Below, piece by piece: positions 1 through 45,768 of a stretch of 45,768 nt of DNA. Origin of the DNA: Candidatus Peribacteria bacterium (GTDB taxonomy: Bacteria; Patescibacteria; JAEDAM01; Absconditabacterales; Absconditicoccaceae). The DNA lies in contig JAITGP010000046.1 in the NCBI GenBank assembly GCA_031280545.1, positions 1 to 45,768 on the forward strand, written 5' to 3'. A program made the translations under genes and the position numbers. A model generated the notes under the pieces. That model searched no databases. It saw only the letters and a list, made by a program, of their open reading frames with translations, and was not told where the DNA came from. Numbering within the stretch: the stretch's first letter is position 1; every line of letters starts with the position of its first letter.

Positions 1-1857
1 AAAGATGGTAAAGATGCTTTATGAAGATTACAAGAATGAATTAGTGCTGGAACATTAACCAAAGAACATCGAGAGGAAGGAGAAAAAGTATGTAAAAATA
101 CTATAGATGATTTACAGGATAATTTTGATGAGGGAATTACGTATCTCGTATCTAGTGCAACTCATCAAGTATTTAATACTGAGGATAATAATATTCAAGA
201 GTTTTTGAAATATTCTGGATTAAATGATGTAAAAACGGAAATGGAGTTATCTTTGAATGACTATAAAAAGAAATTTGCTAGTGGTAGTATTACACCACAG
301 GAAGCAGAAGAGTTTAAGGACCTTTTGAATAGTTATTTTGTGATGAAAAAAGAAATCTTATTGGCGGCAAATGCTTTGCAAGATATGAAAGCAGAAAATA
401 GATCCGTTTGAGAAACGATTTTACAAACCCTTCATGCTACTGGAAAAGATTTCTGTACTCATCTAAAAAAATCTGCACAAGCTTTGGGTAGAGGAGATTT
501 TATTGGATCACGGGCTTGGATGACGCTCCCTTTAATTGCAGGAGGATATACATTATCGGCTATTGGGAAAAGAAAAGGTGTCAAACGATTGGATCAAGCA
601 GGAAGAATTATGAGGAAAGCAAATATTTTTAACGCAGGATTTGAGGCTGGTAAAAATATTTCCCGTCGCTTTTCAAAAGCAACTGCAATGCCAAATTGGA
701 TATTAAAGAGGACAAGATATAATATTCCCCATGGAGATGATTTATTCCTTCAAGATATACTGGAAGGTAAAATTTCTGGAAAAAGGATTGAAAAACTCTT
801 GAACGATAGCCCTAAAATACGGGAAACTGCTTCAGGTGGGAAAATTAAAACTCTTGAAAACTTTGTAAATAAATTACGACCATGAAAACCAGACGATGTA
901 AAAAAGGCATTGAGAACCCTTTGCATTGATAATGCAGAAATAAATCTTTTGGAAAATAAGAGTTTGAGAAATCTAATATTGGAGAATAATGCCACTTTAG
1001 GTGGTAAGGTGAAAAAGATCGTCAATGGGTACGAACTAAAAAATTACAGCCTTAAACAAAGTGTGGTAGATATAGTAAACGGTGATGAATTTAAAAAACT
1101 CTTATCCGTATCGGATGATCACAAAAAATTGTTGAAATGACTACTTGCACAGGGAGAATTTAAATCGTTGGATGAATTGAAGACCCTAGCGAAAAATATC
1201 CAAAACATTGATTTGACAGGAGTAGATGATATCAAGATCGGACAACTTGCAGAGGCTTTATCAAAAGAAATGTCAGCTTTCTGAGATACTGCTAAACTGA
1301 ATAATATAGTAGAAGGAGTAAAAAAGTGAGCTCTTGTTAATACTACTCCGGATGTGATAACTGAGGCTATGGAAGAAGTAGTTAAAAATCATTCATTGAC
1401 GAGAACGCTTGATGCTGAGTTAAATGCATTGAATGCAGAGAAAAAAGCATTAACGGATAATAACTTAAGTAAAAAAATAGCCAAGGAAATAGAATATATT
1501 GAAGAAATGAAAGGACAATTAAAAACCTTGAAAAATGTAGATGAATTAGATGCATTACAAATGTTGTGGACTCAAGCAAAACAATTTAAGAAAGGTCCTT
1601 GAGAAATGTTAGAGTTTTTGAGTGATGTAAAACATTTGATGGATCGTCCAGAACTAAGGCGTTTATCAAAAATAGAATGGGACAATTTAGATGCAATCTC
1701 CAGTTTGAGAACAGGTGCAAATGATGAAATCTTGGAAAGAGTGATTAAAGTAATGGATGATATTAAAGTAAAAAATCTGACTAAATTGGCAAATAATTGA
1801 TTTGAGGCAATGACTACAGCGTTTAAATTCTTAAAATCAATAGCAAAACTTACGTAA
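1..1857 (+). CDS. Large helical protein of unknown function, 5' end cut by window
   Basis: The frame is open from base 1 to a TAA at 1855-1857 when TGA is read as glycine; under the standard code it breaks into pieces at TGA codons (for example 409-411, 1138-1140, 1600-1602, 1798-1800). At least 618 residues are visible. The protein is lysine- and glutamate-rich and mostly helical, with long amphipathic stretches. One short hydrophobic segment near visible residues 170-190 (around AWMTLPLIAGGYTLSAIG) could touch or cross a membrane. I recognise no catalytic motif or named domain. The next gene follows after 21 bases and has the same style, so the two are probably co-transcribed. The function is unknown; an envelope or host-interaction role is only a guess from size, composition and neighbours. 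Confidence 0.8.
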
Positions 1858-1878
1858 TTTTATTCCTCTATTCTTGAT

Positions 1879-4800
1879 ATGCCAGAACAAACTGTAGAGC
1901 AACTTAAACAAGAGGTTGCCAATGAGTATCTAAAAAAATATAAGAAAGAGCTGGGGCGACTCCAATCTTTAGCACTTTATCCTATTGAAAAAGAAGTAAA
2001 AAATATTCTGTCTGGGAATAGCTCCCTCCCAGAAAAGTTTGATGAAATTCAGGAATTTAGTTGGTGGGGGAAAATTCTCGGCTTTATCTCCAAAAGTATG
2101 GCGACAGATTTATTGAAATTTATGAAGGAAAAAAGACTAGAAATAGAAAAAAGGAAAACTGAATCAGAATTAGTGGATTTGAAGAATGAAGTTGTGGGAG
2201 TTGCAGATAATGCTGTTGTCGACGGGGTACAAAGTTTAGAACACCAAGCAGAACAAGAAGTCTGAAAAAGAAGTGCCAAGGCTGGAATAGTTACTACGAC
2301 AGGAATTGCTGGAGCAGGAATTATTGATAATATTCGTGAAAGTAAATCTGCAAAAAACGTAGTGAAAGAAATAGGAAAAGAAAATATGGATGCGGTAGTA
2401 ACTATGACTAGAGAAAAAATTTTGAAATTAAACGAGGAAGCGAAGAAGGGGTTAGAAACTGCAAAAAGTAATCCTCGCTTGACGAAGAGGCAGATTAAAA
2501 ATATTGATAAAGCGATCCAAAAATTTGACGAACAGATGGGAAAAATAGGTGATGATGCGGTAGATGTGTATAATGCTTATATGAAACTAGGAGAGAGAAT
2601 GCCGAAAAAAGTATTACAAGGTATCGAAATGTTGGATCCCCAAAATGCGAAAAAGATTGCAAAAATAGCTGATCAGTTAGTAGGGAAAAATATTGATGAA
2701 ATGAAAGTAGTTTTGAATACTCATCATATTACAGGAGTTTCGGATGATGCTTTGGGGGCATTAGTTAAAATGGGTAGCAATACTGATGATTTTCTGGCAA
2801 TGACGAAGGTTTTATCTGCACCCGCTAAAGCTAAAAATGTGTTTCATTTGGTGAAGTCAGCATTTATTATTGATATTGCTTGTTTGGGATTTGATATTTG
2901 GGTATTTACAGAGACCTTAAATGAAGCTGACTTAATTGCTAAAGTCAATGAACTGAGAGCACAAAATAAGAAGAACCAAGCATGGACTCAATTGGCGATA
3001 GGAATCGCTTCCTTTGCTGTGGAACTTTGAATTATTATTACAGCTGCTTCTATCGGTAGTACAGCCTGACCAATAGGAACGGTAGTTGGGTTGGCAGTGG
3101 GAGCAATCACTGCAGCTGCTGCTACGGGAGTAGATGCTCTGTATTTTGATGTGCAGGATTTTTATACACAAAATAAAGAGGAGTATATTCGCCAACCTAG
3201 AGCTCAACTCAAAGAAGCGATTTTACAACATCTCCATAATAAAAAAGAGGGAAATCTTTCCTTGAATGAAAAAATTTGATCTCCTGAGCAATCTATCAAA
3301 GATATGAGTTTGAAGGAGGCTTGGGAATCAATCTTTTTCTTGGAGGCAGTGGATGATGAAAAAACTCAAACAGATTTTTCTCTTCTGTTGAGCTATAAAA
3401 TGAGTGGAAAATCAAGAAAAGAATTTATTTGATCCTTAGATGCAGATACTTACAAAACATTTGAAGAGCAGGAAAAAAAGCTGAATGAAACTATTGCTTT
3501 GAGGATGGAATATATCGAAAAATATTTAGGAGAGGGACAGATTATTGCAGGCTTGAAAAGTTCGCAAGGAATGTATTATCTTTCCCAGCTTTTGAGTCAA
3601 TCAAGTTTTTATGCTGAGAGAAAACAAGTGGGAAAATGGCAAGAACAAAAGAGTTTTAAAGAGAATGAAAAAGAGGCGAAACAAGAACTTTTAGAGAGTA
3701 TTCCAGAGGAGATACAAAAGAAATTAGAGAATATTTCTAAAAAAGATAAACATTTTCTGTATGAATTATATTATGGAGCCGCTTCCTATGCTCCTGCTCT
3801 TCAAAACGATGAAGATACAGAAACCGAAACAGAGCAACAACATAATCAGCATTTGAAACAAAATATTCAGTATCTAGAAAAGTATGTAAAAGCCTTAGAA
3901 GTAGGAAATCCTCGAGAAGAGCAATATAGGACGAATTTTGTTTATGGTAATTTGAATTACAACTACATTACAGCAATTTTAGAAAAAGATTTTGAAACCA
4001 CAGGATTTGCATATCAAACTTTTTCTTCAGAAACGGTAAAGACTATTTCTTATCATAACAGAGAAAGGAATAATGAACTTCCAATTTCTGACAAAGTTTC
4101 TCAAAATATTCTCTATAGACTGGCTACAGAGTTTTATGGATATACAGGACGAAATGATGCAATGGAATTGATGCAATATTTTAGCGAAGGAGAAGGACAT
4201 ATTCATGGACTGTATTATAAAGATGGACGATACATCAATAATGATCGGGCAGTAGATCAGAAATTTGATTTGACGTATTTAGAGGATAAAAACCTGTCTA
4301 ATAAGGAGGTCTCTCTACAAGTAGAAAAAATTGTGAAAACTATTTTATATGCCCCAATACAGAATGCACAAACTGGTCAAATTGTTTGATACTCCAGAAA
4401 ATCAATGATTGATACACCGACTGAAGCCATTGATACGTATCTGAATAATGAATTTGAAACCAGATTTAAAGCAATTTTGCAAGATGAACTTGGTATGAGA
4501 ACCACAGAGAAAAAACAAGAAATCAAAAATCAGATTTCAGATTTTGTTAAAACTTTTTCTAAGGAGGGGGGGTATGTAGAATTGCCATATTATCTTGTTA
4601 TTTCTGCTAAAAGGGCAGGACTTTGAGATTTAGAAAAAACTCAATTCTCTATGAAAAATGGAAAACTCGTTGCAGTGGGGCAAATACATGATTTGAGAGC
4701 AATTGGAGATTTGGAAGTAGAAAAAGAGTATGTAGAACAAGCTCGCGAAACCTTTACTCCTGAAGAAATGCAATACATCAATTTGGTTGAGTCTGCTCAT

Positions 4801-6069
4801 CAGCAAGTGGAAGCTTTGAGAAGTATTGAAGGGCGAGGATCTCGTGAAGATGAGTTGGATATTCCTGTGGAGATTGAACATGATATTTCTCAGCATTATA
4901 AAGATTGGAATACCTTAAAAGGTCGCTTGTTGTGCTATGATCCCAAGAAAGTTCAAACTGAGCTTGGTGAAAAGTATAAAGAGTATTACGAGTATTTTAA
5001 TTCATTGTATTTGGGAATTTTACTGTCATTAAATAGTTTTACTTGGGGAAATGATATTGATACGATGCAAGCTTTTCAAATGGTTGCTGCTAACCAACAG
5101 CTCTTTGATGAGAAAGGAAATCTAAAGAAAGACAAAAATGGAAAATTAGAAATGAAACGAGGTTGAACGGGTAATTGAAGTTGGATAGAAAAATTGTATA
5201 CTGCTCAAATTATAGAAAAAAAATATACTTACAACAAAATAGTATATGAAAAGGTCATAGGAGAGGATGGCGAGGAAAAAGAGACAGCAAAGACAATTGC
5301 TGTGGAAAAAACCATCAAGGACCTTTGGGAGTCTGGTGATAAAAATGAAGCGGAAGTAGCAAAACGATATTCTAATAAAATTATTACTGCTTTACTTGAA
5401 TCCTATCTTCTCCTTTCGAATGATAAAGGAAAAATTATCTGAATGTGGGACGGTCGAGATGGAAATACTACAGAAAAAGGTGCTTTTGGAGGTAAACCAA
5501 GTGATGAAAAGAAGTTTATGGAAAAGTTTTCTTTTCACTTGAAAAAACATGTTGCACAAAATCCTTTTACTTTGTCCAGTTTTACGCTTCCAGAGCAGTA
5601 TAAAACAGAAAGTGAACTTCAAATTCGTTCTTATACTCAAAGAGATAAAAAATCTGAACAGCTTTCTAAAGTAATACAAAAAACTATAGAGCAAACTTTA
5701 CCTAATGTGGAGTGGCAAGGAAAGAGAGGAAATATAAAATATCATCCTGAAGATTCTACTCTGGAAAGTCGATGAAAAAAAATTAAAGTTGAATTTGAAG
5801 GAGAAGATAAAATCAAAATTGCTGGATTCTCTCGTGGGTTGGATGTTCAATCTGGACTTTGGCTTCTGAATTTTATCAACTGGTTTTATTATACGTATAC
5901 AGAACATAAGGAAATAACCTATGAATATGAATGGAGCCGTGCATGATATAGAAAAGGACTTGTAAGAGATGGAACGGTACTTATTACAGGGAAAGACCTG
6001 AAAAAATATCTTACAAATCTGACAGATACAGAAATTGATCAAATCGCAGGATTGTTGTATAGTACCTAA
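1879..6069 (+). CDS. Giant (about 1396 aa) helical protein with a Gly/Ala-rich membrane segment
   Basis: This is one continuous frame from ATG 1879 to TAA 6067-6069 if about a dozen in-frame TGA codons are glycine. The first two thirds are charged and helix-rich with probable coiled coils. Near residues 330-420 lie two hydrophobic stretches, around SAFIIDIACLGFDIWVF and a small-residue run including IIITAASIGSTAGPIGTVVG followed by an alanine-rich tract; the latter looks like a glycine-zipper membrane or pore-forming segment. The C-terminal region is mixed charged and aromatic with no motif I recognise. There is no signal peptide and no Shine-Dalgarno; the leader before ATG is pyrimidine-rich. 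It sits 26 bases before a gene with a peptidase-like C-terminus. Large CPR proteins of this kind are often surface or attack proteins, but that is inference and the sequence proves no function. Confidence 0.82.
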
Positions 6070-6095
6070 TTCTTTACTTTTTTACCCCCCTCCCC

Positions 6096-7181
6096 ATGAG
6101 TAACATTAACGAATTTTACAATGAAACTACTACCAATATCGTAGAAAAAACTTTTGGTTTTTTTAAATCTCTCTTTAGGAAAGAAACCAGAGATCTGAAA
6201 GAGAACATAGAAAATGCTCCTAATGCTCAAGAGGTAGCTGATGTGGCTTTTGAGGACTTTAAAAACACTCTTTTTAAGAAAAAGACGATCGATCAAAATG
6301 GGAAAGAGAAGCAATTTTTCTCCGCTCAGCTTTTGGGGACGGTGAATTTTTTTGGAGATACGTTGCTGAAACCGATTTTGGAAAATGAATATAAGGAGAA
6401 TACGGATATTCTGGAAAAAATTACTGATGAAATAAAAAAGAATGCTATGAATTCTTTGATGAATTCAAATATTTCAGAAGAGGAAAAAAAAGCCTTTTGG
6501 GAGGAATTTGAAAATTATTGTCAACACGTGGGTGGAATCAAGACTAAAGAGGATCTACAGGTACTAAAAGATGGAAACGCTGAAGTGAGCCAACAATATG
6601 AAGCGAGCGTGTCTGAGGAATTAGAACAAGAGATTGGAACCAAAGTTAGCACCGACAAACAGCGTTATATCAATGAACAGAAAAAACTGAATACGACTTG
6701 GACAGAGGAAGCCTTGCTGGTCCCATGAAGAATTGGAACCTTGCCGAAGCCTTTTCCTGTGAAGTCAGAACCGTTTGAAAGAAGTAATAAAGGGACTACA
6801 CTTTGTGCGAAGACCGCTTGGAGTAATGCTCAGAATTTTGGAATCAATCTTCCTAGAGGGAATGCGTATGATGCAGCTAGAGAAACTCCGATTTCCTCCG
6901 CTTTTAAAAAGACTGTGGGAAGTGTAGATCAACCAAAAAAAATCTCCACGGACTTCTCAAAATTTGCTTCTGATAGTAATTTTGCAGATATTTATACTAC
7001 TTCTAAATCGCAGTATGGGCATAGAGCAATCGCGTTTTTAAATCAAAGCGATCATCAGCGATATGTGTTAGATCCTTATTCAAATAAACAAAAAACTGAT
7101 CCTATTCCTTTGATGGAATACCAAGAAAAGAGGGGAGTGATTCAGGCAAACTTTTATAAGTCTGAGTATTATGTAGCTTAA
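6096..7181 (+). CDS. Helical protein with papain-like (Cys-His-Asp) C-terminal domain
   Basis: 361 residues with a single in-frame TGA (6726-6728) read as glycine at residue 211, at the junction of two regions. Residues 1-205 are charged and helical. Residues about 215-361 look like a compact NlpC/P60- or transglutaminase-type cysteine hydrolase: a cysteine opens a helix (TTLCAKTAWSNA, Cys237), a histidine starts a strand (YGHRAIAF, His309) and an aspartate follows in the next strand (YVLDPY, Asp326). That order and spacing fit a Cys-His-Asp triad, but I match it by motif only. The start at 6096 follows the leader ACCCCCCTCCCC, which contains no Shine-Dalgarno. It is the third gene of the series 1-7181 and is probably transcribed with the two before it. 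It could be a peptidoglycan or isopeptide hydrolase; the substrate is unknown. Confidence 0.75.
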
Positions 7182-7292
7182 ATTTGCCCATTTGACTTCT
7201 AATTATATATTGACTTTGTATATATATTGTCTCCTATAATTTGACTTCGTCTGTTATATACTATACAGATACTATATTTGTTAAAAAAACTC

Positions 7293-7320
7293 TTGATATA
7301 TATATACAAATTATTATACT
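7293..7320 (+). promoter_or_regulatory. Promoter of the ubiquitin-like operon
   Basis: TTGATA at 7293-7298 and TATACT at 7315-7320 are separated by 16 bp, the spacing seen at most other promoters in this window. Transcription would start near 7327 and leave a leader of about 130 bases before the first gene. A second, weaker candidate (TTGACT 7210-7215, TATAAT 7235-7240, 19-bp spacer) lies upstream. The whole gap 7182-7458 is very AT-rich and holds no convincing gene. Confidence 0.6.
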
Positions 7321-7327
7321 GCCAATG

Positions 7328-7342
7328 ATCACTGAAAGTGAT
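7328..7342. promoter_or_regulatory. Inverted repeat at the start of the ubiquitin-like transcript
   Basis: ATCACT-GAA-AGTGAT is a perfect 6-bp inverted repeat with a 3-base centre, starting 8 bases after the -10 box. The position suits a repressor operator or a hairpin at the 5' end of the RNA. Other accessory genes in the window have different palindromes at the same position. Confidence 0.45.
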
Positions 7343-7458
7343 GATGTGTTATTTAACATTAATGTAAATAATTTTTGTTGGTATATTGTATATCTACAAT
7401 CTTTTACAGCAAGGAAAATATAAAGTAAAACGAAATATAAACTAAAAATCAAGGTAAT

Positions 7459-9189
7459 ATGGAACGAGTAAAAATTAAATCAATTCCTCAGATGATTTCC
7501 GTTAGCCAAGAGGGCTGTCGTTTATTGTCGGGTGAAACGATTTCTGCTATTCAAGAAATCTTTTCTTGTGTAGGGCTGAATGTTCGTGTGGTCTCTCATG
7601 ACCATCCGATACATATACAGCCTAGGTGTGATGGAAATATTCACCTCTTTTTGAATGCAAGTTGCAAGGAGCAACGTTTGGAGGAGAGATTACCACTATC
7701 TTTATGGGGTTTTCCACTACAAGCATCTCAACGAAAATCTTGTCTTCCTACTGGAGGAGAGGTGATTTGTTATGAAGATGTTGCTTTGGCGGAAATTGTG
7801 GAAGGTTTTCATGTTTATATTCTCTTTGATTTGTTTTCGGGGGATGTGAATGTTGCTAATCAGATTTTAAAAGAAATTTTGATACAAGCAATGCTGTTTA
7901 TCTATCCAGATGGAATTAAAGAATTAGAAGCATCTACAATCTCTTTGGAACAATTCTTAAATGAGGAAATGAAGGACGAAGTACTTTCACATCTTAAAGA
8001 GAGTTATTGTACTCATTATCTCACAGAAACAAAAAAGTATTTATCTGGGCATAGAATTTCTTTGGATGATCTTCAAAAAGAAAAAGAGAAAGTCCAAGAA
8101 AAAGAGCGTCAGGTTTCTCTGCTTGTGCAGAGAACACAGGGAGATTTATCTTCAGATTTAGAACTTTTGGGACAGGAATTTGAAAATTTGTTTTTTGCTC
8201 CTAATATTTTGGATGTTACTTTTCGTGAGGATGAGGTTTTGGAGGTCTATACTGATACTTTGTACTGTACGGATCCTAGGACTAACATTCTGCATGAAAT
8301 TGGTCGTTTCAAAATAGTCTTTGATAAAAAACAGATTAGGGAAGATAATCACAAGGAAGTTCTCTGGTTTAATCAGACCCAGAAGGTACGTGCATGGGAT
8401 GAGAGATTGATGATGGCTCCTCATGTATTTTCTGATGGGCATGCTTGTCTAGGAAATATGGAGAAAGCATTTGCAGATTTACTTTCTAATAGAGAGTACT
8501 TTGCTGCTATGCTTATGGCTATTAAATTTATTGAGAGTGTTAATGTTAGCGATATTGCTGGCAAATGTATTAATCATTGGCCACAAGCCTCTTTACCGGT
8601 ATCCCCCCCTCAACAACGCACCTATGATGGATTGTCTGAGTTGGATAGGCAGCAATATCAGAAGATGAAAAAGCTCTATATTCAGGTTACTTCCCAAAAA
8701 TTTTTGAGAGAACAAGAAGATATCAAAAAACAATTGGTGAACGCGGAAAAGCTTCTCAATAAACTGAAGACTAATTATGTTTCTCTTACAAAACAATCTT
8801 TTGTTCAGGAACATAAGGATAATTTAGTGCAGTTGTTTTCTTCTAAATTTGATGCATTGCTTTCTTTACCACAAGTCCATAGAATCGCTCCTACAGAGAC
8901 AGGTTTTGAGGTATTTACTAAAGAATTGCAGTTTGTGTATCAAGGGAGACAGCTCAATAGAGGAAGATTTAGGATTTCCATATATGGTGAGAATTTTACT
9001 ATTTCTCATATCATTGGAGAACAAACATTGTTTGGTATCAATAATCTTTCTTTTGAACCAGTTGTGCTTCCTGACACGGAGGAGTTGAAGGTATTACAAA
9101 GTAAGATTTCTCAACTCTTTTTGCATTATGAGCATGATAGGATTATAAAATTATTGTGGAAGTATCTACAATTAAGTATTAACAAATAA
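7459..9189 (+). CDS. E2-like (ubiquitin-conjugating fold) protein with duplicated domain
   Basis: 576 residues with no in-frame TGA. After an N-terminal region (1 to about 170) of unknown fold there is a coiled coil (about 205-235), then an E2/RWD-like domain (about 240-375). Its signature is APHVFSDGHACLG at residues 320-332, resembling the E2 active-site pattern of an HPN-type turn followed eight residues later by Cys-Leu. Here His322 is followed by the candidate catalytic Cys330. A second coiled coil (about 405-455) precedes a second copy of the strand region (463-515) that aligns with 240-293, including GRFKIVF versus GRFRISI; this copy has no catalytic cysteine. It is the first gene of an operon with JAB, E1 and ubiquitin-like genes, which strongly supports a conjugation role. 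It would carry the activated ubiquitin-like protein as a thioester. A weak AAGG lies about 8 bases before ATG. Confidence 0.75.
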   Translation: MERVKIKSIPQMISVSQEGCRLLSGETISAIQEIFSCVGLNVRVVSHDHPIHIQPRCDGNIHLFLNASCKEQRLEERLPLSLWGFPLQASQRKSCLPTGGEVICYEDVALAEIVEGFHVYILFDLFSGDVNVANQILKEILIQAMLFIYPDGIKELEASTISLEQFLNEEMKDEVLSHLKESYCTHYLTETKKYLSGHRISLDDLQKEKEKVQEKERQVSLLVQRTQGDLSSDLELLGQEFENLFFAPNILDVTFREDEVLEVYTDTLYCTDPRTNILHEIGRFKIVFDKKQIREDNHKEVLWFNQTQKVRAWDERLMMAPHVFSDGHACLGNMEKAFADLLSNREYFAAMLMAIKFIESVNVSDIAGKCINHWPQASLPVSPPQQRTYDGLSELDRQQYQKMKKLYIQVTSQKFLREQEDIKKQLVNAEKLLNKLKTNYVSLTKQSFVQEHKDNLVQLFSSKFDALLSLPQVHRIAPTETGFEVFTKELQFVYQGRQLNRGRFRISIYGENFTISHIIGEQTLFGINNLSFEPVVLPDTEELKVLQSKISQLFLHYEHDRIIKLLWKYLQLSINK

Positions 9190-9200
9190 AAAAATTGTGT

Positions 9201-10133
9201 ATGTCAAAAAAACACTTTTTGAGTGGTGGGACTACCCCACAGAAGAAAAACTGGTGGGACATTGGAAGAAAAAGCTTCTCTTGTTCTACCTTTAGAAGAG
9301 GCTCAGAGCAGCCTGTCTGGAGTGTCTCTCCTAAAGTATTCTTTACTAAAGATGCATTGGATAGCATTCAGGCTATTGTAGGACATGCTGATCAAGAAGT
9401 CGGCTTCTTGGGTGTTGTACACCAAGGAGATGGAATTCAGCTACCTCGGGAACACTTTGTCATTGAAGAAATTCACTTGCCAAAGCAACGAGCGTCTGTA
9501 ACAAATTGTACTTTGACTGCTGATGGGGTTGCTGACTATTATATAGAGCTCTCTCAGACTGATGAAGGTATAGAAAAAGTGAATGCAATGTTCTTTTGGG
9601 GACATTCTCATCATACGATGGGTGTATTTGCTTCAGCTCAGGATGAAAAGCAGTTTAAAGAATTTGCTGAAGGAACTGACTTTTACATTAGAGGAATCTT
9701 CAATAAAGCAGGAGATATTAATTTATCTATTACTTTGAAGACCGTTTCTTTGGGAATTCTTCGTATGGATAATGTCCCCTGGGGGGTTGTGGATGCTTCT
9801 CTTTCGGAGGAATGCAAATCGTATTGGGAAAAAGAGATTGAGGAAAAAGTTGAAAGAGTATCCTATTATCCTAAGGGTATTGGATTTACTGCTTATCAGC
9901 AACCCAAAGTCTTTCCAAGAGGATATGCGTATGGACAAGATGACTATGTACCTCGCGAGGAAAGAGAAATAGTTGAACCCGTTAATAGTACAGCTCCTAA
10001 AATTGAGGAAGATGTAGATGAATTTGAGAGAACTCTTGAGTCAAATCCTGATCCCTCACCAGACTTAATCACTCAGAAAGATCCAACATCACCAAAAAAG
10101 CGAACTTTATTTGGTTTAGATATTGGTATTTAA
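9201..10133 (+). CDS. JAMM/JAB-domain metallopeptidase (deubiquitinase-like)
   Basis: 310 residues from ATG 9201; a TTG six bases upstream is a less likely start. The complete zinc-peptidase signature of the MPN/JAB family is present: Glu66 (EVGFLG), then His135-Ser-His137, seven residues, Ser145 and Asp148 (HSHHTMGVFASAQD). Residues about 45-215 form the JAB domain. The N-terminal 45 residues are basic and aromatic. The last 80 residues are acidic and proline-rich, probably a flexible tail. Enzymes of this family cleave after glycine at the C-terminus of ubiquitin-like proteins, either to mature a precursor or to remove it from targets. The gene lies 11 bases after the E2-like gene and 16 bases before the E1-like gene, so it belongs to the same transcript. 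It contains no UGA codon. Confidence 0.93.
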   Translation: MSKKHFLSGGTTPQKKNWWDIGRKSFSCSTFRRGSEQPVWSVSPKVFFTKDALDSIQAIVGHADQEVGFLGVVHQGDGIQLPREHFVIEEIHLPKQRASVTNCTLTADGVADYYIELSQTDEGIEKVNAMFFWGHSHHTMGVFASAQDEKQFKEFAEGTDFYIRGIFNKAGDINLSITLKTVSLGILRMDNVPWGVVDASLSEECKSYWEKEIEEKVERVSYYPKGIGFTAYQQPKVFPRGYAYGQDDYVPREEREIVEPVNSTAPKIEEDVDEFERTLESNPDPSPDLITQKDPTSPKKRTLFGLDIGI

Positions 10134-10149
10134 AACATAGGATGTGTAT

Positions 10150-10863
10150 ATGGACAAGAGTAAAAGAATTGTTACGATACGACATCAAAGTGTCTTTGAT
10201 GCTGGTGTCTTTGGAAACCTTAGGGTAGACGTGATTGGATGTGGTGCAACGGGATCTCAAATTGCAATGCAACTTGCAAAGTTAGGTATTAAGAATCTGC
10301 ATTTATGGGATTTCGATATTGTTGAGGCTCATAACTGTGCAAATCAGCTTTTTTATCTGGATGATGTAGATAAGCAAAAGGTGGAAGCTTTGGGTGAACA
10401 TATCCAAAGAGCTACTGGACTGTCTCCTACACTCCATAATGAAAGAGTGGATGGTAGTCAAGAATTGGGTGATGTGGTATTTTTGCTTACTGATACGATG
10501 TCTTCTCGTAAAGAAATTTGGGAGAATGGCATTGCTGATTCTTTGACCATTAAATTAATGATTGAGACTCGTATGGGAGTGGATGATGGAAAAATTTATA
10601 CCATCAATCCTCAGGATATAGCAGAAGGAGAATTTTGGGAATCCACTTTGTGTGAAGATACCAAAACCCTTCCTTCGGCTTGTGGTGGAAAAACTTCTGT
10701 AGGTCCTACTGCTTCCCTTATTTGTGGATGTGCAGTTTGGAGTTTTATACAGTGGTTTGCGTATTTCCAAAAGGAAAAAAATGCAGAAAAACCTGCGAAA
10801 CAACTTTTTTTCGGGATTCGTCCTGAAATGTCGGTTATTACCGATAGTGATTTATTAGTATAA
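10150..10863 (+). CDS. ThiF/MoeB/E1-like adenylating enzyme
   Basis: 237 residues. I choose ATG 10150 because AGGA sits 7 bases upstream; an in-frame GTG at 10144 is the alternative. The Rossmann nucleotide-binding loop is at residues 30-35 (GCGATG), the acidic strand end at Asp54/Asp56 (LWDFD), and the E1-type Asn-Asn-Gln element at Asn62/Asn65/Gln66. Candidate catalytic cysteines are Cys168 and Cys178, the latter in SACGGKTSVGPT. The CxxC zinc pairs found in MoeB/ThiF are absent. The family adenylates the C-terminal glycine of a ubiquitin-like protein and, in E1 enzymes, forms a thioester. The ubiquitin-like gene follows 26 bases downstream. It is shorter than eukaryotic E1 and similar in size to bacterial ThiF-type enzymes. 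Confidence 0.93.
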   Translation: MDKSKRIVTIRHQSVFDAGVFGNLRVDVIGCGATGSQIAMQLAKLGIKNLHLWDFDIVEAHNCANQLFYLDDVDKQKVEALGEHIQRATGLSPTLHNERVDGSQELGDVVFLLTDTMSSRKEIWENGIADSLTIKLMIETRMGVDDGKIYTINPQDIAEGEFWESTLCEDTKTLPSACGGKTSVGPTASLICGCAVWSFIQWFAYFQKEKNAEKPAKQLFFGIRPEMSVITDSDLLV

Positions 10864-10889
10864 GTATTCATTAAACAAATTATTCAAGT

Positions 10890-11204
10890 ATGGAAGAATT
10901 AGATCGTACAGGCGAAGGCCAAGTGCAAATCGTAGAAACGGTAGAAGTAGTTCCCGTAAAGTTGGGCTTTACGCCAAAGCCCGCAAATGTTAAAATTCCA
11001 GTGGGTCGTTATGATATCCCTGTTGGAGTGATGTTGTCTGTATTTTTACAGCAAATGGGAGTTGATGTATCGCAGTACTCTTGTATTACTCTGCATCGTC
11101 CTGGAGGAGTGACGGAAAGATTCAATTTGAATCAAATTCAAAATCTTTCTCTTCAACGAGATGATATGGTAATGTTTTCCAGAGAAATCTCTGGGAATAA
11201 TTAA
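10890..11204 (+). CDS. Ubiquitin-like (beta-grasp) protein, probable conjugation modifier
   Basis: 104 residues. After an acidic 20-residue tail the pattern is strand-turn-strand (VKLGF... VKIPVGRYDIPV), helix (VMLSVFLQQMGV), strands (CITLHRPGG, ERFNL), then LSLQRDDMVMFSREISGNN. The element L-x-L-x-x-x-D-x-V before the end is typical of ThiS/MoaD/ubiquitin-like proteins. The chain ends Ser-Gly-Asn-Asn rather than Gly-Gly, so a mature form might end at Gly102 after removal of two asparagines, possibly by the JAB enzyme encoded two genes upstream. The family call rests on pattern and operon context, since similarity by eye is weak. It is the last gene of the operon and is followed by a terminator. 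Confidence 0.62.
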   Translation: MEELDRTGEGQVQIVETVEVVPVKLGFTPKPANVKIPVGRYDIPVGVMLSVFLQQMGVDVSQYSCITLHRPGGVTERFNLNQIQNLSLQRDDMVMFSREISGNN

Positions 11205-11218
11205 TCTCTTATTTCATT

Positions 11219-11254
11219 AAGGACATCTTTTTTAAGGTGTCCTTTTTGTTTTTT
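11219..11254 (+). terminator. Rho-independent terminator of the ubiquitin-like operon
   Basis: AAGGACATC (11219-11227) pairs with GGTGTCCTT (11236-11244), a 9-bp stem with one wobble pair, followed by a T-rich run to about 11254. It closes the operon 14 bases after its last stop codon. Confidence 0.9.
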
Positions 11255-11256
11255 AT

Positions 11257-12207
11257 TTAATCCAATTCCCAAACCTTATAGCTCACGTTTTCTCTCGGAG
11301 CAGCCTTTCCTTCGGCAATATAACGGCGAAATCGGGTTCTCTGCTTTTTAGCTAAATGGTGGGTATTTCTTTTCAAGAGTTCTTCCATTTTTCCTTTATC
11401 ATATTCTCCTTGCAGGTAGCCTATGACTTCTTTGTATCCAATTCCCTGCATAGACTGGAGTGTAGGAGAGTAGCCTTGATCCAGTAAGTCCTGTACTTCG
11501 TCAATGAGTCAGCTTTTTATCATTTCTTTTATTCTGGTATTGATGAGTCTATTTCCTTCTTCTTTCTCTCTTCGAAGTCCAAGCATCAAAAGGGGGTGTT
11601 TTACGGGTTGCTGTAAGAAATTTCCGGTTTTGGTGGCCCCAGTAGTATGATAAATTTCCAAAGCTCTAATGAGGTATCTCGTAGAATTGGGGTGAAGCTT
11701 TTGGGCTTCTTCGGGGTCAATTTTTATAAGCTCTTCATAGAGAAATCAGGGTTTCTCTTTTTCTTTCTTTTGTAGTTCTTCTCTGAATAGGTAGTCAGGA
11801 GCAGCTTCTGGCATGGTGAAATTCTTGTACACCGTATCAATATACAGCCCTGTCCCTCCGACGATGAAAGGGACTTTTTTTCTTGCCAAAATTGCTTCTA
11901 CAGTGGCTTCGCTGTCCTCTTTTCGCTGTCCGGCGGTGTAGGTTTCGTTAGGATTGACAATGTCGATTTGGTGGTGCGGGATTTTAGCTCTGATTTCTTT
12001 ACTAATTTTATCGGTTCAGATATTCATAGCTCTAAAAATCTGTCTACTATCTGCGGAAATAATTTCTGTTGGGAAAAAATCACTGAGTAAGACAGAAAGC
12101 TTGCTTTTCCCTGTGGCTGTGGCTCATCGAATGATGATGGTCCCGTCGGGGTTCGTTTGCAAAAATTGGTCAACGGTATGTTGGGCGTCAGTGAGGATTC
12201 CTTCCAT
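11257..12207 (-). CDS. miaA: tRNA dimethylallyltransferase
   Basis: 316 residues from ATG at 12205-12207 to TAA at 11257-11259. MiaA transfers a dimethylallyl group to N6 of A37 in tRNAs that read codons starting with U, next to the anticodon. Visible motifs are the P-loop GATATGKS (28-35), whose first glycine is a TGA codon, SADSRQ (51-56) that binds substrate, MNIGTDK with another TGA glycine at residue 64, PHHQIDI, and GGTGLYID. Standard-code reading would break the gene in several places. It converges on the ubiquitin-like operon, with the terminator at 11219-11254 between them. The upstream side contains a structured repeat. Length is normal for the family. Confidence 0.95.
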
Positions 12208-12214
12208 CGGTTAA

Positions 12215-12306
12215 GATTACAGATGTAAAATCCCGAACTTTCGGGAAGATTATAAAACCACGCAGTTCTGCGTGGCCCCGTACGGAGCTACGGGGGATTA
12301 CAGATG
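12215..12306. repeat. Three tandem GC-rich hairpins flanked by a direct repeat
   Basis: The 11-base direct repeat GATTACAGATG occurs at 12215-12225 and 12296-12306. Between them lie three perfect hairpins: CCCGAA-CT-TTCGGG (12232-12245), CCACGCAG-TT-CTGCGTGG (12258-12275) and CCCCGTA-N6-TACGGGG (12276-12295). The GC content is clearly above the surroundings. The element lies between the divergent starts of miaA and the membrane protein gene at 12442. It resembles a REP/BIME-like or MITE-like palindromic element; a regulatory RNA structure in the miaA leader is the alternative. Confidence 0.8.
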
Positions 12307-12386
12307 ATTTATATGGTGTGTTATAGTGAAGAATTGCTTGATTTTAAGTAGTTTTGCTTAAGTATATATTGTCATATAAAATAGTC

Positions 12387-12414
12387 TTGATTTTGATATA
12401 TATATTAGTATAAT
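12387..12414 (+). promoter_or_regulatory. Promoter of the 12442 gene
   Basis: TTGATT (12387-12392), 16-bp spacer containing TTTGATATATATAT-like sequence, TATAAT (12409-12414). A short inverted repeat CTTGT-N8-ACAAG follows at 12418-12435, in the same position as palindromes at other accessory promoters. Confidence 0.65.
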
Positions 12415-12441
12415 AAACTTGTATATAAAAACAAGATAACA

Positions 12442-12834
12442 ATGAAAGAAAAAATTACATTAACAAGAACGGAATATCTGATTATTAAAGCGGATATTGC
12501 TCGACGGAAAGGACAGAGATCTATTTATCGAATAGTTGGATCCTTGTTATTAACTTCCTTTCTTTTTCTTCTTTTGCATCCCAGTCCTGTTGATCCGAGT
12601 TATATGGAACAAGTCTGTTTTCTTATAATTTATATACTCTTCATGATTGGACTAGTGCTGTTTATTATTTCTTTCTCTTTGGGATTGAATAAAAAAGAAA
12701 AAGCTCTTAATGAAATGTGGGAGGGATCACAACAGGAAAAAATACAGTTGGATAAGCTGTTTGGGAGCCTCTCTCTGGAAGATCAGGTTCTTGAAGATCG
12801 GTTGCTTAAAGAACAGAAAGAACAAAAAAAATAA
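12442..12834 (+). CDS. Small membrane protein, two transmembrane helices, unknown function
   Basis: 130 residues with no TGA codon. A basic N-terminus (KADIARRKGQRS) is followed by two hydrophobic helices at about 32-50 and 60-84 joined by a short proline-rich loop, then a charged glutamine/glutamate/lysine-rich helical tail of about 45 residues that is probably cytoplasmic. I recognise no family. It is a single-gene unit with its own promoter (12387-12414) and terminator (12850-12888). No Shine-Dalgarno is visible; the bases before ATG are A-rich. Confidence 0.8.
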   Translation: MKEKITLTRTEYLIIKADIARRKGQRSIYRIVGSLLLTSFLFLLLHPSPVDPSYMEQVCFLIIYILFMIGLVLFIISFSLGLNKKEKALNEMWEGSQQEKIQLDKLFGSLSLEDQVLEDRLLKEQKEQKK

Positions 12835-12849
12835 AGAGTCTAAGTTGTA

Positions 12850-12888
12850 AAATCTGGCTTGCTTATTTGGCAGGTCGGATTTTTCGTT
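12850..12888 (+). terminator. Rho-independent terminator
   Basis: AAATCTGGCTTGC (12850-12862) pairs with GCAGGTCGGATTT (12870-12882) over 13 bp with three wobble pairs, followed by TTTT and a further T-rich run. It ends the 12442 transcript. Confidence 0.85.
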
Positions 12889-12955
12889 TTGTTTGATTGT
12901 AATTACTCCTTATTTCTTTATATTGAAGTATGTATTTTATGGTTTACTTTACGGA

Positions 12956-13612
12956 ATGAAAAAAGGTTATAAAATCTGATGAATTTTTTGTGGGATCATA
13001 GTATTAGGTTTCATTGGACTGAATGTTTGGATTTTTTTGTCTTCACTTTCTGCAATGCATTTTGCGTTCTATGAGCAGAGAGGAGAGTATGAGGTAGCAT
13101 TACTTTTTGGAGCAGGAGTGAGGGGTAGTAGACTTTCTCCAATATTGGAAGACAGAGCGATGACTGCTTTTCAGCTTTTTGATTCTGGTAAAATAAAGAA
13201 AATTCTGATTAGTGCTGATAATTCTTCTCCTGAATATGATGAGGTGAGACCAACGAGGGATTTTTTGATTGCTCAGGGGGTGAAAAGTGGAGCGATCTAT
13301 TTGGATTTTGCAGGTTTTGATAGTTATGATTCCTTATATCGTGCTAAGGAGATTTTTTGAGCAGAAAAACTGGTTCTTGTTTCTCAGAAATTTCATTTGC
13401 CAAGATTGTTATTTTTGTGTAGGGGATTGGGCTTAGAGTGTGTGGGGGCAATAGCAGATCAACGTACTTATCAAGGACTTTGGTATAATTATGTGAGAGA
13501 AAGCTTGGCGAATGTGAAGGCTACGTTTTCGTTATTATTCCATGTGCAACCTCATTTTTTGTGAGAGGAGATCCTTCTGAATGGGGAGAGTAATGCATTT
13601 GGGTATGACTAA
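12956..13612 (+). CDS. DUF218 (SanA/YdcF-type) membrane-anchored protein
   Basis: 218 residues from ATG 12956; the two codons TGA TGA at residues 8-9 are glycines inside the N-terminal anchor, so the standard code hides the true start. A membrane helix spans about residues 8-33. The soluble part matches DUF218: ALLFGAGV near the start, DRAMTAFQLFDSGKIKKILIS, then a conserved acidic turn (RPTRDFLIAQGV), EKLVLVSQKFHLPR and a C-terminal region. Family members act at the cell envelope (SanA affects vancomycin exclusion in enteric bacteria), but their chemistry is not settled. Another TGA glycine falls at 13358-13360. It probably lies upstream of gltX without a terminator between them. Confidence 0.88.
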
Positions 13613-13674
13613 TCTTGCAATCACTTTCAAAAACTGTAAAAATAAATCAGATTTTTAAATTATTAGTATGAAAA

Positions 13675-15354
13675 ATGGCAAATCGAACAGAACTCGCAGA
13701 TTTACTCTTTCCTGAGGTGACGGAAACGATAGAGGATTTATTGGTGAAATATCCAGAACGTGCTGAAAAAACTGTCCTTCGTTTTTCTCCTAGTCCTACG
13801 GGATTTTTCCATTTTGGAAATCTCTATACTGCACTCTTTGATTGGAAATATACTTCGCAACAACAGGGAGTTTTTTATCTTAGAATAGAAGATACGGATC
13901 AATTGAGGGAAGTGAAAGGAGCAGTGACGTCACTTCTCAATTCTTTATGAAAATTCTGAATTACTATTCACGAATGACCTGTCTGACCAAATGGGAGCGA
14001 AATTGGGAATTATGGACCGTATTTCCAATCTCAGAGAGCAGGACTTTATAAAGTGTTTATCAAGCATTTACTCGCTCAAGGATTAGCCTATCCGTGTCGA
14101 ATGACGGAAGAAGAATTGAATACCATTCGTGATGAGCAGATGAAAGCCAAAAAAACTCCAGGGATTTATGGAGAGTATTCCAAATATAGAACTTACACTC
14201 CCGATGAACTTATCGCAAGGTATCACGAAGCAGGAGATAGTTTTCCGGTGATCAGGTTTCGTTCCCATGGAGATAGTACAAAGAAAGTTTTGTTTACTGA
14301 TGAAATTAGGGGAACGATTTCTATGATGGATAATTATAATGATATTGTGATTCTCAAAGGAGATGGTTTGCCGACCTATCATTTGGCACATATTGTAGAT
14401 GATACGTTGATGAGGACGACGCTGGTTTCCAGAGGCGATGAATGGTTGCCGTCTGTGCCGTTGCACCTTCAGCTTTTTGGAGCTTTCAATTTGCCTGCAC
14501 CGAAGTATGCTCATCTTGCACCGGTGTGTAAAATGGACGAAGGAAAGAAAAGAAAGCTGAGTAAAAGGCACGATCCCGAGGCGAATGTGGCGTTTTTGTT
14601 TGAGAAAGGGTATAGTGTACAGGGGATTATTGAGTACATTATGACTCTTCTCAATTCGAATTTCGAGGACTGGAGAAGAGATAACCCGGATACTGACTTG
14701 TCAGACTTTTCTCTTTCGTTTACTACGATGAATGTGGCGTGACCGCTCTTCGATGAGGTGAAATTGCAATGGATCAATAATGGGTACTTATCGAAGATTT
14801 CTACGGAGGAGTTGTTTGCTCAGACCTTAGTTCGAGCGAAGGAGTATGCTCCTGAGTTTGCTTCTTTGCTTCAGTCTGATGAAGCGTATGCGAAAGCGGC
14901 TATCAATATTGAGAGGCATACGGAGAAAGACCCGAAAAGGTTTACCTTGTATAGTGATGTGCAGAACCAGATTTTGTTCTTCTTTGATGAGGAATGGGAA
15001 AAGGGGGAAGAAAGCAGAAAGACATTGTTAGCAGAAAATGAAAACTTCGGGAAATTACAAGATTTTGTACGTGAATACGCGGAAATAGTGGATTTGGAGA
15101 CGGATGATGTGTTGGTGTGGTTTGAGCAGTTGAAGCAGATAGGAAAAAAGTATGGATATGCAACCAGTAATGCAGAATTTAAAGAAGGAGGGTATATTGG
15201 GAAAACGGGAGATTTGGCGATGTTTCTTCGTATTCAGCTGTGTAATGCAAAGCAGACTCCTGACCTCTTTTCTGTGATGAAAGTGATGGGGAAGGAGAGA
15301 GTGGTGAGGAGATTAGGGGAGTATCTAGAGTTTTCTCAAGCATGGAAATGGTAG
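13675..15354 (+). CDS. gltX: Glutamyl-tRNA synthetase
   Basis: 559 residues from ATG 13675. It charges tRNA-Glu (and in many bacteria lacking GlnRS also tRNA-Gln) with glutamate. The class I HIGH element appears as HFGN at residues 46-49 in FSPSPTGFFHFGNL, and the KMSKS element as KLSKR at 294-298. Four in-frame TGA codons between 13948 and 13992 fall within 15 codons and restore the expected GluRS sequence (EGPVGPNG, NYGPYFQSQR). Another TGA at 14740-14742 precedes the anticodon-binding half. An out-of-frame ATG lies just upstream at 13668. Length is slightly above the family average because of the C-terminal half. The gene is complete and should be functional. Confidence 0.96.
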
Positions 15355-15423
15355 AGAAGGTACTTGTCAGAAGGTATGCGAAATTTTGCAAGAAATTTTT
15401 GTGTATTAGAAAACTTGTTGTAA

Positions 15424-15672
15424 AAAATCTCTCTAATAAAGATTATTTATAACAAAAAATATCCACTCGTGGGTTCAGAGGGAAGAGCCGGTCCTCATAA
15501 GATTCAGGGAATTGGTGCAGGATTTGTACCTGAAGTTTTGGATATTCAGCTTTATAAGCAAGTGATCACCGTGTCTAACTTGCAATATGCAAAACAACAC
15601 CCAAATAAACAAATTGTTACTATTTTCCCAGATACAGGGGAGAGATATCTCTCTACAGCATTGTTTGAATAG
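15424..15672 (+). pseudogene. Cysteine synthase (cysK) remnant
   Basis: The reading frame after the stop at 15421 has no ATG and encodes a short piece of O-acetylserine sulfhydrylase: [19 protein letters not shown] is the conserved substrate/PLP-phosphate region and [19 protein letters not shown] is the conserved C-terminus. The whole N-terminal two thirds, including the PLP lysine, is missing. The segment that should connect the two blocks (with the GISSGA-type motif) is also deleted, since VITVSN runs directly into [11 protein letters not shown]. The only possible start inside is a GTG at 15469. I read it as a decayed gene retained between gltX and rpoD; a short repurposed protein of 67 residues is the less likely alternative. 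Confidence 0.75.
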
Positions 15673-15686
15673 TATAATATTGGATG

Positions 15687-15717
15687 CCCGTAGGTATTAT
15701 ATACGGGTATTTTTTTA
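15687..15717 (+). terminator. Rho-independent terminator
   Basis: CCCGTA (15687-15692) pairs with TACGGG (15702-15707) across a 9-base loop, followed by a T-rich run. It separates the cysK remnant from rpoD. Confidence 0.75.
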
Positions 15718-15734
15718 ATATATCTAAACTTAGC

Positions 15735-15762
15735 TTGACTTTATTTGTAACATCACTATAAG
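15735..15762 (+). promoter_or_regulatory. Promoter of rpoD
   Basis: TTGACT (15735-15740), 16-bp spacer, TATAAG (15757-15762), about 37 bases before the rpoD start. No palindrome follows the -10 box. Confidence 0.6.
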
Positions 15763-15799
15763 TTAAAGTAATATTTATTTTTTCTATCTTTTGTTGATC

Positions 15800-16702
15800 A
15801 TGAGACAATTAAAAATAACTCCTTCAATTACCCGTCGTGAGGATGACTCTTTTAATAAATATTTACTGGAGATCGCTAAATTCCCAATACCTTCTCCTGA
15901 AGAAGAGGTCGCTTTGGCAGAGGCAAGAGATCGTGGAGATCTGAGTGCAATACAAACCTTGACTCGTGGTAATCTGCGTTTTGTGGTTTCTGTAGCGAAA
16001 CAGTATCAAAATCAAGGCCTTCCTTTACCTGACCTCATCAATGAGGGGAACCTTGGTTTGATTAAAGCAGCTGAAAAATTTGATCAGACGCGTGGGTTTA
16101 AATTTATTTCGTATGCGGTTTGGTGGGTTAGACAATCAATTCTTCAGGCATTGTCTGAAAAAAAAGGTACGATTCGTTTACCTTGAAATCAAGTAGGAAG
16201 GTTGAACAAAATTAGAAAATTTTCTGAAAAATTTGAATTGGAACAGGAAAGAAAACCTTCTGCCGAGGAAATTGCTAAAGAATTAGAGTTGGAGCTTTCA
16301 GAGGTAGTTAATGCTTTATCTATTTCAAGAAAAATTTCCTCTCTGGATACTTCTTTTGATCCTACCGATGATGGTGCAGCTCCTTTATCAGATTTAGTAC
16401 CGGATATTGATGCTCAGACTGATAAACCTTTAGATGAAACTGATTTATCTTATGTTATTGAGGATACTTTGAAGGGATTAGTGAAAATTAAAAAATTAAA
16501 TCCTAGAGGTAACGACTGATTAACCGCTAAGGAGGCTGATATTATCAGAATGTCTTTTGGTCTAAAAGGGGAAGAAATGAGTTTAGAAGAGATTGCAAAA
16601 ACCTATGATCTTACGAGAGAACGTGTGAGGCAGATCAAAGAAAAAGGTATCAGATATCTGAAGAAATCTGGAGCCTTTGAGCAGTTTAGGGAATATTTAT
16701 AG
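15800..16702 (+). CDS. rpoD: RNA polymerase sigma factor, sigma-70 family (RpoD-like)
   Basis: 300 residues from ATG 15800; TTG codons at 15791 and 15794 are less likely starts. The protein directs RNA polymerase to promoters. Region 1.2 ([21 protein letters not shown]), region 2 ([38 protein letters not shown], for -10 recognition), region 3 and region 4.2 ([21 protein letters not shown], the helix-turn-helix for -35 recognition) are in order. TGA glycines occur at 16184-16186 in TIRLPGNQVG and at 16517-16519. Region 1.1 is absent, giving a short primary-type sigma factor. It is probably the factor that reads the uniform TTGAAA-N16-TATACT promoters seen here, though other sigma factors may exist elsewhere. 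It ends only 4 bases from the convergent clpP gene, with no terminator between them. Confidence 0.94.
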
Positions 16703-16706
16703 GAAA

Positions 16707-17291
16707 TTACTTAATAATTTTATCAATAAGTCCGTATTCTAAAGCTTCTTCGCTAGACATTCGATTATTTCTTTCCATGTCGGCGAGGGCTTTTTCGTAT
16801 TTTTGTCCAGAATTCTTTGCGATGATTTCGGTCAGAATTTTTTTAATTTTCATCATTTCTTCTGCTTCAATCTGGATATCTGTCGCTTGTCCGCTGATTC
16901 CCCCTCCAGAGATTAAAGGCTGATGAATCATGATTTTACTATGAGGAAGTGCGAATCTTTTTCCTTTCGTTCCAGCATTTAATAGTACTGCTCCCATAGA
17001 GGCAGCAAGCCCTACACATACGGTGGAAATGTCACATTTTACGTGTTGCATGGTGTCATAAAGTGCAAGTCCACTGTACACTTCTCCACCAGGGCAATTA
17101 ACATACATGGTGATATCTTTGCTTGGGTCCTGCTTTTCGAGAAAAAGAATCTGTGCGATGACCGTATTTACAAAATGAGATTCGATTTGATCACCGAGAA
17201 AGATAATTCTATCTTCTAAAAGTCTGGAATAGATGTCGTACACTCTTTCTCCATTTTTAGTTTTTTCAATGACGGTAGGGATAAGAACCAT
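16707..17291 (-). CDS. clpP: ATP-dependent Clp protease proteolytic subunit
   Basis: 194 residues starting at ATG 17289-17291 ([11 protein letters not shown]). The frame extends to an ATG at 17360, but that codon overlaps the -35 box of the promoter and the family start matches 17291. ClpP forms a barrel of two seven-subunit rings that degrades proteins fed by ClpX or ClpA/C in the cytoplasm. The catalytic triad is Ser98 (GLAASMGA), His123 (IMIHQP) and Asp171 (ALADMERN). The heptamer and specificity elements ([28 protein letters not shown]) are intact. No UGA codon is used. It faces rpoD tail to tail. Confidence 0.97.
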
Positions 17292-17332
17292 TAGGTTTGA
17301 TAGTAAAGGGTAAAAATTCTTTATTTTTTGTA

Positions 17333-17360
17333 TTTTTATTCTTTTATCATTGAATTTCAA
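17333..17360 (-). promoter_or_regulatory. Promoter of clpP
   Basis: On the minus strand TTGAAA (17355-17360) and TAAAAA (17333-17338) are separated by 16 bp. Transcription would start near 17326, downstream of the ATG at 17360 and upstream of the ATG at 17291, which decides the start. A plus-strand TTGAAA at 17362-17367 lies back to back and may serve the divergent gene at 17436. Confidence 0.6.
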
Positions 17361-17435
17361 CTTGAAATTACATATGAAAATCCTAATCCTTAGGGTAATC
17401 TAATATCGTTTTTTTATCCTCTTACTTTATGTGGC

Positions 17436-18938
17436 ATGCAATTCCCTCCTTCTCTTAAATTTCTTTCTCTGCTTTCTGCAGTAGTCATTGCTAGTTCTTC
17501 TTTGTATGGAACGGCATGAGCAGCTACACTTACCGCTAGTGTCACTTCTGCTGAGAACTCTACCACTGCTTCTACTTCTTCCCTTCAAACTTCTTTGGAT
17601 GATACTAAGGAAGGACTGTTGAAATCTTTGGATGAAACGCTGGTTCGTCTCCAAAAGCTGTATGATGGGAAAATGAAGGATTTAGTGGAAAGTGCTCTTT
17701 TTAAAGCGGTGGAATGTTTATGATTTTTGGGTACTAATCAGCTTTCTTTAAATCTTTCTTCCTTAAAAGGGGAGTATCAGAGGGCAGTTTTGGAAAAATA
17801 TGTGGAACTTTCCATGGATATCAAGAGATTGACGGTGGGATTGTCTATAGATGAAAAGGGGATTAAGGAATCTATTTCAGACTTTCAGAAAACGTTTACT
17901 GCGAAGTTTGTAATGATTGAGGAGACTTATGAAGACAGCTACAAGGCGTTGCAAACTGCTTATACGAATGCTTTGGAAAAAAATAAAGACTTGGTGCAAA
18001 ATCTTGCCATAAAAATCCAAAAGGTGATCTCTATACAAGAGAAATATTCAGAATTACAGCAAGCAGAAGCTACACTCTATGCTAGTATAGCAGAAAAAAG
18101 TCAGCTTTCAAAAATGCTTCAGCTTTCTAAATATTCTGTGATTGCTACTTTACAAAAGGAATTGGAAAATCAGATTAAAAATGCTCAATCTTCTAATCCT
18201 GAAATTAGTAAAGAAAAGCTGATTGCAGAAAAAGACGCTTTATTAGCGGAACTCAAAAGGGAATCTGATGCTCAGATTAATGTATTCTTTAAATCTTCTA
18301 CCAAGACTGCTACCTATACTAAAACCTTAAGTGAAGCAGAAGTCTTCTTATCCCAGTATACTACTGAAAAAACTTATCAATGTGGAGTAATTATCTCTGC
18401 TAATCGAGAAAAATCCTATGATGGTTTGGCTGATCGCTTGAAAACGTTAATCCAAGATCTCCAAAAAGCTACTGAAAAACTTACAGGATATGATGAAAAT
18501 CAAATAAGATCTTTGGAAACTGCGAGTATTACTACCTTTAAGACCTTTTCTACAAATGCTTTCTCTAAGAAAAAAGCATTATTCCGTGTGTATGTGGCAC
18601 AATTAATTGCTGCAAATCAAAACACTGGAACAGAGACTCCTCCTACTGAGACGCCTCCTACACCTAGTACTCCCGTTTCTTGGACTCCCTACGTTTTTAC
18701 AAAGACCTACAATAAGGGGATGTATGCTTTAGAGTTGAAATATTTGCAAGAATTCCTGACAGCTCAAGGACTCTATAATGGAACAATCAATGGACTCTAT
18801 GATGCGAAAACTATCGAAGCAGTGTATCATTATCAGTTGCAAGAAGGAGTAGTAAGTGGAAAAGAGGCAAATAAAGCTGCTTATGGTTGGATGGGACCTG
18901 CTACGAGAAATGCTGTAAATAAAAAGATGAATCCATAG
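17436..18938 (+). CDS. Secreted coiled-coil protein with C-terminal peptidoglycan-binding domain
   Basis: 500 residues from ATG 17436; TGA glycines at 17517-17519 and 17721-17723 hide the N-terminus under the standard code. A signal peptide is evident (MQFPPSLKFLSLLSAVVIASSS, cleavage probably around 25-30). Residues about 60-390 are helical with coiled-coil character (long lysine/glutamate/glutamine stretches). A threonine-proline linker (about 391-410) leads to a C-terminal PG_binding_1-type domain (about 415-498) with the pattern GMYALELKYLQEFLTAQGLYNG, TINGLYDAKTIEAVYHYQ and GWMGPATRNAVNK. It should sit in the cell envelope attached to peptidoglycan and may brace the neighbouring pilus-type apparatus, which begins 42 bases downstream. 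No catalytic domain is visible. Confidence 0.85.
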
Positions 18939-18980
18939 TTTCTTTCCTTGCACTGTTGTTTATTTTTTGAATGCTCTTCT

Positions 18981-20174
18981 ATGCTAAAGAAAAATTCTTT
19001 TACTCTTGTTGAAATGTTGTTCGTGATTTTGATTATCTCAATTTTATTGCCCATTATTTTTTCAAGTTATACGAGGATTCAACAGCAAAAACATGAACTT
19101 GATTTGAGACAAAAGCTGTATCAGCAGACTTATGAAGTATTGGAGAGAATGAATGTGCTTTTGCAGGATTATACGGTAGATTATGAGGAGTATTTTAATA
19201 GGCAGATGGTAGGATGTGTAGGTACAGCGAAAAGATGAAATTCTTTTGAACGAAATATTTGAGGAACGGGACATTGTACAAATTTTACTGCTTATGGGAA
19301 TGAAAATTCTGTTTCTCAAATTTCTAATGGGAAAGCAAGGCATGTTCTTTATTATTGTAATTCTTCTAATATGTTGGAATACAATGATACAGCGATCCAT
19401 ACCATACAAAGTCAGTCTGCCTGTCAACATAGTTCTTTTGTTAATTCTCCTTATCGTCAATCTTATGGTCAATATTCAAAACTCTTTTATGATGTAAAAA
19501 GTGACACAGATCTTATTGGAGGTTTAGTAGGAGACTCTGATGATGAAAATTTGTGAGTCTGACCAAAAGCGATAGCTCATGCAACGGGTATTCAGGAGTT
19601 ATATTTTATTTCCCAAGACGGAAAGAGCAGACTGTTTTTTAGAAGAAACTTAGCACAAACAGGAGATTTTGATGGTGATTGATATGCGAATAGTACGTGA
19701 GAAAAACTGTATGTTATTCAGATTTTGAGACTGAGAGGTTTTGATGCAGGGACTTTGCATGACTTTTCTAAAACAGACGGGAATGTAAATCCATGACTTT
19801 ATGATGGGCAAATTGATACGTGGGCGTGTGATGCAAGTCAGGGATTTATTGGACACTGAAGTGGAGTAGGCGGAGCTTATTCTGGTTATAAATTACCAAA
19901 TACTCCAGATGATTGCCGAGAAGATCGATATCAAGGAGATACTACAGTAGATGCATGGAATTTGACGATTTATCCAGACACCGATCCTCAACTTGCTTGG
20001 AAAAGTAATACAGATTGAACTTCTAGTGCCTATCAAATCAATCCTTATGTGAAAGTTTTTATGCTGAATAAAATTTACTTGCCTCGTTGGAGGAATAAAC
20101 TTCAAAGATATTTTCAGGATTTTCAGATTGCTGTGGAAACGATTTTCAATACGCGTTCTTCTTATATGCAGTAA
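18981..20174 (+). CDS. Type IV pilin / pseudopilin-like protein
   Basis: 397 residues from ATG 18981; an in-frame TTG at 18948 is unlikely. The N-terminus LKKNSFTLVEMLFVILIISILLP is a class III prepilin signal: a short basic leader, a Phe-Thr-Leu-Val-Glu site with Glu at +5, and a hydrophobic helix, although the usual Gly before the Phe is Ser here. It would be cleaved and methylated by a PilD-type peptidase not seen in this window. The large globular C-terminal part contains nine in-frame TGA glycines (first at 19236-19238), several cysteines and many aromatic residues, and has no named domain. The length is far above typical major pilins, so it may be a tip adhesin or minor pseudopilin. It precedes the pilB and pilC homologues. 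Confidence 0.87.
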
Positions 20175-20278
20175 AATTTTCTTAATTCACTTTCTTCATG
20201 AAAAAATCTCATCAGTTTTTTGCTTTTTTTTGATTTCTGAGTATACTTAGTAATGAACTTTAACCTTTCTACGTTTGG

Positions 20279-21595
20279 ATGGAAGCACAAAACTTTAGAG
20301 ACCTCCTAAATAAAGCCATATTACAATCAGATATCGTAAAGATTTTTGATTATCTTTTGACGATTGGAGTAGAAGAAGGTGCTTCAGATATCCATATTGA
20401 GCCCTTTGAAAACTATTGTAGAATCAGAATCAGAATTGATGGAGTGCTCCAAGAATTGGTGCAATATCCTAAATCTTTTCATGATAGTATTATTTCAAAA
20501 TTTAAAATTGAGTCTGGTCAGATGAGACCTGATGAAAAGAGACTTCCTCAGGATGCTAGAGTATCTGCAATCACCCAAACCAACAAAGAAATTGATCTCC
20601 GTGCGAATACGCTTCCAACCGTTCGATGAGAAAAATTGGTAATGCGTATCGTGGATAAATCTAAAGAAATCCCAGAATTGAAAGACTTAGGTTTGGAAGG
20701 TTCTAATGGGAAGATTATTGCAAAAAATCTGGCTTATCCAAATGGTATTATTCTCAATACAGGACCAACAGGATCTGGAAAGACTACAACTTTGTATTCT
20801 TGTCTTTCCGATATTAATAAACCTGAGGTGAATATTACTACCTTCGAAGATCCTGTGGAAAATAAAATGATGGGACTTAACCAAGCACAGGTAAGATCAG
20901 ATATTGGATTTACCTTCCTTTCCGGGCTTCGTTCAGCATTGAGACAAGATCCGGATATTATTATGGTGGGGGAAATTCGTGATAGAGAAACGCTTGAAAT
21001 GGCTATGGAATCAGCGATGACGGGACACCTTGTGTTTTCTACTATCCATACCAATTCAGCAGTGGAAACGATTACTAGGGTGATGAATATGGGAGCTCAG
21101 TCTTTTATGCTTGCGGGTACTTTTAATTTGGTGATTGCTCAGAGGTTAGGTAGAAGAGTTTGTTCTCATTGTGCGACTAAAATCTCTGTGAAGGAGGATT
21201 CTAAGTATCAGTATGCTAAAAAGACGTTCCAAAATTTTGATAAAGAAATCCTCAAAAAGGAGATTCGCGATAGGGGTATTACTCAAGAACAGCGATTAGA
21301 CTTTTTTACTAATGGATATATCTCTCAAGGGACAGGAAAAGACCCTAAAACTGGAGAAATTTGTCCTGTATGTAAAGGAGTAGGATACAAAGGTAGAGTT
21401 GGACTCTATGAAATGATGGATTATACTGATGATATTAGAATGATGCTCTTGGATGGGAAATCTGCTTTTGAAATTGGAAAATATGCCTTGTCAAAGGGAA
21501 TGATCGATTTGGAGAGAGATGGTTTATTTAAGGCAATCCAGGGAAAATTGGATCTCAATGAGATTTATAGATTCGTAAAGATTCAAAGTATTTAG
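20279..21595 (+). CDS. pilB: Type IV pilus / type II secretion assembly ATPase (PilB/GspE family)
   Basis: 438 residues from ATG 20279, with a TGA glycine at 20627-20629 in LPTVRGEKLVMRI. This cytoplasmic hexameric ATPase powers pilin polymerisation. Visible are the N2 domain (EGASDIHIEPFENYCRIRIRIDG), Walker A GPTGSGKTTTLY, the Asp box (FEDPVE), Walker B (DPDIIMVGEIRDRET), the His box (GHLVFSTIHTNSA) and a four-cysteine zinc site, CSHC and CPVC. About 55 residues lie between the two cysteine pairs, longer than usual. The N1 domain that normally precedes N2 and contacts PilC/GspL is missing, so the protein starts almost at N2. The gap 20175-20278 holds a candidate promoter (TTGCTT 20220-20225, 16-bp spacer, TATACT 20242-20247) and a 21-codon possible leader ORF. 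Confidence 0.94.
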
Positions 21596-21613
21596 TTTTT
21601 TATTTGCACTATC

Positions 21614-22705
21614 ATGGCACTTGTTGGAAGCATTCAATCACGTATAGACGATTTATTGGTCGATCTCCAGAAACCTAGTCTAGCACAAAAGGCAACGTTT
21701 TTTAGACTTTTGGCGGTATCTCAAAAAGCTGGTTTAGGAATTAGATCTTCTCTTCTTTCTCTCCAGCAGGGAGAAACCCATAAAGGATTGTTGATGATTT
21801 TGGAAGATATGGTGCAAAAATTGACGGAAGGTTCTAGTTTGGCGGACGCTATGGAATATCATATGCATTTCTTCCATTCAGATGAAATTGAATTGATCAG
21901 ATCTACAGAAATTACTGGTAATATGGCTCAAACTCTAGAACAAATCGCTGATAATCTGGAATCAAGCCAAGAAATTAGTGCTAAAATCTCAAAAGCATTG
22001 ACCTATCCGACTTTGGTAATCTGTTTTGCAGTAGTAGCAGTGATTGTCCTTTTGATCTTTGTGATGCCGAATATCGTAGAAATGTATGGAAATCCTGAGG
22101 ATTTGCCAGGTATTACGAAATTTATGCTTGCAGCTTCCTTCTATTTACAAGAGAATCGATATTATATTTTGTGAACGATTGTAGGTGTGTATGTCCTCTA
22201 TAATTTTCTTTATTCCAATGTTTTGATGTTTAAAATGATGATAGATGCTTTGATGCTAAAAATTCCGTTGGTTAAAGATGTGGTGAGGTTGTTTTATATG
22301 AGTAAGTTTACCTCTTTGCTTGGACAGTTTTATAAAGCTGGGGTAAGCCCCGTGATTTCCTTTAAACTTTTGGCAAGTATCTTTGATAACTTTAGTTATA
22401 AGAGAAAAATGATAGAAATTAAAAACTCTATCAGTGCAGGGTTCTCAATTTATGATTCAATGGAGGGTTCAGATTTGTTTGATCCGATTCTGATTCAAAT
22501 TATCAATGTGGGAGAAAATACGGGTTCATTGACTGAAGTAGTAGAAAAAATCTCGTATTACTATACTTCTACACTTAAAAATGCGATTGATGCATTGATG
22601 GCAATTATTGAGCCATTATTGATGGCATTTATCGCTTGTATTGTAGGAGTTTTGTTGGGAGCAATCTATTTGCCGATGGCGGATATGGTAAATCAAATCG
22701 GATAA
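21614..22705 (+). CDS. pilC: Type IV pilus / type II secretion inner-membrane platform protein (PilC/GspF family)
   Basis: 363 residues, with a TGA glycine at 22172-22174 (YYILGTIVGVYV). It anchors the assembly ATPase at the membrane. The two repeated GspF domains are visible: the first around residues 30-150 (LLAVSQKAGLGIRSSLLSL, IRSTEITGNMAQTLEQIADNLE), the second around 220-350 (FTSLLGQFYKAGVSPVISFKLL, IIQIINVGENTGSLTEVVEK approximately). Each domain is followed by hydrophobic helices (about 135-160, 185-205, 335-358). It lies 18 bases after pilB and 24 bases before a periplasmic protein gene. No Shine-Dalgarno is visible; the leader TTTATTTGCACTATC is pyrimidine-rich. Confidence 0.94.
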
Positions 22706-22729
22706 TTTTATTCTTTCTTTTGCTTTTTT

Positions 22730-23407
22730 ATGAAATTACTTAAATTTTCCCTTATTTTTGCCAGCCTTTTTCTTTCTAGTATTTCCATGCTTTCTTTTGC
22801 AAATAATCTTTCTGTGCGAAATCTCTTCGGCACTCATATCGATATTGGACTGGGAGTGACTCTTTCTTCTACTAATGTGGATCAAGAGGTGGCTAATGTG
22901 TTAGCTTTGCAAAAAGTATTAAAAAATCAACTTTCTTTTCCTTTGATTGATCAATTAGACGTTGCTACCAATGAAACTGCTAGGAATGTGGTACTTGTAA
23001 ATTATCTCACTGTTTCTCAGAAATTACTTCAAACTTCTCAAACAGCAATTGAATCTGAATTAGCTCTTGCGGAATCTTTTCAGACTTTAGGAAAAACCTG
23101 TGAAGAACCGATTGTAGGATTAAATAAAGACTTTACTATTGCGGTGCAGGAGTATGATTATGATTTGGCACATTCTCTTTCTCAGCAGATTGCAAAATTG
23201 AGGGCTTGCGTGGCAGAAAATGTCGTATATTATAAAGAGCATTTGCTCTATAGAGATGGTATCAAATCCCTGCAAATAATATTGCAAAAGAGAGTAGACT
23301 ATGTGGAAAGTAATCAGGATAAAATCGTAAGATATTATGATATTTTGAAACCTCAACTTTTGAAAGAGTTGTATAGTATTTCTCAGACGTTAGAAGGGAA
23401 TTTTTAG
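22730..23407 (+). CDS. Exported helical protein of unknown function
   Basis: 225 residues with a clear signal peptide (MKLLKFSLIFASLFLSSISM, cleavage near SFANN). The mature part is almost entirely helical, with leucine/glutamine-rich heptads and two cysteines (near 124 and 164) that could form a disulphide. I recognise no domain. It follows pilC by 24 bases, so it may be an extracytoplasmic part of the pilus-type apparatus, but only position suggests this. No UGA codon is used. The leader before ATG is a long pyrimidine tract. Confidence 0.8.
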   Translation: MKLLKFSLIFASLFLSSISMLSFANNLSVRNLFGTHIDIGLGVTLSSTNVDQEVANVLALQKVLKNQLSFPLIDQLDVATNETARNVVLVNYLTVSQKLLQTSQTAIESELALAESFQTLGKTCEEPIVGLNKDFTIAVQEYDYDLAHSLSQQIAKLRACVAENVVYYKEHLLYRDGIKSLQIILQKRVDYVESNQDKIVRYYDILKPQLLKELYSISQTLEGNF

Positions 23408-23433
23408 AGGACTTCCTTGCAAAAGTTTTTCAT

Positions 23434-23461
23434 TTGAAAACGACTAGCATTTTCGTATACT
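23434..23461 (+). promoter_or_regulatory. Promoter of ricT
   Basis: TTGAAA (23434-23439), 16-bp spacer, TATACT (23456-23461). The block CATTTGAAAACG around the -35 box is repeated at the promoter at 25444. Confidence 0.75.
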
Positions 23462-23512
23462 CTCTAAAAAGGAAGAATTTTCCTCTTTACCTTCAGAGTT
23501 TTTTCTCAACTT

Positions 23513-24418
23513 ATGCATACTGTCGCTGTTTTGGATCGATATACCAATAAATATCTTATTGTGGAAGCTATTCCTGATGAGGATTTTGAACTTATCAAAG
23601 TTGGAAATAAACTCGTTTATGGTTTACCAGATGCGAAAACAGGAGCGATTAAAAACTCTGTAGGAATTGTGATTGAAACTGTACCGATTCCCAAAACCTC
23701 TTCGAGATCTGTAGATGGAGAGAGGGGAGATAAATGGCTTTGTGTGAATTATGTTCGTATCCTCAAAGAACAAGAAAAAACTGATTTTGATGAACAACAG
23801 CAAATTGCTCTCAAGATTTTTCCGACCTTTAAGAAGGAGTTCCAAGCAGAATATCCCAATTCTGTGCCAATTACTGCGAGATTCCAGATTTTTTCCAATC
23901 AGCTTTATTTTTTCTTCTATTCTGAGGAGCGTTATGTGTTTACAGAATTTGTGAAAAGGTTTCGTGAAAAGCTGGGGATGAATATGTTCCTTTTCCAAAT
24001 TTGAGCGAGAGATATGATGAGAATGTCGCCTGGAGCCGATGGAATGTTTGGGGCTTGTGGGAACCAACTCTGCTGTAAATCTCACATGGTTTTGCCAAAT
24101 ATCGAAATTGAAGCGGTTATTATGCAGAATCTGGAAGGTCGTGATATTGAAAAACTCAAAGGAAAATGCTGAAAGCTCAAATGTTGTTTGCTTTTTGAAC
24201 TAGATTTGTATGTCCAAGAAAATAAACGTTATCCTCACAAGGGAACTAAAATTAATACCTGTAAGTTGACTAATCATTGCAAAAGTAAGGATTGTCATGT
24301 GGAGGAGTGTCAAGGTGTAGTGACATCGTTTAATATTATTACTCAGGAAGTGAATATTAGGACAAAAGATGCATTTTTGAGAATCCCTATTGAAAAGCTT
24401 AAAAACATAAATTCTTAA
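23513..24418 (+). CDS. ricT: PSP1-domain protein, RicT/YaaT family
   Basis: 301 residues. TGA glycines at 24002-24004 (FQIGARDMMRM) and 24170-24172 (KGKCGKLKCCL) sit on glycines of the PSP1 consensus, so the standard code splits this gene. The cysteine-rich core is intact: GACGNQLCC, KCGKLKCCL and further cysteines near the C-terminus (CKLTNHCKSKDCHVEEC). In Bacillus the family member RicT forms an iron-sulphur complex with RicA and RicF that stimulates RNase Y-dependent mRNA processing. No partner gene is seen here. The extra cysteine-rich C-terminal stretch could hold a further cluster. It has its own promoter, and a TPR-protein gene follows 32 bases later. Confidence 0.9.
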
Positions 24419-24450
24419 TTTGATCTCAGTTTTTATTCTGTATCTTTACA

Positions 24451-25434
24451 ATGGAAAAGTATTGAACTTATCTTCGATTGGTACTTACTGTGGTACTTAT
24501 TCTGATTCCTGTTTCGATGGCTCTTTTATGGTGAGTAAAAAAGACTAAGAGAATCCGATTTAAGGCTTTTGATTTACTCAGAGATCGTTATTATTCTCAG
24601 CAAATCAGGAAGGAGCTTGAAGAAAAAAAGGAAAGTATTATCAATCCAAAGTCTGATGATGCTTCCGAAACCAATGAAGAATTTCAAAAAGTGATTGAGA
24701 ATGCGATTGAAGAAGTGAGTGAGGAGGAAACTCCTTCAGATGTTCCTGCTAGTGTAGAAGCTACTCGCGAAATGAAACAATCCCAGAAAGAAGGATCACA
24801 GGAAGAAATCCCTGGAGTTGTCTCACAAGTAATTGCACAAGATACTTTAGAACCTCAGCCATTGGATCCTAAGATTCAGAAACTCCTTGATCGTATTTAT
24901 GTTGAGGCTAATTTTCTCAAGAATGAAGGGAAGTTTGAAGATTATGAAAAGAAAGTCATTGAAGGGCTTGCTATTGATCCGACAAATCTCGAACTTACCA
25001 AAATGCTCACGGATTTGTATTTTACGCTTTGAAGTCATAAAAAAGCTCTTTCCCTATTGAAAAAGATTATTGAACGAGATCCTGAAGATCATAAATCCCT
25101 TCGACAAATTGGGGAAATCTATTTTATTAATGGAGATAATCAAACTGCAGAGCTCTTGGTGGAAAAAGCTATTAATCTCAAGCCAGATAGTCCAAAATAT
25201 AACCTTAGCTTGGTGGAGATTTACTACAATACGGATAGGGTGAATGACGCTATCGCTTGTATGGAAAAGATTATTAAGCTTCGTCCAGCTAATACCAATT
25301 ACTTACTGACTCTTGCTGAACTTTACGAGGAAATCAACGATATTGCCAATGCAAAGAAATACTATTTCAGCATTCTGGAATTTGAACCAAGTAATGAAAA
25401 AGCTAAAAAAAAGCTGAAGCAATATAGCGAATAG
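24451..25434 (+). CDS. Membrane-anchored TPR-repeat protein
   Basis: 327 residues from ATG 24451. TGA glycines at codons 5 and 28 bracket the N-terminal membrane helix (TYLRLVLTVVLILIPVSMALLW), so the anchor is invisible under the standard code. After a charged, probably disordered region (about 60-125, rich in Glu/Ser/Pro), tetratricopeptide repeats occupy about 130-325: YEKKVIEGLAIDPTNLELTKMLTDLYF, a TGA glycine at 25030-25032, then repeats with the helix pairs typical of TPRs (QIGEIYFINGDNQTAELLVE; LAELYEEINDIANAKKYYF). TPRs scaffold protein complexes; the client is unknown. It is probably co-transcribed with ricT. Confidence 0.87.
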
Positions 25435-25443
25435 TTTTTCCAT

Positions 25444-25471
25444 TTGAAAACGTACAATGTTTTCTTATACT
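25444..25471 (+). promoter_or_regulatory. Promoter of the M20-like gene
   Basis: TTGAAA (25444-25449), 16-bp spacer, TATACT (25466-25471). It closely resembles the ricT promoter at 23434. Confidence 0.75.
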
Positions 25472-25548
25472 CAGATTAACAAAATAATCAGCAATCCTAA
25501 TAAAAATAGAAAGAGCAAAATTTTAGCTCTGGAATATATAGAAATAGT

Positions 25549-26796
25549 ATGGTTCTCTCTACGTATTATGAACTCTTAAAAGATTATATCAGTTTCAAAA
25601 CCCTTCATGATACTTCTACTTTTGCGAGTGAGGCAGAAAAGACGGTTAAATGGTTGGCTAATCTTTTTTCGAAATATCGTTTTGAGGTGCAGGAATATAG
25701 TGTGGATGATATCCCGGTTTTGACTGCAAAATTTGTCCAAAATAAGAATCTGCCTACATGTCTGATTTATACCAATTATGATCTTCAATCACAGGAAATA
25801 ACTGCAGACTGGAAAAATAATCCGTTTAATTTGTATTTGGGGAAAGATGAAATTATTGGAAGGGGAGTAGCTGAAAACAAGGGACCCTTTATTATCTATC
25901 TTTCTACCGTTCTGTATCTGATAGCAAATGATAAGCTTTGATATAATGTGACGTTTTTGGTGGATGGGACTCAGAATAAGGTTGGGACAAGCCTTACGGA
26001 GTTTTTGGAAGTACATGCTGAGGAATTAAAATCTGATTTTTGTTTTTGTAGTGCTGGCAGCGGAATTGAAGAAAAACCTACGATTGAAATTGGGCAAAGG
26101 GGAGGAATGAATTTTGATTTGGTGCTTTCTGTCACTCAGTATCCTTTAAATACGACTCTAGAGATGTCGAAACTGTTGGCTAAGTTTTATAATCTCAATA
26201 AAATTGCGATTCCTTATTTTTATTATAATGTGGAGAATGCTAAACCAGAAGCTGAGATTAGGAGATATTGAACAAATTTGGAATATAAAACTATTACGAG
26301 GTCTGTGAAAACCAATCATGCTATTTTGGAGCCTTCGTTAGAAATTACAGGGATCATTAGTTTCCCAAAATTTGAGAAATCTCAAGTTGCTCCTAAAAAG
26401 ACTATTGCGAATTTACAAATGTATCTTGTGCCAAATCAGAATTTTCAGGAAATTATTAATGGACTTCATCAGTGGTTGAAAATGGTCGTTTCTCCTCAGT
26501 TAAAGACGGAACTCGTTATTCATGAGGCGTTCAATCCCTGCAAGTTTGATACAAAAAACACTTATACCCAAAAAGCTATAGCACTTTTGGCTGGTGCTTT
26601 CAAAACTCCGATTGAATATTCGCAAAAAGAAAGCTGATTCAAAATTGCAGAGACTTTGCAGACTTTACTTTGTCCAAATATTATTTCTTTACCTTTAGCT
26701 ACAGAGAGTGGTAATCTCGGTGGGGCAAATGAAAATCTCAATATTGACCATGTGAAAAAGATTTTTGAGTTTTGTGAGGTCTTTTTTGTAGGGTAA
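25549..26796 (+). CDS. M20-family peptidase homologue with degenerate active site
   Basis: 415 residues from ATG 25549 to TAA 26794-26796, with TGA glycines at 25939-25941, 26269-26271 and 26635-26637. The M20 scaffold is recognisable: the metal-site strand, WKNNPF, GRGVAENKGPF and a C-terminal GGANENLN. The metal and catalytic residues have changed: the usual H-x-D is Asn76-Tyr-Asp78, the bridging Asp of GRG-x-x-D is Glu109, and the catalytic Glu-Glu pair is Gln142-Asn143 in DGTQNKVG. The histidine expected before the final Asn-Glu is absent. A zinc peptidase could hardly work this way, so I infer a pseudo-enzyme that perhaps keeps peptide binding. It has its own promoter at 25444. It is not a decayed gene, because the frame is intact. 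Confidence 0.83.
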
Positions 26797-26804
26797 ATTT
26801 CTGA

Positions 26805-26844
26805 TATAAAAAAGCAATCCTTCCATATAATTGGTTGGATTGCT
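26805..26844 (-). terminator. Terminator of the minus-strand prfA/DHHA1 unit
   Basis: Read on the minus strand, AGCAATCC (26837-26844 complement) pairs with GGATTGCT (26813-26820 complement) and is followed by a run of T (26805-26812). It lies just after the DHHA1-protein stop codon. Confidence 0.8.
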
Positions 26845-26853
26845 AAGAGCATC

Positions 26854-27288
26854 TTACATACTTTTGGTTTGCAGGAATTCCTGCAATTTATGTAAGTTGA
26901 TTTTTCCGCTGCCTGTACCTTGATTCCCGCCTCCACCGTAGCTTTTAGCGATTTCTCCACAATTGATCTCATCGTGGGTGGTAAAGAGGGAAAACTTTAC
27001 ATGTTCTCCTGTAGTACAGAAGGACATCATTAATTGGTGCTCCTTTGGGTCGTAGACTGAATCAAAAGCTATTGCAAATGCTTCAGGGGTATTTAAGCAA
27101 ATTGCTTTATATCCCGCTACTTCCGCCTCAAATGCATATTTTTTACATTCAAATGCATTTTTTTGGGAGAGAAAGCTGAGAATTCCCTTTCCAGAGGTGA
27201 TAGTTTCATTTATATATTTATTGAAGGAAAGTTCCCGTTCAAAGATGAAGTCAGGTAGCTCTAATGGATTTAATCCGTAATGTCTCAT
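26854..27288 (-). CDS. Stand-alone DHHA1-type domain, probable DHH phosphoesterase fragment
   Basis: 144 residues. The C-terminal half carries the DHHA1 substrate-binding signature CGEIAKSYGGGGNQGTGSGK, normally GGGHxxAAG in DHH-family phosphoesterases; the histidine is replaced by asparagine here. The N-terminal DHH catalytic domain, with its DHH and metal-binding aspartates, is missing. Upstream codons to the prfA stop stay open if the TGA at 27337-27339 is glycine, but they lack a start and show only a faint DHH-domain-like stretch. The gene may therefore be a truncated remnant still making a binding domain. It lies 90 bases after prfA and before a good terminator, so it is probably expressed from the prfA promoter. 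Function uncertain. Confidence 0.65.
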   Translation of the reverse strand: MRHYGLNPLELPDFIFERELSFNKYINETITSGKGILSFLSQKNAFECKKYAFEAEVAGYKAICLNTPEAFAIAFDSVYDPKEHQLMMSFCTTGEHVKFSLFTTHDEINCGEIAKSYGGGGNQGTGSGKINLHKLQEFLQTKSM

Positions 27289-27378
27289 CCCATACTGGAA
27301 ACTGATTACAGACTCCCAACTATAACATATCGTAAGTCAATAGTAAGTGTTTGGAATTCTATTCCTTAAAAAATCTGA

Positions 27379-28452
27379 TTATGCTTTCATGCTAGCTTCT
27401 AAAAGTTTAGTCTGATTCTCTACCACCATTTTATCCATAATATCTTCAATATTCCCTGCCATAATACTTGGGATATTAGACCAAGATTCATGAATACGAT
27501 GGTCTGTTACTCTGTCTTGAGGAAAATTATAAGTCCTGATCTTTTCTGATCTATCACCCGTTCCAATCTGATCTCCTCTCAGCCCTCTTTCTTCTTCAGT
27601 TTTCTTATCTAATTCAATTTGATAGAGTCTGGATTTTAAGACAGCAAAAGCCTTTTCTTTATTTTGCATTTGGGATTTACTATCTCCGATATTTACAATC
27701 AACCCTGTTGGGATATGATGAAGACGTACTCAAGTCTGATTTTTATTCGCATTTTGACCTCCACTACTAGATGCAGCATAGGTATCCATAGTAATATCTT
27801 TTGGATCGATTTGTACATCCACCTCTTCTGCCTCTGGCATTACGGCAACCGTCACGGTGGAAGTATGTACGCGACCTTGACTTTCTGTATCTGGGATTCT
27901 CTGCACCCTATGTACTCCACTTTCAAACTTCATCAGTGAATAGACTTTTTTTCCTGATATTTTTACCATTACAAATTTTATTCCTCCGATATCCGTTAGC
28001 TGTTCTTCTACAATTTCTGGCTTCCAACCCATTTTTTGGGCATAGGCTAAATACATTTTCAGGAGTTCAGCACCGAAAAGTCCACTTTCGTCCCCTCAGG
28101 CAGCAGGTCTGATTTCGAGGTAAATATTTTTATCATCATTCGGGTCTTTCGGTAAGAGGGCAACTGTTAGGTCTTGGTCAGCTTTTTCAATGGCTTCTTT
28201 TGCTTGGTCTAGTTCTTCTTGAGCCATTTCGAGCATTTCTGTGTCTTGCTCGCTTTTGAGCATTTCTTCAGCGGAGGTTTGGGCTTCCAAGGCTTTTTTG
28301 TATCTTATGGCGATGTTGTAGGTGTCTTCCAAGCCGGAGAGTTCCTTGTTGATGACTTTAGCTTTGTCAGGGTTTTGGAAAACTTCAGGTTGGAGTGCCT
28401 GATTTCTGAGGTCTTCGTATCTGGAGATGATTTTATTGAGTTTTTCTAGCAT
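27379..28452 (-). CDS. prfA: Peptide chain release factor 1
   Basis: 357 residues from ATG 28450-28452; a TTG at 28461 is a less likely start. It ends translation at UAA and UAG. The catalytic GGQ is at residues 231-233. The codon-recognition tripeptide is Pro-Asp-Thr at 187-189 in QRIPDTESQG, where most RF1 have Pro-Ala/Val-Thr. TGA codons read as glycine occur in RPAAGGDESGLFG (the conserved GGDE) and before VRLHHIPTG. Because RF1 does not act on UGA, it is the only release factor needed in an organism where UGA is glycine. It has its own minus-strand promoter at 28492-28519. Confidence 0.96.
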
Positions 28453-28491
28453 TTGATACAAGGTAATAAAAAGCTGTTTTTTGATGTTGAT

Positions 28492-28519
28492 ATTGTATGG
28501 AAACAGAGTTTTGTTTCAA
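28492..28519 (-). promoter_or_regulatory. Promoter of prfA
   Basis: On the minus strand TTGAAA (28514-28519), 16-bp spacer, TACAAT (28492-28497), about 40 bases before the ATG. Confidence 0.7.
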
Positions 28520-28557
28520 GGTGTAAAGGTGGCAAAGATGTATTATTTTTCATATTT

Positions 28558-29211
28558 CTAATAAAAAATCAGACTAAAGAGCGTAAATAACACCCTATAC
28601 ACAGTATCACTTACTACGGAAATATACGTTCCAATAGGATTTCACGGTAAATAAATCAATACCAATAGCACCACAATAAAAATCATCATATGTTGTTCCA
28701 TTCGCTGAGCACCTTTTCTCCAAAAAATCTTGATAAGTCTGTATCAATCCAGAGGAGGAATCGGCAGTAAATTAAACGCCGCTAGTGAGATATTCACGAA
28801 GATGAACAAGGTCCAGAATGTAATAACCAAATCTCCTTGTCCGAGGAGCAAACTTTGTAGAGAACCTCCAAAAATGCTGGCATATAGCATCATCAGAAAC
28901 ATTCCAATCGTGGCAAGGAGGAGGTTCATTGCGGGTCAGGCGAGAGAAGTGATTAATTCGTCTCTACCAGGGTGCTTGTAATAACTTGGATTGATTTGTA
29001 CAGGTTTTCCTCGCCCGAAGCGGAAAAAAATTAGACAAAGTGTTCCGATGGGATCGAGGTGTTTCAGAGGATTAATAGTCAGCCTTCCTTGTAATTTTGG
29101 AGTAGGATCACCGAGTTTGTAAGAGGCGTAAGCGTGAGCATATTCATGTAATCCAATCGATACCAAAAGCGTGATAGCAATATAGATATAATAAATGATA
29201 GAGGATTCCAT
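28558..29211 (-). CDS. M50-family membrane metalloprotease (site-2 protease type)
   Basis: 217 residues from ATG 29209-29211 to TAG 28558-28560. Zinc motif HEYAHA lies in the first membrane helix (residues about 22-27), and the third ligand motif NLLPIPPLDG comes later, where the final glycine is a TGA codon. Other TGA glycines are in SLAGPAMNLL and near the C-terminus (LPGNPIG). Four to five hydrophobic helices are visible. Proteases of this YwhC/SpoIVFB-like group cut substrates inside the membrane, often releasing anti-sigma factors; no substrate is evident here. It lies 23 bases after the solute-binding protein gene on the same strand. Confidence 0.92.
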
Positions 29212-29234
29212 TTGGAAGGATCAAAAGTAAAATC

Positions 29235-31343
29235 TTAGATCTCTGTATTTTCTTCTGTTGGAGTTTCCTTACTAGGGCTTTTATCAGAAAGGTTTTCATC
29301 GATAGCCTGGATTAATCCTTCAAAAGGGTTTTCAGGATTTTCTATTTTTTTCGTTCTTTGGATTTGGAGGTTATTGGAGATGAAGTTGACGAAGTTTTCT
29401 CGTTGCATTGCTTTACTAGTGTCGATACGGACGTTATGCACGATAGAATAGTTGGTATAAATCTGATATCTTCGATCATCTGCTGGCAGAGCTGATTGGT
29501 TAGGGAAAACGTTTTCTGCGATGGCTTCTTTCATTTGGAGGGGAGTGTAAGCTGTCCCCAATAATACGATTGGCATATCCTGAGCAGAAATCTGATTAAT
29601 CTGTGCAATGATACTCTGGTTTGGGGTTTTGTTGTATTGTTTGATGAGTGAACTGAGAATTGGGTTTCTATATCTGGAAGGGTTGGAAAGTGCGTTTTCT
29701 GTAGCGAAGAGAGCGAGTAGATCCTTTTTACTTCCTAGGTCTACACTTCCAATATACAAATCATAACTTCCCATTAATAGTTTTCCTTCAAGTTCTTCTG
29801 GGTTATAGCATTCTTCAAAGATGAAGTTCTCTAAAATTCCCGTCTCTTTCAGAATTTTTCTCATCTGTTGAGCGATGAATATTGAGGTAGGTTCGCTGTA
29901 GTAGAGGATATTTAGTTTTCGTTGGTTCTCTTCGTTTTTTGTGGCTCCTAAGTTTTCGAAGACATAGAGATCAAAGCTGAGGATTGTGTAGGTTTTCCCT
30001 CTGATGGTTCCTTGGACGGTATACTGATTGGATCCGACTTTTAAATTTTTATTTGTGGTTAATGTATAGGTTACTTTTTTATCTTTACTTTTGTAATTCT
30101 TCGGAGATCGTACGGTGCCGTCTGGAGCGGTAATTTTAATGTTTTCGAATTCATTGCTAAATTTGATTTCTAGATCTCTGGAACTTTCCGGTTTTTGGAG
30201 GAAGAAGATGAACTTTCTATCGACCCCATTTACGCTGATGGATTCGGGTAATTCTTTTGCACCACTGTCTTTCAAATCCTGCTGATTGATCTCTGAATCG
30301 CTCAAATTCACGCGGGAAATTAAATCTTGTACATTCTCACCTTCTGAGATAAAGTAGTTGAGAAAGATTCCGTCATAAGCTTTTAGATAGTTCTCATATT
30401 TCCCTGTATAAAAGTTGCTATAAATGAGCCCTCCGAGCGATCTTCTTAGTCTGACTTTTACTTTATCTGAATCGGTATTGAAAAAGATTCCCATGAGTTT
30501 TGAAGTCAGAATATTTTTTCCAGTAAATCCTTCTATAGTGTAGGGGGATTCGTAGACATCTACGATGGAAGTTTTCCCTTGTTGACCAGCCTCAAATTTT
30601 TCAAAATCTCCGTAATTCTTGATTTGATAGTAGGCAAAGTTAGTATTTTCACACTTATTAAGATCAAAAATCAGACTATTAGTATCTTTGTTTTGAGAGA
30701 GAATGTTTGCACAAGTATTTCGTACTGGAGCGAGAGAAAAGTCGTTTCTATACTGATCTAAACTTGCATTTCCTAAGACATGTTTTGGCAGGATAGTGTT
30801 GGTAAAGAAGTTTGCATTGTCTGGGGTAGCGGTCGGGAAGGTCACATTTACTTTCCCGTCTTCCAAGGAAACGACCACGGTATTCCAGATATTTAACGAT
30901 TGGATTCCTCGTTTATTTTGGCGGATGATTTCGTCGTAGGTGAAGAAAATATCTTCAATACTGATTATGAGCCCATCGTTTCGTTGAGCGGTATTATCGA
31001 TTAGTCTGACGCTATAATTTTGGTTGTCTTCGGTTCGTACTTTACATAAATCTTGAGTGAAAATTCCGTCTTCTCCTTTTTCGTAAGGATTTAAGCAACT
31101 TCTAAAGAGGATACTTTGGTAAAAGCTACTTTGAGCATCATTTTTTAGGTAGGGGAGGTAGGAAACCTGATCAAAAATCCCTTCTACAAAGGTTCCTCCT
31201 TTTTTGCTAATCTGTGAACCTGTATCCAATAGGTAAAAATAGCCCATAATAAAGCTGACGATGACCCAGAGAATGATAATCACTCGGAGTAAATACTTTG
31301 AAATTCTCTTAAAGGTGCTTATTCCATAAGAACTTTGTCGCAT
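29235..31343 (-). CDS. Membrane-anchored family-5 (oligopeptide-type) solute-binding protein
   Basis: 702 residues with no UGA codon. A basic N-terminus and one membrane helix (about 18-40) act as an anchor or uncleaved signal; no lipobox cysteine is seen. The extracytoplasmic part begins with GGTFVEGIFDQVSYLPYL, the typical opening of SBP_bac_5 (DppA/OppA) proteins. It also contains ISIEDIFFTYDEI, LPKHVLG and VKVRLRRSLGGLIYSNF, and an inserted beta-rich region (about 380-470). Such proteins capture peptides for an ABC importer, but no permease or ATPase gene is adjacent, so it may work alone or with distant partners. The last 40 residues are acidic and disordered. It is followed closely by the M50 gene. 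Confidence 0.82.
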   Translation of the reverse strand: MRQSSYGISTFKRISKYLLRVIIILWVIVSFIMGYFYLLDTGSQISKKGGTFVEGIFDQVSYLPYLKNDAQSSFYQSILFRSCLNPYEKGEDGIFTQDLCKVRTEDNQNYSVRLIDNTAQRNDGLIISIEDIFFTYDEIIRQNKRGIQSLNIWNTVVVSLEDGKVNVTFPTATPDNANFFTNTILPKHVLGNASLDQYRNDFSLAPVRNTCANILSQNKDTNSLIFDLNKCENTNFAYYQIKNYGDFEKFEAGQQGKTSIVDVYESPYTIEGFTGKNILTSKLMGIFFNTDSDKVKVRLRRSLGGLIYSNFYTGKYENYLKAYDGIFLNYFISEGENVQDLISRVNLSDSEINQQDLKDSGAKELPESISVNGVDRKFIFFLQKPESSRDLEIKFSNEFENIKITAPDGTVRSPKNYKSKDKKVTYTLTTNKNLKVGSNQYTVQGTIRGKTYTILSFDLYVFENLGATKNEENQRKLNILYYSEPTSIFIAQQMRKILKETGILENFIFEECYNPEELEGKLLMGSYDLYIGSVDLGSKKDLLALFATENALSNPSRYRNPILSSLIKQYNKTPNQSIIAQINQISAQDMPIVLLGTAYTPLQMKEAIAENVFPNQSALPADDRRYQIYTNYSIVHNVRIDTSKAMQRENFVNFISNNLQIQRTKKIENPENPFEGLIQAIDENLSDKSPSKETPTEENTEI

Positions 31344-31482
31344 ACTAAGTTTGAAAAAGTAAAAAAATCTGCTCCTAATCGTAAAATGGTTCTTTGTATG
31401 GAAGAAAGTTTACGGATTTGCTAGGAGAATGCAAGAAAAGAGGGAAATGGTAGGTATGGACATAGATTGTTCTCTCTGATCA

Positions 31483-31517
31483 AAAAATCAAAAGCCAAAA
31501 TCAGACTTTTGATTTTT
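31483..31517 (-). terminator. Bidirectional-type terminator after secG
   Basis: AAAAATCAAAAG (31483-31494) and CTTTTGATTTTT (31506-31517) form a perfect 12-bp stem with T-rich sequence on both strands. On the minus strand it lies 20 bases after the secG stop. The rest of 31344-31536 shows nothing else I can support. Confidence 0.8.
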
Positions 31518-31536
31518 CTTTTCTGCTTTTTGAAAA

Positions 31537-31773
31537 TTAGTTTACAAATGGGATGAATAAACTTAATCCTACGAAAAGTATTGCAGAAACGGTTGCTACT
31601 TTTTTGAGGGTTCCTTCGATAGACTTTTTGCTTCCATATTCGTTTCCTGAGCTACTTCCTGAAGCTCCACCGATTCCCATTCAGATTCCTCCATCTTTTG
31701 GATTCATGAGCAGGATACTTCCTACTAAGATTGCACCAATGATAAGAAGTACAATGATAAGTGTGGTTTTCAT
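31537..31773 (-). CDS. secG: Preprotein translocase subunit SecG
   Basis: 78 residues from ATG 31771-31773 to TAA 31537-31539. SecG is a small inner-membrane partner of SecY/SecE that assists protein export. Two membrane helices (TLIIVLLIIGAILVGSILLM and VATVSAILFVGLSLFIPFV) flank the typical glycine-rich loop GGIGMGIGGASGSSSG, in which one glycine is a TGA codon. Because of that codon a standard-code search misses the gene. Length and topology match the family. It lies head to head with lgt on the plus strand. Confidence 0.93.
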
Positions 31774-31933
31774 TATTTGCTGTAGTGAAATAAGATAAAA
31801 TTACCTGACATTGCTTTATATATAATGATTCTCCGAAGAAATGCAAGAGGAAGGAAATCAGAAAAATTTGCAAAAGGGGATATAATCTATATAGTGAAGA
31901 GAATATGATGATTTTAGCTTTTCTTTTTCGGTG

Positions 31934-32779
31934 ATGATAGCCTTCGAAATCTTTGGGTTTAGTGTGTATCGGTATGGAATATTTTATTTCATCTCTTTTT
32001 TGATTGGGTATGGATGTCTTGCTTTCGTTGGTAAGCAGGAATGGTTTCATAAATTTCCAGCACTTCAGCATACTTTGACGACTAATTTGGATTATTTGTT
32101 TATCTTTTTGCTCTTGGGTGTATTGGTTGGAGGAAGGCTAGGACATGTCTTTATTTATGATTTAGGGGGATTTATTGGAAATCGATGAGAAATTTTCGCT
32201 GTTCGGAAAGGTTGAATGTCGTTTATTGGTGGAGGAGTGGGAGTAGTCCTAGCTGTGTTGCTGTTTAGATTTTTTTTCAAGCTTTCTTGGAAAGAATTTC
32301 TTTTGCTTTTTGATATGGTGCTAGTGATTGTACCTTTGGGGATTTTTTTTGGGAGATTGGGGAATTACCTCAATCAGGAGCTTTATGGTATCGCAGTAGC
32401 TCAGCTTTCTTTTTCTGATGGGATAGTTTCCTTTCTCCAGAGCATTAATTTGGTGCATGTGTATTCCCATGTGGATGAGGTGTTGAGAATTAATACTAAT
32501 TTTCTTTCGATGTTGTTTGAGGGGATTTGTTTGCTGGTGGTAAATGGAGCGTTATTTTGTTTTATGCTTAGAAAAAAGAGCTTTAAAGTCTGAATTATTT
32601 CGAGTTATTTCTTGGTAGGATATAGCGGATTTAGATTTCTTTTTGAGTATCTCAGAAATGATTCACAGGCAGAATTTGTCGGGTGGTTTACTAAAAGTCA
32701 GTGGGTTTTTTTGGTCGTGTTTTTGATAGGGGTAGTATTGTGGATTGTTTCACAGAGGAAGATAGGAGAAAAACTTTAA
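31934..32779 (+). CDS. lgt: Prolipoprotein diacylglyceryl transferase
   Basis: 281 residues from ATG 31934, with a GTG immediately upstream as alternative. This multi-helix membrane enzyme adds diacylglycerol to the lipobox cysteine of prolipoproteins. Conserved elements are GGRLGHVFIYD, RKGGMSF (one G is TGA), the Lgt signature FGRLGNYLNQELYG with the essential arginine and glutamate, and YSGFRFLFEYLR with the second essential arginine. TGA glycines are at 32186-32188, 32213-32215 and 32591-32593. The position usually held by histidine in GGMSFHGG is isoleucine. A TATAAT lies at 31881-31886 without a good -35. It implies that lipoproteins are made, although I see none in this window. Confidence 0.94.
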
Positions 32780-32780
32780 T

Positions 32781-32808
32781 TTGACTTTATCGTTTAAATC
32801 TGTACTCT
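32781..32808 (+). promoter_or_regulatory. Possible promoter of the 32856 gene
   Basis: TTGACT (32781-32786), 16-bp spacer ending in TG, TACTCT (32803-32808). The -10 box is weak. It lies immediately after the lgt stop. Confidence 0.4.
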
Positions 32809-32855
32809 CTATGGAGATAAAAACAAAAAAATACTAATCTAATAAAATTAAAGTT

Positions 32856-33203
32856 ATGGTGATACTTATTGAATTTGTAGCAGTCCTTGGTTTGATTGTG
32901 CTGTTGGTACGTTTCTTTTGTGATGATTCAGCTTGGTTGGTTATAAAAATCAAAGGTCAGTCGGTTAAAGTGAAAACAACTAAAAAAGGTAAAAAATTTG
33001 TTTTGGACTGCTTTAAACCGGGCGATACCATTGGTTTTGCTCTTAATGCTGGTAAGTATTGTTATGATCCAGTACATCAACACACGATGGAAGGTATTTA
33101 TGAGGGTGTTTGGGATGGAGAAAAGTTGATTGTCCCCAATCAATCTGAATCTTCTTCTGAATTTCCGTCAGATTCTAAAAAAACAGCTAATCACACCTAT
33201 TAA
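32856..33203 (+). CDS. Small single-helix membrane protein, unknown function
   Basis: 115 residues with no TGA codon. One N-terminal membrane helix (about 2-21, VILIEFVAVLGLIVLLVRFF) is followed by a basic strand-rich region (LVIKIKGQSVKVKTTKKGKK), a central part with two cysteines and several histidines (YCYDPVHQHTMEG), and a serine-rich disordered tail. The soluble part looks like a small beta domain, but I recognise no family. It is a single-gene unit between a weak promoter and a terminator. No Shine-Dalgarno is visible. Confidence 0.78.
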   Translation: MVILIEFVAVLGLIVLLVRFFCDDSAWLVIKIKGQSVKVKTTKKGKKFVLDCFKPGDTIGFALNAGKYCYDPVHQHTMEGIYEGVWDGEKLIVPNQSESSSEFPSDSKKTANHTY

Positions 33204-33220
33204 ACAGGGTATTAATAATC

Positions 33221-33246
33221 AAGGGGCGATTCGTCCCCTTTTTTCT
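33221..33246 (+). terminator. Rho-independent terminator
   Basis: AAGGGG (33221-33226) pairs with CCCCTT (33235-33240), followed by TTTT. It ends the 32856 transcript just before the convergent AbiEi-like gene. Confidence 0.75.
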
Positions 33247-33247
33247 T

Positions 33248-34021
33248 TTACAAAATATGTCCGTATTTTTTGATCAGATTTTTGATTTCTATGGCTAGAG
33301 TAGGGTAGGAAGGAGAGAGGAGGGTGTAGAGTCTGTTGATAGAGCTATTGTGCTTCCCTAGTTTGAGAATCTGCTGGAAGTTGGCAACACTGATGATTTT
33401 TTGGAAATTTTTCACTGCTTTGAGGATAGTCTTTTCTATGGCTGCTTTGTTGCTCGGATTAATATTATAGAGGCATTCAAGGATTGCTAACTCAAGGTTA
33501 GCATATCTCATGACTCCGCCTTTGATCTTATGTTTATGTGTGTGCTTGCTGAAGGCAGGGAAGAGGTTTTTGGATTTTGATTCATAGATTTTAAAATTGA
33601 TTTTTTTGTCAAAGAGGACGGTTTCAATGGCTTGTTTCTCTTTGTTGAAAATGATAATCTCTTCAGGGATATTACTTCCCGTAGTGTGGAGGTGGATTTC
33701 CAAGGCGGTCATCCCGCCAATGTATCGATCTTGCTTGCAATATTGCTGGCAGTGTTGTTTTAAAAGTTGTCGATAGAATTGATCTTCTAGCTCTGTTTCT
33801 GTGATTTCTTTTTCGGGGCTTTTGATGAAAAAAATATCTTTTTTCAGAGAGATGAGGTACCCTCTATTTTTTAGCTGATGGGTCAGTTTGTAGATTTTCC
33901 CCTCAGAAAGTTTTTCTCCAAAAGCGGTCGAAATGATTTCTCTAAATTTCTCTATTGTGAATATTTTATTCTGATTTTTTTTGAGTGATTTTGTGAGGTT
34001 TTCTTTTGATTCTTTTCACAT
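33248..34021 (-). CDS. AbiEi-like winged-helix regulator without a cognate toxin
   Basis: 257 residues from ATG 34019-34021; the second codon is TGA (glycine), which hides the N-terminal 100 residues under the standard code. A winged-helix-like domain lies at about 15-70 (FREIISTAFGEKLSEGKIYKL, LKNRGYLISLKKDIFFI). It is followed by GGMTALEIHLHT and a basic domain resembling the C-terminal half of AbiEi/AbiEi_4 proteins, the antitoxins and autorepressors of type IV toxin-antitoxin pairs. No nucleotidyltransferase toxin (AbiEii) lies next to it, so it may be an orphan regulator. Its promoter (34056-34083) overlaps a perfect palindrome, which would suit autorepression. Confidence 0.68.
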
Positions 34022-34042
34022 TTTATAGGTGATAACGATAAA

Positions 34043-34056
34043 TATTATTAATAATA
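34043..34056. promoter_or_regulatory. Palindrome at the start of the AbiEi-like transcript
   Basis: TATTATTAATAATA is a perfect 14-base palindrome touching the -10 box of the minus-strand promoter. It could be the operator for the AbiEi-like protein; AT-rich palindromes also arise by chance. Confidence 0.4.
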
Positions 34057-34083
34057 CTCTAATGATCTTTCCCTAAAAATCAA
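34056..34083 (-). promoter_or_regulatory. Promoter of the AbiEi-like gene
   Basis: On the minus strand TTGATT (34078-34083), 16-bp spacer, TAGAGT (34056-34061, a weak -10). Confidence 0.4.
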
Positions 34084-34209
34084 GGGCATCTTTCCATAAA
34101 AATTTGAAGCATTTTTCTATTGTAAAAGGGGAGTGAAAAGATACAAGAGAGTAGTCGCAAGAAAAAATCTACCAAAATATTTGCTTTTATCTCTTACTCT
34201 GATTAATTG

Positions 34210-34485
34210 ATGTTTAGTCAAGGAATGTTATTGCCAGCTGAGGTGTGTGCAACGAGAAATGTTTGTCGGGATACTGTGAATGCTCGTTTTATGGAGCTGG
34301 GAATATCCAATTATGAGGTACTTTTGGAGGTAAGTAGCAATAAGTTTTTGGTAAATATGATTAAAGATGAAAATGGAATCCAGTCTTTTGAAATTGTTGC
34401 GATGAAAGGGTTTATGGAAATTACGACAAGGATTATTGATTTATTGAAAAGATTGGTGGCTCATTTGTGGGAGATGGTGGACTAA
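34210..34485 (+). CDS. Small protein of unknown function
   Basis: 91 residues from ATG 34210; a TTG just before it is the alternative start. The first 35 residues (PAEVCATRNVCRDTVNARFM) could form a short helix-turn-helix, the middle looks strand-rich, and the end is a hydrophobic/charged helix. No TGA codon and no recognised family. It lies divergent from the AbiEi-like gene and 82 bases before the IscU-like gene. The AbiEi toxin partner would be much larger, so I do not assign that role. Confidence 0.6.
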   Translation: MFSQGMLLPAEVCATRNVCRDTVNARFMELGISNYEVLLEVSSNKFLVNMIKDENGIQSFEIVAMKGFMEITTRIIDLLKRLVAHLWEMVD

Positions 34486-34567
34486 AGATTGCTTGAATAT
34501 GGGGTGTGAAAAAATATACTGAAAGCTGAATTTGATTCAGTTTTTTTATCTCTTTTTTTTGGGAAAA

Positions 34568-35005
34568 ATGACGTATGGAGAACCTTATGTAGATACTCTT
34601 ATTGCGGAATATAATCGTAATCCTGTGCATAATTACGCTTTGGAGGATTTTACGGTTTCTAGGCATGAGGGGAATTTTATTTGTGGGGATGATATTACGG
34701 TGTATGTAAAGATTGAGGAAAATATTATCCTGGATTGGAGCTTTGATGGGAATACGGGGAGCGTGACGACGGCAGCAGCAAGTTTACTTTCGGAATTGAT
34801 CATTGGGAAGGGAATTGACGAGGTAATGGACCGAGGCTATGATACGATAGCAGCTGCTGGATTAGATGTGCTCCCTCGCAGAAGGAGAGCAGCAATTATT
34901 GCGTTATTGGCTACGAGAAATGCTATTCATCAGTATAGATTTGATAAAAATGCTGAAACGGGGCAGGTTTTGGTAGAGGAGTTTGAGGATCTTTTGGAGG
35001 ATTAA
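34568..35005 (+). CDS. IscU/NifU-N-like protein lacking two of three cluster cysteines
   Basis: 145 residues from ATG 34568. The N-terminus (YGEPYVDTLIAEYNRNPVHN) and FICGDDITVYVKIEENIILD followed by WSFDG match the iron-sulphur scaffold family IscU/SufU/NifU-N. Of the three ligand cysteines only Cys39 (ICGD) is present. The position after SFDG (normally Gly-Cys) reads NTGSVTT, and the last cysteine is alanine in RRRRAAIIALLA. Without these it is unlikely to assemble a cluster in the usual way, so I infer a divergent or regulatory relative. No cysteine desulphurase or other iron-sulphur gene is nearby. It lies directly upstream of the ftsH promoter. Confidence 0.8.
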   Translation: MTYGEPYVDTLIAEYNRNPVHNYALEDFTVSRHEGNFICGDDITVYVKIEENIILDWSFDGNTGSVTTAAASLLSELIIGKGIDEVMDRGYDTIAAAGLDVLPRRRRAAIIALLATRNAIHQYRFDKNAETGQVLVEEFEDLLED

Positions 35006-35013
35006 ATCCTTGC

Positions 35014-35041
35014 TTGAAAAGTCTCTCAAAATTTTTATACT
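35014..35041 (+). promoter_or_regulatory. Promoter of ftsH
   Basis: TTGAAA (35014-35019), 16-bp spacer, TATACT (35036-35041), 36 bases before the ftsH start, which has a pyrimidine-rich leader and no Shine-Dalgarno. Confidence 0.75.
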
Positions 35042-35077
35042 TTATCGAAAGAATCTTTTATTTTTCATTGAACTCTT

Positions 35078-36970
35078 ATGAAAAAATCTCTTTTACAAGT
35101 TATTGTTTTCTTTATTTTGGTGACGGTAGGGCTAGGATTCTTACAAAAATATTTAATTGATGAACATGCCGAAGAGGAATTGATCCCTGTAGATGCTATT
35201 ACAGAAACCAAGGAGGTAAGTTTGAGTAAATGGCTTGAACTCTACAATAATGGAACGTATAAAAAAATAGAAATTAAAGATGGGGTAGATTTGAATGGAT
35301 TTATCTTAGTAGGCACAGGGGAGAAAACAGGATTCTCTTTTTGGGGACCGAAGAAAGAATTGACGAATGAATTTGTGCTGGCTACGGCTAAAAAACCTTT
35401 GGATACTAGTATCACGGAACTTGGGATTTCCTTGACAGGAGCTACTATTGTAAGTACTACCTACACTGAATCTTCTTGGCGGATGAAGCTCATTGAGCAG
35501 TTTGGAATTTTTATTCTGTTTTTTCTTATTCTTATCTTTGGTGCGAAGTTTATGCTGGGGAAAGGTAATGGTGCTGGCGGATTGCTTAATGTCCAAGTAG
35601 GAAAAAAGTCTGAGAAAGATAAATCTAAAACTCGTTTCAGTGATATTGCAGGGATGGAGGAAGTGAAAAATGAGTTGATTGAAGTGGTAGATTATCTTAA
35701 AAATCCTGATAAGTATAAAAAAGTCGGAGCTAGACATCCAAAAGGAGTATTGCTTTATGGTGAACCTGGTTCTGGAAAGACCTTACTTGCTCGTGCGGTA
35801 GCAGGGGAGGCGGAGGTTCCTTTCTTTAATGCTTCTGGGTCAGAATTTATGGAAATGTTGGTGGGAATGGGAGCTGCTAAAGTTAGAACGCTTTTTAAAC
35901 AAGCAAAAGATGTGGGGAAAGCGATTATCTTTATTGATGAGATTGATGCGATTGGAAGGAAAAGAGGAGCAGGGCATAACGGAGCTAATCAAGAACAAGA
36001 ACAGACTTTGAACCAAATTTTGACGGAAATGGATGGATTTGATAACGATACTAATATTATTGTAATGGCTGCAACCAATAGACCTGATATTTTGGATCCC
36101 GCCCTACTCCGTGCAGGAAGGTTTGATAGAAAGATTTATGTTACTGCACCTACTGCTGAGGAGAGGACTGAAATTTTTCAATATTATCTCAAGAAGAAAA
36201 AGGTGAGTAAAAAAGTAAAAATTGAATCTCTGACCAAAAGGACGAGTGGACTGGTTTGAGCGGATATTGAAAATATTGTGAATGAGGCTTCCCTAAAAAT
36301 TGCTAAAGATGGACGTGAAACGTTGGAAGTAGATGATTTTGAGTATGCTTTAGAGAAGGTGATTATGGGCCCTGAAAAGAAGGTAAAAGGCATTCAAGAA
36401 AAAGAGAAGCAACTGACTGCTTATCATGAGTTGGGGCATGCTTTGCTTGCTCACGTCCAGCCAGAAGCGGATCCTGTGGAAAAAATTTCTATTGTACGTA
36501 GAGGACATGCCTTAGGAGTAACGCGAACTACTCCAACCGAGGATAAAAATCTGTATTCCAAACACTATCTTCTTTCAGAATTATCTGTGATGTTGGCGGG
36601 AAGAGCTGCAGAAGAAATTTTCTTCGGAAAAAATGAGATTACGACGGGTGCTTCAAATGATTTTGAAAGGGCAAATAAAACGATTAGAAATATGCTCACC
36701 AAATATGGAATGGATGAAGAACTTTGAATGGTGGTTTATGAAGAGAATCCAGATTTTAACTTTATGAAGCCTTATAGTGAGACTACCGCCCAAAAGATTG
36801 ATGTGAAAGTGAAAGAGTACTTGGAGACGGCGTATGCTATTTCAAAAAAAACGATTATGAAGTATAAATCCACCTTGGATGAAATAGCTAAAATTCTGAT
36901 TGATAAAGAGTTTATTGCTGGTGATGAATTTGCTGACATGATCGATAATCCAGAAAAACTCGCAGAATAA
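35078..36970 (+). CDS. ftsH: ATP-dependent membrane zinc protease FtsH
   Basis: 630 residues. FtsH forms a membrane-anchored hexamer that unfolds and degrades membrane and regulatory proteins. Two membrane helices (about 5-24 and 142-162) flank a small extracytoplasmic domain. The AAA+ module has Walker A GEPGSGKT (228-235), Walker [12 protein letters not shown], and the second region of homology [20 protein letters not shown]. The peptidase zinc site is HELGH (450-454). TGA codons supply the glycines in TSGLVGADIEN and MDEELGMVVY, both conserved in the family (SGADL, LG). It has its own promoter and is followed by holB after 31 bases. The sequence is intact throughout. Confidence 0.97.
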
Positions 36971-37001
36971 TCCCTTATGTTTATTTGTTTCTTCTTTGTC
37001 T

Positions 37002-37907
37002 ATGCTCTACGGAAATCACGAAGCCATTCGCACCCTCAAAACCTACATCGAAAATACCATCCAAACCTGAACAGGAATGCAGTTTTTTCTTTTGGTTTGA
37101 CCTAATGGCATCGGAAAATCTGCACACGCACAGGCACTCATCAAGGAATTGCTCGGCGACTATATGTACAGCGACTTCCTCTATTTGCAAGATTATACTA
37201 ACGACATCGGAAAAACCCACACTATTCCCGTTGAATTAAACGATAGTAATAAGCTGATAGAATTCCCCGATGGCACGAAGCGTGATAATTACGGTATTCG
37301 TGAGCTCAATCTCCGGATGCAACAGTCAGGTTTTTCTCCTACTAAATTTGTCCTTATCGAAAATATCCAGAGAATGTCCGGCTCTGCGATGAACGCCTTC
37401 CTCAAGACTTCGGAAGAACCACTCAAAAACCGTTTCATCATCGCGACCCTCCCTCATACTTCCCAAGTTCTCGATACTATTCTCTCGCGTTCTATCGCTA
37501 TTCACTTCGACCCGCTGTCTGAAAAGGAAATGGAGGAGTTTGCTCAGGAGAAGAGTATCGTTTCAAGTGATAAAGAGCTTCAAAAAATGCTGATCGTGAT
37601 GGCGATGGGAAAACCCGGAATGTTGCTCAGACTTTCCGAGCAGATTTCTCTCAATCCTGACCTTGCCACAACGATTAAAAGTCTGATTACGACCCTCGCT
37701 ACTCCTTCTGCTTCTCAGACGAAAAAGCAACAGTTGCTCAAACAGTTGGCGGAAATCGGTTTATTGCAGGATTTTATTGATGGACGGATTGCCTACGGGA
37801 CAGAGCATAATCTCTTCTCCTATGCAGAAAAGTGGCTAGAGATTAAAAGGCTCATGCAAGCAAATGTGAATGTGGATAATGTATTGTGGTATGGCGTGCT
37901 GGAGTAA
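37002..37907 (+). CDS. holB: DNA polymerase III clamp-loader subunit (delta-prime type)
   Basis: 301 residues from ATG 37002; two TGA glycines in the first 30 codons hide the N-terminus, one of them inside the P-loop GPNGIGKS. Further motifs are FVLIENIQRMSGSAMNAFLK, the EEP sensor loop (TSEEPLKNRFIIAT) and TILSRSIAIHF, where the usual SRC is SRS. The zinc-finger cysteines of tau/delta-prime are absent. The protein helps load the sliding clamp on DNA. Base composition on this strand is C-rich, unlike neighbouring plus-strand genes, so the segment may have been inverted. A delta-prime or short DnaX-like assignment is equally possible. Confidence 0.85.
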
Positions 37908-37909
37908 GG

Positions 37910-37951
37910 AAAAAACTCATTGCAATACCTGTGTTCACATAGTGCAATGAG
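37910..37951 (-). terminator. Terminator of the gtrA-like gene
   Basis: CTCATTGCA (37916-37924) and TGCAATGAG (37943-37951) form a perfect 9-bp stem. On the minus strand it is followed by a run of T (37910-37915) and lies 16 bases after the gtrA-like stop. Confidence 0.8.
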
Positions 37952-37966
37952 TAATGTTCATTTTAT

Positions 37967-38455
37967 TTATTTGTTCGTTAATAACTTTCTGTAATCATGA
38001 TCTCGAAATACAAATATGCGTTCCATATTATAGTTCCAAATCCACCCTATAATTATGGAAACTAAAACTTTCGAAACAATGAACACATCATTGAACCATA
38101 TCCCGAAGAATTCACTTGCCCAGATGCTTCTTTTCAAGCTTTCTGTTGCTAGATATGTCCCGTAAGTGTTGAAACATATACTACCAATCCAAACCATCAG
38201 GTATTTTACAATCACATATCTTTTTTTTGCTCCCGATTTGAAAGTCCAAAGGTAACCGATGGAACAATTGACTATCCCACCGCACACTGAACCAATAAAG
38301 GTTGAGTACACGTAATAAATTCCAAATACTTTCGCTAAGACAATTGTGATAAGGAAGTCTATGGAGCTAGATATTCCTGAGGACAACTGTGCTCGTAGGA
38401 ACATAAATATCCCACCTTTTTGGTGGAGGTTATTTAATATTTTTTTTGTTTTCAT
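37967..38455 (-). CDS. GtrA-like four-helix membrane protein
   Basis: 162 residues with no TGA codon. Four hydrophobic helices (about 30-50, 55-75, 90-110, 128-150) with the family pattern: FLRAQLSSGISSSIDFLITI at the start, VNCSIGYLWTFKSG after helix two, and WIWNYNMERIFVFRD at the C-terminus. GtrA-family proteins are proposed to help flip lipid-linked sugars across the membrane for glycosylation. No glycosyltransferase is adjacent, so the partner is unknown. It has a strong promoter of its own and a terminator. Confidence 0.9.
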   Translation of the reverse strand: MKTKKILNNLHQKGGIFMFLRAQLSSGISSSIDFLITIVLAKVFGIYYVYSTFIGSVCGGIVNCSIGYLWTFKSGAKKRYVIVKYLMVWIGSICFNTYGTYLATESLKRSIWASEFFGIWFNDVFIVSKVLVSIIIGWIWNYNMERIFVFRDHDYRKLLTNK

Positions 38456-38488
38456 ATTTTATTTCATTAACTGTTTTTTATTTTCTTT

Positions 38489-38516
38489 ATCATATTTATT
38501 TACTATTTGATGTCAA
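38489..38516 (-). promoter_or_regulatory. Promoter of the gtrA-like gene
   Basis: On the minus strand TTGACA (38511-38516), 16-bp spacer, TATGAT (38489-38494), about 34 bases before the ATG. The -35 is a perfect consensus. Confidence 0.75.
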
Positions 38517-38539
38517 GTTCATCTTGGTGCTATATAAAA

Positions 38540-40183
38540 TTATCCTTCTTTCCTCTCATACATAATCAATGGCTCTAAATTCACCTCAAATTCTTTCATA
38601 TCAAATATTTCTTCAAAATGCGTAGGGCTTCACCCAACGCTATTGCTTACGCCCACTTCGGGGCTTTTTGGAAGTCAACTATTGATTTGTGAGATTTTTT
38701 CATTTCCTAAAATCTTCTGCAATTTCGCAAACCCGTTAATCAAGAGGGGAGCGGAGAGTAATCCCAGTTGTTTAATTACCCAAAGCAAGAATTCCAAATC
38801 AGCCTTTGCTTCTTCTGGATTTTCTTTATATTTTTTCCGTGGCTCAACTTTGGTGATGTATTCGTTCGCAAGCTGAACGAGGCGATACCAGTCTTCTAAA
38901 AAACCTTTTGTATTTGCATTGTTCAAATATGCATCTTCTAAACTTCCAGCACTTAATCCCTTCTCCAAAAATTTCAAAAGCTGATTATCCTCTACATCTC
39001 CCTTAAATTCTTTTAATCTTTCCTCATCAAACTTCCCCTTCACCACTCCATACTTCTTTCCTAAGCTTGCAACGCGGTTCACAAGATTTCCTCGACCTCC
39101 AATCAGCATTTTTTCCCAAGTTCCCTTGAACCTTTCCCAAGAGAAATCTCCGTCCAACCCAATTGCCACATCATACAGCAGATAAAACACCAACGCATCT
39201 CTATCATACTCCTTCGCGATTTGCAACGGGTCAAGCACATTTCCGAGCGATTTCCCCATCTTCTGTCCGTCTACCGTTAAATATCCCGTCACAAACTCCT
39301 TATCTGGCTGACGAAATCCCGCAGACTCCAACATCGCTGGTCGATACGTCGCGTGAAATTTCACAATATCCTTTCCCAACACGTGCAAAATCTCTGTATT
39401 CTCATCCCAAAACTTCCCGTTTTCTCCGTTTCTATAACATACCGTGATATAGTTCAACAACGCATCAAATCGCACATAGGTCACCTGCTCCTCGTCCCAC
39501 GGCAGCAGAATTCCGATACCCGTATGCTGATTTTCTCTGGAAATAGAAAAATTTTCTAAACCTGATTTTACAAAGGCTTTCACCTCGTTGAAACGATGTC
39601 CTGGTTCGACAAAATTCAGATTTTTCTCTTGGAAATTTTTCAAAAACTGGTCGTATTTTTTCAGATTGAAAAATCGATTTTTCTCAGAAATCACTTCTGG
39701 CTTAGTCAAATGATCAGGACAAAGCCCCTCAGTCGTCAAATCCCTCGGATTTTTGAACGCCTCACACCCTACACAATACAGTCCGCTATATTCGCCCAAA
39801 TAAATATCTTCCGCTTCGCTATGGTTCGTCTCATTGCCTTTCTCATAAATCTTCTTCAACACACTTTGCACGAAAGCGTGGTGGTCTTTATCGGTGGTTC
39901 TGATGAAATCAGTATAAGAAATCTGAAGCTCATTTCGGGTTTTCACGCTTCCCTCAGCGATTTCGTTCAAGAATTCCAAAACCTTCTTCCCTTCGCTTTC
40001 AGCTTTTTCTACCATTTTTTGCCCATTCTCGTCTAGCCCTGTGGAAAATTTGACTTCATATCCGAGTAATCTCTTCCATCTCGCATAAAAGTCTGCGATG
40101 AAAGAGCTGTTGGCGTGTCAGATATGGGGCAGCCCGTTAGCATAGTAAATAGGGGTTGTGACGAAAAATTTTTTCTTATTCAT
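38540..40183 (-). CDS. metG: Methionyl-tRNA synthetase
   Basis: 547 residues from ATG 40181-40183 to TAA 38540-38542. The HIGH motif is at residues 20-23 (LPHIGHAN), and its glycine is a TGA codon. KMSKS appears as KMGKS at 308-312. A cysteine-rich knuckle (YCVGCEAF, LCPDH) lies in the CP region. It attaches methionine to initiator and elongator tRNAs. Two more TGA glycines lie near the end (38675-38677 and one about 14 codons later). The last 45 residues run through a stretch with two GC-rich hairpins, so they may be an acquired extension. Composition is C-rich on the plus strand. It has its own promoter at 40216-40243. Confidence 0.96.
38620..38664. repeat. Two tandem GC-rich hairpins inside the metG 3' end
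   Basis: GCGTAGGG-N5-CCCAACGC (38620-38640, 7 of 8 pairs) and GCCC-N6-GGGC (38651-38664) lie in the last 45 codons of metG. GC content is far above the surroundings. It resembles a REP-like element read through by the gene. Confidence 0.55.
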
Positions 40184-40215
40184 GGGCGTTCAATACTAGA
40201 AAATAAATCTGCTAT

Positions 40216-40243
40216 AAAATAATGATTAAATTTGCTTTTTCAA
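40216..40243 (-). promoter_or_regulatory. Promoter of metG
   Basis: On the minus strand TTGAAA (40238-40243), 16-bp spacer, TATTTT (40216-40221), 33 bases before the ATG. Confidence 0.6.
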
Positions 40244-40275
40244 GTCCTCCTTTATTTCGTTTTTTTAATTGATAT

Positions 40276-40303
40276 TTGATCTTGAATTTCCCTAACGAAT
40301 ACT
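40276..40303 (+). promoter_or_regulatory. Possible promoter of the 40366 gene
   Basis: TTGATC (40276-40281), 16-bp spacer, AATACT (40298-40303). The next bases form the palindrome at 40302-40316. Confidence 0.45.
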
Positions 40304-40316
40304 TATTACTAATAAG
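40302..40316. promoter_or_regulatory. Palindrome at the start of the 40366 transcript
   Basis: CTTATTA-C-TAATAAG is a perfect 7-bp inverted repeat around one base, beginning in the -10 box. It is a candidate operator. Confidence 0.45.
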
Positions 40317-40365
40317 TAAATAAAAAAGATGGTGAATTATCTAAATATAAACAAATTAAAAAATT

Positions 40366-41229
40366 ATGACAACGGAAGAATTAAAGAAAAATGGAAATGA
40401 ACTCGCAGAATTATTGAAGGATAGACTTCACTGCGAGATTGATTGGCTGAAGTTATTGCTTACTAGCGGATCAGCTGTATCAGGAACGCATTCAGAAAGT
40501 AATTTTAACATTACGGTGCAACGGGATGCCTATCTTCTCGTATCGGTAAAAGTATCGGCGATGAATTTATTGGAGAGTATGAAGCCTCTTTTGATGACTT
40601 ATATGGGAGATGCTCAGCCTATTTGTCAGTATGTACTTACTTATGATGATGGAAAAATGGTGACTCTAGAATGGGATATTCTTGATCCTAAAGCACGAAT
40701 TTCTGAAATTGTGAATGGAAAAGTTGGAAATGTGGAAGACCTAGTCTTGTTCGGCTATGATTTGGCAGAGTTTACTCATCCTGAAATGAAAAGACAATTC
40801 GAAGAACAAGAAGCTGAGCGAATTAAAAATGCTCGAATCTATGGGATAGATCCTGGTTGTATCAAACCGGAAGATGGGGTTGAGGATTGGCCTGAATGGA
40901 AACTTTTTTCTACTATTGATGCTTTGGGGGGGTATATTTGGTGGCAACATCATGAAGAAAGTCATGGTCGCTGTGAACATGTTGATACTACTGAACAGAA
41001 GTATGGTATTGCTTATCTGGTTAACCAGACTAGAAAATATGGTGTTGAACTGGCAGAACCACAGGTAGATGAAACTTTATCTCCGACAGAATCGTATCAA
41101 AAATGGTATGCATTTTGGAAACAGTGGATGAAATCATTCTCTGATGAGGTTTGGAGTGTAGTAAATGCCAAAATATCCAAAGGAGAAGATATTTCTGAAT
41201 ATCTCCCCAAAAATTCTTGGAAGGAATAA
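40366..41229 (+). CDS. Soluble protein of unknown function
   Basis: 287 residues with no TGA codon, no signal peptide and no membrane helix. The N-terminal 130 residues alternate helices and strands (LLVSVKVSAMNLLESMKPLL, CQYVLTYDDGKMVTLEWDI). A tryptophan- and histidine-rich middle (YIWWQHHEESHGRCEHVDTT) could bind a metal through its histidines and cysteine. The C-terminal part is helical and tryptophan-rich (WYAFWKQWMKSFSDEVWSVV). I recognise no family. It is a single-gene unit with its own promoter and terminator, which together with the palindrome suggests regulated expression. Confidence 0.82.
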   Translation: MTTEELKKNGNELAELLKDRLHCEIDWLKLLLTSGSAVSGTHSESNFNITVQRDAYLLVSVKVSAMNLLESMKPLLMTYMGDAQPICQYVLTYDDGKMVTLEWDILDPKARISEIVNGKVGNVEDLVLFGYDLAEFTHPEMKRQFEEQEAERIKNARIYGIDPGCIKPEDGVEDWPEWKLFSTIDALGGYIWWQHHEESHGRCEHVDTTEQKYGIAYLVNQTRKYGVELAEPQVDETLSPTESYQKWYAFWKQWMKSFSDEVWSVVNAKISKGEDISEYLPKNSWKE

Positions 41230-41247
41230 TCTTATTTTATTAAAAAC

Positions 41248-41279
41248 GCTCTTTTTGTTTATCAGGAAGAGCTTTTTTT
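41248..41279 (+). terminator. Rho-independent terminator
   Basis: GCTCTT (41248-41253) pairs with AAGAGC (41267-41272), followed by seven T. It ends the 40366 transcript. Confidence 0.75.
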
Positions 41280-41298
41280 ATTTTTTCATCACATTCTC

Positions 41299-41326
41299 TT
41301 GAAATAAGTAGACAAATCTATATAAG
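41299..41326 (+). promoter_or_regulatory. Promoter of the 41394 gene
   Basis: TTGAAA (41299-41304), 16-bp spacer, TATAAG (41321-41326). The -10 box sits inside the inverted repeat at 41307-41335. Confidence 0.7.
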
Positions 41327-41335
41327 TTGTCTACT
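41307..41335. promoter_or_regulatory. 29-bp operator candidate around the -10 box
   Basis: AGTAGACAA (41307-41315) and TTGTCTACT (41327-41335) are perfect 9-bp inverted arms separated by 11 bases that contain the -10 box. This is the layout of a dimeric repressor site that blocks RNA polymerase. The HTH protein encoded at 41841 is a possible binder, by proximity only. Confidence 0.65.
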
Positions 41336-41393
41336 CACTTGATAAAATAATTGGTTGAGCATAGTTTTTACCTTTTATTTAGAGAAAATAAAA

Positions 41394-41792
41394 ATGAAAT
41401 TACTTAGAAATCTGATTGCTAACATTGGAATTTGTGGATTCTTGCTTTGGTTGTTTTATCATTTTCAGCTTGGAATTGATATCACTATAAATCCAGAACT
41501 CACGGATACCCGACTACATCGAATAGCAATGTTTGTGATCATGGGATTTGTTTTTTGGTTGCTCAATTCACCTATAAAATGGGTGATTCAAACCCTGTCA
41601 TTTCCTGTCAATATGTTAACCTTGGGACTTTTCTCCTTATTGATCAATGTGGTGATCTTCTACCTCTTTGCGTGGGTGATGAATACCTATTTTGCTCCGG
41701 ATATTGTAGTGAAACTGGGAAATTTGCTCCAAACGTTGATTCTTTCCTTGATTATGTCGGTAGGAATTACTATTCTCAAAAAGATTGTCTAA
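41394..41792 (+). CDS. Phage-holin-IV / YvlD-like small membrane protein
   Basis: 132 residues from ATG 41394; an in-frame TTG at 41355 is unlikely because it would lie too near the promoter's transcription start. Four hydrophobic helices are visible. The stretch SPIKWVIQTLSFPVNMLTLGLFSLLINVVIFYLFAWV follows the pattern of the 4-TM family (PF04020; YvlD in Bacillus), with the typical P-x-N-x-L-T-L-G-L-F core. Despite the family name most members are ordinary chromosomal membrane proteins, several linked to envelope stress. It is preceded by the operator at 41307 and followed, after 48 bases, by the membrane-anchored HTH gene. No TGA codon. Confidence 0.85.
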   Translation: MKLLRNLIANIGICGFLLWLFYHFQLGIDITINPELTDTRLHRIAMFVIMGFVFWLLNSPIKWVIQTLSFPVNMLTLGLFSLLINVVIFYLFAWVMNTYFAPDIVVKLGNLLQTLILSLIMSVGITILKKIV

Positions 41793-41840
41793 GTGGTTCA
41801 GATTTGTTAATTTTTTAGCTTCTTAATACACCTGTTTAGT

Positions 41841-42407
41841 ATGGCACATTATTCATTGACGAGAGACAGAGCGTCTGTTTTATTGGGAGTATCTACCAGA
41901 ACCATTGATAGATATATCAAATCTGGAAAGCTTTCTTACAAAAAAGTTGCGAATAAAGTCCTTTTATCTAGAGATGAATTGGATGCTTTAAGTTCAGAAT
42001 TTTCAGCTTTGAGGCAAGAGGTTTCTACAGAATTAGTCAGCCAAAACGCTGATCGTGTACCTGCAGTTCGTCAGGCTACGGATTTTTCTTCATTAGAAGA
42101 AAAAATTGATAAATTTACTTTGATTTTTAATGAAAAAGATAAAATGTTGGAAGAAAAAAATAAAGTGATTTTTTTACTTCAGCAGAGAATAGGGGAGTTA
42201 GAGACAAAAATTCAGAATATGATTGCTTTGCCAGACTATACTAAGGAGAAACAAGAAGCTATTCAGGAAAAACAGAGATTAGAAGCGAAATTGCAACAGC
42301 TGACTACAAAGCTCAAAGAGCAGGAGATGAAGACGTTTGTGGTGATTGGGTTTGCGATTATTTTGATTGCGGTGGCATCCTTTTTGTATGTGAAGATGAA
42401 TGGGTAA
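41841..42407 (+). CDS. Membrane-anchored DNA-binding (excisionase/MerR-type HTH) protein
   Basis: 188 residues. Residues 5-50 are an excisionase-type helix-turn-helix (YSLTRDRASVLLGVSTRTID, RYIKSGKLSYKKVANKVLL). A disordered linker leads to a long coiled coil (about 82-165), and the chain ends in one membrane helix (TFVVIGFAIILIAVASFLYV). DNA-binding proteins tethered to the membrane can act as sensors that respond to envelope state. It is probably co-transcribed with the holin-like gene and could bind the operator at 41307-41335; this is inference. Its stop codon abuts the stop codon of the convergent OLD gene with no base between and no terminator. No TGA codon. Confidence 0.85.
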   Translation: MAHYSLTRDRASVLLGVSTRTIDRYIKSGKLSYKKVANKVLLSRDELDALSSEFSALRQEVSTELVSQNADRVPAVRQATDFSSLEEKIDKFTLIFNEKDKMLEEKNKVIFLLQQRIGELETKIQNMIALPDYTKEKQEAIQEKQRLEAKLQQLTTKLKEQEMKTFVVIGFAIILIAVASFLYVKMNG

Positions 42408-44414
42408 TTATTTCTCTCCTTTCTCAAAGATACATCTAAAGATTTCTTCTAATTCTTTCCTTTGAGGATTAAATTTTGAAGAATCCAATCGATTATAGAA
42501 TTCATAGTTAGCGAAATTTACCATGTATTGTAAGCCTTTTCTTTCAAGTCCAGGATAACTTTCAATTGCTCAGAGCTTTAGGATAAAAATGTCTTCATTA
42601 TATAAGTCTTCAATACCTTCGATGATTTTTTTATACTTCTGGGGATAGTATTTTTTGATTGCGAAGACTAATCTGTTGTAATAATCTCAGCCTTCTCCTT
42701 TTCCTTGATAATTTTTTACGTGTCTGTTTGCCAATTGGTAATACTTGTTGATTTCTTTTTGTGTGAAAAATCCGTAATCTACGGTATTATCTCGGTCTCC
42801 GATAAAGTAGTTCTGAATTCAGAATTTATTTAAAAATTTATGCCAAGAATTATAGGAACCTTTTCCATTGATATTGATGAGTTCATAGGTTCCTACGATA
42901 TCTTCTCGACCTGGTTGCTCTTGTAGCCACTTGAGATAATGAGCGAAGAAATATAAATCTGAATCTCCTTCTACGAGAATAATTTTATCTACGAAGAAAA
43001 TCTTTGATAAGTTCTCATATCTTAGCAAATGCACGAGCTTTGCGTCATCTGAAGCGATTTGGAGATGGGGATTGAAAATATGGGTTTCATCTGTGGTCCC
43101 ATTTTGAAATCTGTATACATTTGTGATATTTTCTTCGTTGATGAAGAGGGCAGAGTAGGTAGAGAGGAAAAACTGTGTTCCATATTGTTCGCTGAGATGA
43201 TTGAGCAAAACTGCTAATTCCTTTTGTAATTGCGGATGGATGTGTAATTCTGGTTCATCGATAATCATAAACCCATCTTTCAAATCATTCCCATACAGTG
43301 AAAAAAGAATGAGCAAAATCGACTGTTGACCTGCACTTAGATCGGAGAGATAGAAAATATCCCCCTGTTCGTTTTTAAGTTTCAGGCTAAGTTCTCCTTG
43401 AATATATTCTAAAAAGAGATCTTTATTGAGAAATCTTTTCACAGATTTATTTAATCTTTTCCAAAAAGCTGAATTATAAAGTCTCGTTTCTATATTTTCA
43501 TCAATAGTAGAGGAGTCAGGATTGAGTAAGATTTCTTGAGAGTTCTTATTGATAATGGTTCGAATTTTATACAATACTTTGTAAAACCCTTCAAGATTTT
43601 GGCTGATTTGATCTTTTGTTCCGAAGATATAGCTATCAAATTCTAGAAAATCATTGAGATATTTTCGTGCATTGGTGTCTCTTTTGCTGGAAATAATACT
43701 AGAAGTATTTTTTAAAGGATATCGCATTCTTCCTTCATCACAACTATTTGTTGGACAGACTTTTTTAGTTGTTCGTTCTGGGTTAATTCTTTCAAATTCA
43801 TTAAAAATTCTGATACAAATATAGAGGAGTTCTTGCTCTTGAATGCAGACTAGAGCGAAGAGTTCAGTTGGAGAAAGCTGATCTTGGTGAATAGTGAAGG
43901 TCTGATCCTTTTCTGAAAAATCTGCATAAATATGTACGGTTTTGCATTGTTGGACAATATCTTCAACGCGATAATGAGGAAACCTATATTCTAAGTTGCT
44001 ATATTTTTCTATAATATGATTGATAGTATCTGTATATCTGCATACGAAGCCAATATTTTCAAAATCGTTTTCAAAAAGCTCTAATGTGATTTCTATTCCT
44101 GCTGGTTTATCTTGGGTTTTAGAATGTTTGCTGAGTTTTGAGGTCTTTTTGGGGATGAGCTGGATGGTGTTTTTGTAATTTTCTTTATTTTTCTCTATTA
44201 AAATATTCTTATCAAAGGTGTAATCCAAGACCATATTTTTAGAAAACTGATTAATAATCTCAATAAAATTGCTCTTCCCAGAACCATTTGCACCGATGAG
44301 AATATGTAGGTTGCTCTTGGTTTTATCGTCGAAATGAATTCCTTCTGTAGCAGAAATATCTTCAACAAAGGGAAAACTCATGATATTTGATATTTTTATT
44401 TGTCTGATTTTCAT
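42408..44414 (-). CDS. OLD-family ATPase/TOPRIM nuclease
   Basis: 668 residues from ATG 44412-44414 to TAA 42408-42410. The ABC-type ATPase domain has Walker A GANGSGKS (41-48), a signature-like LSAGQQS, Walker B FMIIDEPELHIHP and a D-loop/His region (FLSTYSALFINEE). The TOPRIM domain starts with Glu482 (ILVEGDSD) and has its DxD at Asp540/Asp542 (GDRDN). TGA codons give glycines at 42819-42821 and in two later places, so a standard-code search loses the C-terminal 137 residues including the DxD motif. OLD proteins are nucleases with anti-phage roles; no GajB-type UvrD helicase is adjacent, so this is a solitary (class 1-like) form. Confidence 0.9.
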
Positions 44415-44463
44415 CTGGAGGAGTGGGGTAGTGGGTAAATTGTTTTTTTTGGATTTCTTTTTA

Positions 44464-44491
44464 AGTATACTGGATTTTGAAAAAAAATCAA
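44464..44491 (-). promoter_or_regulatory. Promoter of the OLD gene
   Basis: On the minus strand TTGATT (44486-44491), 16-bp spacer, TATACT (44464-44469), about 50 bases before the ATG. Confidence 0.7.
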
Positions 44492-44561
44492 ATTATTAGT
44501 TGTTTTTTTAGGGCTTTCTATTTGCAAATTTTTCCTGTTTGTGAAAAAAATCCTCAAAAAT

Positions 44562-44588
44562 TTGACTTTTGATATATATATGTATAAT
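44562..44588 (+). promoter_or_regulatory. Promoter of the 44632 gene
   Basis: TTGACT (44562-44567), 15-bp spacer containing TTTGATATATATA, TATAAT (44583-44588). It strongly resembles the promoter at 12387. Confidence 0.65.
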
Positions 44589-44592
44589 TAAG

Positions 44593-44608
44593 ATGTATGT
44601 AAATACAT
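44593..44608. promoter_or_regulatory. Palindrome at the start of the 44632 transcript
   Basis: ATGTAT-GTAA-ATACAT is a perfect 6-bp inverted repeat starting 5 bases after the -10 box. Confidence 0.45.
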
Positions 44609-44631
44609 TTTATTCTTTATCCAATAGTACA

Positions 44632-45399
44632 ATGCCAGAAAATCTACTTCCTAATAAGGAAAATGACAAAAAAGAAGCTAAAACAACAGAAAAGAAAACT
44701 CCCGAACACCAGATTGATGAAAAACTTACAAGTTTCGATGAACAATCTACTGTTTCTCTTCAAACGATTGAAAGAGAAGTAAAAGAAGAAAAACAAAAGA
44801 AAGAAGAACCTAAAAATGAGGTCAGCTTTACGGTTTCTTTAGGTATGGGTGTCTGAGCGAAAGGGGAGAGCTGAACAGCAAATCCTCAAGAGGTTTTTTC
44901 AACTCATAGAGCAGAAGTTGCAGGTTCTTTCTTTAAAGGAGGAGTTTTGCAAACGGATATGTATGGATTTTTAGATATGGATTGAAATCCTCTCAAATCC
45001 ACGGGATATGGGCAATTACACCTTTCTAAGCAAGTGTACAAAGGAATGAATGTGGAGGGAGTATATGAATTTATTTGAAGTGGAGGAAGCACGATGAAAT
45101 ACGGGGTTTCTTATGCAGGACAACTTGAAAATGGCGGATATAAGCTAAAACTTTTACCATTAAGTCATCAGGGGAAAATTCTGGATATTGATGTATCTGG
45201 ATATACGAAGGTAGGTAAAAACGGACAAATTAACAGTTTTCTAAATGTGTATGGTTTGGATAAGGCTTTCTATGGAGAAACGGAATATGTTCACGATTTA
45301 TGAAAGAATATTGCGGGATTTGTTCAAGCGAGATATGGAGGACCGTTGAAAGAACCTTTCGTTGCAGGGACAGCGGGAATTAGACTTACTTTGAAGTAG
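44632..45399 (+). CDS. Protein of unknown function: charged N-terminus, beta-rich C-terminus
   Basis: 255 residues from ATG 44632 to TAG 45397-45399, with TGA glycines at 44854-44856, 44869-44871, 44983-44985, 45076-45078 and 45301-45303. The first 60 residues are highly charged (lysine/glutamate) and probably disordered. The remainder is glycine-rich with alternating hydrophobic and polar residues (VSFTVSLGMGV, GQLHLSKQVYKG, GVSYAGQLENGGYKLKLLPL), the look of a beta-sheet or beta-barrel domain, ending in AGIRLTLK. There is no signal peptide, so an outer-membrane role is unlikely. I recognise no family. It has its own promoter with a palindrome and a terminator. Confidence 0.78.
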
Positions 45400-45411
45400 A
45401 ACATTTCGTTG

Positions 45412-45441
45412 AAAGCACTTCAATATTTTGAGGTGTTTTTA
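45412..45441 (+). terminator. Rho-independent terminator
   Basis: AAAGCACTT (45412-45420) pairs with AGGTGTTTT (45431-45439) over 9 bp with two wobble pairs, with a T-rich end. It ends the 44632 transcript. Confidence 0.65.
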
Positions 45442-45717
45442 ATATTGTGCAAAGTAATAAATAATTTTGGATTTTGCAGGATGATATTTTTTTAGAAGGT
45501 TTTTTGTTTTGTAGACAGATGTAGACAAAATATGAGAAGAAAAAAAATCTGATATGGTTTGAATAATTTCGCGTTTCAAATTCGATGATTTTTTTTGAGT
45601 GAGTTGAACTAAGTGAAGGGTGGGAGAAAAAACGTGGCTTATTTTTTCAGGGATTTTAGGTGTGAATGAGGGTAGTTGAGAAGTGTGCTTTCCTACTTTA
45701 TAAGTTTCTATTTGCAA
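45439..45717 (-). CDS. Possible small basic protein, unknown function
   Basis: 92 residues, lysine-, serine- and histidine-rich with only one glycine, no TGA codon, no membrane helix and no recognised family. In its favour, the leader on the minus strand has a TAAAAT-like -10 region near 45757 followed by a palindrome (45735-45752), as at other accessory genes here. Against it, composition is plain and it could be a chance frame. The rest of 45400-45768 holds the terminator and this palindrome only. Confidence 0.35.
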   Translation of the reverse strand: MQIETYKVGKHTSQLPSFTPKIPEKISHVFSPTLHLVQLTQKKSSNLKREIIQTISDFFSSHILSTSVYKTKNLLKKYHPAKSKIIYYFAQY

Positions 45718-45734
45718 TTGTAAGAGGTATTCGT

Positions 45735-45752
45735 ATTATTACTTATAATAAT
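45735..45752. promoter_or_regulatory. Palindrome upstream of the 45717 start
   Basis: ATTATTA-CTTA-TAATAAT is a perfect 7-bp inverted repeat 18 bases before the minus-strand start. AT-richness makes chance possible. Confidence 0.35.
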
Positions 45753-45768
45753 TTTTTATTTTAATTTG

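What the first reader, a model, noticed from the sequence alone, without database searches (positions are those of the whole stretch)
7293..11254. Self-contained bacterial ubiquitin-like conjugation operon (E2-JAB-E1-Ubl) in a UGA-glycine organism
Four genes in a row, within one promoter-terminator unit, encode an E2-like protein with an APHVFSDGHACLG active-site motif, a JAB peptidase with the full E...H-S-H-x7-S-x2-D signature, a ThiF/E1 enzyme with GCGATG, and a 104-residue beta-grasp-like protein. Established knowledge: related sets occur as the PRTRC cassette, the CBASS type II accessory genes and the Bil anti-phage system. This one differs from what I know of those by its large two-domain E2 protein, the JAB enzyme with an acidic tail, and the lack of ParB-related or effector genes. 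Inference: a protein-tagging system, possibly for defence or for use against a host cell.
Basis: partly seen in the sequence, partly recalled or inferred. Interest (0 to 1): 0.95.

Follow-up and report, generated by a model that had tools for sequence, protein, structure and literature searches.

The report
Phage-type ubiquitin-like tagging cassette in bacterium
A bacterium that reads the stop codon UGA as an amino acid carries a four-gene set, shared with dozens of sequences classed as viral, that is predicted to tag proteins with a small ubiquitin-like protein, which would make ubiquitin-style tagging a tool of many bacterial viruses.

Summary

The setting is new. One query finds this E2 in 11 viral contigs (9 distinct) but only 3 contigs (2 distinct) among 84,980 prokaryote genomes. 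An E1 scan of viral contigs brought the set to 66 distinct E1 loci; 61 carry E2+JAB+E1+Ubl together. Terminase genes show that some are tailed phages. The window E1 falls in a clade with seven viral E1s (96/94), and the cassette has 0 UGA codons beside 76 GGN, against 84 beside 690 elsewhere: probable capture from a phage-type element.

Hallmark: the Ubl ends in Gly-Asn (60 of 66 loci; window SGNN).

Best reading: a complete, probably active E1-E2-Ubl-JAB pathway; targets and purpose are untested. Closest known system: Bil, whose sequences I could not compare. New variant of a known kind.

The parts
7293..7320 (+). Possible sigma-70-like promoter (TTGATA-16-TATACT), 138 nt before the first start codon
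   Evidence: 10 of 12 matches, but the number of such sites in the stretch is not above shuffles
7459..9189 (+). E2 protein, 576 aa: N-terminal family domain (about 23-150), long helices, E2 core (230-384), second E2-like domain (449-571)
8146..8610 (+). E2 core, residues 230-384; active-site-like motif A-P-H-x7-C-L-G with Cys330 at codon 8446-8448
8803..9171 (+). Second E2-like domain without catalytic Cys (residues 449-571)
   Evidence: 22.9 bits with the same profile; the aligned stretch SFEPVVLPDTEELKV lacks the Cys
9201..10133 (+). JAB/JAMM metallopeptidase, 310 aa from ATG (TTG at 9195 also possible); metal motif E66, H135-S-H137, S145, D148
   Evidence: Prok-JAB (PF14464) is detected in 6 of 13 family members, best E 0.0012, not in the window protein itself
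10150..10863 (+). E1/ThiF-type adenylating enzyme, 237 aa from ATG (GTG at 10144 also possible); GCGATG, conserved Cys in SACG (codon 10681-10683)
   Evidence: PF00899 E 2.3e-18; this Cys is invariant in the 11 rows and the family profile aligns it to a Cys of E. coli ThiF, 1zud
10890..11204 (+). Ubiquitin-like protein, 104 aa; beta-grasp core about 20-97, tail ...EISGNN
11190..11201 (+). C-terminal S-G-N-N tail of the Ubl, matching the family [K]-G-N end
11219..11244 (+). Intrinsic terminator closing the cassette
   Evidence: 11-pair stem, 4-base loop, T-rich tail

Best explanation
The four genes at 7459-11204 encode an E1/ThiF-family enzyme, a protein with the complete JAMM metal motif, a protein with an E2-type P-H-x7-C motif and a predicted E2 fold, and a predicted beta-grasp protein; hits to these four families lie together in 61 of 66 distinct related E1 loci, 65 of which are in contigs classed as viral, and the set is predicted to activate the Gly-Asn end of the small protein and attach it to target proteins. 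Inferred steps, in order: JAB trims residues that follow the first Asn (one Asn in the window Ubl) and later removes the tag; E1 adenylates the trimmed tail and takes it on the conserved SACG cysteine; the tail passes to Cys330 of the E2; the E2 places it on an amine of a target, with the Cys-less second E2-like domain as a built-in partner, as E2 variants do in eukaryotes (recalled). Origin (inferred from tree and codon use): the cassette came from a phage-type element and was kept on the chromosome of a UGA-recoding bacterium. Role (inferred, weakest step): in phages it would act early, near replication genes, on host or phage proteins; in this bacterium it most likely acts against competing phages.
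For: Cascade: catalytic residues conserved across distant relatives (E2 Cys in 62 of 62 sets; E1 Cys in 11 of 11 rows; JAMM residues in 13 of 13 rows); Ubl fold; the Ubl profile (window row included) is nearest in the PDB to SAMP2, a known protein modifier (E 4.6e-5); the HPHV-x-x-G-x-x-CL of the family matches human UBE2W (E 0.22, 13 residues). Unit: four families together in 61 of 66 loci. Phage setting: the same alignment A1 gives 11 viral contigs (9 distinct) and 3 genome contigs (2 distinct); terminase matches in 4 of 11 viral records (three distinct phages; one over Pfam's cut-off) and a terminase family beside the cassette in 11 of 66 loci. Capture: window E1 in an 8-row clade with 7 viral rows, 96/94; 0 UGA beside 76 GGN codons against 84 beside 690, Fisher p 4e-4. 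Replication setting: 51 of 66 loci have one of eight chosen families nearby; these were found in 0 of 17 control stretches from seven of the viral records, whose cassette loci have them in 6 of 7. Tail: in 66 loci the best Ubl ends exactly in Gly-Asn in 34, has 1-24 residues after it in 26, differs in 5, and one locus has none.
Confidence: 0.6

Rival explanations
1. It is a member of the known bacterial Bil (ISG15-like) anti-phage system, and the phage copies are Bil operons that phages picked up.
For: Bil is four genes for Ubl (A), E2 (B), JAB (C) and E1 (D) (PMC11354881 section 8, read); if the letters follow gene order, this equals the UBL-E2-JAB-E1 arrangement of 9 of 66 loci, and the window order is a rotation of it. 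BilA has two Ubl domains; 18 of 65 Ubls here are of about two-unit length.
Against: BilA is processed to expose a C-terminal glycine whereas 60 of 66 loci here have Gly-Asn. PADLOC models hit none of E2, JAB, Ubl at E up to 1, though I could not see whether that library holds Bil models. No Bil sequence was at hand.
Confidence: 0.2
2. The pathway is a conjugation system, but JAB cuts between Gly and Asn, so the reactive end is an ordinary glycine and Asn is only a recognition residue.
For: Glycine ends are the rule in known Ubls (recalled; CBASS cGAS ends in Gly or Ala, PMC10097602 passages).
Against: About half of the Ubls (34 of 65) stop exactly at Asn; residues after Asn vary while Asn does not; three Ubls end in Gly-Ala instead, as if the last residue itself were the reactive one.
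Confidence: 0.3
3. It is a sulfur-carrier or peptide-modifying pathway like ThiS-ThiF, MoaD-MoeB or MccB rather than protein tagging.
For: The E1 profile is nearest in the PDB to MccB, PaaA and ThiF; the Ubl model is nearest to MoaD and ThiS.
Against: An E2-like protein with the Cys and a JAB accompany the E1 in 61 of 66 loci; no sulfurtransferase or cofactor gene was recognised among the 29 window neighbours scanned except a NifU-like protein 23 kb away; the Ubl does not end in Gly-Gly.
Confidence: 0.06
4. The window copy is a decaying capture without function.
For: The second E2-like domain has lost its Cys.
Against: All four frames are open and free of UGA, the catalytic residues are present, and a terminator follows; a 75%-identical E2 with the same C-terminal domain exists in another sample (P0005).
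Confidence: 0.05

Closest known systems
Bil (BilABCD, bacterial ISG15-like)
   Same: Separate genes for Ubl, E2, JAB and E1; 9 of 66 relatives have the order that the Bil lettering suggests, and some have two-unit Ubls
   Different: Window has E2-JAB-E1-Ubl order, one Ubl unit, an encoded Gly-Asn end, an E2 fused to a second E2-like domain; sequence kinship with Bil not tested
Operon types 6a-6e of Iyer, Burroughs and Aravind 2006 (PMC1779556, section 14 read)
   Same: E1, E2-like, JAB and Ub-like genes together; 6e has one to three Ub units and an inactive E2-like domain
   Different: 6e JAB is in most cases fused to E1; 6d Ubl ends in a highly conserved Gly and a helical protein accompanies it; here the genes are separate and the tail is Gly-Asn
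Type II CBASS Cap2/Cap3 (PMC10097602, passages seen)
   Same: E1, E2 and JAB chemistry; tag end is not Gly-Gly (cGAS ends Gly or Ala)
   Different: Cap2 holds both E1 and E2, the tag is cGAS; here there is a dedicated Ubl and no cGAS or effector gene was recognised nearby
Bub (bacterial ubiquitination-like) pathways (PMC13373217, passages seen)
   Same: Diverged bacterial Ubl conjugation; the E1 of Citrobacter BubCD is a weak sequence relative (E 0.0025)
   Different: BubCD is a 458-aa chain; other Bub details not seen (primary papers not held)
PRTRC cassette
   Same: E2-like, JAB and ThiF genes on mobile elements (composition recalled)
   Different: No ParB recognised among the neighbours; PRTRC_ThiF model scores 34 bits against a cut-off of 144.75
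Human UBE2W
   Same: HPHV-x-x-G-x-x-CL around the catalytic Cys, His where most E2s have Asn (the usual Asn is recalled)
   Different: Eukaryotic stand-alone E2; only a 13-residue match, E 0.22

Membership tests
Ubiquitin-like (beta-grasp) modifier | Beta-grasp fold | tested here: met
Ubiquitin-like (beta-grasp) modifier | C-terminal glycine end when mature | tested here: inconclusive
   Encoded tail is S-G-N-N; family tail Gly-Asn in 60 of 66 loci; the mature end is unknown
E2/UBC superfamily | Catalytic Cys in P-x(n)-C context | tested here: met
   Cys in 62 of 62 sets (window included); aligned P-H in 56 of 62, six loci lack it (L053, L079, L080, L085, L090, L093)
E2/UBC superfamily | UBC fold | tested here: inconclusive
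JAB/JAMM peptidases | E...H-x-H-x7-S-x2-D | tested here: met
   Window complete; residues invariant in 13 of 13 rows; strict H-x-H-x7-S-x2-D in 62 of 68 family ORFs, the six misses being three cut or split ORFs and three with other spacing
E1/ThiF superfamily | ThiF domain with GxGxxG and conserved acidic residues | tested here: met
   PF00899 66.7 bits, cut-off 28.1; invariant columns
Bil system | Separate Ubl, E2, JAB and E1 genes in one operon | tested here: met
Bil system | BilA of two Ubl domains | tested here: not met
   One Ubl unit in 104 aa
Bil system | C-terminal Gly exposed by the JAB | tested here: inconclusive
   Encoded tail SGNN; cut site unknown
Bil system | Sequence kinship with BilA-D | not tested
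   No Bil sequences at hand; primary papers not held
Bil system | Anti-phage activity | not testable with these tools
   Needs plaque assays
Type II CBASS | E1 and E2 in one protein (Cap2) beside a cGAS-like gene | tested here: not met
   E1 and E2 are separate genes; PADLOC hits are partial matches to E1-E2 models; no cGAS-like gene among the 29 neighbours scanned
PRTRC | PRTRC_ThiF over cut-off and ParB neighbour | tested here: not met
   34 bits against 144.75; no ParB among 29 neighbours scanned
Iyer type 6e | JAB (or another N-terminal domain) fused to E1 | tested here: not met
   Separate ORFs, E1 only 237-239 aa

The most novel reading that the evidence does not exclude
Large tailed phages carry their own complete ubiquitin-like pathway, with a tag that is joined to targets through a C-terminal asparagine after Gly, used early in infection beside the replication genes; a UGA-recoding bacterium has captured one such phage pathway and turned it into a cellular system.
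Probability: 0.45. Interest if true: 0.93.

Novelty: new variant of a known kind. Interest (0 to 1): 0.8.

Why it matters
Bacterial ubiquitin-like systems are known mainly as cellular defence against phages (Bil, Bub, CBASS; passages). Here the E1-E2-JAB-Ubl set is found mostly in viral contigs, often near replication genes and sometimes near packaging genes, in several gene orders. If active, phages tag proteins themselves, and defence systems such as Bil may share parts with, or descend from, a viral toolkit. The Gly-Asn end would be an unusual chemical end for a ubiquitin-like tag and gives a mass-spectrometry signature. The window copy is an apparently rare chromosomal case, and because it has no in-frame UGA it can be expressed unchanged in laboratory E. 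coli.

Tried and rejected
Pfam, PADLOC, NCBIfam and PHROGs give no credible family for the window E2, JAB or Ubl; the E1 hits PHROG families of unknown function. tblastn of P0006 (an E2 relative) against named phages and plasmids: no match. Named-phage E1 relatives (Flavobacterium Fpv phages, Xanthomonas PhiXhv, Erwinia Ep032, crAss-like) were looked at in three records: Fpv1 has a JAB and an E1, PhiXhv-12 an 892-aa protein with HPHM...LCLG (E2 profile E 0.16, not significant) next to E1, MT835544 a JAB and an E1; no convincing Ubl in any (best E 0.015). A recoded phage as donor was tested by coding density and not supported: for L022, sister of the window E1, coverage changes little (0.42 to 0.48) and 2 of 11 long frames end in TGA; TGA ends 61 of 280 cassette-family ORFs in the related loci. 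The idea that the second E2 is generally a dead partner was rejected: 17 of 18 loci with a separate second E2 keep a Cys in it; only L006 and the window's fused domain lack it. Flanking repeats marking an insertion: none convincing. BFVD fold search with the E2 model was uninformative. PDB profile hits for JAB were WD-40-type chains, which I take as chance, apart from a weak COP9 signalosome subunit 5 (E 0.83). Portal families gave no match in the viral records, and the Portal_T4 search had no positive control. Literature: the 10 searches listed no paper whose title or abstract start concerns a phage-encoded E1-E2-JAB-Ubl cassette; Iyer 2006 treats phage tail genes with JAB and Ub-like domains only (passages); one 2026 phage paper counts thiF among cofactor-synthesis genes of a Xanthomonas phage (passages; whether that gene belongs here was not tested). 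Most subscription papers and preprints are outside that library.
Full report
What is there. The window is a bacterial chromosome stretch (GltX, MetG, FtsH, ClpP, release factor, sigma factor, type II/IV secretion ATPase and related genes) that reads UGA as an amino acid: coverage by frames of 150 codons or more rises from 0.58 to 0.92 when UGA is read through. Both UGAs of FtsH face Gly in the two PDB alignments printed; of five GltX UGA positions inside the alignments, two or three face Gly and none Trp or Cys. Table 25 (Gracilibacteria/SR1) is therefore the fitting code; the lineage name rests on that alone. Four genes, 7459-11204, are spaced by 11, 16 and 26 nt, all end in TAA and are followed by a strong terminator.

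The relatives. Eight database proteins match the E2, the query included (only the 7994 best word-sharing candidates were scored). With the same alignment A1, viral contigs (2.9 million) gave 11 loci (9 distinct) and genome contigs (84,980 species) gave 3, two of which look like the same sequence from one sample. With the E1 alignment, 125 viral contigs encode relatives and the best 80 were kept. With this made 103 loci; 102 hold an E1 (L003 does not), 66 distinct by E1 core. Of the 66, 61 have hits (E up to 0.01) to E2, JAB, E1 and Ubl within 6.5 kb, four have JAB+E1+Ubl, one E1 alone; the E2 hit is marginal in five of the 61. Orders: E2-E2-JAB-E1-UBL 17, UBL-E1-JAB-E2 14, E2-JAB-E1-UBL (as in the window) 11, UBL-E2-JAB-E1 9, others 15. 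One of the 66 (L001) is a bacterial MAG contig; two of its flanking genes are AAA_14/DUF4143 ATPases, so it may be a second chromosomal copy.

Are they phages? Terminase matches were found in 4 of 11 viral records (G003, G004, G008, G009): G004 is over Pfam's cut-off, the others are below it, G003 also matches phrog_2 (1.4e-23; its name, terminase large subunit, is recalled) at the same place, and G008 and G009 carry the same cassette, so three distinct phages. A terminase family lies beside the cassette in 11 of 66 loci (representative L051, PF03237 E 9.2e-21, the rest by BLAST clustering). Portal searches found nothing. Contig lengths reach 208 kb. So some are tailed-phage genomes; the rest are viral by IMG/VR's own classification.

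Origin of the window copy. In a 73-row E1 tree the window sits in an 8-row clade with seven viral rows (96/94), nearest L022 with weaker support (87/78). Viral rows dominate because the E1 scan was of viral contigs. The cassette has 0 UGA codons beside 76 GGN glycine codons; the 33 other window genes have 84 beside 690 (Fisher p 4.1e-4; chance of none 1.6e-4); ten of those 33 genes also have none. Phage sisters use TGA as a stop, so a recoded donor is not supported. [quoted passage not shown]

The Gly-Asn tail. In 66 loci the best Ubl ends exactly in GN in 34, has GN followed by 1-24 residues in 26, differs in 5, and one locus has no Ubl. Nine of the 66 supplied the profile, whose units were cut at GN; leaving those nine out, 51 of 57 still show it. 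L007 has three near-identical units in tandem, each ending KGN. Exceptions include three Gly-Ala ends. I read this as a tag whose last residue is Asn (small residues tolerated) and which JAB trims; the alternative, a cut between Gly and Asn, is kept as a rival.

Setting in phages. 51 of 66 loci have at least one of eight families nearby that I take as replication/recombination genes (helicase, PolA, PolA-type exonuclease, VapE-like, DnaB, AAA_24, SbcC, calcineurin-like phosphoesterase). None of these families was found in 17 control stretches of 16 kb from seven of the records, whose own cassette loci have them in 6 of 7. The families were chosen because they recur near the cassette, so this shows a stable address, not an unbiased enrichment.

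How it likely works and how sure. Shown: genes, motifs, conservation, co-occurrence. Predicted: folds. Inferred: the reaction order, the built-in E2 partner, tail trimming, protein targets, phage origin. Least certain: purpose. I put about 0.6 on an active, phage-derived protein-tagging pathway.

Compared with known systems. Bil is nearest in anatomy (Ubl, E2, JAB, E1; PMC11354881 section 8), but its tag is processed to a glycine, and I had no Bil sequences. Iyer types 6d and 6e (PMC1779556 section 14), CBASS Cap2/Cap3 (PMC10097602 passages), Bub (PMC13373217 passages; PDB entries) and PRTRC differ in fusions, tag or partners. Therefore: works like a ubiquitin-like conjugation system; membership in Bil is open; new variant of a known kind.

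Noticed in passing
L004/L005 17735-20373; L017 13641-16372; L020 13576-16136: A second, divergent JAB (630-683 aa) plus E1 pair lies about 5-8 kb downstream of the main cassette; L004 and L016 also carry a 221-245 aa Ubl-like protein ending in VKGA or VQGA.
   Followed up: partly
L104 (Flavobacterium phage Fpv1) 5022-6627; L105 (Xanthomonas phage PhiXhv-12) 3238-6612: Named phages with a gene annotated as thiamine biosynthesis that is an E1 relative: Fpv1 beside a JAB-motif protein, PhiXhv-12 beside an 892-aa protein with an HPHM...LCLG E2-like motif.
   Followed up: partly
L106 (Bacteriophage sp. MT835544.1) 5054-6663: A JAB (2.1e-31) followed by an E1 (1.8e-35) in a human-faecal phage contig, with a weak Ubl-like ORF upstream at 3173-3409 (E 0.015).
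   Followed up: no
window 42408-44414 (-): OLD-like AAA plus TOPRIM protein (PF13304, PF13175, PF20469), a type often linked to phage defence (recalled).
   Followed up: no
window 29235-31343 (-): 702-aa gene without Pfam match (E up to 0.001) and the longest of the listed genes without in-frame UGA.
   Followed up: no
window 205-7181 (+): Three genes (550, 1396 and 361 aa) directly upstream of the cassette have no Pfam match (E up to 0.001) but do use UGA.
   Followed up: no
L011 14822-18329 (-) and syntenic loci: A block of three reverse-strand genes (median 696, 247, 225 aa) recurs in 14-15 loci just downstream of the cassette; no PHROG match for the three in L011 and no Pfam match for the 704-aa representative.
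   Followed up: partly
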